64,000 nucleotides of DNA from Rhizodiscina lignyota. Its lineage: Eukaryota > Ascomycota > Dothideomycetes > Aulographales > Rhizodiscinaceae. Where the stretch lies: positions 1,550,001-1,614,000 of the forward strand of contig ML978126.1 in assembly GCA_010015805.1 (NCBI GenBank). The letters run 5' to 3'. A program made the translations under genes and the position numbers. The notes under the pieces are model-generated. The model was not told the DNA's origin, made no database searches, and saw nothing but the letters and a program-made list of their open reading frames with translations. This document shows, one piece after another, positions 1 to 64,000 of the stretch. Position 1 is the stretch's first letter; each line of letters begins with the position of its first letter.

Positions 1-683
1 AGAGCAGACTATACCATCTTCAATCGTACATTCTCGCCAATCTCGACACTCTCACTTCCACCTCCCCCATGCACGCCGTCTCCCTTAGCGTATTTTACTT
101 CTCCGGCGCATACTACCACCTCTCTAAGCGGCTCTTCCACCTGCGCTACATCTTCTCTCGACAAGTTGAGCCCTCGGAGCAGCGTGTGGGCTACGAAGTC
201 CTCGGCGTCCTGCTAGTCCTACAACTCGCAGTACAAGCATGGCTGCACGTTTCGAATACAGCATCCGGGCGGATTGGCAGCGTCGCGAACCCGGAGAATA
301 TGATCGGTGGGACTGCCGTGCTCGATCATGGCGTCGAAGTCTCGCTTGATCCGAATGCGTATAGCAGCAATAATGCACTGCTGCTGGACAGTCCGGAGAA
401 GCAGCCGGATGCGAACAGTTTAGAGAGGATGACGCACACGAAGGTATTACCGGCGGAGACGTATCGGTATCATTTGACGGATAACGATGTCATGGGGTGG
501 ATCAGTGGTCGGCAGGCGAGGAAGTGCACCCTGTGCTTAGAGGAGCTGAAGGATCCGAGTGTGACGACGTGTGGGCATGTCTTTTGCTGGAATTGTATTG
601 GGGACTGGGTGAGGGAGAAGCCGGAGTGTCCTCTTTGTCGACAGCATGTTTTGATTCAGCATATCCTGCCGCTTAGAGGCTGA
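1..683 (+). CDS. PEX10: Peroxisome biogenesis factor 10 (RING E3 ligase), 3' part
   Basis: Partial gene: the reading frame is already open at base 3, and the N-terminal membrane part lies outside the window. PEX10 is a peroxisomal membrane RING E3 ligase that acts with PEX2 and PEX12 to ubiquitinate the import receptor PEX5 for recycling. The C-terminus carries a complete C3HC4 RING: CTLC, then CGHVFCWNC, then CPLC, followed by a short tail ending HILPLRG, which is typical of fungal PEX10. A hydrophobic stretch (VLGVLLVLQLAVQ) precedes a variable acidic linker. No intron is visible in the visible part. It converges on the beta-7 proteasome gene, with about 196 bp between stop codons. The methionine at base 69 is internal, not the start. 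Confidence 0.93.
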   Translation, partial: SRLYHLQSYILANLDTLTSTSPMHAVSLSVFYFSGAYYHLSKRLFHLRYIFSRQVEPSEQRVGYEVLGVLLVLQLAVQAWLHVSNTASGRIGSVANPENMIGGTAVLDHGVEVSLDPNAYSSNNALLLDSPEKQPDANSLERMTHTKVLPAETYRYHLTDNDVMGWISGRQARKCTLCLEELKDPSVTTCGHVFCWNCIGDWVREKPECPLCRQHVLIQHILPLRG

Positions 684-879
684 TCGAGAGCCCCGGGAGC
701 GGATTGTGGCTTTAAATAGTAAATGATACCCAACGCACAATGTAATTTGGAAATGAGACGAGGCAAGAGGTTGCTTGAATGTTTTCAAGATGATATCTCT
801 CGAACCGACGCCCATGCGCCAATCTACTGATGTAGGTATCGAACATTCAAAACCGATGCATGCACGACACCAAAGATAC

Positions 880-1802
880 CTAGACCACCTGCGTTCCGTA
901 TCCCTTTATCCGGTCCGCAAACGCCCAGCTCTGGTTCTCCAGTTTCTCATCCTCTTTCAAGTCGATGCCATCCTTGGTCACCACAGCGATGCTGTACTTG
1001 TCCATGCTCCTCGCATCTCTGTAGAACAACACCTTCATGCAGTCTCGGATCGTCTGCACCGCCGTCTCCTTGTCCAGGTTCGCCACTGATGCCTCATCTG
1101 GCACCACCTTCCTCATGATGGGCTGCGCAAGATGCGCACCGAAGCCCGTTGCCAGCGAAGGGCTCGAGAAAGTCGTGCCAAGCAAGTCAACAGACGCCAG
1201 GAACGGCTTCTCGTCGTTGCCGAAGCCAGCCACCAGGATCTGATTCCACAACGGGTTAAAGTCTGAACGCCTCCGGTACATCACTTTGCTCATGTAGGTG
1301 TGCAGGTTCTTCGCGTTGAGGGATTCGAGGTTTGATGTGTCATCTGTGTCATCCGATGCAGAGGAGTAAGAGGAGTAGTTCTCGCGGATCGCGAGTGAGA
1401 GCAGCAAGCGGTCCAGATACTGCATGTCCGAGACGTCACCACCAAAGCCGAGGATCGTAGACTTGTTGAACTGGCGGAGGCGCTTCACGTCAGTGAAACG
1501 AGCAAGGGAGCCGTATGATGCTGTACATGGTCAATTAGTATCGTCTCGGAAGACAGAACGAAGGATGATACGGACCCAAGTTGTCGGTAGCAATGACAAC
1601 GCCATCCTTGAACTTGATGGCTATGACTGATGTGCCGGTGACGATAGGCTGCTGAGTGGATTGCTTTGGGCCGGATGTCTGGAAGTAGGAGTGGTCATAG
1701 GCACCGTAGACATCGTCTCTGGGCTGTCACGAGAGTTAGCTACAGCTTCGAATGGTGGGTGTTAGAAAGTACCCTTCCCCAGGCTTGGGGCAAATGATTC
1801 AT
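880..1802 (-). CDS. PRE4: 20S proteasome subunit beta type-7 (Pre4 / PSMB4 family)
   Basis: Non-catalytic beta-7 subunit of the 20S proteasome core. I read three exons on the minus strand: 1802–1773, 1723–1576 and 1520–880 (819 nt, 272 aa). The tiny first exon encodes [10 protein letters not shown], the conserved N-terminus of this subunit. Exon 2 begins [15 protein letters not shown] and contains [12 protein letters not shown]. Exon 3 holds the [13 protein letters not shown] and GDVSDMQ blocks and ends with the family signature [11 protein letters not shown]. The introns are 49 and 55 nt with GT and AG ends, and the first has a CTAAC branch site. Phases add up exactly. It is divergent from the MYND gene and convergent with PEX10. 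A shorter model starting inside exon 3 would lose the propeptide and conserved beta strands. Confidence 0.94.
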
Positions 1803-2469
1803 TTCGAGGCCCTCAGTCTGATGCGGAGAAGGAGGATGTCTAGTTGAAGCAGAGAGAAAGAATGCTCCAAGTATTTGTGGTTGTGTTGCTTGGAGTTGCA
1901 GTTGAAGGCGTAGCTTCTGGCTAGGCTGGAGCTTGACGCGAAGCTCTGGCTCTGCAGCGCGACGCGGCAAAACAGTTTCTCCGAGCTTCACTTCACTCGC
2001 CGCTCCCTAGCCAACACCACAACACCAACCTGCCATTGTCAATCAGATAATCGGGGAAAAACTTGACGAATTCTTTAATTGAGTAATGGAGTCGTATGGA
2101 CTGATGATGACTGTCCTACCTGAATGCATTTGTGAGGTTGGACATGGGCACGAAGGGCAAGCTCTGCCAAAGTCAACCCCATGGACCATCAAACGTGTAA
2201 TTACGGGCAATACTCCTTGCCGACTTCGGCCCTACGCCAAATGAATTCACCTTTGCGTCATTCACTGTGTTCGATGGCCCCTCGTGTCACGTGCGCGGTA
2301 TGTTGACAGGCGCACGCGGTGTTGACTTTTCCCACACCACCTAAAAGCCTCAGATCCTCCCTTCAATATCTCTCACAAAATATTCAAAGCCTATCACTCA
2401 GTGTTGAAGCATTCCAGCCTGTATGAAGCCTTTGGGCTTATATTAGGGAGGAAAATCCAAATCTTCAAC
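1803..2469. other. Intergenic: shared upstream region of PRE4 and the MYND gene
   Basis: A 667-bp divergent intergenic region. It starts with the 5' untranslated stretch of PRE4. I looked for the yeast Rpn4 element GGTGGCAAA on both strands and did not see it. No coding signal is convincing here. Confidence 0.5.
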
Positions 2470-3111
2470 ATGGACGGTATTATGAATCCCTCCTAATGTT
2501 GTTTTGCAAAGCTAATCCACTCAGGACTTCCTCCTGGCGATCGCATATGCAAAACATGCGAGAAGAAAGAGTCGAAGATGCTCAAGCGGCGCAATCCTAA
2601 GTCCTTCATATGCTGTCCCGACTGCGGCATCGCGCTCTACTGTTCTCCTGGTTGCCGAGATCTCGACTGGCCGCTTCACGCCACGTTCTGTGACTGGCCG
2701 AACGTCGAATTCCACCTCAAACTTATACAGGATGGCATCTGGCTGCGCAGTTTGGGAACCGATGGACATCCTCATCAATGGATATATGCCCTGCTCCTGG
2801 ATTCTTATCGCTATCGCATCAAAGACGAGATGAGCTATTTCGGCAAAGTCGACCACGACTCTATCTACGGTGGCGGTATTCCGAAAATCGGCTTCGAGAA
2901 GTTTCTCATTGCGGCAGAAAAGAATATCAAGTTGCCGTTCTGGTGGACAGAGGAGATGCGCAAGAAGTGCATCAAATTTGGAGCACATAGTGGCTTGTAT
3001 CTCGAGATTACTGACGATTGGAAGTTTCGGAAGGAACTGCCAACGCTGCTCCTCATATTGGCGGAGAAGATCCTTGGGTCACCCGCAGGTGAGCAGCCAG
3101 AGGGCAATTGA
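2470..3111 (+). CDS. MYND-type zinc finger protein, small
   Basis: Two exons, 2470–2476 and 2525–3111 (594 nt, 197 aa). The first exon codes only for MDG and is joined across a 48-nt intron ending TCCACTCAG. The N-terminus then reads CKTCEKKE, ICCPDC, YCSPGCRDLDW and HATFCDW. This is the C-x2-C, C-x2-C, Y-C-S-x2-C, H-x3-C pattern of a MYND zinc finger, a protein-interaction module. No SET domain or other enzyme motif follows. The remaining 140 residues (WYAL-, LIAAEKNI-type helices) are not recognised. A model without the micro-exon would start at 2578 and lose the first metal-binding pair, so I prefer the two-exon form. The cellular role is unknown. Confidence 0.8.
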
Positions 3112-3618
3112 GCCAGGGCGAGGTACATGATGTAGATGAATGCACAGAGCGGGATACATGTCCATGTTGTCACCGCATACGCATATCGGTAGTCAGCGAG
3201 CCGAGAAAATTGAGAGGAACCTGGGCTAGGATAGGCTACCCGCGATACGGGGATCGGGTGCATCATGAACATGCTAGAAGAAACGCACTGCTATCCTGCT
3301 CTAAAAATCTCCCTCTAATTTGGCATCCTCTCTACGAACGCGCGTGAGCCTTCCGACCAATAACTGGCGGACGACAGAGCCTCGTGGGAGCTTCTCTGCG
3401 TGGTAACAAAGCCATCGTGTGTTCTATTCTTGGCAAGGTAGGCTAGCAGGTGGTGCCATTGTGCGGCAAATTTATTGTTCTGATGAGCACCTTGCCCTCG
3501 CACTTCTCTAACAACACCTTGAGACACACAACAAACCTTTCCAGCTCTAAAACCTCTTCCAACTTCTAAACTTTCCCTCTACCAACAGAAGAAGCTATCA
3601 TATCTTCGTTCAAGCACA
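3112..3618. other. Intergenic upstream of BTB array
   Basis: About 507 bp between the MYND gene and the first BTB gene. The last 70 bp are rich in C and T (TTTCCAGCTCTAAAACC and similar), as expected for a fungal core promoter and 5' leader. I see no gene. Confidence 0.4.
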
Positions 3619-4569
3619 ATGGCAGACGTCAATATTGCTGAAGCTGGCGATGTCGTCCTCGTGGTCGGCCCTGAAGCAAAACGTAAGTATTCTCTCCATC
3701 ACACAATACGTCGCCTAGAGAAGAACATCCAAGATGTTGCTTTGTTCGTCCAATGCATTTGCAAAGGAGGTCGAGTCTGCTTTGATTGCTCTACAATACT
3801 TATAATTCGAGAGTTTTTTTTCAAATTAGGAGGTGTTCACTGTTCAAAACACAGCTAACCTTATATATATCCTTCAGGCATCCGTGTCTCCTCCATCTTT
3901 CTCTCCGTAGTCTCGCCCATCTTCGACAACATGCTCAATGGCAACGGCGGCGGCATGGTCATATACCGCGGCCCCGGTCTACCAAGAGAAATCGTGATGG
4001 TGCAGGACAAACCAGAAGCTGCCGAGCTGTTCTGTTACGTCGTGCACCACATCGGACCAAGGGTCCCGCGCAAGATCCTCACGCATGAGCTCTACGACTT
4101 TTCGGCCTTCGTGCAGAAGTACCAGGCGCATATGTGCGTCGAGCACGTCGGATACTTCTGGTTGCAGGCAGCGTTGGCCGATACACCCGCGTGTTTGACG
4201 GCTAGCCTGTGGACGCTGTTCGGTGCGGCCCACTACCTAAACGATGCCGAGAACTTCAACAAGATCTCGTGCAGGTTGATAGCGGAGGCTCCACCGGTTG
4301 GTGCCGTTGCCGTCGATGTTCCCGTTAATATCCCAAGGGCCGTCGTTGGTTAGTTAGGAGCTTCTAAATCTATGATCTAATACTCTCACTGCTGTGTAGA
4401 CGATATCAACGAGATATCCCCACGACTAGCTGGCATTTCTAACGGAAGCTTGCGGATGATTCAAGGGCTCTGTCTGGACTGCGTGCAGGCTGGGGCGCCG
4501 AGGCAAGGCGGGAGTTGCAGAGTGCCGCACGAGGAGGGACATTGGATGGCGGTGTGGGGCCATGAGTGA
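3619..4569 (+). CDS. BTB/POZ domain protein, array copy 1
   Basis: Three exons, 3619–3682, 3878–4348 and 4400–4569 (705 nt, 234 aa). The first exon has GDVVLVVGPEAK. Exon 2 continues RIRVSSIFLSVVSPIFDNML, the start of a BTB fold in which strand B1 is followed by the helix A1/A2 segment. BTB domains mediate dimerisation and can recruit Cullin-3. Further on come ELFCYVVHHI and DFSAFVQKYQ, which match the corresponding blocks of copies 2 and 3 at 6158 and 8818. The last exon ends in GLCLDCVQAGA...GGSCRVPHEEG, the cysteine motif shared by the whole array. The first intron is long for this locus (195 nt). There is no Kelch or MATH domain. Adaptor function is inferred from the fold; the substrate is unknown. 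Confidence 0.82.
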
Positions 4570-6157
4570 AGCTGCTGAAACACTCATCAACATTGACAAT
4601 CCCCTTGGTCTATTAGCCCCCAGCGCTAGCACAGCCACTCATCATTATTGACCAAGGCTTTGATCTATCGGATCAGGGCAAGCACAAGGTTTCTCAACAG
4701 TACTGGCCAACTCCTTGATCTCTCGTACTATGGCGATCACACAGATTCCAGGCGTTTTCAAGTCGTTGCCTAGCAAGGCTTGCTTTTGTTTGTTTACTCT
4801 GCTCGATGTTTCTGCACTTCTCCGCGAGCTTGTGGCTCTAACTACTTCCGTAGTTAGACTCAGAGACTCATAATGTGTTAAAGAACGTAAAAGTTGGTAT
4901 AATTATATGAGGAGTTTGCTTGTGAAGTACCCAATCAAATTGTGTTCATTAAAGAGAACGCGATATTCGCCACGTTTTCCAATCGCTTCGATGTTACGAC
5001 CTAGTATACCGGAAAGGAAGCACTCTAAGATGGTTTCTTTTGACGAATCGTGCATCGAATCCAGATCTACCCGCATTGACTCGTGGCAGTTCATCGTGTG
5101 GCATTCCAAGTATACTTCCCTTAATGTGAAAGCCAGGCGCAGGCAAGGATGCTCCTCTTGAAACAAACTGAAGTATTTTATGGGAGCAGGGAGACCTTGT
5201 ATAGATTTGTCTACGAGTTACTGTTGATGGCAATGTGGAAAGTTGGCGAAAGACGCGTGACCCCTTACTAAATGTCGCGTGCGTGGCATGGACTTGACTC
5301 TGGGCAAACGACTTTTGTACATCCACACCTCAAGGGTCAGAATGAGGAGGGGCTGTGCAGACATCAATCATTATAGTTGTGCTTGTAATCTCACGGTCCC
5401 GTAACCAATTAGGGAATGCCCATTGGTTTTACGTATGTAGATAGGAGGCAAAAGTCTAGGGTTCGGGCTGAACGCTTCATTCTGTCTAGTCCATCACATT
5501 AAAAGCTAAAGACATGGCCTTCAGGAGAAAATAGTCAATTAAAATTCCACTAGTAATACAAACAGCTGTAGTATTTCAGCATAGCAATATTAGCTGATAA
5601 ATAATGCGATTCCAACAGAACCGCCGTTAGGAGCCGTTAATGCTCGACAGAGGCTCAGAGAAAGAAACTTCTTTAATAAATAGTCCAGTATTAGCAACAG
5701 CGTAAAACAAATATGAGTATGATGGCCCAGATGCTGATGTGGAATGATATGCTAGATTACTAGTTGAACATAACTAGTACGTCTCCAGAAGCAACTATAA
5801 TTACTAAGACGTAGTAACCCTTTTCAACACCTCTAAAGTAATACAGTGACCATAAGAAATATAAGGTCCTGTGATTAATGAGTGTATAAGAGCAATTTAC
5901 ACCGAGCTAGATCCGACAAGACTCTAGTAACGTGAAACTACAGACCACGTGAACATATGCACATATTATAACACAACGGTCACGTCATTAACTGTCAATG
6001 ACATTTTCCTTGCAAACTAAGAACCTTATATTTCTTTCCCCTGTCAACATCCACTCAGGCTGCTTCCAATTTCTTCCATTATCAACACCACCTCAAGCCA
6101 GTTCCGGTAACAATCTCTTCGACGTTCAGCACGACACAACCAATCCGCATCAAAACC
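4570..6157. other. Intergenic, partly AT-rich, between BTB copies 1 and 2
   Basis: Nearly 1.6 kb. From about 5,500 to 5,990 the base composition is visibly AT-rich compared with the flanking genes, with runs such as TTAAAATTCC and AATAATGCG, as in an old repeat or a mutated element. A minus-strand open frame at 5166–4903 (87 codons) overlaps an equally long plus-strand one and has no recognisable motif. I call no gene. Confidence 0.4.
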
Positions 6158-7199
6158 ATGCAGGACATCGAAATTGCCCCTGAAGGAGATGTCATCCTTA
6201 TCGTCGGCGATGTCGAGAGCGAGAACGCCTGTCGCCTCCGTGTCCAGTCCGTGGTCCTTTGCGCTGCCTCTCCAGTCTTTGAGCGAATGCTCACTAGTGG
6301 CTTCTCCGAGTCTATCGGACTCGACAGCTCGAATCCTAAAGAGATTCCCCTCCCTGGAGATAATCCCGACATTGTCCAACTCTTCTGCAAGATCGCACAC
6401 TTCAAGAACACCGATGTGCCGCACTGCCCCTCCGCCGACATGTTCCTAGACTTCGCTGTCTTCGTGGACAAGTACGGATGCCAGGCTACTATGAGCTTGG
6501 TTATTACGCTGTGGTCGGCGCATGTTAAGGAACTGCACATGGTGGATGATTACACACTGCTCGTGGAGGCAAAAGATTACCAAGATGATCCGGACAACTA
6601 TAAGCGCCTGTCGAATCTCTTCATGCTGAACGTCAATCCGAGCAAGCCACCTCGGGAGCCGAAATACGAGATGGACCCACGGATCTTCGGTAAGTCCTAC
6701 TGATTAGAGCCAACCCTTCGTACTTGGAGGGGTGTAAGGCTAACAACGGCGTGCAGAGAAAATGACGAACATGGCGAGCGAAGCCCGCAGCAACCTCCGC
6801 CAGGCCATAGAAGACGCTATCTTGGACGTTCCAGCCACCACAGAAGAACGCACAAAAATACTCCAGGAGCACTTCTGCAACGTCTGCGCGACGGTTAACC
6901 CTGGCCTGCCCTTTGGCCTGCGTTTTCTCGCGGCGGCCGGCCTTTGGCCCATCTACCAGCTGCCAAGTACCGTCGGCGGGATCCTCGAGCGGATGCAGGC
7001 ACTTGATGGGATTGACTCCGACGATGATGACGTGGAGGATTGCTGTCTGTTGCGAAAGCATTTGACCGAGGGGTGGAGGAAGGCGGATATTCTCGGCGCG
7101 GCTGACCGTGCGAGGAGCACCTGCGCTGGCCTCTGCTTGGACTGCGAGCGCGCAGGCGGTTATCGTGAAGACTGCCCCGGCCGAGTTCATCATGGTTGA
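6158..7199 (+). CDS. BTB/POZ domain protein, array copy 2
   Basis: Two exons, 6158–6689 and 6757–7199 (975 nt, 324 aa). The start is MQDIEIAPEGDVILIVGD. The BTB core reads RLRVQSVVLCAASPVFERML, then PKEIPLPGDNPDIVQLFC and DFAVFVDKYGC, the closest match to copy 3. The 67-nt intron interrupts after DPRIFG, at the same position as in copy 3. The second exon starts EKMTNMASEARSN, has an acidic loop (DSDDDDVED) and ends with TCAGLCLDCERAGGYREDCPGRVHHG. The four-residue spacing CLDC is conserved in all copies and could bind a metal, but no complete zinc-finger pattern is visible. It is the best-preserved copy of the array. Confidence 0.85.
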
Positions 7200-8817
7200 T
7201 TGGGTGATTGGAGCACAATGTTGGTGGAAGAGCGAGAAAGGAGCTATAGCAGAGATAGATATGAAAGCTTGAATGAATGTCACAAAGGCTTCGAACAGCC
7301 TTTAAAAGTTGCCAAACAAATCCTCGCCTTCTCGTTGCTTTTGCTAGTGCTGAAAACAGCTATTTAGGCTTCTCTTCTTGCGGCCATAAGCGCAAAAACC
7401 TGGTACTCTGCTGTGAGCTGCTCTGTTAGACGTTCAAACCTCAACGCCAACTCCGAAGATGGAGCATATTGGATATTCGCAACGATTATAGAGCATCAGT
7501 ACGGGTGTCGTATTCAGAGCCTACTTGGCGGCGAGCCTCTGTAGCTTTTGAACTTGGAAGTTCAGAAGTTGGCGTTGATTCTACGTGGGTGTACAAGAAC
7601 TCAAAGCAGCACTACAATCCAGCTTTCTTCCATGACGGTCGGGTTCTCGGCGTGGGGTTATCTCATCAATATAGCAATATGCACCGGTTTGTGTCTTAAT
7701 TGCGAGCGTGCTAACGAGCGAATGGTGGGAGGAACTTGTCGGCTCGCATATAACGGAGCCGGACAGTGCATATGTGCTCGAATGATATGTGATTGGATCA
7801 TCGTAGGAGGAGGGTGGAAGAGTATTCAGTATCGCAGTTTAGACGTATATACTCAACGGCAGATCTACTAAAAGTTAGCTTTTCTAATAATGAAGCTGTT
7901 CTTCGAGATTATCGTGCTTATACGTCTGCTATTGCTCTAGAGTTGCTGCATTTGAAATCTCAGCCTGTTCAGGGCCCATCAAGCAACTTCTGAAAGTGAA
8001 GGTGAGATATACAACGTGAACGGTGCTTTAGCAGGTAGTACGCTCCTGAATCAGGCAAACTACTTGGTCACTGCTATTGCGTTTAGAATTCGACCTTTCT
8101 TGCATGCCGTTTTTGTATCTCGCTAGCAGGGTTTTGTTGACATGGTACAGGAGTATTGCTGATTAGTTTTAAAATTGTAATAGGCAAGTGTGTGAGGGGG
8201 AGAGTCAGAAAGGGTAAATAGGGAGTGCATACTCTACAATCAATTGTCTTGAAGTTAGCCTCTGTATTGACGTAGCCAGCGGATTGCGTATGGCGTCGTT
8301 CCCTTTACTTGTCTTCCATTCAACAGCAGCTGCGGAGAAGAGAAGGAGATCTAGAATAAGTTATGCCACCGAGGAGACACCCGCCACACCAAAGAGAAGG
8401 AAGGGCTATTCATGATGAAAGCGCTTTTCGATCCCACTATGCTCATAATTGAATCATTTCTCCTTTGCTTTTAGATTTGATAAGGCTAGAATTTCTCATG
8501 GGCATTTGCAGTGTGCAGGCCTTTTCAAAGAATGATGCCACTGTTTGTAGTATCATTCTTGCATCCTGGACGGTCTACCAGACTGCGACAATTATACTGT
8601 CTCCTGAACACAGCTGGAAGCCTACGCAAGGCTTGGGTGGTGGACAGGCCAAAGGATGGTTAATGACATACTGTTCCACGTGGTATGTGTTAATGTTGCA
8701 TCATGGACTGACGGGTTGAGCTAGCCGTATTTGCGGCCTTGCTACCTACAGATTTTTCTCGTCCTCCCATCAACCCCTCAACACCAATTCCACAAGCAAG
8801 TCGCCACAACCACAACG
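7200..8817. other. Intergenic between BTB copies 2 and 3
   Basis: About 1.6 kb. It contains the BTB remnant listed separately at about 7540–7770. The rest (7,870–8,800) is moderately AT-rich, with several stop-dense frames and no recognisable product. The final 60 bp, with CTCCCATCAACCCC and CCACAACCACAACG, look like the 5' leader of copy 3. Confidence 0.4.
7540..7770 (+). pseudogene. Remnant of a BTB-array gene (C-terminal end only)
   Basis: The frame around 7664–7760 reads ICTGLCLNCERANERMVGGTCRLAYNG in pieces. This matches the C-terminal block ICTGLCLDCERAG...GTCRIKHD of array copy 3 almost residue for residue. No BTB fold precedes it in any frame, and no stop or start is placed where the paralogs have them. 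This is what is left of a fourth copy, by partial duplication or deletion of its 5' part. It lies between copies 2 and 3 in the same orientation, as expected for a head-to-tail array. Confidence 0.7.
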
Positions 8818-9848
8818 ATGGAGTCTGAAGACATCGACACAAACGGGGATGTGATATTCGTCGTGGGCTCTCCAGGAGTCCGCTTCCGAGTTTCGTCGCA
8901 CATTGTTTCCGCCGCCTCTCCTGTATTCAAGGCGATGTTCAACGGGGTGTTCGCCGAAGGCCAAGGCCTGAGCAGGGAGAGTCCAAAGGAGATTCCTTTG
9001 CCAGAGGATGAAGTGGAGAACGTTCGACTGTTCTGTCTGATCTCCCATTTCCGGAACCTGGATATCCCAAACAGGGTCGCCGCCAAACAGCTGAGAGATT
9101 TCGCCATCTTCGTCGACAAGTACAACTGCGCTGTGACAATGTACCTGGCCATTGAGAAATGGTTTACCCTCATAGCCAGATCGGATAGTGGCGACGATCT
9201 GGCCTATCTCATCGAGGTCAGCCGAAATTTCAACGAGCCTGAATGGTTCAAGAAGACGACAATGAGCTATACCTACAAAGCCGAAACACAACAGTTTGAT
9301 GGACACCTCTTACGCACTGCTCTCTCGGACAACCTGCTCAGTAAGTTGGCCGACTATCAGGTGTGTTTCATCAGGCTTATTGATTAAGGGCAACTTGCCG
9401 ATCAAGCTCGTAGAGCTCGGGAATATCTCATCAAGACCATTGAGGAGCAGTGCTGGGTTCCGTGAACCCAGGCGCTTTAACCAATTACCATGACGCCAAT
9501 TGCCACCTTATAGACCGCGCTTTCGGCACAGTAACTCGGAGTCTTATCAAGTGGAAGCTGTGGCCTTCACAGAAACTACCGACAGCCATTGTCTCGTGCG
9601 TGTTGCTGATCTTTCAAGTCGATCAAGACGAGTGGAAAGCAACTCAGAACAGAATACGAGGTGCAAAACGTTGCAGCGAGCCCTCGTGCAATCCGGGATT
9701 GAGCTGCCTTGATGAACTATTCATCGTGGCGCCAAACGAGATGGCCCGAATCTGCACCGGCCTCTGCCTTGACTGTGAGCGCGCTGGAGCACGAGTGACG
9801 GACGGGACTTGTCGGATAAAGCATGATGAAAACGGAAAGTGGTTGTAG
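8818..9848 (+). CDS. BTB/POZ domain protein, array copy 3 (frame break in exon 2)
   Basis: Exon 1 is 8818–9340; a 48-nt intron follows (GTAAGT...GATTAAG), and exon 2 starts at 9389. The chosen start gives MESEDIDTNGDVIFVVGS, aligned with copy 2; an upstream in-frame ATG at 8731 would add residues the paralogs lack. The BTB blocks are RFRVSSHIVSAASPVFKAM, PKEIPLPEDEVENVRLFC and DFAIFVDKYNC. Exon 2 reads QLADQARRAREYLIKTIEEQCW and then meets a stop at 9463. The homologous sequence resumes in another frame as SVNPG and runs to ICTGLCLDCERAGARVTDGTCR, stopping at 9848. Read literally, the protein is about 199 aa and lacks the cysteine tail. It may be a young pseudogene or a sequencing indel. Confidence 0.68.
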
Positions 9849-10248
9849 CTGGAACAGTTAACACATTTCATATTGCGAGACGACTGATGCGGGATGACGG
9901 ATGAAGGAGCAATTGGCGGTATGGCTACGAGATGCGAAAATGGCTGCGATGCGCCTAGAAGTTAGCTCGCTAAACAATCAAACTGGGTCTTCAAAATAGA
10001 TCGTGCTTACGGTTTGACATCCTTTCGCTTTTCCGACTTCGCGATTTTGATCCATCACGAGGGAGCTTGAACAGCTTCAGCAAGCGCAAATTAAAGACTT
10101 AGCGTAATGGAGCGATTGAATAGGAGCATGAAAGTGATGAGGAGGAATCTAAAGGACATGGTGAACCCGATATGGTATATTGAGCCTCTAATTCACCGTA
10201 CGCCACAGCGCAATGCAAGCTATAAACCTTTGTAGCTGGTTGCAGTGA
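9849..10248. other. Intergenic, end of BTB array
   Basis: A 400-bp convergent interval between BTB copy 3 and the beta-6 proteasome gene. Nothing coding is recognised; it holds the two 3' ends. Confidence 0.4.
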
Positions 10249-11103
10249 TTAATCCTTCTTCAGTGGCGAGTAGACCTCCTCAATCCCGTCCTTCGTGATG
10301 ATCATCATCTGCAGCCCATCGCCCACCTCAATATGTCTCTCAACCGCACTATCAAACGCATCCCTCACCAACTCTTCTACCGTATTCCTTGGCAGCAACT
10401 CCGCCTTTCTCGGCTGCAGATCATGTCCGTATCCACTCGCCGGGATGTACTGGTTCTTGTAGTTGACCTGATTATCCAAGAACGGCATGATCAAGCTCGC
10501 CGCTGCGCCTGCCGCACGACACTGCTCGCGCTCGTAGCTGCCCACAGGGTCGTAGCTGTACAGCGCACCCTTGCCCTCCTCGTCTAGTCCGCCCAAGATG
10601 GCATGCACATAGTATGGGAAGAAGCGCTTATTGTACAGGATGTGACTCAGACGCTGTGCGCACGCCGCCACGCTCATGTTCTTGCCGTGCTGGTACTTGT
10701 ACATCTTGACCACTGTGTCGAGACGCTCCTTGAGTGCGTCGCCATCTGCGGCAAAACCGACGACGGAGAGAACGATGCTGCTACCGGTGTGCTCGGGTCC
10801 CTCACCGCCGATCTTGAAGAGCTTGGGGACGTAACGCGAGTTGATGTTGTAGCCGGACGTGGAGCGGGTGTCGCCTGCAAGGATGGTAAAGTCGGCGCCG
10901 GAGATGCCTAGTGTCGAGCCACCGTTGTCGGTGTAGCTGCAAACATGTCAGATAGAGTAATATGAAGATCTATGTTTAAGGTCTTACGGGTAGAAACTGT
11001 GTTGTCTCGTGCCATCGGCGGAGATGTGTGTAGTTGGAGTTTGCTTGAAGGAGTAGCCTGGGCCGTTGTCTGCAAGCGGAGGAGCAGTGAAGACGGACGC
11101 CAT
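10249..11103 (-). CDS. PRE7: 20S proteasome subunit beta type-6 (Pre7 / PSMB1 family)
   Basis: Non-catalytic beta-6 subunit of the 20S core. Two exons on the minus strand, 11103–10988 and 10936–10249 (804 nt, 267 aa), with a 51-nt intron GTAAGA...TTTGCAG. The N-terminus MASVFTAPPLADNGPGYSF is followed by YTDNGGSTLGISGADFTILA and GDTRSTSGYNINSRY, then KRFFPYYVHAILGGLDEEGKG and DPVGSYEREQCRAAGAAASL. These are the diagnostic blocks of this subunit. The N-terminal threonine nucleophile of catalytic beta subunits is replaced by the family-typical TLGIS context. A start inside exon 2 would remove half of the fold. It lies head to head with the SAP30BP-like gene across 226 bp. Confidence 0.95.
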
Positions 11104-11329
11104 GATGATATGAGACTTTGATATACGGCGCTGAAGAAGTGGAAAGGGAGAAGAGGTTGTTATGTGAGGCTGTGGTTGAAGCTGGTGAGGAGCTTGGAAG
11201 CTCTGTGGTGACGCGCCAGAGCTTGCCTAGCACAAGCGCAGCCGCGCGCTTAGGACACTGGCGGCGCGTCAACTCAACTTCAACACCATCGTTCTAAAGT
11301 CATTCTCCACATCAACTGACAGCCCCAAC
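11104..11329. promoter_or_regulatory. Divergent promoter between PRE7 and the SAP30BP-like gene
   Basis: Only 226 bp separate the two start codons, so both genes must draw on this interval. It includes a GC-rich centre (GCGCAGCCGCGCGC) and CT-rich flanks. No TATA box is visible. Co-expression is an inference from the spacing. Confidence 0.5.
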
Positions 11330-12297
11330 ATGCTCGGGCTCACTGGCTACGGCAGCAGCGATGAAGAGCTTGGAGATGCTCCGCCACCCAAACCCAAGGC
11401 GAAGGTGAGAGCGCCAGCTGTTATATACGCTATCAAAGTCCAAGATCACTACTAATTTGGAGAACGAGCAGGGAAAGAACATTGATATTGGGGCGAAAGA
11501 GAGCGATGCATCAAGGAAAGGTGATGAGTTTCTCCAAATCATCTTTCTAAAGGACCAATTCATGCTGACGATATATCCAACTAGCACCAAACGAGGAGCC
11601 ACAAGTCCAAGCACCATCAAATGCCGACCCACCACTCCCGGAAGACACAATGCCAATTGGCCCTCAAATAGGACCCTCCGTTCCTGTAGATGCGCCTATT
11701 CAAGATGGCAATAACACTCCCTCTGCACCATTATCGCCCTACTCAGCCTCCCGCCAAGCCGTCCGCAACCTAACCCTCCCACCCGTCCCAAATTTCAACA
11801 TCCCCGATTCCCCACCAGGCTCCCCACCCCCGGGCACCAATGAGAAGTTTGCGCGCTTCCTCAATCTCAAAAAGCAAGGTATCCACTTCAATGAACGTCT
11901 CGAAAGCTCCTCCGCACTGCGTAACCCCAGCCTGTTGCCGAAACTACGTGAGTTTGCCGGGATAAACGACGAGCAGCAGTACGCTTCGTCGCTACCGGAG
12001 GATTTGGCTGTGCCGACAAAATATCCGGAGTGGGCGTATGCGGACGAGCTGAAGAGGCTGCAGCAGGATGTGCAGAAGAAGCGGCAGAAGCAACGGGATA
12101 AGATAGAATTTGTGGTTGCGTCAGGCACTCCGTCAGGTACATCGAGTCGCAATGCGACGCCAGGCGCTGGGAGGGCGAGGAGTGGTCCAAGTAGTGCGGC
12201 AGAGAGAGTGATGGCGGGGTTGGATAGAGACTCTAATGCCCCAGTGGAGAGACGTCCAGACACGGGCGCGAGGAAGTCGAGGTTTGATGTACGATGA
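11330..12297 (+). CDS. SAP30-binding protein homolog (HCNGP-like)
   Basis: Three exons, 11330–11404, 11472–11520 and 11585–12297 (837 nt, 278 aa). It starts MLGLTGYGSSDEELGD, an acidic N-terminus common in this family. The HCNGP core lies in the third exon: NEKFARFLNLKKQGIHFNE, then LRNPSLLPKLREFAGI and KYPEWAYADELKRLQQ. Animal SAP30BP links to the SAP30/SIN3 corepressor and has a role in splicing; a fungal function is inferred from the fold only. The C-terminus is low complexity, with a lysine/glutamine-rich helix and a Gly/Ser/Arg tail ending KSRFDVR. The small middle exon (GKNIDIGAKESDASRK) fits both splice phases but is the least certain part. It converges on the Tle1-like gene. Confidence 0.82.
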
Positions 12298-12626
12298 TAC
12301 CCCGGATATGTAACCTCTACTGGCAATTCAATGACCATGCATTACGCAACTCCGTGCTTCGGGTTTCTCCAGTGCTCAATATACTCAAGAGTGCCAAAAT
12401 AGTGAGCCACGACGACGGTGTCCCGATCTATTTGGATGCAGATTTTCCTCTATCAATACAGACCACTCTCGTCAAATCTGTCACTCTCTCAACCATATGC
12501 TAAATTAAGCTTCAAGCGGTGCTTCCACCCGAGGAGAAGGGCACAGCTTGCTCATACTACACCCTTTCAACAGCAACTATTGTCAGCTATTTTGTCACCC
12601 TCGACGATCGCTTTCCATTTCACCCT
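12298..12626. other. Convergent 3' interval
   Basis: About 330 bp between the stop of the SAP30BP-like gene and the stop of the Tle1-like gene. C-rich in its second half, and no gene seen. Confidence 0.4.
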
Positions 12627-14972
12627 CTATTTCTCATCCACCTTCTCAGAACCCCCACCAAAAATCTGCCCAGAGGTATCCCTCACCCAGCACTCACCGA
12701 CAACATCACCCTCCTCCCTCGCCACCCTCCACCTACCCATTCCATACTCAGGCGGTGCCTTCCTCATACCGCGCCCACCACCGCCGACGATGAGATTACC
12801 CGGCCGATAAGACGCATCGGAGCGCATACGCAGGAGCACAGTGTGGTGGATGACCACATCATTCGGTATATCTATTCACATCAGCATCGTCGATAATATT
12901 CAAACCTGGCGGAAGATGAGACAAACCTCTGACTTCTCCTTTCGGCAACGGCCACACAATACTCCTCCATTGTCCATTACTCTGCAGATCCATCCGCCGA
13001 AAGGGAAGATACTCCATCACATTCCAAGCAATGACGCTCAGCGGCCCGACGCCTTTATTAAAGCTCAAGCAATCGTGTATCTTGCCCTTCGTCGCCGCCT
13101 CTTTCAGCGCCTTCTCAAACAAATTGACGCACTCACCAGGATGGGGGTCATCGCTGTCGCTTGCATTAACTGTTGCGCTCCCATTGGTGTCCGTCATTGT
13201 GGAGTCTCCTGCTGCGGACGTCATGGGATTGGAGATTGGGAGCCGAGGCGATGAGCTGCTGATTTCGATATGTGGTATAGACGCTCGTGGGAGGGACCTT
13301 CCAGTCAAAGGGCAGAGGTGGGTTGGCGCATCATCAGGGATGCAGTTTAGGGCGCGCATTTTGTTTTCATCGAAGCGCAGACCAGCACGTTGAGCTTCGC
13401 GCACCATCCAGACAAGCCTATTGAACGGTTAATGAAAGATCCCTCGATGGATATTATCCTTGGAAAGGGCTAAGGTACAAGCGAGTAAGACTTACGGTAT
13501 ATGCGACAGTGCTGGAAGTTCTTCTGCTGGGAGTTGCCATCCTCCACCCGAGTCCTACAACTTGTGAGTATGTGTACCCAGACCATGCTGTGGCATTGCT
13601 GTGGAGAGGTCTTCGACCATCGAGAGCGGAGACTTACTCCATGAGCACCAGCAAACCACACCTCCTTGATATCCTGCTCCTCTTCATCATCCGAACCGTC
13701 ATCGTGATGGTGGTGTCGATTAATCGCCCTATCCGAAGCCAGGCTACTGCGATCCACAGAGATAGTCCTCGACATCGGCATACTGGGGCTCAAACCTCGG
13801 ATTCCACTAGTCTCCGACGCGTCTCTAAATGCATCTCTCGACCTCGCAGGAACACTCAAATTCTGGTGTGGAGCATTCCAGCGCCTCGAGTCGTTGCTAG
13901 GTCGACCACGCCGGTTGTCTCTACCTTTGAGGGTATCAAGGTCCTGCTGGATCTCATCCTCTTCCTCCTTAAGACCCAGGTACTGGCGGTAGTGCGAGTG
14001 GTGGCGCTGCTCACGATAGTGCTTCACCTCTGAGATGAGGTCAGAGCGGAACTTTGCGCGGCGTTCATCGATAGCGACGGCGTGGCGGATGACTTTGGCC
14101 GTGGAGCGTGCAGTGTATGGGAATTTACTGCGTTGGAGAAAGGCAGTTTCGAATTTTGGCACACTTCGATACGTCAGCCAATATCGAACATATTTTCGTC
14201 ACCAGGTTGGGTTGATATACCTATTGACGGTATCAAACAGTCCAAGGAAACGGATCCTTCGAACTGGACGACTGAAAGTCTCGCGGAATGCACACATGAA
14301 ATCTAGCAAATATTTCTTGTCTTCGCGTTCTTTCTCAGTGCTCTCTTGACGAATTTGCCACTTCTGGAACGTCTTCCACGCAAAGCGAGCCATTTCTTCG
14401 TTGCCAGCGGAGAGCAGTCCCACGTGATCAAGCATCTCAGCTAGGAATCGAGCAGTATAAGCACCACGCGAGAAGCCGAATAGATAGATGTCGTCACCAA
14501 CATGGTAGTAACGCATTAGAAACTGGACCAGCTGAGCACTAGCTTTGTGTATAATGGAGAAATTTGTGGTTTGACATACCTTATAGCCTCCCATTACGTG
14601 CTCAGCAAAGGACGTCCCAACAGCAGAATCTTTCATCTTGGTGTACCAGCTTCTGATCCTCTGATAGGTCGAAGTGTGCGAAAGTGAGCTAGTCGACACG
14701 TATGTGCCAATGCCTGGTTGATAGTAGTGGAATTGAGATGGATCATTTCGATCAAGCATGCGATATATTTTCAGGATATTCGAATCCGCATCGGTGCCGT
14801 GGAATTTGTTACCTGTTCCATCAAAGCAGAGGATGAACTTTCTCCTCTTGCGGGAAGTCGGATTGGTTTGTCTTGACGGGATCTCTGCGGCTTCTACGGC
14901 AGGGCTCTGTTCAGTTATAGATCGAAAACTGGCCGCTCGGTCTGGTACTGGACGTTTCTTTACAGTGGCCAT
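12627..14972 (-). CDS. Tle1-like (DUF2235) alpha/beta hydrolase
   Basis: Six exons on the minus strand: 14972–14580, 14531–14221, 14163–13638, 13554–13496, 13417–12927 and 12871–12627 (2025 nt, 674 aa). The family is the fungal branch of the Tle1-like phospholipase fold (DUF2235). N-terminal KFILCFDGTGNKFHG is the family opening; FGFSRGAYTARFLAEML holds the GxSxG nucleophile elbow; GLFDTVNSVPKFE and WFAGAHGDSGGGWQLP give the later acid and histidine blocks. The last exon contributes DIPNDVVIHHTVLLRM and SYRPGNLIVGG, recovered only by splicing out a 55-nt intron. Residues about 300–400 form a low-complexity linker with RHHSHYRQYL and a histidine/acidic stretch (HHHHDDGSDDEEE). Every intron phase closes. 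Its substrate is unknown. Confidence 0.88.
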
Positions 14973-16830
14973 GAAGTCAAGTGGTATACTCTTGAGAAAG
15001 ACAGAGATATGAAATCAATGAAATTCGAAACAAAGAGTAGATCCAATACAGTTTACAACTCTCCGCTTGTTGTTGAAAATCTGTTCGATATCTTTAGACG
15101 ATAGTGAACCGCCACGCTTGTCATGGTTGCCTGATTCTTCCAGACAGATCACATGGTCGGTGACTTACCCGTCATTCCGGCCTGCAGTCCAAGGCACTGT
15201 ACATCTTGACCAACAGAAGAAATTCACATGCACAGCATCATGATCAAAGGACTGAGACTGTGGGTGACTGGATAGTCCCGCCAAGTTGCCTTGACGTCAT
15301 GCTACGGATGGTTGCATAATCAAAGACAGCCGGCAGCTGTAATATTGACATCCGGTAGAGCACGCGTGCACTGCATAGCGATCGTGTAATCCAAGAGCAA
15401 ATCCTCGGCTATCGACAGAAAGAATGCCTAGTTACACTGGAATCGCGACGGCGAATCGTCTTGAGGTGGAGTCCACATCGAACTGGTGATTTTGGCAACT
15501 GCATCGCATATGCAGACCGAACATCTCAAAGAAGATATAAAAAAATCGATTACCTAAACGAGAAGATGGAGGGGTGGAAGAGGCCTCAAGAGGATGGGTA
15601 ACGCAAAGAGTGGAGGTTGGAATTAGCTCTAGGCCAAAGGATTTGCGGTTCGGCACGCTGCAATCTGCACGGGGAAGTGACGGACTCGTCGAATGACATG
15701 TGAACGATCCCCACGACATGCAGAGGAAAATGGCGCTCGCTCTTGTGCAAGTGCCGTGCTAGCTGCAGGATGCATTCGGTGAGGAGAAGCATGAGATGGC
15801 GTCCGTCCTGGGGCCTCCACTTTATCGTAACCCTAACCCTACCCACAACGCTTCGACCGCTTCCGAAGCTTCGTCTCGTCTCGGAATTGCCGGTTGGAAT
15901 TCCTCGCACTCCTCCATATGTGCACCTCTACAGCCTGCCCTGCCCCATCATCGCTCTCCTTCATCTCCCTTGTCTCGCATGGTAGTGCTTGCGTGGAGCG
16001 TCTCGTCTGCTCCAGAAGATACCTTCCAACTCCGAACGAGCTTCCGTGACCGCTCCGCAAGATGATACGGAGTGATTTCCGGGTTGCAGCACCGTTGGAT
16101 GTCCCACAGCATCGATAGACAGAGCATACATCTGTGGCATGGCGTCCCTTTCAGCTCGAGCAAGGTGTTGGCTTGCATGGCTTTTCGTCTCGTGCATCAT
16201 TAGCTCTCTTGGCCTGCTCTGAAGTCGCCATTGCTTTAACCAGAACAGACGATTGGCTATTTTGAACTTCCTGATGGTACAACGTAGTCGCCCGACAATG
16301 GTCCAACACCGATCATATGGAATAATGCGTCACAAGAGCGGGGTATTTGTTCCTTCATGCAGTCCTTGAAGAGATGGGAAGAACGAGACATGAGTGACCA
16401 ACGAAGACAACACGTCACTTCCAAATGTCTCTGGTCATTATCAATGATGATTCGCAACTGTTTCGTCATTGATCTCGATTTTCTTGACGAGTTCTCTAGC
16501 TGCATTACAGCAGGTCTCGGTCAAACAACCTGGATCGACGGTCACTTTACTTCAATTGATCTGTGAGACCTTCCACGGTGGGTTACTCGCAAGCCACGAT
16601 AGATGTCTCTGACCTAAAGCAAGCCCATTATGATTTAATTGTGCATCCACAAGTCCGACATAACGCACGAGGCTCAAGAACTTAGTCGGGACGGTCTCCG
16701 CGGACAGGTGACAGACGGCTCCAAGATTTTCTCAAACCTTTCGATCCTGATGGCTGCTTTGCCTAGGGCCTTGCTCCACTGAGCTGCAGTCGATCTTTCA
16801 TCAGGCAAGCTTTGACTTTATGCCAGAACC
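14973..16830. other. Intergenic upstream of the oxygenase gene
   Basis: About 1.86 kb between two divergent start codons. Many short open frames overlap here on both strands but none carries a recognisable motif. It includes a two-and-a-half-unit telomere-type sequence at 15828–15844. The last 40 bp (CAGTCGATCTTTCATCAGG) lead into the oxygenase start. Confidence 0.4.
15828..15844. repeat. Short telomere-type repeat (TAACCC)
   Basis: The stretch TAACCCTAACCCTACCC holds two perfect and one altered unit of CCCTAA, the telomere repeat of most filamentous fungi. It is too short to be a telomere end. It may be chance or a scar of telomere repair. Confidence 0.5.
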
Positions 16831-19800
16831 ATGGCCGAGCCAACGCAGAAGCTGAGCTTCTTGAAGAGTCTTCCCCCCTCCGCTGTCATTCTCTTGACTG
16901 CTCTTACCGTATCTACTGTTGTTTCATCTGCTGCATTCTACAAGATGTTCAAGAGACTTTCGAGGAGATTCTCTAATGCTAAAGATTTGAATGGCGACAG
17001 TAATGGCGAAGCGGTCTATGAAAAAGAAAAAACCAAGGCGAGGAAGGACTCTATGGGGCCGATAAATGGCATGACGAATGGCGTTACTGAGACGAACGAC
17101 AGCGGTTCTGACAGAAAGGGAATCGCGGAGACGTTCGGTGCTTTTGCACAACTCATCCATGCCGCGCAGCGTCCGCTGCCGATGCAGACCGGCGATGGCT
17201 CGTACGTTGAGCACGAGGAACATTCCGGAATGTTGGCAGACTTAAAAGCTTTAGGGTTCAAGGATGCGAAAACTCTTGCCGATGTGATGAGGAACAAGAC
17301 GAAGGGCGAGTACGTCGATGATAAGACTTATCTCATGGAACGAGTGATTCAAGTGTGTGTCCGTTACTTCAATCAATCTTTGGCTAACTCCGAAAGCTTG
17401 TGGCCGGTCTACCCTCTCTTTCGAAGACTCGTGTGGATCTGACAAATGCATTCGTCGACGAACTTTGGAGCTCGCTGCAGCATCCACCGCTGTCATACAT
17501 GGGTGACCAATTCACCTACAGACAAGCAGATGGGTCATACAATGTAGGCACGCATTCCAGCAGCTGCTGATTGGCTATTTACATGAACCAGAACATAATG
17601 TATCCACATCTTGGAGCAGGTAAATCATTTGTTGATGCATCACAGTGTCACAGAGTTTAGATAGCTAACGTTGACAAGCGAACACGCCGTATGCAAGAAG
17701 CGTGATCCCGAAGACGATACAACCTGGTGCTCTTCCAGATCCTGGCCTCATCTTCGATTGCCTGTTCGCCCGCAACGAGTTCACGAAGCACCCGAACAAT
17801 GTCAGCTCGATTCTGTTCTACTGGGCCTCTCTGATTATCCATGATCTGTTCCAGGTAAAAATCTCCTCTTACTTATATCACAAGCCCTCATTGAGAGCTA
17901 ATTTATGGGGTGCCTACAGACTGACCACCACGACTTCAGCATCTCCAAAACATCATCGTACCTCGACCTGAGCCCTTTGTACGGCGACAATCAAGACGAT
18001 CAGGACCAAATCCGAACATTCAAAGATGGCAAGCTCAAGCCTGACTGCTTCTCGGAGCAGCGTATGCTCGGCTTTCCGCCTGGCTGTGGTGTCATCCTTG
18101 TCATGTTCAATCGCTTCCATAACTATGTGGTCGAGCAGTTGGCTGTCATCAATGAGAACGGAAAGTTCACAAAGCCGAGGGAGGGATTGGAAGGAGAGGT
18201 GGCAGAGTTGGCATGGAGGAAATATGATAATGACCTGTTTCAAGTAAGTCATTTCTCTTTTTGGTGATTTCGAGACATGCCTGCTTACGACTTCCAGACC
18301 GGCAGACTTATCACCTGCGGCCTCTATATGAACATCACCCTCAATGATTATCTCCGTACAATCGTCAATCTGAACCGCTCCAACACAACGTGGACACTCG
18401 ATCCGCGCGTCGATATGGATGGCCCCCGTTCCGTCTTGGCAGAGGATGGAACTCCACGTGGCGTTGGCAATCAGGTCTCCGCTGAGTTCAATCTGGTGTA
18501 TCGCTGGCACAGTGCGACGAGCCTTAGAGACGAGGAATGGACTGAAAGAATGTACAATCAGATGTTTGGGAAAGGAGCCGGTGAGGTGAATATGCAAGAG
18601 CTCTTGACGGGACTGGGCAAGTGGGAATATGACTTGGACAAAGATCCTACGAAGAGGCCCTTTGGAGGAATGCAGAGAGGTGCGGATGGAAAATATAGCG
18701 ACGATGACCTGGTCAAGATCATTGCAGACAGCATCGAGGATTGTGCTGGTAAGATTGCTACCGCCTTTTTCGTGGACAATATTCGTTGATTAATGTTTCA
18801 AAGGATCCTTCGGCGCAAACAATGTTCCCAAAGCGCTCCGCTCCGTCGAGATTCTCGGAATCATTCAAGCTCGCAAGTGGGGTCTCGCGACGCTCAACGA
18901 ATTCCGCAAGTTCTTCGGACTGAAGCCGCATGAGACCTTCGAGAGCATCAACTCAGATCCACAAGTCGCCAACCACTTGCGGCATCTATACGAGCATCCA
19001 GACTGGGTGGAGATGTACCCTGGCCTTGTGGCGGAAGAGGCTAAAGTGCCAATGGTACCAGGTGTGGGAATTGCGCCAACGTTCACAGTCTCAAGGGCCA
19101 TCTTGTCCGACGCTGTATGTCTTGTAAGAGGGGATAGATTCTATACGACAGACTATCATCCTAAGAACCTAACCAAGTATGGCCCCTTTACCCTTGCACT
19201 TATGCAATCCTTCTGACAACAGCATTAGTTGGGGTTATACCGAAGCACAATACGACCTGAATGTTGAACAGGGCTGCGTTTTCTACAAGCTGTTCCTGCG
19301 CGCTTTCCCGAGTCACTTCAAGCCCAACTCGGTGTATGCGCACTATCCTATGACCATTCCAAGCGAGAATAGGAAGATATTGAAGACCCTCGGCCGCGAA
19401 AGTCACTACTCCTACGATCGACCGACCTTCATCCCACCGCGAGTCAACATCGTCACATATCTTGGTGCGAAGGACGTACTCGAGCGACAGGATATCTTCA
19501 AGGTGACTTGGGGCCTGACTACAGCTGAATTGATGCGCGGCGCTGATGGTGGTGGAAGGTTCATGCTGTAAGTCTACTTCGTGAGCTGCACTGGTCGGCG
19601 TGGATATTGACGAGTCTAGTTCCGGCGATGGACCTATCTTCTCGAAACAAAGGGAGACCATGAGTAAGTCGCTCTATCGCGAGCAATGGCATCAACACAT
19701 CAAGGAATTCTATGAGCATATCACGTTGAAATTGCTCCACGAGAAGAGTTTCAAGCTCGCAGGTGTTAATCACGTCGATTTCACCAGAGAGTAAGTCTTC

Positions 19801-21006
19801 TCGGACATATGCCGAAGACTTTTTCGAATTAGTGACGACGAATCTAACGTCCAATTCTATCACCAGTGTTGGCAACCTTGCCCATGTTCACTTCGCATCT
19901 CAGATGTTCTCCCTACCTCTCAAGACTGTCGACCACCCGTACGGTATCCTCACCGAACACGAGATGTACATGGCCCTTGCAGTCATCTTTGTCTGCATCT
20001 TCTTCGACCTCGACCCAGCAAAATCCTTCCCGCTACACCTTGCTGCGAAAGCAGTCGCCGAGAAGCTTGGGAAGCTGATCGAAACAAATGTCCGGACTGT
20101 GTCGATGACAAGCTGGGTTCAGGGTGTTACAGACAAGGCGCAGGAGAATGCAGGCCCGCTCAAACAATGGGGAGTCCATATGATCAGGAGGTTATTGGAC
20201 AGCGGATTGAGCGTCGAGGAAGTGGCATGGAGCCAAGCTCTGCCGACTGCTGCGGCGATGGTACCAAACCAGGCGCAGGTGGTACGTAGTCTTCACTTGC
20301 TCCTTTCCTATGGTTACTGGTGTTGTTCGAGGTTGTCCAAGCTAATAAAATGACAAACAGTTCACCCAAGCCCTCGACTTCTACCTCTCCACTCGCGGCC
20401 AAAAGCACCTCCCAGCCATACAAAAGCTGGCTAAATCCTCCTCACTAGATTCCGACCGCGCTCTTCTCGGATACGTAATGGAAGGCATCCGCCTCAACGG
20501 CACCTTCGGCTCCTATCGCGAAGCCACCGCCTCGACCTCTATCCCCGACTTCTCGCCCGGTCTCGACCCAGCCGCCGCCTCGGCGGGTAAGAACGTCGAA
20601 GTCCACCCCGGCGACAAAGTTTTCGTCAGCTTTGTCGGCGCGGCGAAGGATCCTGTGATGTTTCCCGATCCGGAGGAGGTTAAACCTGACAGGCCGTTGG
20701 AGAATTACATTCATTACGGGATTGGGCCGCATGCCTGTCTAGGAGGACAGGCAAGTCGGGTTGCGCTGACGGCGATGATGAGGGTAGTAGGTGGGCTGAA
20801 TAATCTGAGGAGGGCGGAGGGGCCGAAGGGCGAGTTGAAGAAGATTCCGAGGCCGGGTGGGTTTTATGTGTATATGAGGGAGGATCATGGGAGCTATTTC
20901 CCGTTTCCGACAAGTAAGTTATCGAGAGCACTTTGTGAGAGAGTGTGCTGACTTGATTATAGCAATGCAGATTTGCTGGGATGGTGAGCTGCCTCCTCTG
21001 AAGTGA
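16831..21006 (+). CDS. Psi-producing oxygenase / linoleate diol synthase (Ppo family)
   Basis: Twelve exons: 16831–17352, 17397–17543, 17592–17619, 17679–17854, 17920–18243, 18298–18748, 18804–19176, 19229–19567, 19620–19790, 19867–20281, 20361–20913 and 20963–21006 (3543 nt, 1180 aa). Two heme domains are fused. The N-terminal dioxygenase has the distal histidine in IIHDLFQTDHHDF and the tyrosine and proximal histidine in EFNLVYRWHSA. The C-terminal P450-like half has HYGIGPHACLGGQA, so the heme cysteine that 10-dioxygenases of this family lack is present. Such enzymes make oxylipins (psi factors) that control sporulation. Unusual: a hydrophobic N-terminal segment (SAVILLTALTVSTVVSSAAF) that could anchor the protein, and MVPNQAQ where diol synthases usually have an AN-x-x-Q type motif. 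Regiospecificity cannot be read from sequence. Confidence 0.92.
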
Positions 21007-21281
21007 TGTGTCTGTTGTTGTTATAGACAATTCTTAAGTGAAGGCTGATGAGCCTTTAAACTTAGCAATGATGACTACGTTCGTGCCTAATCTATTGATA
21101 CACATGCATAATGAGCCTGGCATTTTTGGCCTTAAAAACATCGACGAAGACGTCAGAATCATATATCACTTTCAGGCATGCTCCAAAGCCACGTGGTATC
21201 TCAATCTTTGACCATGGCCGAGTAAATGCTTTTTGATTCTTGTTATTTGCATTTTCAATATACATTGCCCACCGCTCCATT

Positions 21282-22571
21282 TCATAAGCGCTCCAACAAG
21301 GTACTCAGGATGCGCTTGTAATCGCCCACAGCCGTCTCCAAATCGCCAACCGTAAGATGCTCATGATCTGAGTGTGCGACAAATATATTGCCTGGGCCAT
21401 ACAAATAGCTCTTGTAATCGCCCTCCAAATTTGGAATATCAGTCCCATAGTTGACTGTCAATGTGTCGAAGCCCGGAATGTCCGTCTCAATATCGATTGG
21501 GCCATATCCAGTGTTGAAGTATTCGACCTCCAAACTGCCGCCCTTCTCTTCAGCCCTCTTCTTTACAGGTTCCAGTGCCGCGGAGACCATGGCTTTGACT
21601 GTGGCCGGCACGCTCGCTGCGATTCTTGTCATGATCTCTGCCTCGGCAGTTTCAGCTACTACATTAGCCGCTACTCCTCCGTAGACCTTTCCAATGTTCA
21701 GCGTGGTCATCCCGTACTTATCGCTCTTTGGCAGATGCTCCTCTAGGGCCCTCAATCTGGCCAGCGCCTCGACCATGACATCGTTCGCACTTATGCCCAA
21801 CCAAGGATATCCTGAATGCGCCGCCTTGCCCTTGACATGTAACTTGAAGCCCAAGTTCCCCTTGTGTCCTGCCGCAAGCTTCCCTTCTGTTGGCTCGCCG
21901 AAGACCACAGCGGAGTAGTTTGTCGGGGCGTGATCGGAGAAGTAGCGCATGCCATCACCGCCCTTTTCTTCGCCAACAACAAATAGTAGGGAGATAGAGG
22001 GCGGGGAGAGGTTGGAAGCGCGAGCTTGGGAGAAGAGGTCGAGGACAGCGATGATTTGCGAGGCGACGCTGCCTTTATCGTCGACGGAGCCGCGGCCCCA
22101 GATTGTGTCTTCGGCGTTCGAGGCCGTCGATCGTCTCTTCAGCTCGGTTCTTGGAGATTCGTCTGAAGAGTCTCCCGAGTCGTCGTCCGCATCATCATGC
22201 TTCTTGTACTCATATTTCCAGAAGGGTGGGACGGTATCGATGTGGCTCGTGACTAGGATATCCGTCTTTGCGCTATCGCCAGGATATGCGATGAGATTGT
22301 ATCGCGTGGACGAGACTTCCTGCGTCTCCACAGTGAGATTGTGCGATCTGAGGTACGAGGCAAGCCATTTTCCAACGTCTAGCTCATTGCCTGTTATTGA
22401 TTCGTGCGAGATCAGTTTGCGGTGGAGATAGACGAGCTCGGACTCGGACTCGGTCGATGGCGGGGCTGGGGTGGATTCGAGAGGTCTTTGCTGGGGTTTG
22501 CCATTGAGGGCGCAGCTGAGGGTAGCGAAGGACGAGAGGAGACTGAGAAGCTGTAGCGAAGGCACCTTCAT
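21282..22571 (-). CDS. Secreted M20 family metallopeptidase
   Basis: A single exon of 429 aa with a probable signal peptide (MKVPSLQLLSLLSSFATLSCA). The metal-binding blocks of the M20A peptidase/ArgE/carboxypeptidase family are all present. SHIDTVPPFW supplies the first His and the x-D; IWGRGSVDDKGS the bridging aspartate; LFVVGEEKGG the catalytic and metal glutamates; and AHSDHEHL the last histidine. The dimerisation domain lies between them (KAAHSGYPWLGISANDVMVEAL). A serine/aspartate-rich insert with an RR pair (DDADDDSGDSSDE, then ELKRRS) sits before the bridging aspartate and is not usual. Typical products cleave dipeptides or N-acyl amino acids outside the cell. No intron is needed. 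The gene converges on the oxygenase gene, with about 275 bp between stops. Confidence 0.9.
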   Translation of the reverse strand: MKVPSLQLLSLLSSFATLSCALNGKPQQRPLESTPAPPSTESESELVYLHRKLISHESITGNELDVGKWLASYLRSHNLTVETQEVSSTRYNLIAYPGDSAKTDILVTSHIDTVPPFWKYEYKKHDDADDDSGDSSDESPRTELKRRSTASNAEDTIWGRGSVDDKGSVASQIIAVLDLFSQARASNLSPPSISLLFVVGEEKGGDGMRYFSDHAPTNYSAVVFGEPTEGKLAAGHKGNLGFKLHVKGKAAHSGYPWLGISANDVMVEALARLRALEEHLPKSDKYGMTTLNIGKVYGGVAANVVAETAEAEIMTRIAASVPATVKAMVSAALEPVKKRAEEKGGSLEVEYFNTGYGPIDIETDIPGFDTLTVNYGTDIPNLEGDYKSYLYGPGNIFVAHSDHEHLTVGDLETAVGDYKRILSTLLERL

Positions 22572-23054
22572 CTTGTCTGAGCTTTGGAGGTCTCAATTGA
22601 TTGCGAAGGTGATAAAGATTGATAAAATCAGCGTCGCGGGGAGAAGTGATAGCTCCTCCTGCTCTGTTCCTGTCAGGGCGCATCCATCCGGCCCGCTTTG
22701 CCGACTCATCCATCCTGTCGAGTCTACTCTATGGCGCAACCATAGTAGTCGTTGTCTTTACGAATCCATTGATAAATAGTAGTTGATTATAGGCCAAAAC
22801 GTGCTCCTCTGTCGATTGCAGGGCCACTAGAGCGCGTCAGTGCTGATGCTCGCTGGAGTAAGCCACATCCAAGCCAATCGATAATACGAACCTTAATTAA
22901 GATCATCCAACCATCCATGACGGGTTCGAAATCTCTGAGGGGCTTATTCACCTCCTGTCCTCATCATTTTGCTCTATCTGTCCTTTCTCCCCTGTCTGCA
23001 TGCCTTGTGTCCCGTAAATGCTCTTATTTTCATTGTTACAAACAGTACGAAGTA
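22572..23054. other. Intergenic upstream of M20 peptidase
   Basis: About 480 bp. It contains the peptidase promoter region and no recognised gene. Confidence 0.35.
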
Positions 23055-24166
23055 TGGCTTCCACGAGAAGACAGCCCAAGGAGGCTCCAGTCAAAAAGCT
23101 CCGGCACTGGACGGCAGAGTGAAGAAAAGAGCCTTGTAGTCTCAGTAGATAAATCGATCCATCGATTTCATGGGGATAAGAGCACTGATCGAGGATGAAG
23201 ATGTTTCAGAGCAGCAGGTCCAACAGGCCGTCTCTCAGGAGCCAGCACGTGTAGACTCCTCAGACGATGGAAAGCGTAACGAGTGATGGCACGAAGATGA
23301 GAAACTATATTGATTGCGTGGTGGATTTAATTGATTACGATGAAATGTCTGAGAGGCGTGGAGCCAGCAGTAAGTCTCAATTTTGATCTTGAAGGTTGGA
23401 CACACTGACATGCTTGCTAATAGATAGGCACTGGCGAGCTCCAGAGCCCTTTGTCGGAGTGCAAACAAACGCACATACGCTCGCAGAGTCAATCAATTTT
23501 GACACTGATGCTGCTTTATTGGACTTGGTGCTCAACTAGGGCAAGAGTGGAATTGCTTTCCGGCGTAGCAAAGCAACGGTGCGCCAATCGCACCGAGTCA
23601 ACCACTGTCGTAAACATCCACATCCCGAAGCGCTCGAGCTCGCCTACGATAGTGTTATACATGTTGCCACGTCCGTTGCGGAGGAATATCGCGGCACTGA
23701 CAGGCCTTAGGAGGACGTAGCGGACAATTTGTTAGATAAGATCTCGAGGGCGAACGGAAAGCGGGTCATCTAGAGAAAGGTTGGGATGCCAGTTCGAGTA
23801 TCGATCGGTTGGATAGTGATGCTTTCGAGCTCAAAGCATATAACATCGAATTCCTTCCAGCAAGCTCGGAGTATTTGGAAAGTTGAGTCCCAGGCAGTGA
23901 GAGTGAAGAGGATAGCGAGGACGACAACGCGTATGGCAGCGAGGATGACAATGAAAAACACCACCAAGACCACAGCGAATAAGCCGCGGGCTGCGACGAT
24001 GATCTGGCAACTGAGTATCCGACACCGAAGGGTCTTGTGACCTGTAATAATATCCTCATTATTCCGTGAGTTGTTTACTAACGCATCTAGTGTTTTCCAC
24101 TATGAACACCAAATCTGAGCGTGCGCAGTCAAATTTACGAGCCTTCATGGGCGTTCAATAAGGGAC
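23055..24166 (+). pseudogene. Decayed intron-containing gene of unknown family
   Basis: Fragments of one plus-strand gene can be followed through several frames. It begins with a plausible start, MASTRRQPKEAPVKKL, and stops soon after. The segment NYIDCVVDLIDYDEM precedes a perfect-looking intron (GTAAGTC...TTGCTAATAG). Then RHWRAPEPFVGVQT and SINFDTDAALLDLVLN continue in one frame broken by stops near 23537 and 23708. A last part has LKAYNIEFLPASSEYLE, an acidic tract (SESEEDSEDD) and two more stops, with a second intron-like GTGAGT...CATCTAG. The reading is coherent apart from nonsense codons and a frameshift, so this is a dead gene rather than noise. I do not recognise the family. Acidic and basic tracts suggest a nuclear protein. 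Confidence 0.6.
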
Positions 24167-24905
24167 AGAAGCGCAAGCACCGGCGACACGCAGCGTAAGA
24201 GCATATTTAAATAAGCATTGTTTAAATTCTTCTATTTATCTAATGTTTGAAGAGGTTGTCCGCTTGTTCTGAACAACCTCCAGCCAATGGGGTAGTGGCT
24301 GGATGTGTGTAGTAAAGCGTTTCGATATTAGCATCAACTGGAGTTGCCTCATCCATAGGGAAGTAGAATGAGGAGGCCAGCAAGCGGCAAAGGTGTAGAT
24401 TGCTCTTCCATCGGATTTCCCCTGCGCGGCCAGAAAGGAAAGAGAACTGGAGAAAAAGGAAGAGAATTGGGCTCACATCTGGAAGAATTTATAGGCAGCA
24501 TGAAGGGGCTACCCGGAGTTCTCCGCACCGACATCGGGCGGTTCTGGTGTCTTCACAGAATGGACATGGTGGCAGTGCTTGTATGTGTACGTGTGTATGT
24601 ATATAGGCTTGTAGGCTCGGGAGGTGCTACTTTGGGAGACAAAATAGAACGCTTCAACGTCTCCGAGAACGGAAGATATTTCGAGATATTACATAGGCGT
24701 AACGAAGCAAGAAGCATTTAGATATAGCTATGTAGAAAACAAACGATCATTTACTTCTTCGATAGCTTGCTTAATGCCCTTTGTCCCATTGAGTAGCGTT
24801 CGATATTGAGCTCGCGTTCGGACTCGGTCCTTTCTCGGCAACTTCCTGGCCTCGACTCCTATTTCGCCTATTTCCAGGGGGCTTGATAGCTTTCAATTAG
24901 CTACA
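24167..24905. other. Intergenic upstream of coiled-coil gene
   Basis: About 740 bp with short opposing open frames and no motif. The last 60 bp contain the leader of the next gene. Confidence 0.35.
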
Positions 24906-25665
24906 ATGTCCCATAAACGCATCATCTCCGTCAATTCGAGCGATATCTCTGATCCAGCAAGGCACAAAGCAGCTCGACAGATGCCTCCAGCTGCCGAGGA
25001 GCCCACGGCTGACCAATTGAAGGTAGAGGTAGCGCAGCTCAACGAGTATATCGATGAAGTCCATAACTTCATTGACAGTCTCCATGTCGCTTCAAGTATG
25101 GTACCACTCCATGGCCGCACGAGTAAATGAATTCTCACTGATTGGCGTGGCAGAGGCGCCTCCAGCAATTCAAGAACGTTTGAACAAGCGTGCGGGAGCG
25201 GCCTCTAAACTTGAGAAATCTATCCGCGCCAACATCGACCTCGTTTCCAGCAAGTTTGACGACCTTGTTCTAGATGCTAAACATACCGGCGTCACTTGCG
25301 ATGATATTAGCGAGGCGATGCTGCCATACGTTGATCAGATATCCCAACTATCCCGACTACAAGATCCGGAAGCGCTCCGGCTGGCACAGGAGCTACTCTT
25401 GGACCTCGCCGATAATACAACCTCAGGCATAGGAGATGGCATGGCAGCTTGTGGATATGGAGATAGGCCATCTGATCCAAAATGCGACGAATTACTGTAT
25501 AACATTCTGGAGAAGAGAGCGGACGTCTTCGACATGGAGAACGAGGCGGTACAACAGGCGAAGAAGAGGATAGAGGACCAAAAGCGAAAACTCGAAAACT
25601 ACGGAATTGAACCGTGGTTTCCGCGAAGCCTTGACTTGCTTCGAGAGTTTGAGTACTCGTACTAG
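24906..25665 (+). CDS. Hypothetical helical protein
   Basis: Two exons, 24906–25095 and 25154–25665 (702 nt, 233 aa), joined across a 58-nt intron GTATGG...GGCGTGGCAG. The N-terminus is MSHKRIISVNSSDISDPARHK. Most of the protein is predicted helical by eye, with heptad-like runs EVAQLNEYIDEVHNFIDSL, LEKSIRANIDLVSSKFDDLV and AVQQAKKRIEDQKRKLENYG. There is no signal peptide or transmembrane segment. I do not recognise the family. The gene converges on the alpha/beta hydrolase gene. Confidence 0.65.
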
Positions 25666-25865
25666 TATGGATCTCATCCAATTCCTATAGTTTGTCTTTT
25701 GCGCTAACAATAAGCATCGTACAGAACCAGCTTCCTTGGAAAATTCTCGCAAATGTTCAGGCTCTTGATGGAGCTTTGTACCATAGCATAAAAGCAGAAT
25801 GAAGCGGTTCGGCTCGTTTCAGGCGAGCCCACTGGCACATGGCGTAATTTGCGAGATGGCTCGCC

Positions 25866-26852
25866 TTAGCTCGTTGATCTCTCGAACTCCTTCGCTCGTC
25901 CTGTAGCAACCGCCCATCCAAACGCCGAGAGCACAACTTGTTGCGCCGCATGGCTCAATTCCAGACAATGTGGTGCGTGCGCAACCAACATTGTTGAAGC
26001 CGCGGGACCACGACCATTCTTAAGCTTCTGAAGCGCGCCGACAAACTCTGCCTGTTTGGCACGGCCATCCGGTCCCCACATTGGTCCACTCTCCTCTAGC
26101 ATGTGCAAAACTGGCACTTCCACCTCTTGCGCATATTTCTCCCAGTATGTGGACCACTGCCACGCAATATCGTAGAATTCTGCCTGAGGCGCCGCTTGGT
26201 CGATTTCGGGAGATAGCGCAAAGACCTCCTCAGGAGCAAAGTCTCGGCCTGGACCATTGATCATTACTGCGTCCTTCACATCGATTGGGAAACCCGTTGG
26301 GCCATCTGCGATAGTGGGTGGTGCAGGGCCGCCGACTGCAGCTGACGACGCGATGCTTGACACAATTACGCCGGCCAAGGTGTATGGAAGCGGATTTCCA
26401 CTCTTGAACGTTTTGGAATATGCGGCCGCCGCTATTGTCACAATGGCGGCGCCGGTTCCATGGCCGTACAGGACGACATTCTTGATTGGAACAGCGTCAC
26501 TCACGGTCTTCAGTACCGCGGGAACAATGGTCTCCACAATATACGGCCCTTGTGCCTGCATCCACGTTTGCTTGGATGCATCGTACTCAGGCATTGGACT
26601 GGAGCCGCTGTAGCTCGGACGATTTAGCGCCACGAATGGGATATCCAGATCCTCTGCGAGTTTGAGCGGTGACGCGGTTGGGTGGGCATCGAAGTACTTC
26701 GCATCATAACAGCCGCCTGGTAGACCGATGATGAGAGTTTGCGGTGCGTAAGGAGTTATTTTCCGCGTTGCATGGCTGGCCTTTCCGGTAATGATTCGAT
26801 CGCCTGGAAGCTGGAAGACGACTCCTCCGCTTGATTGCATCGATTGTGCCAT
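25866..26852 (-). CDS. Alpha/beta hydrolase fold protein with altered nucleophile elbow
   Basis: A single exon of 328 aa. The fold is suggested by the early strand LIIGLPGGCYDAKYFD (oxyanion-type turn), ALNRPSYSGSSPMPEYD, and the elbow NVVLYGHGTGAAIV. The usual GxSxG here is GHGTG, so glycine stands where the nucleophile serine should be. A candidate acid lies in VEVPVLHMLEESG and a candidate histidine in VAHAPHCLELSH. A lipase or esterase of normal mechanism is therefore unlikely. It could be a non-hydrolytic member, such as a lyase-type or binding protein, or a dead enzyme. The frame is intact and has a normal start (MAQSMQSSGGVVFQL). The substrate is unknown. Confidence 0.75.
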   Translation of the reverse strand: MAQSMQSSGGVVFQLPGDRIITGKASHATRKITPYAPQTLIIGLPGGCYDAKYFDAHPTASPLKLAEDLDIPFVALNRPSYSGSSPMPEYDASKQTWMQAQGPYIVETIVPAVLKTVSDAVPIKNVVLYGHGTGAAIVTIAAAAYSKTFKSGNPLPYTLAGVIVSSIASSAAVGGPAPPTIADGPTGFPIDVKDAVMINGPGRDFAPEEVFALSPEIDQAAPQAEFYDIAWQWSTYWEKYAQEVEVPVLHMLEESGPMWGPDGRAKQAEFVGALQKLKNGRGPAASTMLVAHAPHCLELSHAAQQVVLSAFGWAVATGRAKEFERSTS

Positions 26853-27671
26853 AGCGAACCAATCTCTTCACCAGTCTTCCTCTTGCTTTTCCTGCAGATG
26901 GCGTTTGCAATCACATCCTGAAGACGAATCCAGCGGATTTGGACCATTTATTCATATTTCGTCCGATAACATGTGGCCGCACCATTTTCGATTTTTAGCT
27001 ATCTCCGCCATTTCCATGGGAGCGTGCTCAGGATTCCTGGCCCCTAAGCGTCCTGAAGTACTATTAGGGTTTCCAAGTGCGTCCCTGGACTCCCTGCAAC
27101 GGATCGTGCCAACCCTGACGCCTCCACCATTCCTAATCCGGGCCCCAGTTATTCTATTTCTCTCCCTACTTTGTCCAGTGATGTTGAGTCCTTATCTGCA
27201 AGTGGATGTCTTTTAACAAAACTTCTTGCACTAATCATTTGTAGCGTGTGGTGCGAAGCCGTTCGGTCTCCGTTGCTGACGTAAGGGCGACTCGCGCGAG
27301 TATGGAATTCCGCCGGAGATACCTCTCGCTCGGATATTGGAGTTATGTATGAGCAGGATGGTTCGCCCGGCGGACCATCCCACAACATCCGATTACCGAT
27401 CAGGGTATTTGGTCTGGGGCAATGAACAGCGTTCGGGGCTGTAAGAACAAGATATGAGTAAAGAAAGCTGCTTCCTTACTTACATACAATAGACTCAAGC
27501 CCGCCTCGCAAATAAGAAGAAAACGCCACAAGATCCGAGCTTCGGAAATCAATCAATATTCATAAGACATGTCATTGGAGATTTCAAGAGCACCAATATG
27601 CATATAATCTAGCCGTGGTTGTGTAGAGAAACAGAAACCATTGAAGAGAGTAAACACCAATATGGAAAAGT
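26853..27671. other. Intergenic between two minus-strand genes
   Basis: About 820 bp. It includes the hydrolase upstream region. Nothing coding is recognised. Confidence 0.35.
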
Positions 27672-28483
27672 TTAAACCAGCCTAGCCGCCACCCAAAAAT
27701 CAGCCTTAAATGCCATAAAAAAAATCAACCCCTTTGGACACCCCATAGAAATGATGCAGGTCTGTGTGAGCATTTGCTCAACGTCGCTGATGCTCCTGTG
27801 TTGGATGTGTAAGTAGTGACTCTTATCTCGAATGATCAAAGGTCTGCTAACCAGCATTGCAGTTTGCGCAAACTTTTTCCTTCCAACGTTGTTCTGTTTC
27901 CCAACGCGCTTGATGAGGCCCGCCCGCTTCCTCTTTTTCGCCGTCATCTTGACCATATTGGCTTGCTGGTTGGTTTGAGAAGCAGCGACACCAACTTGCT
28001 GGCCAGAAGCAGCGACACCGGTGTGCGAACCAGAAGCAGCGACATCGGATTGCGAGCCAGAGACATGTCGTTCACCGCTGGTGGTAACACCATTGGAACA
28101 GTCCTTATCACTCTGAATAGCTTCGACAATTCCCTGGTCATACCGACACCTCAGTTTGTCCAGCGAGACGCCTTCGAATTTCGCTTTGGCTTCGAGGTTG
28201 TGCCCATCCACGTATGGGTGGTCGTCGCAGCCCCAACGGCAATTGAACTGCCTCATGCATTGCTTGCAGGTTCCGACATGGCCATTCTTGTAGCAGCGAG
28301 CGACGGGAATCTTGTTGCATTCATGGCTATTCCTGATCGGCGTTCAAGCCCACCATTTGTCGGACTTTCTTCTTACCAGTGATGGTTAAAACGAGAGCGT
28401 CCAGTAGCTAGTGTTCGTCCAAGTCCCACTGTCGACATGACCGATCGCTCATGATTGAGGTTTGGCTCCAACATGAACGGCAT
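27672..28483 (-). CDS. Cysteine-rich hypothetical protein with short VAAS repeats
   Basis: Two exons, 28483–28377 and 28332–27672 (768 nt, 255 aa), with a 44-nt intron GTAAGA...GATCAG. The start chosen is MPFMLEPNLNHERSV; an upstream in-frame ATG would add 36 residues. After the splice comes a Cys/His cluster: HECNKIPVARCYKNGHVG, CKQCMRQFNCRWGCDDH, which could bind zinc but fits no finger family I know. Then three imperfect units, SDVAASGSH, TGVAASGQQ and VGVAASQTN, form an internal repeat, followed by a basic patch KKRKRAGLIKR that may be a nuclear signal. A second intron (GTTAGC...CACACAG) may remove part of the C-terminus, so the end is uncertain. Function unknown. Confidence 0.55.
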
Positions 28484-28854
28484 CTTGTATGATTTTGGCT
28501 CGTTTGTCGATGATTGCTTAGGGGCGCGTTGTGCTTGCAGAGAAAGAGGTTGTTTGATTCTAAGTTTCAAAAAGAAGACGTTTATATACAAAGCGAAATT
28601 CTCTTCGACTCAGGACTACCTGACAGTGTTCGCCACTGGTATTGTGAAATTTCGGCATACACTTATTGTTTTCGATAACTAGGCAACACTTCACCAGTCA
28701 CCATGCACGGGATCTCGTGTTCAGAGTATTATTATTCATTTATTGAAGCATTGTCATTTATTTATTTCTCTTTATTCCAGGAATCCCGGACTGCCCAACA
28801 CGGCCATTACCTTACATTCGATTCAGGCCAACAGAGCAGAAGTACATTACCCTA
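28484..28854. other. Divergent intergenic interval
   Basis: About 370 bp between two divergent starts. No motif recognised. Confidence 0.35.
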
Positions 28855-30558
28855 ATGGCTATCAAACTCTTCAAAGATCCCGCTGGTTTCATCACCACCA
28901 AGGTCAACGAGATCAAAAAGCACGTCTCCGGAAAGCTAATCAAGGAAGAACCAGGAGAAGAGCCAACACCCAATCATCTCCCGAGCAAGTGTAAGGTACT
29001 TCGCAGGTGCGTCAGCAAAGCAAAGCACGCTATGAAATGTACCAATCGTGCAATATTTCATCGCCAAGTTAGCGATGATGATGATCAAGCCAGCAATGAG
29101 GCTCCTTTCGTACTCCGAATCACGCCTCCAAAAGAAATCCCCCCTCTATCAGATCCGCCAGCTTATCAGTCTGATGATTCAGAAGACCCTGAGACCAGGA
29201 TTTGGGGGCCAGTGTTGCACATCCCAGATGAGCGATACATAGCACTGGCGCTGAAGCATGGTCCCATCTGCGTTCCCTGCGAGGACGGCTGGTTCAAAGC
29301 CACGGAGGCTAGAGTCATAGGCCATACACGTGGTGCCAGTAACCGCATTACGTTCATTGAGTACAACGACCCAGACAACACAAGGATTGTTGTCCGCGTG
29401 CCATCGTGCGGCTGGCGTCGGGTGTGGATGCCTATTGACGGCGAAGCGATCGTGAATCAGGTGAAGGTCATGAAGTATCTGAAACGCAAGACTGGAATCC
29501 CTATCCCAGAAGTCATCAGCTACGACACAACAATTGATGACAATGTTCTCGGAGCACCGTACATCATGATGGAGTGCATGGAAGGCGAAGCCGTTTGTGT
29601 TGCTTGGTGGGATGAGGAAGAACCGATTCCATTGGAGCAGAAGCGCCAGAATATTATGAAGTCACTTGCCGAAACCATGGTCAAGCTCCGAGATTTAAAG
29701 TTTGACAAAATCGGGTCATTGTACTTTGAAGATTTTGATGATGGCACAATCGGCGAACCTTGGATCGGCGGCCAAATCAGCGTTATGCCGGGTATGTTGG
29801 AGCGAGACGACGAATATCTCCAGACGAGAAAGGAAGACCTGATCTTCCCGGAATATGGAACTTCTCAAGAGTTCATGCGCGAGGTGTTGGACATCTACCG
29901 TAGTCGGGAACTCAAGTATTGGGGTGACCCCTTCTACGATGGGAGACGCAATATAATCCACGGACTTCATAAGCTGTATTCCATTATCATTGATTACATG
30001 CCCTTCTCGGAGCTCACAGCTGAACTAGGAGCAGAACCAGAGCATTTCGTCATCGCACCGCCAGATTTTGATCAGCAAAACATAATAGTCGATAAGCTTG
30101 GAAATATCACTGGTCTTATTGACTGGGACGTCGTCAAGACTGTCCCGCGCTTCAAAGGTTGGGCCGCCCTCCCTCGCTGGCTCCAGCAGGACTGGTATGA
30201 TCGATATCAGTGGCCAGACTGGGAACAGAGGCGAGGCCCGACGATGTCACCAAGCGAGTTGTGTTGCTACCGCCAACAATACACCAAGTACATGCGAGAA
30301 GCCTGCACAGCCGTTAGTGGCGGCCAAGACGGCGAGGAAATTGACGAGTGGAGATTCACGTCTCGCTCTCACCTCTACGATCGCGTCTTTGAGACGGTTG
30401 GCGAAGACGGAATGGATGGTTTCCTGGAGAAGCTGTTGGAATTGTTCGTCCCAAGGGCATGGAAGGCCACTTTCATATCAAACCTAGGGCAGTATGGATT
30501 TGCGCCCGGACAGGAGGAGTTATTGCGCAATAAAATTAATGAGATTCTTGCGTATTGA
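28855..30558 (+). CDS. Aminoglycoside phosphotransferase-like (APH) family protein
   Basis: A single exon of 567 aa. The N-terminal 120 residues are a low-complexity lead (KKHVSGKLIKEEPGEEPTP, then DDDDQASNEAP). The APH fold begins around WFKATEARVIGHTRG, with VNQVKVMKYLKRKTGIPIPEV as the nucleotide-side lobe and GAPYIMMECMEGEAV as the hinge region. The catalytic stretch is FVIAPPDFDQQNIIVDK followed by ITGLIDWDVV. The aspartate in PDFD and the metal-binding IDWD are present, while the histidine usual just before the catalytic loop is proline. Fungal genomes carry many such proteins. They are not drug-resistance genes by default, and their substrates are mostly unknown. The frame is intact. 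Confidence 0.85.
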   Translation: MAIKLFKDPAGFITTKVNEIKKHVSGKLIKEEPGEEPTPNHLPSKCKVLRRCVSKAKHAMKCTNRAIFHRQVSDDDDQASNEAPFVLRITPPKEIPPLSDPPAYQSDDSEDPETRIWGPVLHIPDERYIALALKHGPICVPCEDGWFKATEARVIGHTRGASNRITFIEYNDPDNTRIVVRVPSCGWRRVWMPIDGEAIVNQVKVMKYLKRKTGIPIPEVISYDTTIDDNVLGAPYIMMECMEGEAVCVAWWDEEEPIPLEQKRQNIMKSLAETMVKLRDLKFDKIGSLYFEDFDDGTIGEPWIGGQISVMPGMLERDDEYLQTRKEDLIFPEYGTSQEFMREVLDIYRSRELKYWGDPFYDGRRNIIHGLHKLYSIIIDYMPFSELTAELGAEPEHFVIAPPDFDQQNIIVDKLGNITGLIDWDVVKTVPRFKGWAALPRWLQQDWYDRYQWPDWEQRRGPTMSPSELCCYRQQYTKYMREACTAVSGGQDGEEIDEWRFTSRSHLYDRVFETVGEDGMDGFLEKLLELFVPRAWKATFISNLGQYGFAPGQEELLRNKINEILAY

Positions 30559-31498
30559 ATGCATTGGTATCTAGCCGCAAGTAACTATTGGCTATCGCTT
30601 CACATCATTATCTGGCAGCAATCTCATGTGAAGGACAAAAGGGCTGCTCAGTGTATATTTAATCGAGCTTTCTGAGATGCTCTCATTTGCGTTGAAGAAT
30701 AAGACTCGTTCATATTACAACCGTTCTAGCGTTTTCGCTGTTGGTCGTTTATACATAGAGGAAAATTAGTGAGGCCACTCTCCGACTCTACAAATACGTG
30801 TGACTCGCTACAGAAACACAACCTAGCGCCATAAGCAAACTGTAAGATGACAGAAGCCGGAGAACTTACTACAGCTGTTCAGTTAATCGGGCCTAAGAAT
30901 TGTTTGACACGTCATCATTATGCCCGCCCAGCCCAATACAGACGACCCGTGTAATCGATGCTCACGATGTTTAGATACTTGTGATGTAATTCAATCAGGT
31001 GTCTTTTGACAAGGTGTTTTAAACAATGCTCAATTATCTGACACGTCGAGCTCCAATGCGTATTTGACATTCACGATAAATCAACATTCAGCATGATGTA
31101 CACACCAGGAAGAATCTAAACTTGCAAAAATCCCCTGTCGAATCTTCTTCCTTCATCCACTTACCAAAACCACTCTCTGGACGATCTATTTGCCATTTGT
31201 TCTCGCGCAAACACTTCGACGGTCTATGCATATTAAGTCTCATTTTATGCATATTGGGAAACTTCGCCTGTTTGGCTCGTTACCCAAACAAGTACCAAGC
31301 AGAAATATAATTTCCAATCACCTCAGATGTGGACTATTTACATGCTGCCTCGACCCTCCGTTCAGCTCAACTTTTCACCCATCCATCGCAGCTCTACAAG
31401 GTATTTCTCAGCGATCATTTCATCATTCATTGTACTGCAACAATATTCTGAGGGGTTGGAATTCTGTCGGCTTCAAACAACCACAGAATATCAGCAGC
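30559..31498. other. Intergenic
   Basis: About 940 bp. An open frame upstream of 31499 continues in phase with the next gene but its codons look unlike coding sequence, so I treat it as leader. No gene seen. Confidence 0.35.
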
Positions 31499-33577
31499 AT
31501 GGTAGACAAGACGTCGAATCCACCGCTAGTTTCATCAACACCCCGTGGCGGACAACCTACCCCGAACAAAATGCCGATAGTTATCGGCCTCTATGGAATT
31601 CCCGGCTCTGGGAAAACATTCCTGCTCTCTCAGCTGAAGCATGAACTCGGACAAGGAGAGTTTGCGTTCTACGAGGGTTCCAAAGTGATCGGTACTCTTG
31701 TCCCCGGTGGCCTTGATGCTTTCAAGAAACTGGACGAGCAAGAGAAGCTTTAATGGCGACAGTTCGCCATCGACACAATTCGCAACGAGTGCATCTTCAA
31801 CGGAAAAGCCGCCGTCGTCACTGGCCATTTCATGTTCTGGCCAGAGGAGGAAGACTCCGTGCCTTCAGTGCTAAACCAGAACGACATGGACACATTCACG
31901 CACATCCTCTACCTCGATGTCCCTCCTGAGACTGTCGTACAGCGTCGTATCAATGATACTACGAGAGATCGTCCTTCAGTATCGGCTACACATCTGCGAA
32001 AATGGCTTGAGGCGGAGCAATCCCAGCTACGAGACATCTGCCGCGAACACGAGATTTTGTTCTTGTCTGTATCCATGGAGAAGATGCCTTTGAGCAGGAT
32101 GCTCGCAATTCTGCATGATTTTCGACACCATGACGAGAATCACAATATGTCCAAGGCAATCAACAAGCTGGAAGAGGGTCTGCTCGCTGCGAGGGGATGA
32201 GGCAAACTGGAGACAATGCTGGTCATCGATGCTGATAAGACACTGGCCGCAGAGGATGCTGGCAAGTTGTTCTGGGAGAGTGTATCTGGTCAGTGGAAAC
32301 ACTGGGCAAATGTTGACCGTTCTCCACTCAAGTCTCTTTTCAGCAGCCCATTGGGTTACTCCTACACCGCGTTTCGCCAGGCATCGTTGCTCTACGAACA
32401 GGCTGCCAACGACGAAGGATTCGAGTGGATCTGCAGGGATGTCGAGCAGTACGTGACTATGCACTCGGAATTCGCTCTTCTCTTGGGCCTGGTACAGGAG
32501 CAACCACACGTCGGAGTAGCGATTGTTACATGTGGCCTGCGTCGAGTTTGGGAGATCTTGTTTGCTAAAGCAGGTCTTCTGGATCGTGTAACGATCATTG
32601 GAGGAGGCCGTATCAAAGACGAGTTCGTCGTTACGCCTCAAGTAAAGGCTGCCCTGGTTTCTCATTTGCAGGAAGTCCACAAGCTCAAGGTCTGGGCTTT
32701 CGGCGACAGCCCACTGGACTTGGAAATGATGAAAAAGGCGGATCAAGCTGTGGTCGTGACGGGTGATGAGAAGATGAGGAGCAGGACGATGGATGCAGCT
32801 TTGGAAAACGCTATCGGTAATACACAACTCCGTGCCCTGCAGGTTCTATTGCCGAAAGGAGCATCTCCACGACTGAACACAGTCATGCTTCCAACGGTCT
32901 CGTTTACGGATCCGAACTTCCTCGATGCAATTCTCCGCCGCCACCATCGACAGACTCGTCAAGTCCTCCATGCGACAGACAGGAACGCAGCCAAGCTACT
33001 AATGACGCCAATGCGCGATGCAAGGGTCGCCGGACCACAGCTGAGGGAAGCTCATCGGCGTGTGGGGTGGTACCTGGGAACAGAGTTCTTGGCTGAAGCG
33101 GTTGACACCGAGGAATACTCGATCCCGCATGTCCAAGGCAATGAGACTAGCGGCTATCGCCTTACAGGCGAGGAGAAGACGTTGATTGTGGCGCTGATGC
33201 GCGGTGGAGAGCCTATGGCTTTTGGCGTGAGCGATGCTTTCCCCCCGGCGATGCTTCTCCATGCGCGCGGTGTGGAAGACGTGAAGGAGGAGCACCTGCA
33301 GGAGAGGCACAACGTGGTGTTGGTAGACTCGGTGGTAAACAGCAGCGACACGGTCGTACAATTCGTGGAGCATATCCGCGCTCTGCATCCCGCCGCGCGG
33401 ATCGTGGTAGTTACTGGCGTCGTGCAAGCAGAATGTCTTACTACCAGTACGCTTGCTCAGCTACTCGTCGAGGAAAAGCTTTGTCTCGTTGCGCTTCGCA
33501 TCTCTGACAACAAGTACACTGGAAAAGGTACTACGGACACTGGGAACCGTCTGTTAAACACCACGCAGCTACCATGA
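31499..33577 (+). pseudogene. Kinase/HAD phosphatase/uracil phosphoribosyltransferase fusion with two in-frame stops
   Basis: One reading frame from 31499 to 33577 holds three domains, but a TAA (31751–31753) and a TGA (32198–32200) interrupt it. First comes a P-loop kinase-like domain with the Walker A GIPGSGKT and a later RRINDTTRDRPS segment. Next is a HAD domain with MLVIDADKTLAAED (DxDxT) and FGDSPLDLEMMKKAD. Last is a uracil-phosphoribosyltransferase-like domain with LMRGGEPMAFGVSD and VVLVDSVVNSSDTVVQF. Fungal fusions of this order are known. Conservation continues unbroken across both stops (EQEKL-stop-WRQFAIDTIRN; LLAARG-stop-GKLETMLVIDAD), and each stop is one C-to-T change from a sense codon. 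No intron fits around either stop. It is most likely a recent pseudogene. Confidence 0.78.
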
Positions 33578-34111
33578 TTCTCTTTCGGCGCTTGGCTTCT
33601 CTACTGCTCTTAGATACCGGTTGCTTATATCATAGTTGTAGACAATTCTACAGCAATTTCGTTTGAAGATTCAGTGTGCCAGCTGTGTCGAGGGTGACAA
33701 ATAAGTTAGCTACAACTTTCAAGACGCTAAAGGAGCCGAGACGCGAACACTTTACAGAAGGGAGAATCAAACCTTCATAGCTGCTCTCTTCCCCTCAAGG
33801 AGCAGGTTCATTTGTCTTTAGTTGTTACAGCTTCCCCGCGGCTTGAGTGAATGTCCGTATCTCTGATAGAGCCTACAAGTTGTTTAACTATGTCGCATTC
33901 TTCATCGACACTCCAACAAAAGTACAATGTGACTTTCAGATTTTGTCTTCCTTCCTTCGTAGGCAAAATTTGCTGACGTTCACGTACTTAGATTTGGCTC
34001 AATTATGTTTCGATCGCTCTTCCAAGGGGAGAGAAAGGAGGCGAAAGCGTAGAGATAAGCAATAAGGCCGGCGTACTGTATGATTCCTATGCTGAAACAT
34101 TTCGTTCATGA
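33578..34111. other. Intergenic before the degenerate repeat
   Basis: About 530 bp, no gene recognised. Confidence 0.35.
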
Positions 34112-35050
34112 TGAAAGGAGCGATTTCAGATTATGGAATTGCAGTACGGAGGCCTCTGTCCCATAAAGACAACGAGAGCAGTTGATCATTGTGTGCGAGC
34201 CTTAGTCGGGGGCCGAGCCATTCCTTTACCATGAAAGTAGTGATATCCAAGGACAAGGCCACTCTTCCAGGCAAAGTGGAGTCAGGCGAGTGTGTGAGAC
34301 CTGATGTGGATAGTATTCTTCTGCCATGGAAGCAATGACGATCGAGCATAGATAATTCACCCCTAGAGTCTTCTTTCATTCAAGGAGCAATGATGCCGGA
34401 TTGTTGAGTTGAAGGATGAGATGAGGCTCCTGCTGCAAGAGGCTTGATGATAGAGCATGAAGCATTAAGGTAGAAAGCGTTCTTCCGCTTTAGATACACC
34501 GGTGATGGAGTGTTGAGGATCAATCGAGCAGTCGTTCTTCTGCCGCAATTGCGCTGGTGCTAGAGCATCGAGTATCATATTTGGACCGTCTCTTCTACGA
34601 AGTAAGCAGTAATGGCACAGGGTTGTATAGCCGTAGAGCAAATACCTCACGGCCGCAAGAGCGGCGATGCCAGTTGAGTCGAGATTAAGGCATAAGTCAT
34701 TCTTCTGTTGCAGGAACCCTGCTGCTTGAGCGTGGGATAGCGAGAGCGAGCGATTTATTCTGCCCAAAATGCACCGATTCTAGAGTGTTGACTATAAAAC
34801 CAGAAGGTCTTCTTCCGAGATGAGCGCGGTGATGCCAGAGAGCTTAATATCAAGGCGGAAAGGTTTCATCTACGCCAAATGAGCCGGTGGCGAAGTGTTG
34901 AGTATCGGGTTGGAAGAGCTTCTTCCATAGCGAGCGCGGTGGATGCCAGAGTTTCAAGGGTTCAGGCAGGAAGGCTTCTTCTCCTCGAAGAGGGCTGATT
35001 GCGAAGCTTACAATGCCTATTCCGTTAGCTATCCTTCTTCACATCGGAGA
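34112..35050. repeat. Strongly diverged ~54-nt tandem repeat
   Basis: The block can be cut into about sixteen units of 45–62 nt. Twelve consecutive ones from 34331 to 34987 average just under 55 nt. Shared landmarks recur in order: a GCGGTGATGCCAGAG-like head, a TGTTGAGTATC or TTAAGG middle and a TTCTTCTGCCGC-like tail. Examples are GAGCGCGGTGATGCCAGAG at about 34822 and GAGCGCGGTGGATGCCAGAG at about 34932. No two units are identical. 54 nt equals 18 codons, and the minus strand is partly open (100 codons at 34767–34465), but stops break it elsewhere. It could be an old minisatellite or the remains of a gene for an 18-residue repeat protein. Confidence 0.6.
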
Positions 35051-35118
35051 GGATATGTGGAGGGCACAGTATATGCTCAGTGAAATCCCAGCAGATAATG
35101 TAAACTTATCATTCAAAC

Positions 35119-35845
35119 TTATACATTTTCGTCATTGGTATTTATGCTAACCATCTCGTACTGCCCGCCACCATCCCTCCCCCTTCCCCTCCCCCGTCCA
35201 CCACGAACAAAGCCCACGCCGTCCTCCTCCGTGACATCATTACCCGCAGGTAATGAGCTGTCCCGTCGGTTTGGCTCGCCGCCGGGTTTGCTGCTGAAGA
35301 AGTTGACAGGACGAAGCTCACGGTACTGGCAGGCCCACATGCCCAGTGATGTCATGAGTGCCGCGCTTGCGGCCTGCAGCGCCCACCAGAACCAGTTAAT
35401 CGGGAAGGAGCGTGAGTAGAGGCTAGTGATGATGAGATGGATGAAATGTATCGTGAGTGCGAAGTCGGGAATAAGCTTTGATCGTGCGATAAGGAGAAGT
35501 AGAGGTATGACGCTGCAAAGTCCAGTTAGCCTCTGAATCAGATCAAACGAAGCTGTACACGAGCATCCAAGAGCCAAAGGAAAGCAGAACGACTTACGCA
35601 ATAAGGCTGTTCAGCATCCACACCACGCCCAGCATCCATCCGATCGTGACATCGCCTCGCAGGCTCCTCCAGGAGAGCAGAAGATCGAGGCGCACCGGCT
35701 TGCCAGCAACGAGGGCAGTGAAGAGGATGAGCACGCCGGCAGAGAGGTAGTAGAGGAGTTGGAGGACTACGATCTGTCTGAGGATACGTAGCGGCGCGAG
35801 GTCTGTGAGGGCTCCTGGTCGAGGTGGTCGCCGCCGCCGAGGCAT
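35119..35845 (-). CDS. SYS1: SYS1 homolog, Golgi integral membrane protein
   Basis: Two exons on the minus strand, 35845–35598 and 35512–35119 (642 nt, 213 aa), with an 85-nt intron ending CTTTGCAG. SYS1 is a four-span membrane protein of the trans-Golgi that recruits the Arf-like GTPase Arl3/ARFRP1 and so supports vesicle traffic. Visible hydrophobic segments are IVVLQLLYYLSAGVLILFTAL, GWMLGVVWMLNSLIAVIPLL, FALTIHFIHLIITSLY and WFWWALQAASAALMTSLGM. Conserved residues include DFALTIHFIHLI and ACQYRELRPV. The N-terminus is basic (MPRRRRPPRPGALTDL), and the tail is Gly/Arg rich (RGGRGRGRGRDGGG), longer than in yeast. Confidence 0.88.
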
Positions 35846-35877
35846 GTGCTTGCGCGAGCGGGCCGATTACGGAGGAG

Positions 35878-36325
35878 CTAGTTAGATTGCGGCGGGGGGT
35901 TGGTCGGGGCGGTGGGGACTTTAAGAAGAGAAGAGATGTCAGCCATGGAGAGGTGAAGTTGTGGAGAAGTGGACGATGTGAGAGGTTGCTGTCATGAGGT
36001 CGCTGATGCATCGGCGACGCTGCGGCCACGCGGGCCGATTGCAGGGATCAACGGCCCGAAGCGGTCGGTCGGAGCAGGAACAACGATCCCCGAAGGCCAT
36101 CAAAAGGGGGATGCTTGTGCTTCTCCTAACAATGACAAGTGAAAGTGGGAACTTACAGGGAGCACCGGTGGTGTCGTAGCCGCCACGCTTGGAAGGCATG
36201 CTGGAGGTTGAACGTGAGGTTGGTGGGAGTGTAGGTGTCGGTGGCTGGAGCGTTGGCGATGTTGGCGGAAGAGTTGGCGAGAGCGTACGTTGGCGAAGAG
36301 ACGATTTGGAATGAATGGAGGCCAT
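35878..36325 (-). CDS. Possible small proline/serine-rich protein
   Basis: A tentative two-exon model, 36325–36157 and 35918–35878 (210 nt, 69 aa), with a 238-nt intron GTAAGT...CTTAAAG. The phases fit. The product would start MASIHSKSSLRQRTLSPT, carry PPTSPTLQPPTPTLPPTS, and end in a proline-rich tail. It lies only about 30 bp upstream of the SYS1 start on the same strand, so the exon may instead be a spliced 5' untranslated leader of SYS1. No family recognised. Confidence 0.3.
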
Positions 36326-37707
36326 CACCGGTATATAAACCTCCTCCAAATCATCGAGGAAGGCACGCAAACGGTTGAGCAATTTGAATGAACTGCTACT
36401 TCCAGTTCTTTGCGGGTGGCGTTCATCTGGCACTGCCTATGGTTGGAAGACAATTGCGCTCTTTCCTCTTCATGTTTGGACGGCCCAGCAATTTGTCGGT
36501 AAGAATTTCCAGATGTCTCGATTCTTCTTCTTTGGCAATGACGGAACGCGATTGCCAGACCTCTAGCGTGTCCCAGCAAATCACTTTGTCGTCATCTCTC
36601 GCGTCAAGATGAACTTTTCGATCGTTGTGAAAGCTAATTTACCGTCATCCTCCCCTTTGGGGCAAGAACATTGCAAAGAGAGCAGACACCTCAGTGATTC
36701 AGCAAGAGCACTATGCAGTAAGGAGGTTAGTGGTTGGCGTTGTGTGTCTATTCGCTCTGTTTGCAGTACAGCAATGCTGAGCCTGCAGGGCATTGCAGGA
36801 GCAGAGAGTAAATGGCGAGAAAGCAAACAGCAATGCTTTAGATGGTCTGGCGAACCACAGGATTGAAGCATATCTAGGAGGCTTTGCATTACCTGCCTTG
36901 CATGCACCTTCGGATAGTACTACTGTTCCTGCGAATTGAAGTTCATCCAAAGGAGCGGCGATCCCATCGATGAGTAGGTAACAGTTGACATCTTTGGCAA
37001 CCGCATACTATCGCCATCGTAGAAATGGTCTGATAGCGTGCTTGCTGTTGCCGTCGAGGATCCGCATCAATCGGAGAAAGACGAAGTGGCAGGCAAGAGA
37101 CAGCGGCGCGGTCTCTGACCATGCGATCGACGATCTTTGGGGGAGCTCAATTGTGCACTTTGGCAGTGCTACCGAATGCTTGGCTGTGGACGGCAAATGG
37201 GAGAACTGAAGAGGAGAGGGAAGAGGGGACTTGCAATTGGGTTGCGGCGAGCATATCCATGTAACTAATGTAGTTATGGGAACAGTTTGCTTAATTGAAA
37301 AGGCTGCGGCGGTGAAAATTCAAATATCTGGCAGTATGCCAGATGGTAAGGCCTTCTCTGTGAAGATGTCTGTCTCTTCGCAACACTCCACCGAATGGCA
37401 AAGATGGATGCATTCCTCAACCCATACACGTTATTCACGCACCTTCCCTTAATGTCGAAGGGTGAGCCTAGATGCTACAGCGTGCGCTCAACCTTCATCA
37501 GGGTCAACGAGTTTATCATTCCCAAGAATGGGTGCAGCAGCGTTTTCGTCTGGTGTTCATCACTTCTATCGATCTTAAGCACCTCAATTATTGCATCAAT
37601 CATTTACTGACTTCTGCATTCCGCGTCAACTACCTCATTATCATTTCAGTATTCCGTTTGACCAAAGGACTCCAACAGCTTGATCAATCGAAAACTCCTT
37701 TGTTCAA
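36326..37707. other. Intergenic
   Basis: About 1.4 kb with overlapping short frames on both strands, none with a motif or a convincing splice structure. Confidence 0.35.
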
Positions 37708-38311
37708 CTACACACTGAACTCGAGCCGATTCCCAGCGAAATCCCTAGCAAAGAACCTCTTCGGATACTCAATGCCTTGTGCGCCTGTGCGACTCATTAG
37801 ATGAATTCGCAACTCATTTCGATGTACAATGCGAAGGCTCGAGCGCAATTCGAAATGACGATATTCAATCACATACCTGAGCTCTGCTCGCCAGGCTTGT
37901 CAGCCATCTTCGGCGCTCCCGCGTCTCCACGCTCAAAATGCTCATACACCCTCTGCTGGCACTCCAAGAGCGCCTGAGGCGATTCCAGCTTGAAGCATGG
38001 ATGCCTTGAGGCAGCCATATCATTTGGAGTATTTGAGAAGGCGATATGGATCTGCTGGCCCTTCGGCGTGATGTCGAACCTTTGCTCTGGGATCAGCATG
38101 CTCAGTTCCCATCGAAGGGCCCAATCCCGCGCCCTCGGCTCTATCTGGAAGCTCTGGCAAGAGGGAGGAAGACTAACCATGCGAGCGTATCTCTTTGCAG
38201 ATGAGGAACAGGCACACGATGGAATCCGAGCGTGTTCGCGTAGAACTCGTTCGCCTGATCGAGTGTCCCGGGTGGGACGGTGAGGTTGACGTGCGCGATG
38301 CCGGTGATCAT
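37708..38311 (-). CDS. Glyoxalase/dioxygenase-fold (VOC) protein
   Basis: Three exons on the minus strand, 38311–38178, 38079–37877 and 37784–37708 (414 nt, 137 aa). The first exon reads MITGIAHVNLTVPPGTLDQA and FYANTLGFHRVPVP, the beta-alpha-beta opening of a vicinal-oxygen-chelate unit with its metal-site histidine in GIAHVNL. Exon 2 continues WFDITPKGQQIHIAFSN. The short last exon gives GIEYPKRFFARDFAGNRLEFSV, in which the glutamate of RLEF is the usual last metal ligand. Both introns close in phase. Without the last exon the domain would lack this ligand. VOC enzymes include glyoxalases, dioxygenases and isomerases; which activity this one has is not visible. Confidence 0.85.
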
Positions 38312-39800
38312 TTTGCAAAGGTTTGAATCTCAATTTGCAAACAAGTTGGAATCTTAAGATCGACACTGAGACTTCTTCAAGTTAACAGGATATAGAGCCA
38401 TCTCATGATAGCTCTTTTCCGAGTGAAGATTACCCCACCATCAGCTTTGCCTCATTAGCGGGACGTTTCCCGCCGACATTTTCCGCTTTGAAAAGACAAA
38501 GTGTGCGGATTATGGGATTATCTATTCATTGATTGGAAAGTAAAAGGCTAGTTATAGTGCAGAGGCTTCCAAAGTCCAATATTTACGTGAAATGTCCTCG
38601 TCAAAAGTCTCCGCCTTCTTCTTCTCATATCCGAATCCTTTAGCGAAAGTGCCAGCCGTGCTAATTTTGGAACAGACTTATATACTTCTCCTAGTATCTT
38701 CGTGGAGAGTCGGAATCCATTCTCACGTGGATGTTTCTATACTCAGGGTGTATGTATCGAACTACCGGCCCATTTCTGTCGATGACAGGACTCGCACCTT
38801 TCTCTTCGACCGTGTCCAGCTCACCCATCACAGCTCCACTGTTCACAATTTCACCTGAGGCACAGCAGACAGCCTGTCGCCATTTTCCTGCAGTTTGATC
38901 CGCGGCGAATGACGGGGGGTGGCTGATTTGCTTCTGGCTCAACCTGTTCTGAACCCTTTCCGAATCAGCGTCTTCTTACATTCGAGCACCTCGACCTTGC
39001 ACTGGCACAGGTTTGTCTCCTGAATCTTGTTCGAGTGCACCGAGATTCACAGGCCGTTGGCTGAGAGGCGCGGAAGGTTATGGAGCATCTAAGGATCTTG
39101 CGCGACTTCGAGGCATGTGGCTATCTGAGCATTCGGTCAAGACTCTAACGCGAGTGGAGACAACGCCTGCTTAATTTCTTCACAACGAAGGCCGTATCTG
39201 CGGGTGTGAGGATAGCGCCGAGATGTCGTGTCTTCGACAATACCTTGCCCTGACCAGATTAACTGTCTCTCCATAAGCTTGGTCAGTTAAATGTACCTTG
39301 CGCCGAGGCATTTAGCCACTAAAAATTGTCGAAGTATGAGTTTCCAAGTTCTTCTTATGCCGCGTCATGTTGAGGAACGCTCTGTAGAGGAGTAAGATGC
39401 GGGCTAGCGAGGTTGTTGATATATGTGGTGCGGATGTGTGTTCCGAATTGAAAATGGTGAACATACTATTATATGTCAGTTGAATATTAATAAACTTAAG
39501 ACATTTTTTGGACATTCTTACATAGCGCAAATCTGCTTTCTGAGATATTTCAGATCTCTCTCCAGCGACTCTTACTGTATTACAGTGCAAGACACATGTT
39601 TCGCACTGCGCGGATCGACATATTGAACAAAATCAACAAATAGTGGGCCAATGAACGCTTCTTAGCTTCTCACAAGTTGTAAACCTCTGAGAATCGATGG
39701 TCCTGGTGGTGTCGCCATAGTGTTCTTGTTAAGGTGAAATTTTATGTGAAGTATCACTGCGTAAAGGTCCCTTCAGGTCTGAATTAGGTCAATTTCTTCC
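38312..39800. other. Intergenic
   Basis: About 1.5 kb. AT-rich from about 39,300 to the end. No recognisable gene on either strand. Confidence 0.35.
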
Positions 39801-41819
39801 TCAAATCTGATTCACGATCCAAATCATCGCACTAGTCAGCCCGCTCAAAATATAGCAAAATAGACTCAGTGTTCCAAAGACCAGCATCGGAATGCCAGAG
39901 AGTGTGATATGTCCTTCACACTGCGTCAGCATGCACATCTAAATCATCCACATAGACAGCAAACATACCGAAAAATCCTCCACGCCTTGTTATCGTTTCC
40001 CACAGTTCCGTCTTCATAATATCCGGCGCCGTATCATCTTTCCATGGCCCTACGAGTCGAAACTTTGTATTGAAGTTGACGCCCAGCGCCCACACTAGCA
40101 AAACCTTCCAACCATGCTGCGCGACTTCCCAGATGGACGGTGCCGACCCCACATCCAGTGCAAGTTGGTATGCGTACGACTCGTGGTCGACTCCATAATG
40201 TATTCGGGCAGTCGGTGGGGTGTGGAGGCAGTAGTTGTCTTCCGGCTTGAGAGCGTTCGGGAGACGGTGTAGGATAGCGAGCGTCCAGAGTTGGGCCTGG
40301 AATTCGGCGAGGGGTGGGATAGCACCTTTTCTACTATCAGTGACCATGACTAAATCTGAGCTTGTAGACTATGACTTTACCAAAGCTTGGTCTGACGAAG
40401 CCGATGAATCCAACACTGGGGTCATCATCTTTCCACACGGAGCGAATATTCGCCTGTGCTGAAGTAGGGTACGTTTCGTCGAGGAAGGGGAAACGCTGGA
40501 TATAGCCGGTCGCGAAAATTAATACGTCTGGCTTGCACTTGATGTCCCTCATTCTCTGGTACTCTGGCCTTCCGTTATCTTTGAAATGGACAACGCCTTC
40601 TTCATCGATGTACTTGGGCCAAGGAGCGAGGTCAATCTTTCGGTCTCTGGTGTCCGGAAGAGGCACTTGTATGATTCTCGATCGTATTCTTTGAAGCCAG
40701 GTGTAGTTGCGATAAGGGGCGCTGATGTATGGAATTGCCTTGTTTGACTTGTTGAACAAGACTCCAAAACGATTAGTAGAGAGCTTATGACGGACCATTC
40801 GTCACATTTTGAGAACACTCACTCTTTGAAGCATGGTACCGCTCTTTTGGAATTGTTCCAACCCATTGGTCCAGGCCGCCGCTTGTGCCTGACACTAGCC
40901 ACAGAGTGTATTTGATGAAGCGGTCGTAGTATATCCAGAGCAGCGGAGAGTCTCTTAGCCAGCGATGAACGTATGCCGTGTCGAATAAACTAGCTTGAGA
41001 TACATCGACTGGAACATTTAGAGGTTTGTTCGGATCTTCCATTCCGAATATCACCGGGTCTGGGACGCGCTGCATTTCAGTTAGTTCGTTCGAAGCAACA
41101 ATACATGGGGATACTACCTTTGGCGCGCAGAAAAAACCATCGCGATGGCACATCGTAACTGATTTTGTTTGGGATGTGACCGCCATGTAGCTTATGTCCA
41201 TCGCTGTTTCTCCGCTTCCCAGCACCATGATGCATTTGTCAGTTCCAAACTGCGTTTTTGATTTGAACTCAGAAGAATGCATGACGATAGGGACATTTGA
41301 GCTGCCCTCAATGTTCGGTATGTTTGGATCCACGTGGAGGCCTGAGCAGATTGCCACCGCGTCGCATTCGAAGTCGTCACTGGAACCGTCTTTTGAACAA
41401 AATGTGACAATATGACCGCCATTCTGTTTACGCCGGATTGATGTGACTTTTGTGGATAGGCGAATGTGAGGCCAGAGATTGAAGCGCGTGCAGTAGTTCT
41501 CGAGATATTTGCAATACCGCTCTGCTTGAAGAAAATCTGGCTCACCCACATCGCAGCGGAAGTCAGAGAACGTTGTCAATTGCTTTGACGATACAAGCTA
41601 CGCGCGATTAGCTTGCTATTTTGGTTTTGACAGAGCCATGTTGAAGAAATATACCTCAGCGTCTTCATATGTGCGATAACGGAACGTCCCACCGATCAAG
41701 TCTTCCGCTTCAAAAACATGCACTTCAATTGGTTTGATTTGAAATGCCTTCTCAGCAGCAAGTAGGTATTTTAGAGTAGCCAACCCAGAAGGGCCAGCGC
41801 CGAGGATGGCGACTTTCAT
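39801..41819 (-). CDS. Flavin-containing monooxygenase (FMO-like)
   Basis: Six exons on the minus strand: 41819–41655, 41597–41118, 41069–40823, 40761–40381, 40325–39969 and 39913–39801 (1743 nt, 580 aa). N-terminal MKVAILGAGPSGLATLKYL is the FAD Rossmann motif. CIMVLGSGETAMDISYMA is the NADPH-binding GxGxxA-type motif, and LIFATGYIQRFPF is the ATGY block of flavin monooxygenases. Intron 2 (48 nt) and intron 5 keep the frame open when unspliced, so a genomic translation hides them. The last exon restores a hydrophobic C-terminus, LSGIPMLVFGTLSLFCYIL, typical of membrane-associated FMOs. It oxygenates soft nucleophiles or ketones; the substrate is unknown. The P450 locus lies upstream on the same strand. 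Confidence 0.88.
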
Positions 41820-43415
41820 CGTTAAAGCACCCAGTCGTTTAAGGATTCCTTGCTTCAGTCTTCGATCAACAGTTCCAAATCATCTCTCGAATCTGGAATC
41901 TGAGGGCATCCCACTCGAGCGCAGCACGCTGTAGATATTTTAAAGACATTCTACGGATTCTACAAACCCATGGATGGGTCCCTGATAGCTGGCATCAGCC
42001 ACACACAAGCTAATACTGCAGTCTTCCAATGCATTTGCTATCTCCGGCCCACAAACCGAGCTTCGATCATACTATTGACGCCCTAGCGAGAACAGCTACT
42101 TCTGAAATGGACTTGAGGTTCCAGGAAAAGGGTTGTGAGACGGTGTGTAATATGGATTCAGTTTAGTGGCGGCTATGCATAGCAGTCGGCAGTCCGCTAT
42201 GCTGGACTCGTCCGTAGCGGTAATACGGCAACCGCCTTTCCCCGTTCGGCGATAATAAGAGTAATGAGTACATTAGATCCTCAGTTTAGTGATAGGGCTG
42301 GGTCTAGAAGCTACAGTTCTCCGTGTAAGGTTCATTACATGGATACCAGTGCTGAGCGCGGTGGCTGAGAGAGTTTCAAAGATCAACAGAAGGGTATGAA
42401 CAGAGCTGAATATAGCTTGGAGAACGAGTTCCCAAAAACATGCTGATGAATACAAAATTAGAGGTTCCAAATCTCAAGAGTTGATGGGCTGTTAGCAAAT
42501 TTCACAAAGCACCGGAAGGATGGCACGGTTCCAGCCTGCAAATTCTCCTGGATATTGAGGCAGGCAATGGCAAGGCACTATCTCCGATGGCTCTTCGCAC
42601 GCGTTCGGGTTGCGGAAATGCAACGGCCGAATTGCTGAACTAGAATGCTGGTGCTTCGAAACACCATACGATCAAATGGGGGGATGGTAGATGGGTTCTG
42701 GGCCTTGCTCTTTCATTAACAATCATCGGAAGCCGAGCGTGATAGATATCTAATTTCAGTGCAAGACACAGTAGTGCTCGAGCATCGAACTTACGTGAGG
42801 TAAAGAAGCGTGGAGTCCATTCAGTACTGCTATCTCCTGAGCTTCGGATAGAGATCTTACAGCACGATTGGGATTGTCTGTGCATCACATCCTACAACCC
42901 CGGACTCCCGGAGCCCCGCAATGTCACGATTCATGGTGTTTTCCCGACGTGAGAAGGCCATAAGATTCGATCGAGAGAACAAAGACGGCTGATATGGTGC
43001 TGACGATCCACATTATTAGAACTAGAATGTCCCCAGTGTGGAAAAAGCTGCTGACTCAGATGCTTGCGCGTATTGGCAGCCGGTAGTTGGGCAAGTGAAC
43101 GTGTCTCACATATTGCATATATGACTAGTAGTATCGGGAAAGTAACTGAAGATGTTGAGTAACTGAAGACGTTGAGTAGTAAATACATGCATCTCAAATG
43201 ACAAAGGACCGAGCGCACACGGACGGTGATGTTCCGTTTAGGGCCCGCCGCTGATGGGCGCTTCATTCTCCTCACGTGACTTCTTGGCGTTAGTCGCAGT
43301 ACTTTTCTCGTGCGGAGATTCCGGACATCCGTTCAAACCACTTTTGCCTCAGCGACAAAGGATTCTGATCCTTCGCAAGCAAGATGACGCTTGCCTATCT
43401 ATCCTTTTGTAAAGC
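41820..43415. other. Intergenic between FMO and P450
   Basis: About 1.6 kb between two minus-strand genes. No product recognised in any frame. Confidence 0.35.
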
Positions 43416-44897
43416 CTAGTCTTCCTCGATAAGACTGACTGCGCGTCGGCCCCTCGGCTTAAATGCAACTGAGAAAGGCTTCGGCTTGCTTGTCAATTCA
43501 GATGTCATCTCCATGTCGTCCACCTCTTGTCTCACGCCATCCACGTAGGCAGGCTCGATGTCGAAGGCCCACAGCATGCGGGCGATGGCGATGAACAACG
43601 AGTTGACTGCGATGTGCCGACCAGGACATATGCGCCGACCAAATCCCCATGGATGTTGAGGTAATTTTGGATTCTCAAGCCACCGCTCCGGCCTGAAATT
43701 CTGCGGGTCTCCGTAGATCGACACGTCCATGTTTATGGACCAGAGATTTCCGATGACGATTGCTCCCTTGGGAATTCTGTAACCCAGATACTCATCATCC
43801 TCGGCTGCCGCATGTGGCACGCCTGCGGGAGTGATGTGCCGCCAACGCATTATTTCCATGATGAAGGCGTTGACATAGGGCAAGCGCTCCCTGTCTTCGA
43901 AGCCTGGTAGCCTTTGGACCCCAACGACACTATCCAATTCTGCTTGGGCGGCCCTTGTCTTCTCTGGGTGGTTCAGGGCTGCGAGGACGGCCCAATTCAG
44001 TTGTCCCGCGGTTGTCTCGAGCGCGGCGCTTGCGAGGATTCCTAATGAGTATGATAATTCGATTGTGGATAGGTCTTGGGCTTACTTGGATGTTGAAAGC
44101 TTTTGGGCTATGTTTTCCTCTCTGGCCTGAAGACCGTGATCTAGATCTTTCGCGTACAATCTTGACTCCATTTCGTAATATCTCTCCGCTGTTCGCTTCC
44201 ACGGTGCTAGAAATGGTGGAAGATAGTTCAAGATTGGAATGGCATCCACGATCCAATGGCCAACGCGGAGCGCCTTTACCTGGTTGCCAAGGACTTCATA
44301 GTTCTCTACGAAGGACTTGTCGTGGGGGCTTGTCACACGGAATCCATACATAACGGAGTATATCGCACTCGCCGCATACCGCTTGAAAGAAGTATCGAAA
44401 TCACCCGTCAATAGCAGCTCCTTCATAAGCTGCTTGCTCTCGAGATCCTGTTGTGGCCGATATTCCTGCGAAGCGGACTCATTCACCGCGCGGCCGACCA
44501 TCCGTTGGATCAGTCGCAGTTTCGGATCGTACTGGCGGAGTAGTGTATGCATTCCTTTCGTCAAACATTCGCCGGCCATTACAAGGCGTGGCCTGTTGCT
44601 GTAAATGGTACTGCGCTTGTTCAGTACGCCCTCGGCGGCGTCGGGCGTTCCAAGCACGACTATCGTATCCTTTCCAAACTGAACACTGTATATCGGACCA
44701 TACTGTTGAGTCCATCTCGCATACGTGAGGAACGGAAAGTCGATGGGCGCTTGGTGGAGGTTTCCGATAAGTGGAAGCCGGCGAGGCCCAGGAGGGAGTC
44801 GATGATCTCGTCGGCGCTCGTGAAGCCGAACTGCTATTAAGACAATAAGACTGAGCAAGAGGCCAATGGCCAACATCTCTTTCTTCCTCCGTTCCAA
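43416..44897 (-). pseudogene. Cytochrome P450 with one in-frame stop
   Basis: One frame runs from MERRKKEMLAIGLLLSL (44897) to the stop at 43416, with a single TAA at 44084–44082. All P450 landmarks are there: a membrane anchor, LPPGPRRLPLIGNLHQAP, the I-helix AALETTAGQLNW, ExxR in FIMEIMRWR, FRPERWL and the heme loop FGRRICPGRHIA. Around the stop the sequence is STSK-stop-AQDLSTIELSYSLG, where conserved residues lie on both sides. The stop is one C-to-T change from CAA. A GT just after it (GTAAGC) pairs with an AG 44 nt later, but that splice leaves the wrong frame. A weak donor (GTCTTC) about 45 nt upstream would bypass the stop while deleting about 30 residues. Probably a pseudogene. Confidence 0.72.
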
Positions 44898-47800
44898 TCA
44901 GTCAACAATGAAGCCGCCTTGTTTAAAGCGCCTTCTAAAATTGACAGTCTGTCGGTTGTGAGTAAGCGAAGGCTTAACTATCTCTTCAGAAAGGCCGTTG
45001 CGGTCTAATTGGCGTGATCATCGGTTCTACTGTGCTCCTTCTCAGCCACAGAGACATGGATACCATGATGGGTCTACGTCTGCGATATTGCTTGACCTGT
45101 ACTCCATCATGATATAACCCTATCGGTGGGGTCTCGCAGAATATGAGACACTGGCGTCCTACGATCAGCTCAATAACCTATGTCTGGATATACCCGAATC
45201 CTAGCGGCAGATTTCTTATTGGAGGTTAGGAATAAGTAATGGGGCCTAAGTCTGATCGCATTTGGCACGGCTATCGGCAATTTCAAAGAGGGAAATGCAA
45301 CTTGCGTCGACAACATCCTGAACTGTCGCTGCTATGTTGACAATTAGATCTTCGGTAAGGTGTATACACCAGTTGTTGCCTTTCAGTTCTGACTGCCACA
45401 GCTCCAGGTATGACAATATCGATGCTCCCTTGCTATATCACGTCAGCCTGCGCCACCGACTCGTCCGTTAGTCACGAGCTTGTCTTTCATCGTGCAGAGC
45501 TTACTACCGTACATCCACTTAGCACTCACCTGTATCATTGTTCAGTGTCCCGGTCCCGGACCTCTGCTCTTCCTTATGACCATCGCGTCGACGCCATGCT
45601 TAAGCCCATTGTATCGATGTTACAGAGGGTTGGCAACCTTGTCTTTGTTGGTGGCCTCCTTCGCCATCTTGCTGCGCTTTGTTTCGAATTATATCGTCTT
45701 CGGCTAGATTGTCATGATGAGCTTCTTGAGTACAGCTGGTGCTTCGTCCTTGTGTAATAGCTTGTCATATCAAGTCAGTCTGACAACGATGTCGTCTTAA
45801 CCATGCTGTCGATTAGAGCTTCAATGCCATTGTTTACATCTTTCTTAAACTCGTTGTATTTCCAAAAACGCCGACTCTCTTTCTTCTCGACTCCCTTGGT
45901 CTGCTCTCGCTCGAAGGATTGGTTCGTACTGATGGTTCATGATATGGTGCTGTTCGCGGAAGCAAGAATATCTTTTGTGGATACACGATCGTGTTGCTGT
46001 TTTGTGTCCATCACGACCAGCAACAGTTGATGTTTTTACAACCATTGGTTCGAACCCAATTGAAGGGAGTGTGAGATGCTTTGGGAGAGGCAGAGCCTTG
46101 CAGGAGGCCTTGTTGAAAACATGGACGCAGGATATCTAAACGGTAGAGTCAGTCGGGGCCTTGCAGAAATGTAAACAAGTCACGGAAGATGGTCAAGTAG
46201 TCCAAGGCTCAAGGCTAACAACAGATAGTGACAGCTGTTCCGCATTCTAGACTATGATGGTGATCCAGCTGTGGTAGCACTAGGGCGCATCTCAGAGTGT
46301 GGCTATTCAGTTCTTGATTCGTCAACGATCAGCTGAGCGCGCCGTGGTCACCCGTGGTGCTGTCCTTACCACTGGGAATTTGAGGTTAATCGCCATCCAG
46401 CGGCCCGCGAAAGAACTAAGGACCACGAAGGTGCTAGATACCTTTCTCAGGATATATAAGCTCGCGGTTCTTCGCCCTTCCTCCTCTTTTCTTCTTCAGT
46501 TCTCTTTGCCTTCTGGCTTAGATCAAACGAAGATTTTGTTCTTCACAGTTTAATCTCTGTGACAAGACTACGGTCTTTTCCTTGATTATTCAAATATTTG
46601 GAACCAGGTCGGATTCCTCTGTGCTTGCGCACGTTTCCTGCCACAGTGTCGCCGGTATTGTACTACCTCCGGCTGACGCGAACATTCTTTTCTCATTGCT
46701 GCTTCCGCCTTGTGCGGGGGCCTGACGAAGAAAGATCTATTCCTGCCTTGTCTTTTTGTTGTCCTTGTTGTAGTTATTATGACTAGGTGGTTTGGCCTTC
46801 ATGACGCGCGTACCATTGTGAGAGGGTTGAACATTTATGAAGGATCTAGTACATATGCACCTCGTAAGAAGGAGGGCAGCCTGCTTTGCAAGAGTGATAA
46901 AGGCCTCGGAGTAATTTAGACAGTAGATGCTTTATGGAAGAGAGCATTGATAATACTAAGAACGCTTTGATGTTAATTACCTTTTCCAAACAAAGAATTC
47001 AGTGGGAACAAAGCAGTAAGGTTGACTAGAACCATTGCCACTGCCCATTCAAAATAGAGTCGCATTATGATAGTGATCCTATGATTTTCTAAGAGCTATT
47101 GGTGTTCAGTTGGCAAACCGCGACGGAGCGAGAACTGGCTTGGGCTACAGCATTCCGTCTGCGGAAATTTGTGCCAGCTGTAAGCCATTCCACATTCAAA
47201 GCAATAGAAGCAAGCTCTATTGCCTCATAAGGTATTTTAAACCGGTTCCCACCCGGATTTCGACCTTTATCGGTAGTGTAACGTCGCCCAGAGCTACAGG
47301 AGACGGCGTTGAAAAGCGGCCCCTTCACCAAAACAACATTACCAATTCTGTTCAGAGCTCAAACGACAAGTACGTGCCCTATCAATACTGCAAGCACGTG
47401 AATAGACATCAACCAAGACTGAAAAGAACCGTTCTTCAGCTTTCTCTGGAGTTTGTGGCAAACCTTTGCTTATCTCGGACTCGGAGAGAAGGAGATTCAC
47501 GAGTTTGTCCAGCTGCGCGCGCAAATTGAGCGGCTATTGACCCAAACAAATCCAAACTCACACAATAGAAGACCAATATCTAACCAACCGAATTAAAGTC
47601 AGAGGAGTAACCGTCTGTGGTTACTGCTGTAGTTACCCTCAACAAGTCGATTCCCCGACCTCTCTACCGTCCCCACCCTCCGCGCCTTAAAGGCTAGCTC
47701 ATACCGTACACATATTTATGGATATCGAAGGCATGTATATATCTGGGATACGCTGAACTCATCGTCAGAAGGAGAATGGAATCTGTGTGCATGGCTGGCA

Positions 47801-50800
47801 TCCAGGTGGTTTTACAATATTGGAATCGCCTGCAAAGAGAGACCATATTCAGAAGATCTGAACAGCGAATGCAAGGCGATCAAGCGCTGTTAAGCATGAA
47901 GTTCTGGCTCTTAAAGGTCTATTCTAACGCTGGTGGACTTGGTCTTTGGAGACTCGATCGTGAATTGTTTGTATTCGGCACACTTGGTGAGTTTCTTCGC
48001 TAGCGCATCGAACACTGCTTTCCAGAAGAAAGACTTGATCCTTTGCGTTGATGTTTCCGATATTACGCAATACAAGAAATCATAAAAAGGACGTAGAACC
48101 ACCTTGCCACCTCTTACTACTCAAGTCGTATATTAAGAGCAATATTAACTTGTCTTCTTAGGTTTAGAGAACTGAGTACAGTCTACCTTCGCAGAATCTA
48201 TCTCTGCTATAGTCGTCAGACGTCCTTTCTCAAGACTAACCGACCAATTCTAGTACATAAAGACCCTTATCCTTATCTCTCCCCAGAGTCAAACAATGTC
48301 ACAAAATCCCGATGCAGGATTTATGAACAGTCCCAACTCCGCGCCTTTCTCACCGAACCCTATTTCCGAACGGCGCTTTATCGAGAATCTGTGCTGTCAA
48401 CTACAAAGTTCGACAAACTTGGCTAGAGCAACTCAAGTCATATGGAAAGGGCGGAGGTGGAAAGGATCTTTGCAACTCATGACGATTACGGATGCCTAGT
48501 GAGGAAGATACTCTGAGACAAGAATTGGCGAGGACTTTGCAAAAGATCCATCTTGCTCAAACTACTCTTGTGGAGTGATACTAAGAAGAGGACAGAGGTT
48601 CTGCTTTGGGAGTCGGATACAGTGCATGGAAAGTGGAAGCTCAAATAATCAATTTTAGATTGCCACTACTAGCAAGGCGTGTATCTAGATCAAGTTTAAC
48701 TCTCTAATAGTCCTAAATCTGAAATATGTACTGAATCACAAGCGGATGGAAAAGAATCCTTTTCGACTACTCTTTAGCTCAAATCTATCCTACGCCGCTA
48801 AACGGCGACTTTTGCTTTTGTATGGCTGCCCATCCTTATACATTCCGTCCAGATCAGCGTCCGCCCGTTTATTGACCTGTTTGAAGAAATGTAAGGCTCG
48901 ATAAATGTCTCGTCTTTCGTCGACATGCGTAGGTAGGTGAGAAGGAAGTGTGATCGTCTTGGTGGAGCAATTTGAACTGCAAAAGAATCAGGCAAGCTTC
49001 TCGGCCTGAAAACTGGAAGCCTGCACTATCTGCGGCGTACATGGCTCTGTTAAGTATAATCTAGTCAATTATGCCTTTTCGGAATGACTATAATGCTTAG
49101 GGAATGTCAGCACGTTCTCTGTATCTTTGCATTTGTGCTGAATCGAAAGGCTGTAGCAGCGTCTTGTTATAGTCAGAGAAGAACGCGCTTCTGGGACAAA
49201 GTCCGCCTTCTGATATTGAAGAATATGATACTTGTCATATCTGACAGAGTCGAACTGACTCGAAAGAGCTGGCGAAATGCTTAGGGTGGCCAACACAAGC
49301 ATTCTGCCCTCCTTTTCAATTGGCTAGACTCCCGGCGACGAACTCAATTAGAAGCTCTATAACCGCTATCAATGCCAATTTCCGACCAAAGGTATGTATT
49401 GGGGGGAGGAAGATCCGTTTGCGATCGAGAGAGGAGTAGGCGGCTGGTTGAGTCGTTTAAACTGGGTGGCTGTGGCGCGCGACACAGTTATTGAGTTGAA
49501 GTGTGCGGAAAGTGTAATGTACGTCAAACCTAACAACCGCAGCTTAGGGAAAGAACTAAGCACTGTGATGTATCGAGAAATTTCGTTACTAACCGCCGGA
49601 TAGTAGCGGCCGATTGACTGACTGAGACTGCTGGTCACTTCGCTCTGATTGGTTGAAATGCTTTCCCGTTTCGCTATGGTCCTTGCTACGACTGTAGCAT
49701 CGGAGAGGGTTTCAAATCAATTCGAGAAGCTTCACGGAGAACTTAATGTTTTGGAATCTTCAAGGCTTGTAAGGAATCAAATGTCGTTTACGGGGTTGAT
49801 GTCTGTAACTGGTGATTGTTCAAGCCTCTGGAAAGCCTCACTACCAAGCGAAGCGGCGTGTAATTGTAGCTAAGTAGCAGAGACGCTGAATTCTCTTACA
49901 ATGTTCTACTCTTTATAAGCCTTTTCGGCGTCTCCATTGTTGATATGGGTCCACTTTCGCTGAACGCCCATTCATCAGCACTGGAAAATAGTCTACAACG
50001 GGCCTCAAACTGAGACCCTTGATGGATCAACACTTGGAAGATTTCGTATGACTCGAACCTAGCGAAGAGTACGTTAATACCGAGCAAAGCCGATATCGAG
50101 TAAGCCTCTCTTATGAGACTGGTGAACTGTTTGCATTGACGTCGCATCTCCGCAGAGGGAGTCAAGGCGCTTAAGTGTACAGGTAGTTGTCGATGGTAAT
50201 GATTGGCATTAAATTGATGACCTCCGGATATGGGAACACCATGTCATTCTTGGTTTTGTTACTATCTCATTCATGCTGAAGATTACGGAATAAGACTTCG
50301 TGGCGAAGGACTGTATTGGAGGGAATGTCAAGATAAATTGTCGTCGACTGGTCCACCGTCGCAAAACAAGAACGCCTGCTATCGAATCTCGATTGGACAA
50401 GGCGAAAAGAGAGAGCGAAAGGATATCGAACAAAGCTGTAGATCAAAGGATTATTGTAAAGGATGTACAACTCGAGAGTAGGCAACCGATATCACGGCCC
50501 TTAGGTTTACATTCACGGCGCCCATATCCGCAAGGAAAGTGCATTAATCTATCGTTTAAAGACATTAACTACAAGCATTGGACTGTATAAGAGTCCTGAG
50601 ATATAATTATTTAATTCCGATAGGTCTAGCAATGCAAATATCATGACCAGTCCGTGAGCCTTTTCCTCGCCAGCATTACCAGGAGTCAGAGACTCCACAG
50701 GCTACATTTTCAGGGTTACATAAATAACATCCAGTCCTAATTGGTTGTGATCATTGTAGAAAAAGTTTTTCGTATAGTAGAACTATAGAAGGCTTCTTAT

Positions 50801-52461
50801 ACACACAAGAGTAAATATGCAAACGGAGAGCAAAGCTTCTAGGTCAATACCGTTACGCACACAAATCACCAAACACTAAGAAGCCTATGTAAATATAACC
50901 ATATCATAAACCCAAGAGAAAGAGATCACTATGTATCTCCAAGAGTAAACAAGATTCCAAATCCATTTTCTTCCTCATGCGCCTGTTCGGGACAGACAAA
51001 ATGATGAAGAAAAAAGTGGCCAGGCGTCAGAAGACGGTAGTGCAAGGTCAACGACACCAGGAGCCTTTAATCCAGCACGTAGCGCTTTCAATGGCTCCGA
51101 AAACAAAAAATTAAGCATAATCTTGATCACGCCGTAGCGTGGTGACAGAGATTAAACTGAAAAGAACGAATTATTCGCTTTCTCAAAGCCAAAAGGCAAT
51201 GAGATCGCTGGAGAGAAAAAGAAGTCGAAGAGGGGAAGAGGAGGTTGTTTTTATACCCAGAGACAGAGAGAGCTTGGGCCCAGTGCCAAGAAGGAGCTAT
51301 CCCCTTTGAGGTATGTGCCATGGTCTAGGGTGACGTATTAGATGCGTCGTGAAGAGTCTAGGATTATAGGCAGTGTAGGAGTGTATTTGGCATGTGATAC
51401 AAAGCTACGTGACGTTTAGGCTAATGTTTACCAGGTGTCACTCACGTTTATGTGGGCCCTTTCCATGCTAGAAGTGTATTAAACTCATGGCTTTGCTCTT
51501 TATCTCTGGCTTTCCAGTGGCAAAGACACTCATTGGCTGCTAGGACCCTAAAGTTACTCACTGTCCTACGTGACGTACCTGTTCATGCATCACGGACCCC
51601 TTTTTAACTTTTACAGCCATTCCACGGACATCCAAAAGGTGTTGGGGTTGTCTAGTGCAAAAGAAATAGTTGTCATAATCTCACCAGCTAGGATTTCATT
51701 GGCCAAGCGAGTAGGTACGTGAAGTATGGCCGTTATGTGTCGTCAGATTATGTCAAGTTTTGCGTGATTGTGGAATTAGCTGGAAGATTGGGCGCCCACG
51801 TAGAATATGGGCTCCCCGGAAACCTGTAGGTTAAGACTGGTATCTGTTCGGTAAATAAAGAAACTTCTGGCTGCGTAGAATTCCGTTGGTGTGAACACTT
51901 GTTTGTCTAGTCCTTGGCAGGCTGGAGGGACTACTCGTTTATTGGTTCGAGTGCGCTTTGACCTTAATGAATGCTGGTTGTGTGGTGCTTATCCGCTGTG
52001 GGCAAACTATCACTGTAATCGAACTATTACTGCACGGAGATTGTGTAGTTTGGCGTGCGCATGTAGGCAGAGTATAATGATTGCTCTCTAGTGAGTAATC
52101 AAAATAAACTAATTGAACAGACGCTGTAGTAAAAGCATTACAGGTCCAAAGAATTTATCGTGACAGAGTTTATTGCCAAATAAGCATGCAAGACCATGTT
52201 GTATACATAACCGAACATGGGAACTCCCAGCACGCCATCGCATTGAATCCACAGCCCACTGCTCTAAGAATGCCTCAGAGGATGTCGAGCAATTCCACCC
52301 TCTTCTACAGCCTCCATCCATCCTATGGGACTAATTGAACTACCACAGGCGATTTTAATCTACAGGCTCAGGGACCCAAAACGTCTCAATACCCATCTAG
52401 CAAACCCAGAAGAACCATTTCGTAAGTATCAGCCCCAGAGGGCTTCCAGGTTGATCGTATG
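44898..52461. other. Gene desert, 7.5 kb
   Basis: No gene can be supported over this long stretch. Short open frames occur on both strands without start, splice and motif agreeing. A minus-strand one at 47524–47339 (AQLDKLVNLLLSESEISKG) has coding-like composition and may be a scrap of a leucine-rich helix protein. A plus-strand one at 48296 (MSQNPDAGFMNSPNSAPF) is followed by out-of-frame coding-like pieces. A TATA box followed by CT-rich sequence lies at about 46450–46530. The part from 50,560 to 50,960 is AT-rich. Confidence 0.45.
51405..51576. promoter_or_regulatory. Pair of CTACGTGACGT sites
   Basis: The same 11-mer, CTACGTGACGT, occurs at 51405–51415 and 51566–51576, and a third TGACGT is at 51331. 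TGACGT is the half-site of CRE/ATF-type bZIP factors. No gene start is visible nearby, so a regulatory role is speculative. Confidence 0.25.
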
Positions 52462-55400
52462 TTAAGATAAAGATGCATTGCATTCGTCCATATTGCTTCG
52501 TTGTCTACAACTCGTATTGCCCAGGTCTGCGAAAATAGGACCCCAAGAAGCGAAGCTGTCCATGCGCCACCATATCGAAGCACTCCAGTCCGCACCTCGC
52601 GGTTTCATTGCGGTTTGATCGTCCATGCCCCAAAGAACTCTGAGCCTAAAGAGGCTTTCGTTTGTGTTTGGGTTTGGCGCTTTTGCCATCTCCGTGTAGT
52701 TCGTGAACGCAGGGAGGTTCTGGGAGGAAATGTGGATGGGTGTGGATGGCTGGTCGATTTGTTCCGGCCGATTGGGAGGATGTCCATTTGCGAAAGCTAA
52801 GGTGGAATTATTTCGTAAGATTACTTCGGCGTGGCTGGAAACCGTCCAGTTCTCATGCACGCTTGTCTTCTGACATTCTCCACAAGACTAAGATAGTCAG
52901 TTAGCAAGAACATCACGAATAGGGCCAGAAATCTTACTGAATGTAACTCATTGAGGAGCTCTGCTCCTCTGGACAGGCGGCCACGGACACCAGCAACTTG
53001 AGTATCAAGATTCGCTGCATCTATCAAAGGCGAGCGGAAGAAAGAGGAAGAGAAGTCGCTCGGCTGTCGATATATGGGCATCGATTCTTCTTGCCTTATC
53101 GTCGAGACCGTGATGATGGCAGCAGCGTGCTCTTCAATCAGTGATTTGTTCTTTGACTGACTATTGTTATGGTCCCAGCAGAGCGACTGGGCCCAGATAA
53201 ATCGTAATTGCAATCGGAAAGCAATCTCAATTGCTTGCCTTAATAGTGGAGATAGAATGCTCATGCTGCACCATTTCTTCAGACGGAGGCGTTGGATCAA
53301 CCACTCGCTGCAAACTTTGCGGCTTCCACCCAATCCAGTCAGATCCTCCAATGCTGCATATTTCGGTGTGACAGGAGGAGGGCCAATCTCTTTCGGGACA
53401 ACGATTCGAACAGCGAAACCGTGGTTGGCATAAGGTCTGAATTCCAAGAGTAAAGGCGGAAAAGTCTCCGTCGAGTAACCGAACAACTTCGTAAAAGGGG
53501 CTCCCATCCATCGTTTGGTACAGGCAACCTCTCCTTTTGGTGGTATTGCAGATTTTATTTTAATATTCCACCAGAAACATAGTACGTCCGAAGGCAACGC
53601 CACCATTGTATCGAAGTCATCCAATGGATGAAAAACAGTTCGATTGTTGGCAGGTGTTCGCGTTCGAAATGCAGCTTTCACCTTCTTTGGAAGCTGACGG
53701 AGAACGCCGAGTCTTGGCATTAGCGGTGGAGGCACTAGATGCATTGCCCTTGAGAGGCCAGAGACCACCTCTGCAGCCGAAGGACGCAAAGTTGCGTCAA
53801 TGTGAACCATGCGTGAGCAAATGTCAAGCAGGCGTTCACTGAGAAGAGCGGGTGCGCCTCGAACCTTTTTGATTTGATCCTTCACGTACTCTGATACAAA
53901 GCCGAATCTGCCTCTAGTGCCTCCAAGAACATTGGAGGTGGACTGTTGGAGTCTGAGGATTCGCCGAAAGTCGAAAATAGAGGAATGTGTCATGACGATG
54001 ATTAGCTCCAGGAAGACACAGCCAAGTGAGTAGATATCAGACTTCTCTGAACGGTGACTTGAGAGAAATACCTCCGGCGCGGCATATGTTGGAGTCAGAG
54101 TGTTCGAGAAGCGCGTTCCGGACTCGATTTGCTCAGTTGTCGAGGTGCCGAAGTCTGCAAACAAGAAATTGGTCTTTGCAATTAATATATTTGCTGGCTT
54201 GATGTCGTTATGGAGGAGGTTGTTGCTGTGGAGATAAAGCAGTCCCGTTGCGAGCACTATCAAACCACGAACGAGCTGATGTAAATTCACGTCAGGATGT
54301 TTCCACGGGCAGGAGGTAATGATCAAGGTCAAAGTCGGCAACGGGCTCCATTAAAAGGCTGAGATTCCATTCAGAAGCGGCGACGATGCGCACACAACTA
54401 GAATGGTCGACTTGCTTCATGATGTCGGCCTCGTGGCGGAACCGGCGCGCAGCATCTTCATCAGAATCCTGCCGATAGTGATATTTACACGCATACTCCT
54501 GCCCCGTTGGACTGTAAACAACCTTTTCAACTTTCGCAAATGTTCCCTTCCCCAGTTGCCCCCGGCTGAGTAACATCGAGTTCCAGCCGTTGAGATGGAA
54601 AACGAGAGCGCCAACAAGGTCGATGTGCTGCGTAAAGGCGACAACTGTTGCCTTACGCTCTCGGCCTGTTGGCGAGCGATGAGAGGATTTCGATGGGGCG
54701 TGCGAATGGGTCGAATGTGTTGGGTTGGATTGGGAGGACAGCTGGGAGTTAGGACTGCCACTTTTCCGTGTGCTATCTTCTTGAACTGAGACTTTCTGCC
54801 CTTGCGGCGCTTCAATCAAATTCTCTTGAGATTGAGTGCATGTACTGGAGCTCTCTTCTGGCCACCTGTGGTTGTACTGGCTAACATCCTTCGTAATCTC
54901 CGGGAATTCGCCGTCAAAATGTTCCTTGAGGTGCCTCATCCTATCCTCGAAAGACTTGAACCGCGTGCCACCCCAGCCGCAGCGCTTCTCAAAGGTTGTC
55001 TGAAAGGAATATGTAGAAGCATCAACAACAATACCAATGGCATCAGTATTGAGGCGATGTGCTCGTGTTCCTAGATGTGACCTAACTTTGTCTCGTCGAA
55101 AACCGACAAACGGCTTCTCTTCCCCGTTGTCGAGACAAAGCTTACACACCCACACTTCTTGTGGTTGGCGAAGGACTTCATGCCGTATCCACAGATCTTT
55201 TCGTGTGAAGGATCGGCCACAGCCGTAGGTGCAGTGGTACGGTTTCGAGGGGTCCACTTCTTCCGGATGAGGGGTTTTGCAATCGTGCTCGCGGGCCTCT
55301 TCATACTTCTGGCGGACGAAGCGCCAAATCCTAGCCTCATAACTGTCATCTTCGTCAGAGAAGCTAATTGGCGCCTGCTGAGCTGGAGCAGGAGGATTAT

Positions 55401-55977
55401 GTGAAGACGGAGCTCGAGGTTGTTCCAAGCCTGAGAATGCAGACGATTTATTTCCAGGACGGAGTAGTAATGAACTGGTAGATGATTCCGCTTCGTTCTG
55501 TCGGTCTAGTTTCGCTTCTGCTGGCGTGTGCAGCTCGTTGTTTCCAAATTCGTCCGACCTCCACAGTTGAACTTCATCAAAAGAGCATCCCAAACTACTT
55601 GCCAGGCCTCTCAGCTGATTCTCAGAAGGTCGTCCATTATACTTCTCCAAAAAAGGTCGTATAACCCGGAGATCCGCCTCATTTATAGAATATTGCTGAT
55701 GAACTCTTTTGGCTGGAGACTTTCTTTCTGCATCTGCTGATGCCCTCGATCGCTTCGTCCCGCCCTCGACAATATTAGGCGCAAATTCCGGTGGAGTCTG
55801 AGAATTTGGCATTCGAAATGTGCCATTTTGACCCTGTTGAAAGAACGGTCGAAAGTCATTTATATTATTCAGGGATTCGATATTTGGGGAGGAAAAGGGG
55901 TCAATCAACAGATTCTGGCTGTAGAAGCCGCTGTCTCTCGACCGCCACGTGGCGTCGGGGTCACCATTATTGGGCAT
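52462..55977 (-). CDS. Homeodomain-like / C2H2 zinc finger / protein kinase fusion, copy A (frame break in kinase domain)
   Basis: Exon 1 starts at 55977 (MPNNGDPDATWRSRDSGFY). Residues about 98–140 (EADLRVIRPFLEKYNGRPS, LASSLGCSFDEVQLW) resemble homeodomain helices. Zinc-finger-type units follow: YHCTYGCGRSFTRKDLWIRHE (about 248–266), VWVCKLC with RRDKVRSHL, and RCGWGGTRFKSFEDRMRHLKE. The kinase domain begins QLGKGTFAKV (about 474), with YACKYH as the beta-3 lysine and ADIMKQVDH after helix C. At about 54310 the frame shifts by one base (LDHYLL to HPDVNLHQLVRGL). It continues with LLHNDIKPANILI, FADFGTS and APEVF. A 49-nt intron (52937–52889) leads to the last exon ending near SIWWRMDSFASWGP. 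Total is about 1150 aa if the frames are joined. A 31-nt GT–AG intron could formally close the gap, but that is too short to be likely. Confidence 0.72.
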
Positions 55978-57299
55978 CTACAAGCAGTCAGTGGTCTGCG
56001 CTCCTCACTATCAGTAAGGGCATTATGGAGTTGGCGTACCAAAGCACTGGTGTGAGCCAACTCATTGTTTTGGTCTTCAGCCTCGTGCATGACTTCAGGC
56101 AACTCGGTGACAGCGAGTCCATTGTCTGCAGGCAAGTCTAGTGATTCGTAGCCCTCCCATAACTCGGGGAGAACGAAGGGCCCGTCGCAGGTCCCCTCCC
56201 CGTTCCCTGAAACTCGACGTCGTTACCCATGGCTTATAACCTCTTGCCTTTGGGGGTCGCACGGCGACATGAGACGATAGTCAGGAGAGAAGAGTTGTCG
56301 TTCCATCGTGGACACGCGGTGCGCGCTCATTTTGCTCGAGTCGAGGGCGAAGGGCGACAGAGCCTCCTCCACCACCCTGCCCAGCTGTGACACCCGGCCA
56401 TCTCCGCCCCTCGTCGTGGTGAGGCGCAATTGGTGGATTGCTGGACGATAAAGGGTCGTATACGAGGAGGCCACACGCTCTATGCGTTGGTTCGGAGCAT
56501 GCTGAAGCCTGGAAAGGATGAAATCAAGACGTTTCACGATGCGGATACGTCAGACGTGAGGATGGGCGGCGGCGGGCCATGGCCTATGGGGATATCCCTG
56601 CGTCGGTGTGGCGTCGACTGGGGAGATGCGGATGGAACAAATGAACCGAAGTTTAACCGGCTGCCAACTTGCTGCGGCAGCAGTATATCAGTCTAACAAG
56701 TCGAGTTACCGCCTGCCCAAATCACAATGCAGCGAAGGCTTTTGGTGCATCAAGCTATTCCGTAATTGTTCTTGCAATTGTAATGTCGAGTTTCATTGCG
56801 ATATAGACCGAAGATATAGACTGAACGGAGTGGTTATCAGAAGGCCGCCGGCATCAAATAGAAAGTAATTCATCAAATCATGATCATATCAAAGAGAAAA
56901 CAGTTCATCATGTCATAAATCGTGAAGCATCCAGTCATGACCCACATCAAACCATGCAAGAACCTAAAGGAAATCATTGACCCCATCATGAGCCTCGTTA
57001 AATCATGCCCACGAATGTCCGAACATCCCCATGCCATAGAACGCAAACTATGCTAGTCCGTAACAATGCATATGCAAAGCCCATAATCATGCATCCAAAG
57101 CGATGCTCGAAGCATCAACCGTCTTTCTTCAGAAGACTCCATGACATGCCATATGCAATATGAGATTTACAGTTGCAAGACAAGAAAAGGTACGGTCGAA
57201 CGGCGTCTCCAAATGAAGATGGCATGCAAATGCTCCAAGCTGTCAAAGAAATTTCGACCAGCAGCGACGACAGTACGGAGTGCTTCATACATCCGCACC
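55978..57299. other. Intergenic between kinase-fusion copies A and B
   Basis: About 1.3 kb. It contains the upstream region of copy A. Between about 56,880 and 57,020 the word ATCATG and near variants recur several times. No gene recognised. Confidence 0.35.
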
Positions 57300-59966
57300 T
57301 TAGCGGCGGAATAGATAACGCTGCCCAAGCCCCAGGGTCGGCTTCGCGATGTGGGCAGCGCTGTTCGTTCGGAAAGTCGGAGAAGGTTGTCGCCCATACA
57401 GCGGCGATGGTAAAGCGCAACAGCAACATTTAGGGAGATCGGAGTGCGGCTTGAGGATACGAGACCTCTCGGGATCAACGTCGACCTTCAGCCTCAAAGT
57501 GTTCTGATTACTGTTGCGAGCAGGTCGGACCAGGCGAACGCTGAGGTTGTTGGAAGAGGTAGAGTCGAACTCCAGCAGAATCGAGGGAAGTGATTGTGTA
57601 GATGAGGGAAGACTGGCCCGAGGCCAGCGACGACTATTAAGGTAAGCGCGCCGGTGTCTCCTGGAGCGCAAGATGAAGGGGGAGTCCAATCTAAAACTTT
57701 TATTGGCACGCTGATCGTACAATGCATTCATCGAGGAAATGTCGTCAAGATCTAGCGGAGACGAACCCAGGCTGGTGCGTTCGGGGTGGTCGCGGTGATG
57801 CAGCAAATCGGAAGTGTGAAAATGTTTCCTTGGTAGAAGCGATGTTGTGATGATGCGCATAATCTGAGTCAGAGACACAGTGACTTCAGCTGTAGTTGCA
57901 CGTTGAACAGGAATTGGATTAAGCATGCAGCAGCAGAAATCTGAGAGTCGTCCCGCACTTAGAGAACTCGTGTCGCCGAGCTTTGCCTTTATAGCCAGCA
58001 GCGTCCGGGTTATGAGCTCTGAACGAAGAACAAAGGCTCTGTTGTTGATGCGGTCGCCCCTAAAGGAACGGACTTTATTCGCATTTCGATGGCGCCGCGT
58101 ACGAATTCGCCTCGGTTTAGGCGACGGCCCACGGAGCATAACCAACGCAAGCTCCAAGAAAATGCACCCCAGAGCACAAATATCGCACTTGGTTGTGAGA
58201 TGCAAAAAGTCGGGGGTATCTGGTGCTGCATACATTGATGGCGATGGGCCAGACGTGGTAGTGTTATCGAGGCCGATGTACATTAAGTCCGTTTCATGAA
58301 TGAGGGTGTCAGCAGCTTGAACGTCGTTTTGGACCATATTGAGGTTGTGAAGATATGCAAGACCGCTGGCGATAGCAATGAGTGCGCGGATAAGTTGGCC
58401 GGGCCGAACATTGGGGTAGATGTCGTTCAGGAGTTGTATAATACTAGCATCCATGTTGAAAGGCCGGAGCTTTGTTGTTTGTCGGTGTAAGATCGACTTC
58501 CCAGCATGCATCGACAGGGCCCGTTGATGCGCGACATTTTCTACGCGAGCCGGTGTACCGTACCACAAAGCCTCCATGCTTCTCCATATTTCAGCCGAGA
58601 AGCGCAAGTGCGCCGCAAGACGCAGAAGGAAATCCATCTGAGAAGAGAGCGAATTATAAGTCAGACTAGCCATTCTCTGGTCGACAGTGTTGCTGCCCGG
58701 GCTAGCAGTGATCGAGTTGTTGTGATCGTTCAAGCTTGCGCCAATGTGTCTGCGCGGGCGGCGTCTTGTCCGAGGGGAATATGCATTTTGACGAGGATCA
58801 GAAGCGGTGGCCTGGTGGCCTGGCTTCTTTTTCCCAGCGATTCGATTGCGAGGCTCATAGTTATCAGGCCAGTTGCGACTGTATTGTGCGACATTGATTG
58901 CAGGATAGATGCAGTTGGAGTAATGTTCGAAACGCTTCGAACGGTTCACGAAAGACCTGAACCTGTAGCCACCCTGCCAGCGATGCGACCCAACGGTAAG
59001 CAGGTTTGGGTTGCATTGGGAGAGTGAACCAGTGAAAGCGACATCGAGGTCTTCTTCTTGCAACAAGTGAGCTCTGACTTTCAGGTAATGTTTCGTCTTG
59101 TCTCTTTTGAATGCGATAGGGGGGTCGGATCTCTCGTTCCTTCGGCGGGCAGGGTAAACCCAGATCTGTCGGGGCTGCCGCAGCGTCTTATGCCTTTCCG
59201 AGTTGTCCCTCTTCATCAAGGAGGAACCACTATTCCACATACATGGATGGGTAGTGCCACGCCGGCCATCCTCAGCTGAGTGTGAGCCACTATGGGGTTG
59301 CTGCGCAGGCTGCCGTACAAGCTGTATGGGCGTGAGTCTTGAAATTGGAAACTTGGTCGCTGGGCTCGGTAGGGCCTGCAATGCTCTGGTAGCTCGGTGC
59401 ATGGTAAAGTGGCGGTGAGTGAGAGACCGGTGAGGAATGGATGCCGCTCTGAGACTTTGATTCGCGTTGTCGATTACATCGTTGCCCGAGGGAGAATAAA
59501 TCGGTCGCTCAGCATGAAATGCGCGTCTGAAATCCTCACTCAAAGTCAGACTTCTATCTCCAGAGCAAAATGAGAGTCTCTGGTCCTGAAGGCCAACTTT
59601 GTTCGGGTATCTTTCCATCCAACCGCGCTCACGGGCGACATTCTCCTCTAATAGCTGAGCGCATGTTGCTTGAATAGGATTCTCTTAGTTTGTGGTTCAA
59701 CACTCCCAGGCTCATCCTGGAGCCTCATCACTCTTTCCACTTCGTTGTCTTTTCGTCCCACATGTGAAGCGCCTATGGCAGGCGGCCCCTGAACAGGCAT
59801 CAACGGGCTGGGAACATGTTGAGGGTCCAACTGCAGGGAGAGGTTGAATGTGGTAGGGAGAGTCAGACCTGTCAGGTACGGTCGGAGAATATGTGTGGCT
59901 GGAATGTAGAATGCTCATGACTGCAATAGCCGCTATCGTCATTCCACGTGTCGTGGGTACAGGCCG
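57300..59966 (-). pseudogene. Homeodomain-like / zinc finger / kinase fusion, copy B, degenerate (772 codons still open)
   Basis: A paralog of copy A in the same orientation. A 772-codon frame (59618–57300) is uninterrupted, yet every key residue is lost. HNDIKPANIL of copy A is QNDVQAADTL, DFG is LDN, and the glycine loop and lysine region is WYGTPARVENV with about 25 residues missing where helix C belongs. The fingers are also broken: CTYGCGRSF is CMWNSGSSL, and WVCKLC is WVYPAR. The flanking blocks LRQPRQIW, GGYRFRSFVNR and LIRALIAIASGLAYLH prove the relationship. Upstream to about 59966 the copy A N-terminus is recognisable in several frames (TWNDDSGYCSHE; CGTKRQRSGKSDE) with stops between them. 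A dead kinase, possibly an expressed pseudokinase fragment. Confidence 0.72.
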
Positions 59967-61287
59967 CGGAGGCTTGATTAATTGTATTGGTCGCCTATTT
60001 CCTTTTAGCATCAATAAGAGTCGCACATGTAGACATGACATACTAGGATAGCTGCATCAATATGCATCCTGCGCTCGACAACGGCGACGCGGTAAGCTCT
60101 GGCTGGAACGTGTCTGGAACAAGCCTGGAAAGGCGGGAGCCCTTCAGGTGACTGGTCGAATAATCCCTCTCTATGGAGTTTCTCTATCCCAAGCCCAATA
60201 ACGTCCAAGACGAGCTATGAACTGAGCGGCTACAGCCCCATTGCGCCATACGGATTCAGCAATATTGATGCTATTCGGGATCGGCTCGGGGGAGACAGGT
60301 CATCGATCCCAAGGCCCCTGTAGGCAACTGCTGCATCGAACCATCATGAAGGGCCAGCAGCACAGGGAGGATGTTCTTCATCCGCGCTTTCCGCCCTTCG
60401 CACAGGGTAACTCAGGGCGGAGGGTGAGTCGTGGGATGCCATCATTGGCTGGCGCGATTCACAGAACGGTTTCTTTGGGTGGACAACGGAGTTCAAGAGA
60501 GTGGGGGTTCCTGCACGTTGGCATGCGTGGAAGCAATCGAAGACGGCCAGCTCGAGAGACAAGCAATTGTAGCCAAATGTCGTGGCGATGCATTTGGATG
60601 GGCATGTGAAGGAGTTGGAGGTTGATGTGGAGTTCCCCAAGGGGATTTTCGGCACCCCCACCCGACGATTTTCCGCCCGTCCTTTTCTGACTCCCACTCC
60701 CGATTTTATCACTCAAATGAGTGATTTAATTACGAGGACATGGTTGCAGTCATCTCTTCTCCTAGAACTGATCTTTATCGTGAGAGCAACCATGCTTCAA
60801 CATGCCTAGGTCTGCACAGAGTTACTGCGTCCTGTGGATCTATCTGTTACCGTCGAGTCTCCGAAGCTGGAGAATCTACATTTTAGGCTCTAAGATCCTA
60901 TTACAAGAATAACTCCGCATAATAGCTCTTCACAGAGAGAAGCGCTATTTGCGATGCAGAAACTAACAAACTATTGGCATGCGGTGTACACTATTAGAGT
61001 ATTGCTATGAGATGTACAGTCTCCAACCTCCTCGTGAATCGCTCAACTCGTCCCACTTTGACTTGATATATAACGACGAGCCTTGAATTGCGTAATCTTT
61101 GTGTGTGATGATAGAAAGACGCTACAGATAACAACAGCTATTCCCTACTAAGCAGCCTGTATCAGCCCCTCCATAATCGGAATGAAGATAACTCATGGTA
61201 TGGAATCGAGCCCATAGAAGTGCTATCATTCACCACACAAGACGCGAACAATGCCTCCGCTTCATTATTCAAAACTCATAACTCGTA
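59967..61287. other. Intergenic between copies B and C
   Basis: About 1.3 kb. No gene recognised; short opposing frames only. The stretch from 60,800 to 61,200 is AT-rich. Confidence 0.35.
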
Positions 61288-64000
61288 TCATATCCTAAAC
61301 TTCTTGAAATATGGAGCCCACGACGCCGCACTGTCAATATGCCACCAAGAAAATTTGGTACCGTGTGAGCAAATGTCCTCCTCATTCCCGGTCCATGTTC
61401 CCAATCCAATGTAGGCCCTCAACAAGTCCGGGCCATTCCTATTCAATATAAGTCCTTCAATATCATTAAAGACGTATGGTGCCTGCGGAGATGACCTGCT
61501 CCGGTCATGCGAGCTGGTTGGCGATAAAACATCTCCAGCCGATTCTGCTGAAACTTGCGAGACAGATGGCATCGATGTTTGCGATTTAGCACAGTTCTCT
61601 GGTTGCTGCCATGAAGATTCGTTGGATCGAAGGAAGGACTTGGCTTCAACAACATCTGATGCCAATGTCTCCTGCGATGTTGATTGTATGGGAGACCATG
61701 ATGCACTCCCAGGAGCCTAGATACGAGTAAGCGTTTGAAAAAGATAAGATGAACTTATCAACCATACCAGGATCTGCTCAGCAAAGCTGTTCTCCGATTC
61801 CGGTATCGCCCGCATTTCACTTATTCTTTCGAGGGCAATAGACAGCTTGTGAGTTAATTCAGAAGATAAATGTTCGCCTGGTTTCGCCAGGCGATATGTC
61901 GATCTTCGAAAAAAGTAAGCTTGGTTTTCAGACACTGGAGCGACGGTGGAAGCGATAATGATGGCAAAAGCCGTAGAACAGATCAGCGCGGTGTCCTCAT
62001 GCTCAGCTGAGCAGATCTCCTTTACCCAGAGGAAGTTGACATGAAGCTGGACCGTGATGGCGATTGCATGTTGCATAGAGAGCCCCAAGCTTGAAGGCTC
62101 AAGCCAAGTTCCTGATGCCAAACTTCTCGCATCTTCGACTGTATCAGGAGATATCCTCAGCCAGCTGTGGTCAGTGAACACCGCATACTTCGTGTCCCAA
62201 TGCCCAGGACCAAAAGATGAAGTTTCCACGAGGGAAATCCGGTGGACCTTGCCCTTAACAGTGCTGATCTCGAGAAGCTTGGAGGGTAGCCCGCTATGGT
62301 CTACTGATTGATGTGAAGAGCTTTTGGTTACGGCAAAGTCAGGGGACGACAAAGCAGGTGGCGGAAAAGCGATTCCCCAGCGCAGAAGAAGGTCACTCGC
62401 ACGCCACGATTGCCTCTTTCCGAGTTCTTGAGGTGATATATTCGGAACAGTTGTCTTTTTCCATCCCGTGCAGTCTTCACTGAAGTGCAGCGTTGCCCAA
62501 TTTAGGGATAAAGAGCGAGGGATGAAGTTTAGCAGTCGATCAAATCCGACTGCAATTTGGAGAGCAGTGGGGCGTGCAGAAGGAAGAGGATTGAGCATAG
62601 CGGCCGCAAGTACCCAGAGGCCCTCGAAGAGGGAATCGCATTGATCATTGGCGGCTCGCTCGAGTTGTCGGTTTAAATACCGTGCCGTTGCAGATAAACG
62701 ACGTCTCGTAAATTGATGTCCATTCTGACTGAAAACTCTGGAGACAAGATGTTCGCGGAGCAATTGGACTGAGCCTTGAGTGAGAATCACAAGGACCTCA
62801 GCAAAAACCGCACCAAGCGAGAAGATGTCGCTTTTCATTGTATGTATAGAGGATGAGAGAGCCTCTGGCGCAGAGAACATCTGCGGCATGTCTGATGCAG
62901 AAATCTTGATCGGCCGCGTAGCCATCTTCGTGGTCAAAGAATTACGCTCCGTGGTTGAACTTCCGAAGTCCGCGTACAAAAACTTCGTGCGAGCAATGAG
63001 AATATTGTCCGGTCGGATGTCGTTATGAAGGATTCTCTTCTGGTGAAGGTAGACCAATCCATCCACGAGTGCAATAAGACCAGCAAGGAGCTCGTGGCGC
63101 TGCACACTGCTGTAGTGTTTCGGGTCGAGAAGGTATCGCTCCAGATCAAAGTCGGCCACGGGCTCCATGAGCAGGGTTGGTCGCGGGCCTTGTGACAGCC
63201 CTGCCACAAATCGAACGCAGCTGGGATGGTTAATGAGTTGCAGAATCTCGATCTCACGTTGGAAATGCGCCAAGTCGACACCAGTCGCCCCTGGCTCCCG
63301 AAGAAGTTTCTGGGCGTAAGAAAAGCCTGTCGGGCCGTGTCGAATTTCCTCTACCCACGTGAAGGTGCCGCAACCAAGAGTCTGCACATTTTCAAAGCTG
63401 TCGCTCTGCTCCGAAAATGGAAGCACAAGAGCTCCAAGCAAATCAATGCGTTGTGCGAATGTAAATCTGGCTGCGTTATGAATAGCTCGGTGGGGTGCAC
63501 CAGAGCCTGATGTCGACGTTGCATCATTCATGAAATAAGCCGGCGAACTAGAAATAGAAGACGGAGAGAGCGCGCTAGAAGGACGCGTTATTGTCGTGCA
63601 GTTCCCAACAGCTGCAGGGACGGTGGCAGTATTGCTCACGGATGCCTTTCGCACTTTGCAACTATCCGGGTCTTGTTCAGGCCAGTCTCTAATATAGCGG
63701 GTTCCGTTGCGACTTTCATAGTAGTCGTGAAAGTGATCATGGAGATGGTTCAGTCTGTCTTTCCAGCTTTTGAATTTGTATCCCCCGAATCCACAGCGGG
63801 GCTCGAACAGTCGAGCGTTGACAGGCCTCGAGAAAAATGACTGCTCCACCAGTTTTTCTGTACTTTCTCTTCCTTGTGCATGGACTTGCGCCCTGACTAA
63901 ATGGTCTCTCATTTTGTCCTTTCTCAGAAACAACTTCGGGTCTTTTCTGCCCTCCCTTCGACACAGAATGCAAAGGTACACAGCTTGAGGTTGGCGCATC
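61288..64000 (-). CDS. Zinc finger / protein kinase fusion, copy C (5' end outside window)
   Basis: Partial: the gene enters from the right edge at MRQPQAVYLCILC, which aligns with the finger region of copy A. Two exons are visible, 64000–61768 and 61716–61288, with a 51-nt intron GTATGG...GTATCTAG. The finger CGFGGYKFKSWKDRLNHLHDHF is intact. The kinase domain has LGCGTFTWVEEI as glycine loop, YAQKLL as the beta-3 lysine, MEPVADFDLERYLL as the hinge, RILHNDIRPDNILI as the catalytic loop (HND rather than HRD, aspartate kept), LYADFGSS as the metal site and SAPEAL for APE. Nothing obvious blocks activity. The last exon ends SWWHIDSAASWAPYFKK, matching the tail of copy A. Substrate and targets unknown. 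Confidence 0.82.

Follow-up and report, generated by a model that had tools for sequence, protein, structure and literature searches.

In filamentous fungi, HET ranks with the most frequent and most variable of all domains, and the way in which HET domains cause death is described as unknown (PMC10890737). They are reported to trigger cell death and to resemble TIR domains, and kinases are listed among the effector domains of NLRs (PMC10197012, PMC12881547, PMC4986451, PMC9815663). One described class of HET proteins, to which N. crassa TOL and PIN-C belong, has a PSWSW C-terminus (PMC10890737). Transcription factors of the homeobox-C2H2 type are described from Talaromyces marneffei, where they account for two of seven homeobox proteins (PMC11508405).

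Here we analyzed a window of 64,000 nt from Rhizodiscina lignyota (GCA_010015805.1, contig ML978126.1, positions 1,550,001 to 1,614,000, forward strand). It contains a cluster of three genes, named copies A, B and C, that shares parts with each of these systems. The tail encoded by copies A and C aligns with the core of the PSWSW-class HETs (PF06985) and with the (R/K)L(L/I)(D/E)V strand that lies ahead of YxxLSxxWG. Unlike in that class, the HET signature is mostly lost, the last exon carries no PSWSW and the tail is fused behind fingers and a kinase. The finger block is like that of fungal homeobox-C2H2 transcription factors, but zinc ligands are missing, no homeodomain was detected, and a kinase and a HET-derived segment have been added. 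Fungal NLRs are described as using both kinase and HET as effector domains (PMC4986451, PMC9815663). In contrast to these, the cluster genes have the kinase and the HET-derived segment on one chain, with no Pfam match at E<=1 for NACHT/NB-ARC in A, B or C and none for repeats in A or C. Another gene of the same genome (L048:1798-3714) also fuses a kinase-type domain to a fungal cell-death domain, but there the HeLo domain (108.3 bits) is N-terminal, the kinase reaches 28.8 of the 31.7 bits needed and no fingers were found. In the titles, abstract openings and passages of the literature searched, no finger-kinase-HET or HET-kinase protein was recognized. Relatives of the cluster genes were not confirmed among viral contigs or bacterial and archaeal genomes, as expected for a fungal gene.

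The three paralogs on one strand that the initial annotation had proposed were confirmed. Their features are as follows, in window numbering.

52462..55977, minus strand: copy A, from the start codon (ATG) of its earliest long frame to the last-exon stop codon; an extra 5' exon is possible
54295-55977, 52824-54350 and 52465-52887, minus strand: open reading frames of copy A
54865..55239, minus strand: copy A finger block, from the finger ligands (Pfam zf-C2H2 19.2 bits, below the cut-off of 25.2)
54313..54561, minus strand: copy A kinase part 1, in the finger frame (PF00069, 36.5 bits)
53763..54254, minus strand: copy A kinase part 2, in another frame (PF00069, 87.2 bits), with the break between the two parts
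53097..53453, minus strand: copy A HET-derived segment, from profile and genome searches (Pfam HET 13.9 bits)
52888..52937, minus strand: copy A intron, 50 bases, GT-AG, modeled by eye
52462..52887, minus strand: copy A last exon, with WWRMDSFASW at 52543-52572
57300..59684, minus strand: copy B, a 794-codon open frame from stop to stop
61288..64000, minus strand: copy C within the window, truncated by the window end and continuing beyond it
64813-64862 (outside the window), minus strand: copy C intron 1, from the gene model
63685..64000 in the window, starting at 64065 outside it, minus strand: copy C finger block, from finger ligands and profile comparison
62554..63396, minus strand: copy C kinase (PF00069, 104.1 bits)
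61942..62280, minus strand: copy C HET-derived segment, from profile and genome searches (no Pfam HET match)
61717..61767, minus strand: copy C intron 2, 51 bases, GT-AG, modeled by eye
61288..61716, minus strand: copy C last exon, with WWHIDSAASW at 61318-61347

In copy C a single exon of 1,015 codons holds the finger-type modules, an entire kinase and a long tail, and the continuous frame that holds fingers and kinase runs for 1,031 codons from stop to stop. The complete gene model has 1,229 codons, with its modeled ATG at 65078 (window numbering, same contig), outside the window. Copies A and B are collinear with copy C. Copy A contains every one of these parts and has fingers and kinase N-lobe in a single frame of 561 codons, but it shows one frame break inside the kinase near 54.3 kb and may be newly broken or carry a sequencing error. 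The fusion of fingers and kinase on a single chain, as first proposed, is real at the DNA level. Copy C was found to combine transcription factor-derived fingers, a kinase that retains the catalytic residues, and a HET-derived segment on one predicted chain. Our leading interpretation is that of a tandem family of multi-domain signaling proteins of the fungal immune or regulated-cell-death kind; it is tentative, and is drawn from one genome at the level of sequence.

By Pfam search, the kinase of copy C and both frames of copy A scored above the PF00069 cut-off of 31.7 bits, whereas copy B (21.2 bits) remained below it, and the kinase domain originally assigned to all three copies stands for A and C. 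Copy C retains all usual catalytic motifs (catalytic Lys, Asp, DFG), with HND replacing HRD. Copy B has lost DFG and shows a gap of about 37 columns in the N-lobe. The fungal protein kinase family PF17667 gave 19.3 bits for C, under its cut-off of 24.1, and no match for A or B at E<=1. When the kinase plus tail of copy C was compared with solved structures, generic kinases were found, matching the kinase part only, among the best 60 of 2,099 rows.

The cluster could also be a by-product of fast turnover, meaning a chance fusion that was duplicated and whose copies, of which C is the last intact one, are drifting apart and serve little or no function today. We regard this as rather unlikely. 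The frame break in A, the loss of finger ligands and kinase residues in B and the wear of the HET signature in A and C agree with it, as does the low identity among copies (37-41% between A and C in fingers and kinase, the best-conserved parts, and 21-29% elsewhere). However, the kinase motifs were kept in A and C despite this divergence, and copy B, which shares 22-31% identity with its paralogs, is free of stops over 794 codons. In a drift simulation for copy B, none of 60 runs was stop-free at 80% identity or below. The long open frame of B at such low identity is therefore not what unconstrained drift yields. Copy B may be a pseudokinase partner. The decay that was said to differ by copy is seen in the frame of A and in the ligands and kinase residues of B, but not in the reading frame of B. 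RIP was rejected as the cause of the changes in B, whose indices (0.60, 1.32) resemble those of the window (0.65, 1.30).

Judged by profile comparison, the finger blocks of A and C clearly descend from proteins of the homeobox-C2H2 type. Compared with three relatives of this type in the genome, they gave P values of 5.2e-13 (A) and 2.4e-14 (C), and no shuffle out of 150 was as good in either case. For the block of copy B alone, no homology beyond chance to these same-genome relatives was detected (41 of 150 shuffles as good). The C2H2-type fingers that had been reported are thus homologous to such blocks but degenerate. Finger 1 of copy A lacks the second His and finger 3 the second Cys; in both A and C only finger 2 has its complete zinc-ligand set, with fingers 1 and 3 each short of one ligand, and copy B has lost most of them. 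The homeodomain-like region described for copy A could not be recovered. Neither A nor C gave a homeodomain hit in Pfam at E<=1, and a remnant was not supported for either, as 16 of 150 shuffles (A) and 10 of 150 (C) scored as well in the profile comparison with the homeodomain regions of the three relatives.

These results bear on the suggestion that the kinase phosphorylates factors at bound DNA or serves as a nuclear sensor, of which the chain of kinase and fingers was upheld at the DNA level. As a chromatin-bound kinase, the protein would bind DNA through homeodomain and fingers and phosphorylate factors at the site, the HET-derived tail being incidental. The origin of the finger block, the complete finger 2 in A and C and the intact kinase residues of C would fit such a protein, as would basic patches seen by eye that precede the fingers (in A, KRSR...KSPAKR; in C, RKRKKK), which are possible nuclear signals. 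DNA-bound action is nevertheless poorly supported, because no homeodomain is detectable, fingers 1 and 3 of A and C lack a ligand and B has lost most of its ligands, and we consider it improbable. The loss in finger 1 alone is compatible with function, since a kinase-free relative in the same genome (L015) has the identical loss.

Between the kinase and the last exon lies the HET-derived segment, which the first reading of the locus had overlooked. The tails of A and C together were compared by profile with 27 HETs that had been identified without use of these tails (P 3.3e-6). As a control, six further segments taken from these proteins scored at most 20.2, as compared to 40.8-65.1 for the HET-derived segment. 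The best of 200 shuffles reached 25.1 against 42.6, and the best of 300 reached 22.1 against 61.4. The tail of copy C alone gave a weak match (P 0.0012 at a score of 27.0) to HETs identified without its use. No match to the HET class profile was obtained for the tail of copy B, where 7 of 150 shuffles scored as high. When each tail was used to search the whole genome, all eight matches outside the cluster fell in HET loci (six loci) on the matching strand, although single matches were weak (E 0.003-0.25). All six loci have PSWSW or PSWSF downstream. On these comparisons, the post-kinase segment of A and C taken together is a diverged HET domain, homologous beyond chance. From the HETs of this genome we derived three signature blocks, YxxLSxxWG, W(I/V)DxxC and R(A/G)WxxQE. 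In the A and C tails, block 1 has kept Y and lost LSxxWG, block 2 has kept W and C and lost D, and block 3 was unrecognized, also when the spliced last exon was examined. As the signature residues are mostly lost, a role in cell death may be gone.

It is very unlikely that the HET likeness arose by chance or from a generic alpha/beta pattern, which would leave a finger-kinase fusion with an unassigned tail. The Pfam HET scores (13.9 bits for A, no match for B and C) lie under the cut-off of 22.5 bits, the last exon could not be linked to the PSWSW segment that TOL-class HET proteins carry, and an AlphaFold2 model of the C kinase plus tail, built with A and B (3 sequences), had a mean pLDDT of 36.2 and was discarded as unusable. 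Against this stand the matches, all eight of them at HET loci, and the shuffle, reversed and other-segment controls, which were all negative. Among solved structures, a HET of the same genome (L053) had no relative, and a lymphocyte receptor (E 0.42) was the sole row up to E 1. That two adjoining genes were read as one is hardly credible, as copy C has fingers, kinase and tail within one exon and the other two copies show the same order of parts, even though the fusion is read from genomic sequence.

For the favored immune or cell-death family, there are hints of a kinase of immune type, perhaps nuclear, whose N-terminus derives from a transcription factor and whose tail derives from a HET domain. 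We infer a mechanism in which the basic patches and worn fingers would provide nuclear placement or docking onto a partner, as a sensor or bait, and the kinase would be the output. The HET-derived segment would then be a contact surface to HET-type proteins and not a killer by itself. The chain might more specifically be a non-NLR immune receptor, with a worn transcription factor as bait, an active kinase, a HET/TIR-derived contact domain and copy B as tandem pseudokinase partner, in loose analogy to the cooperation of a kinase with a pseudokinase in animal necroptosis; we consider this improbable. The passing mention of non-self recognition in the initial annotation came closer than the DNA-bound kinase, in that the tail is a diverged HET, but most HET genes are described as not being known allorecognition genes (PMC10197012). 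A natural chain of HET-derived, kinase and transcription factor-derived parts would be a concrete candidate for steps up- or downstream of HET signaling. The case also shows that segments of HET origin can diverge beyond the reach of the standard model and go unnoticed in proteins that an annotation would list simply as kinases.

The private exon with WWxxDSxASW was found in A and C, in each case after a GT-AG phase-0 intron, but not in B, where the motif is absent from the three minus-strand frames of 56401-57500. The PSWSW segment of the TOL class was not supported as the source of this exon: comparison with 21 PSWSW regions scored 10.9, where the median of 200 shuffles was 9.5. Genome searches with the A or C exon returned nothing else at E<=10, and the two exons missed each other. 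Compared pairwise, however, the last exons of A and C matched over 17 residues (53%, E 0.001).

Three same-strand paralogs were found, as the initial annotation had proposed; all are on the minus strand of the window (G000:C6:1550001-1614000), with copy B collinear with both of the others:

52462..55977, minus strand, copy A
57300..59684, minus strand, copy B
61288..64000, minus strand, copy C, continuing past the window end

GT-AG introns are short in this genome (33.4 Mb, 29 contigs), which together with its 151 reported HET matches points to a filamentous fungus. Copy C stays open for 1,031 codons and extends beyond the window edge; with the adjoining contig sequence added it was modelled by eye as exons of 72, 1,015 and 142 codons (1,229 in total), separated by introns 50 and 51 bases long. 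Copy A consists of two frames of 561 and 509 codons, which overlap around 54.3 kb, and a 141-codon last exon. This exon follows a 50-base intron whose position in the protein matches that of intron 2 of C. The frame break in A lies inside the kinase, where C is unbroken, and may be a mutation or a sequencing error. The proposed C-terminal exon with WWxxDSxASW was common to A and C, whose last exons align across 17 residues (53%, E 0.001), and genome searches with either last exon returned only the query itself. As a possible relative of this exon, the PSWSW segment found in TOL-class HET proteins was also compared with it, and no link emerged.

For the kinase domain (PF00069, cut-off 31.7 bits), C scored 104.1 bits, the two frames of A scored 36.5 and 87.2 bits, and B scored 21.2 bits. 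In C the motifs LGCGTF, the Lys of YAQK, REIEIL, HNDIRPDN, ADFG, APE and KSDIFSLG are present, and the equivalent residues, judged by eye, are retained in A. Because HND replaces HRD, the C kinase is by its motifs a 'non-RD' kinase; non-RD kinases are common in innate immunity. The best match to it outside the cluster in the same genome had 30% identity (E 1e-13, at C4:1181491). Adjoining that kinase gene is a fusion that joins a HeLo domain (108.3 bits with Pfam) and a degenerate kinase, the latter below the cut-off at 28.8 bits:

L048:1798-3714 (G000:C4:1182797-1184713), plus strand, HeLo-kinase fusion

Copy B has an N-lobe gap of about 37 columns and has lost DFG, but retains the catalytic-loop Asp. 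For B, the copy-dependent decay proposed initially holds only in part: its reading frame is a single one of 794 codons without stops, at 22-31% identity to its paralogs. In a simple, substitutions-only simulation of drift from 794 codons of C, one of 60 sequences was stop-free at 90% amino-acid identity and 0/60 at each of 80%, 70%, 60%, 50%, 40% and 30%, with a mean of 8.7 stops at 80%; among 300 Markov sequences of the B region, the longest open run reached 249 codons. Since B is stop-free where simulated drift is not, it was probably held open during most of its divergence, and 'diverged pseudokinase gene' would fit it better than 'decayed copy'.

Three proteins encoded elsewhere in the genome, L011, L015 and L016, carry finger blocks homologous to those of A and C (P 5.2e-13 for A and 2.4e-14 for C; 0/150 shuffles as good for each copy). 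The C2H2 fingers of the initial annotation thus hold in ancestry for A and C, but not in full ligand sets: finger 1 lacks the second His, as in L015, and finger 3 the second Cys, with all ligands present in finger 2. The B block alone did not match the three loci (41/150 shuffles as good), but does match A and C. The homeodomain claimed for copy A was unsupported, with 16/150 shuffles scoring equally well (10/150 for C). Homeobox KN exceeded the Pfam cut-off in L011 and L016 but not in L015, and the scanned frames of all three loci were free of kinase and HET matches at E<=1. Homeobox-C2H2 proteins are already described in passages of two reports (PMC2779367, PMC11508405). The Tc5-transposase-type DNA-binding match in L011 scored 22.8 bits (cut-off 22.2), and two HET loci lie about 2 and 4 kb from L015:

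L011:4091-6619 (G000:C9), plus strand, homeobox KN-C2H2 protein with the Tc5-type match near its C-terminus
C9:453269-455878, L015, C2H2 protein
C9:457668-458111, HET locus
C9:459817-460398, HET locus

Pfam HET matched A weakly (13.9 bits, cut-off 22.5) and did not match C or B. At least 151 HET matches were reported in the genome, a lower bound with 150 of 217 candidates scored. Against the 30 best of these 151, the A and C tails together scored 42.6 (P 5.8e-6), compared with 25.1 for the best of 200 column shuffles and 13.2 for the reversed control; singly, A scored 38.4 and C 25.6, so that C alone is close to the shuffle ceiling. Genome-wide searches with the tails (E<=10) gave three places outside the cluster for A and five for C (E 0.003 to 0.25), and all eight overlap listed HET loci on the same strand (six distinct loci). 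By our arithmetic the listed matches span about 0.2% of the genome. In contrast, the first frame of A (E<=1) gave three outside places, none among the listed HET matches, and B (E<=10) gave one, aligned to its kinase part.

A motif filter retained 33 of 36 HET loci and dropped three. Twelve filtered HETs with the R(L/I/V)(L/I/V)(E/D)V strand, five of them originally found via the tails, matched the whole tails with P 6.3e-9 (score 61.4 vs 22.1 for the best of 300 shuffles), and 27 filtered HETs not found via the tails gave P 6.4e-6. The HET-like segment alone gave P 3.7e-10 and 3.3e-6, respectively; across three profiles it scored 40.8 to 65.1, against at most 20.2 for six further segments taken from these proteins. 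The B tail did not match the HET class profile (7/150 shuffles as good) and is linked to the class only via A and C (0/150). LSxxWG is lost, block 2 retains W and C but not Asp, and block 3 was not recognised in the tail. As the signature is worn, the tail is on this evidence termed HET-derived, as opposed to a HET domain.

The order of the parts, the catalytic residues and the ancestry of finger block and tail are established at the sequence level. Basic patches seen by eye suggest that the protein would be nuclear; the kinase might be the output, and the tail could contact HET-type partners. Passages of five sources (PMC10197012, PMC12881547, PMC10890737, PMC4986451, PMC9815663) jointly describe HET domains as cell-death inducers of unknown mechanism and remote TIR relatives, and the kinase as one of the N-terminal domains of fungal NLRs. 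For these reasons an immune-type signalling kinase is moderately preferred over a plain chromatin kinase. The trio is not termed a non-self gene, because the same passages give a known allorecognition role to just a small fraction of HET genes.

Kinase or HET domains on NLRs are already known, and the order fingers-kinase-HET-derived segment was not recognised in the papers searched; as the comparison covered published papers rather than annotated fungal proteomes, this only weakly suggests that the order is novel. The neighbours of the trio on either side are:

window 40788-44897, minus strand, flavin monooxygenase-like frame and two frames of a cytochrome P450
L009:5425-6225, plus strand, MFS transporter
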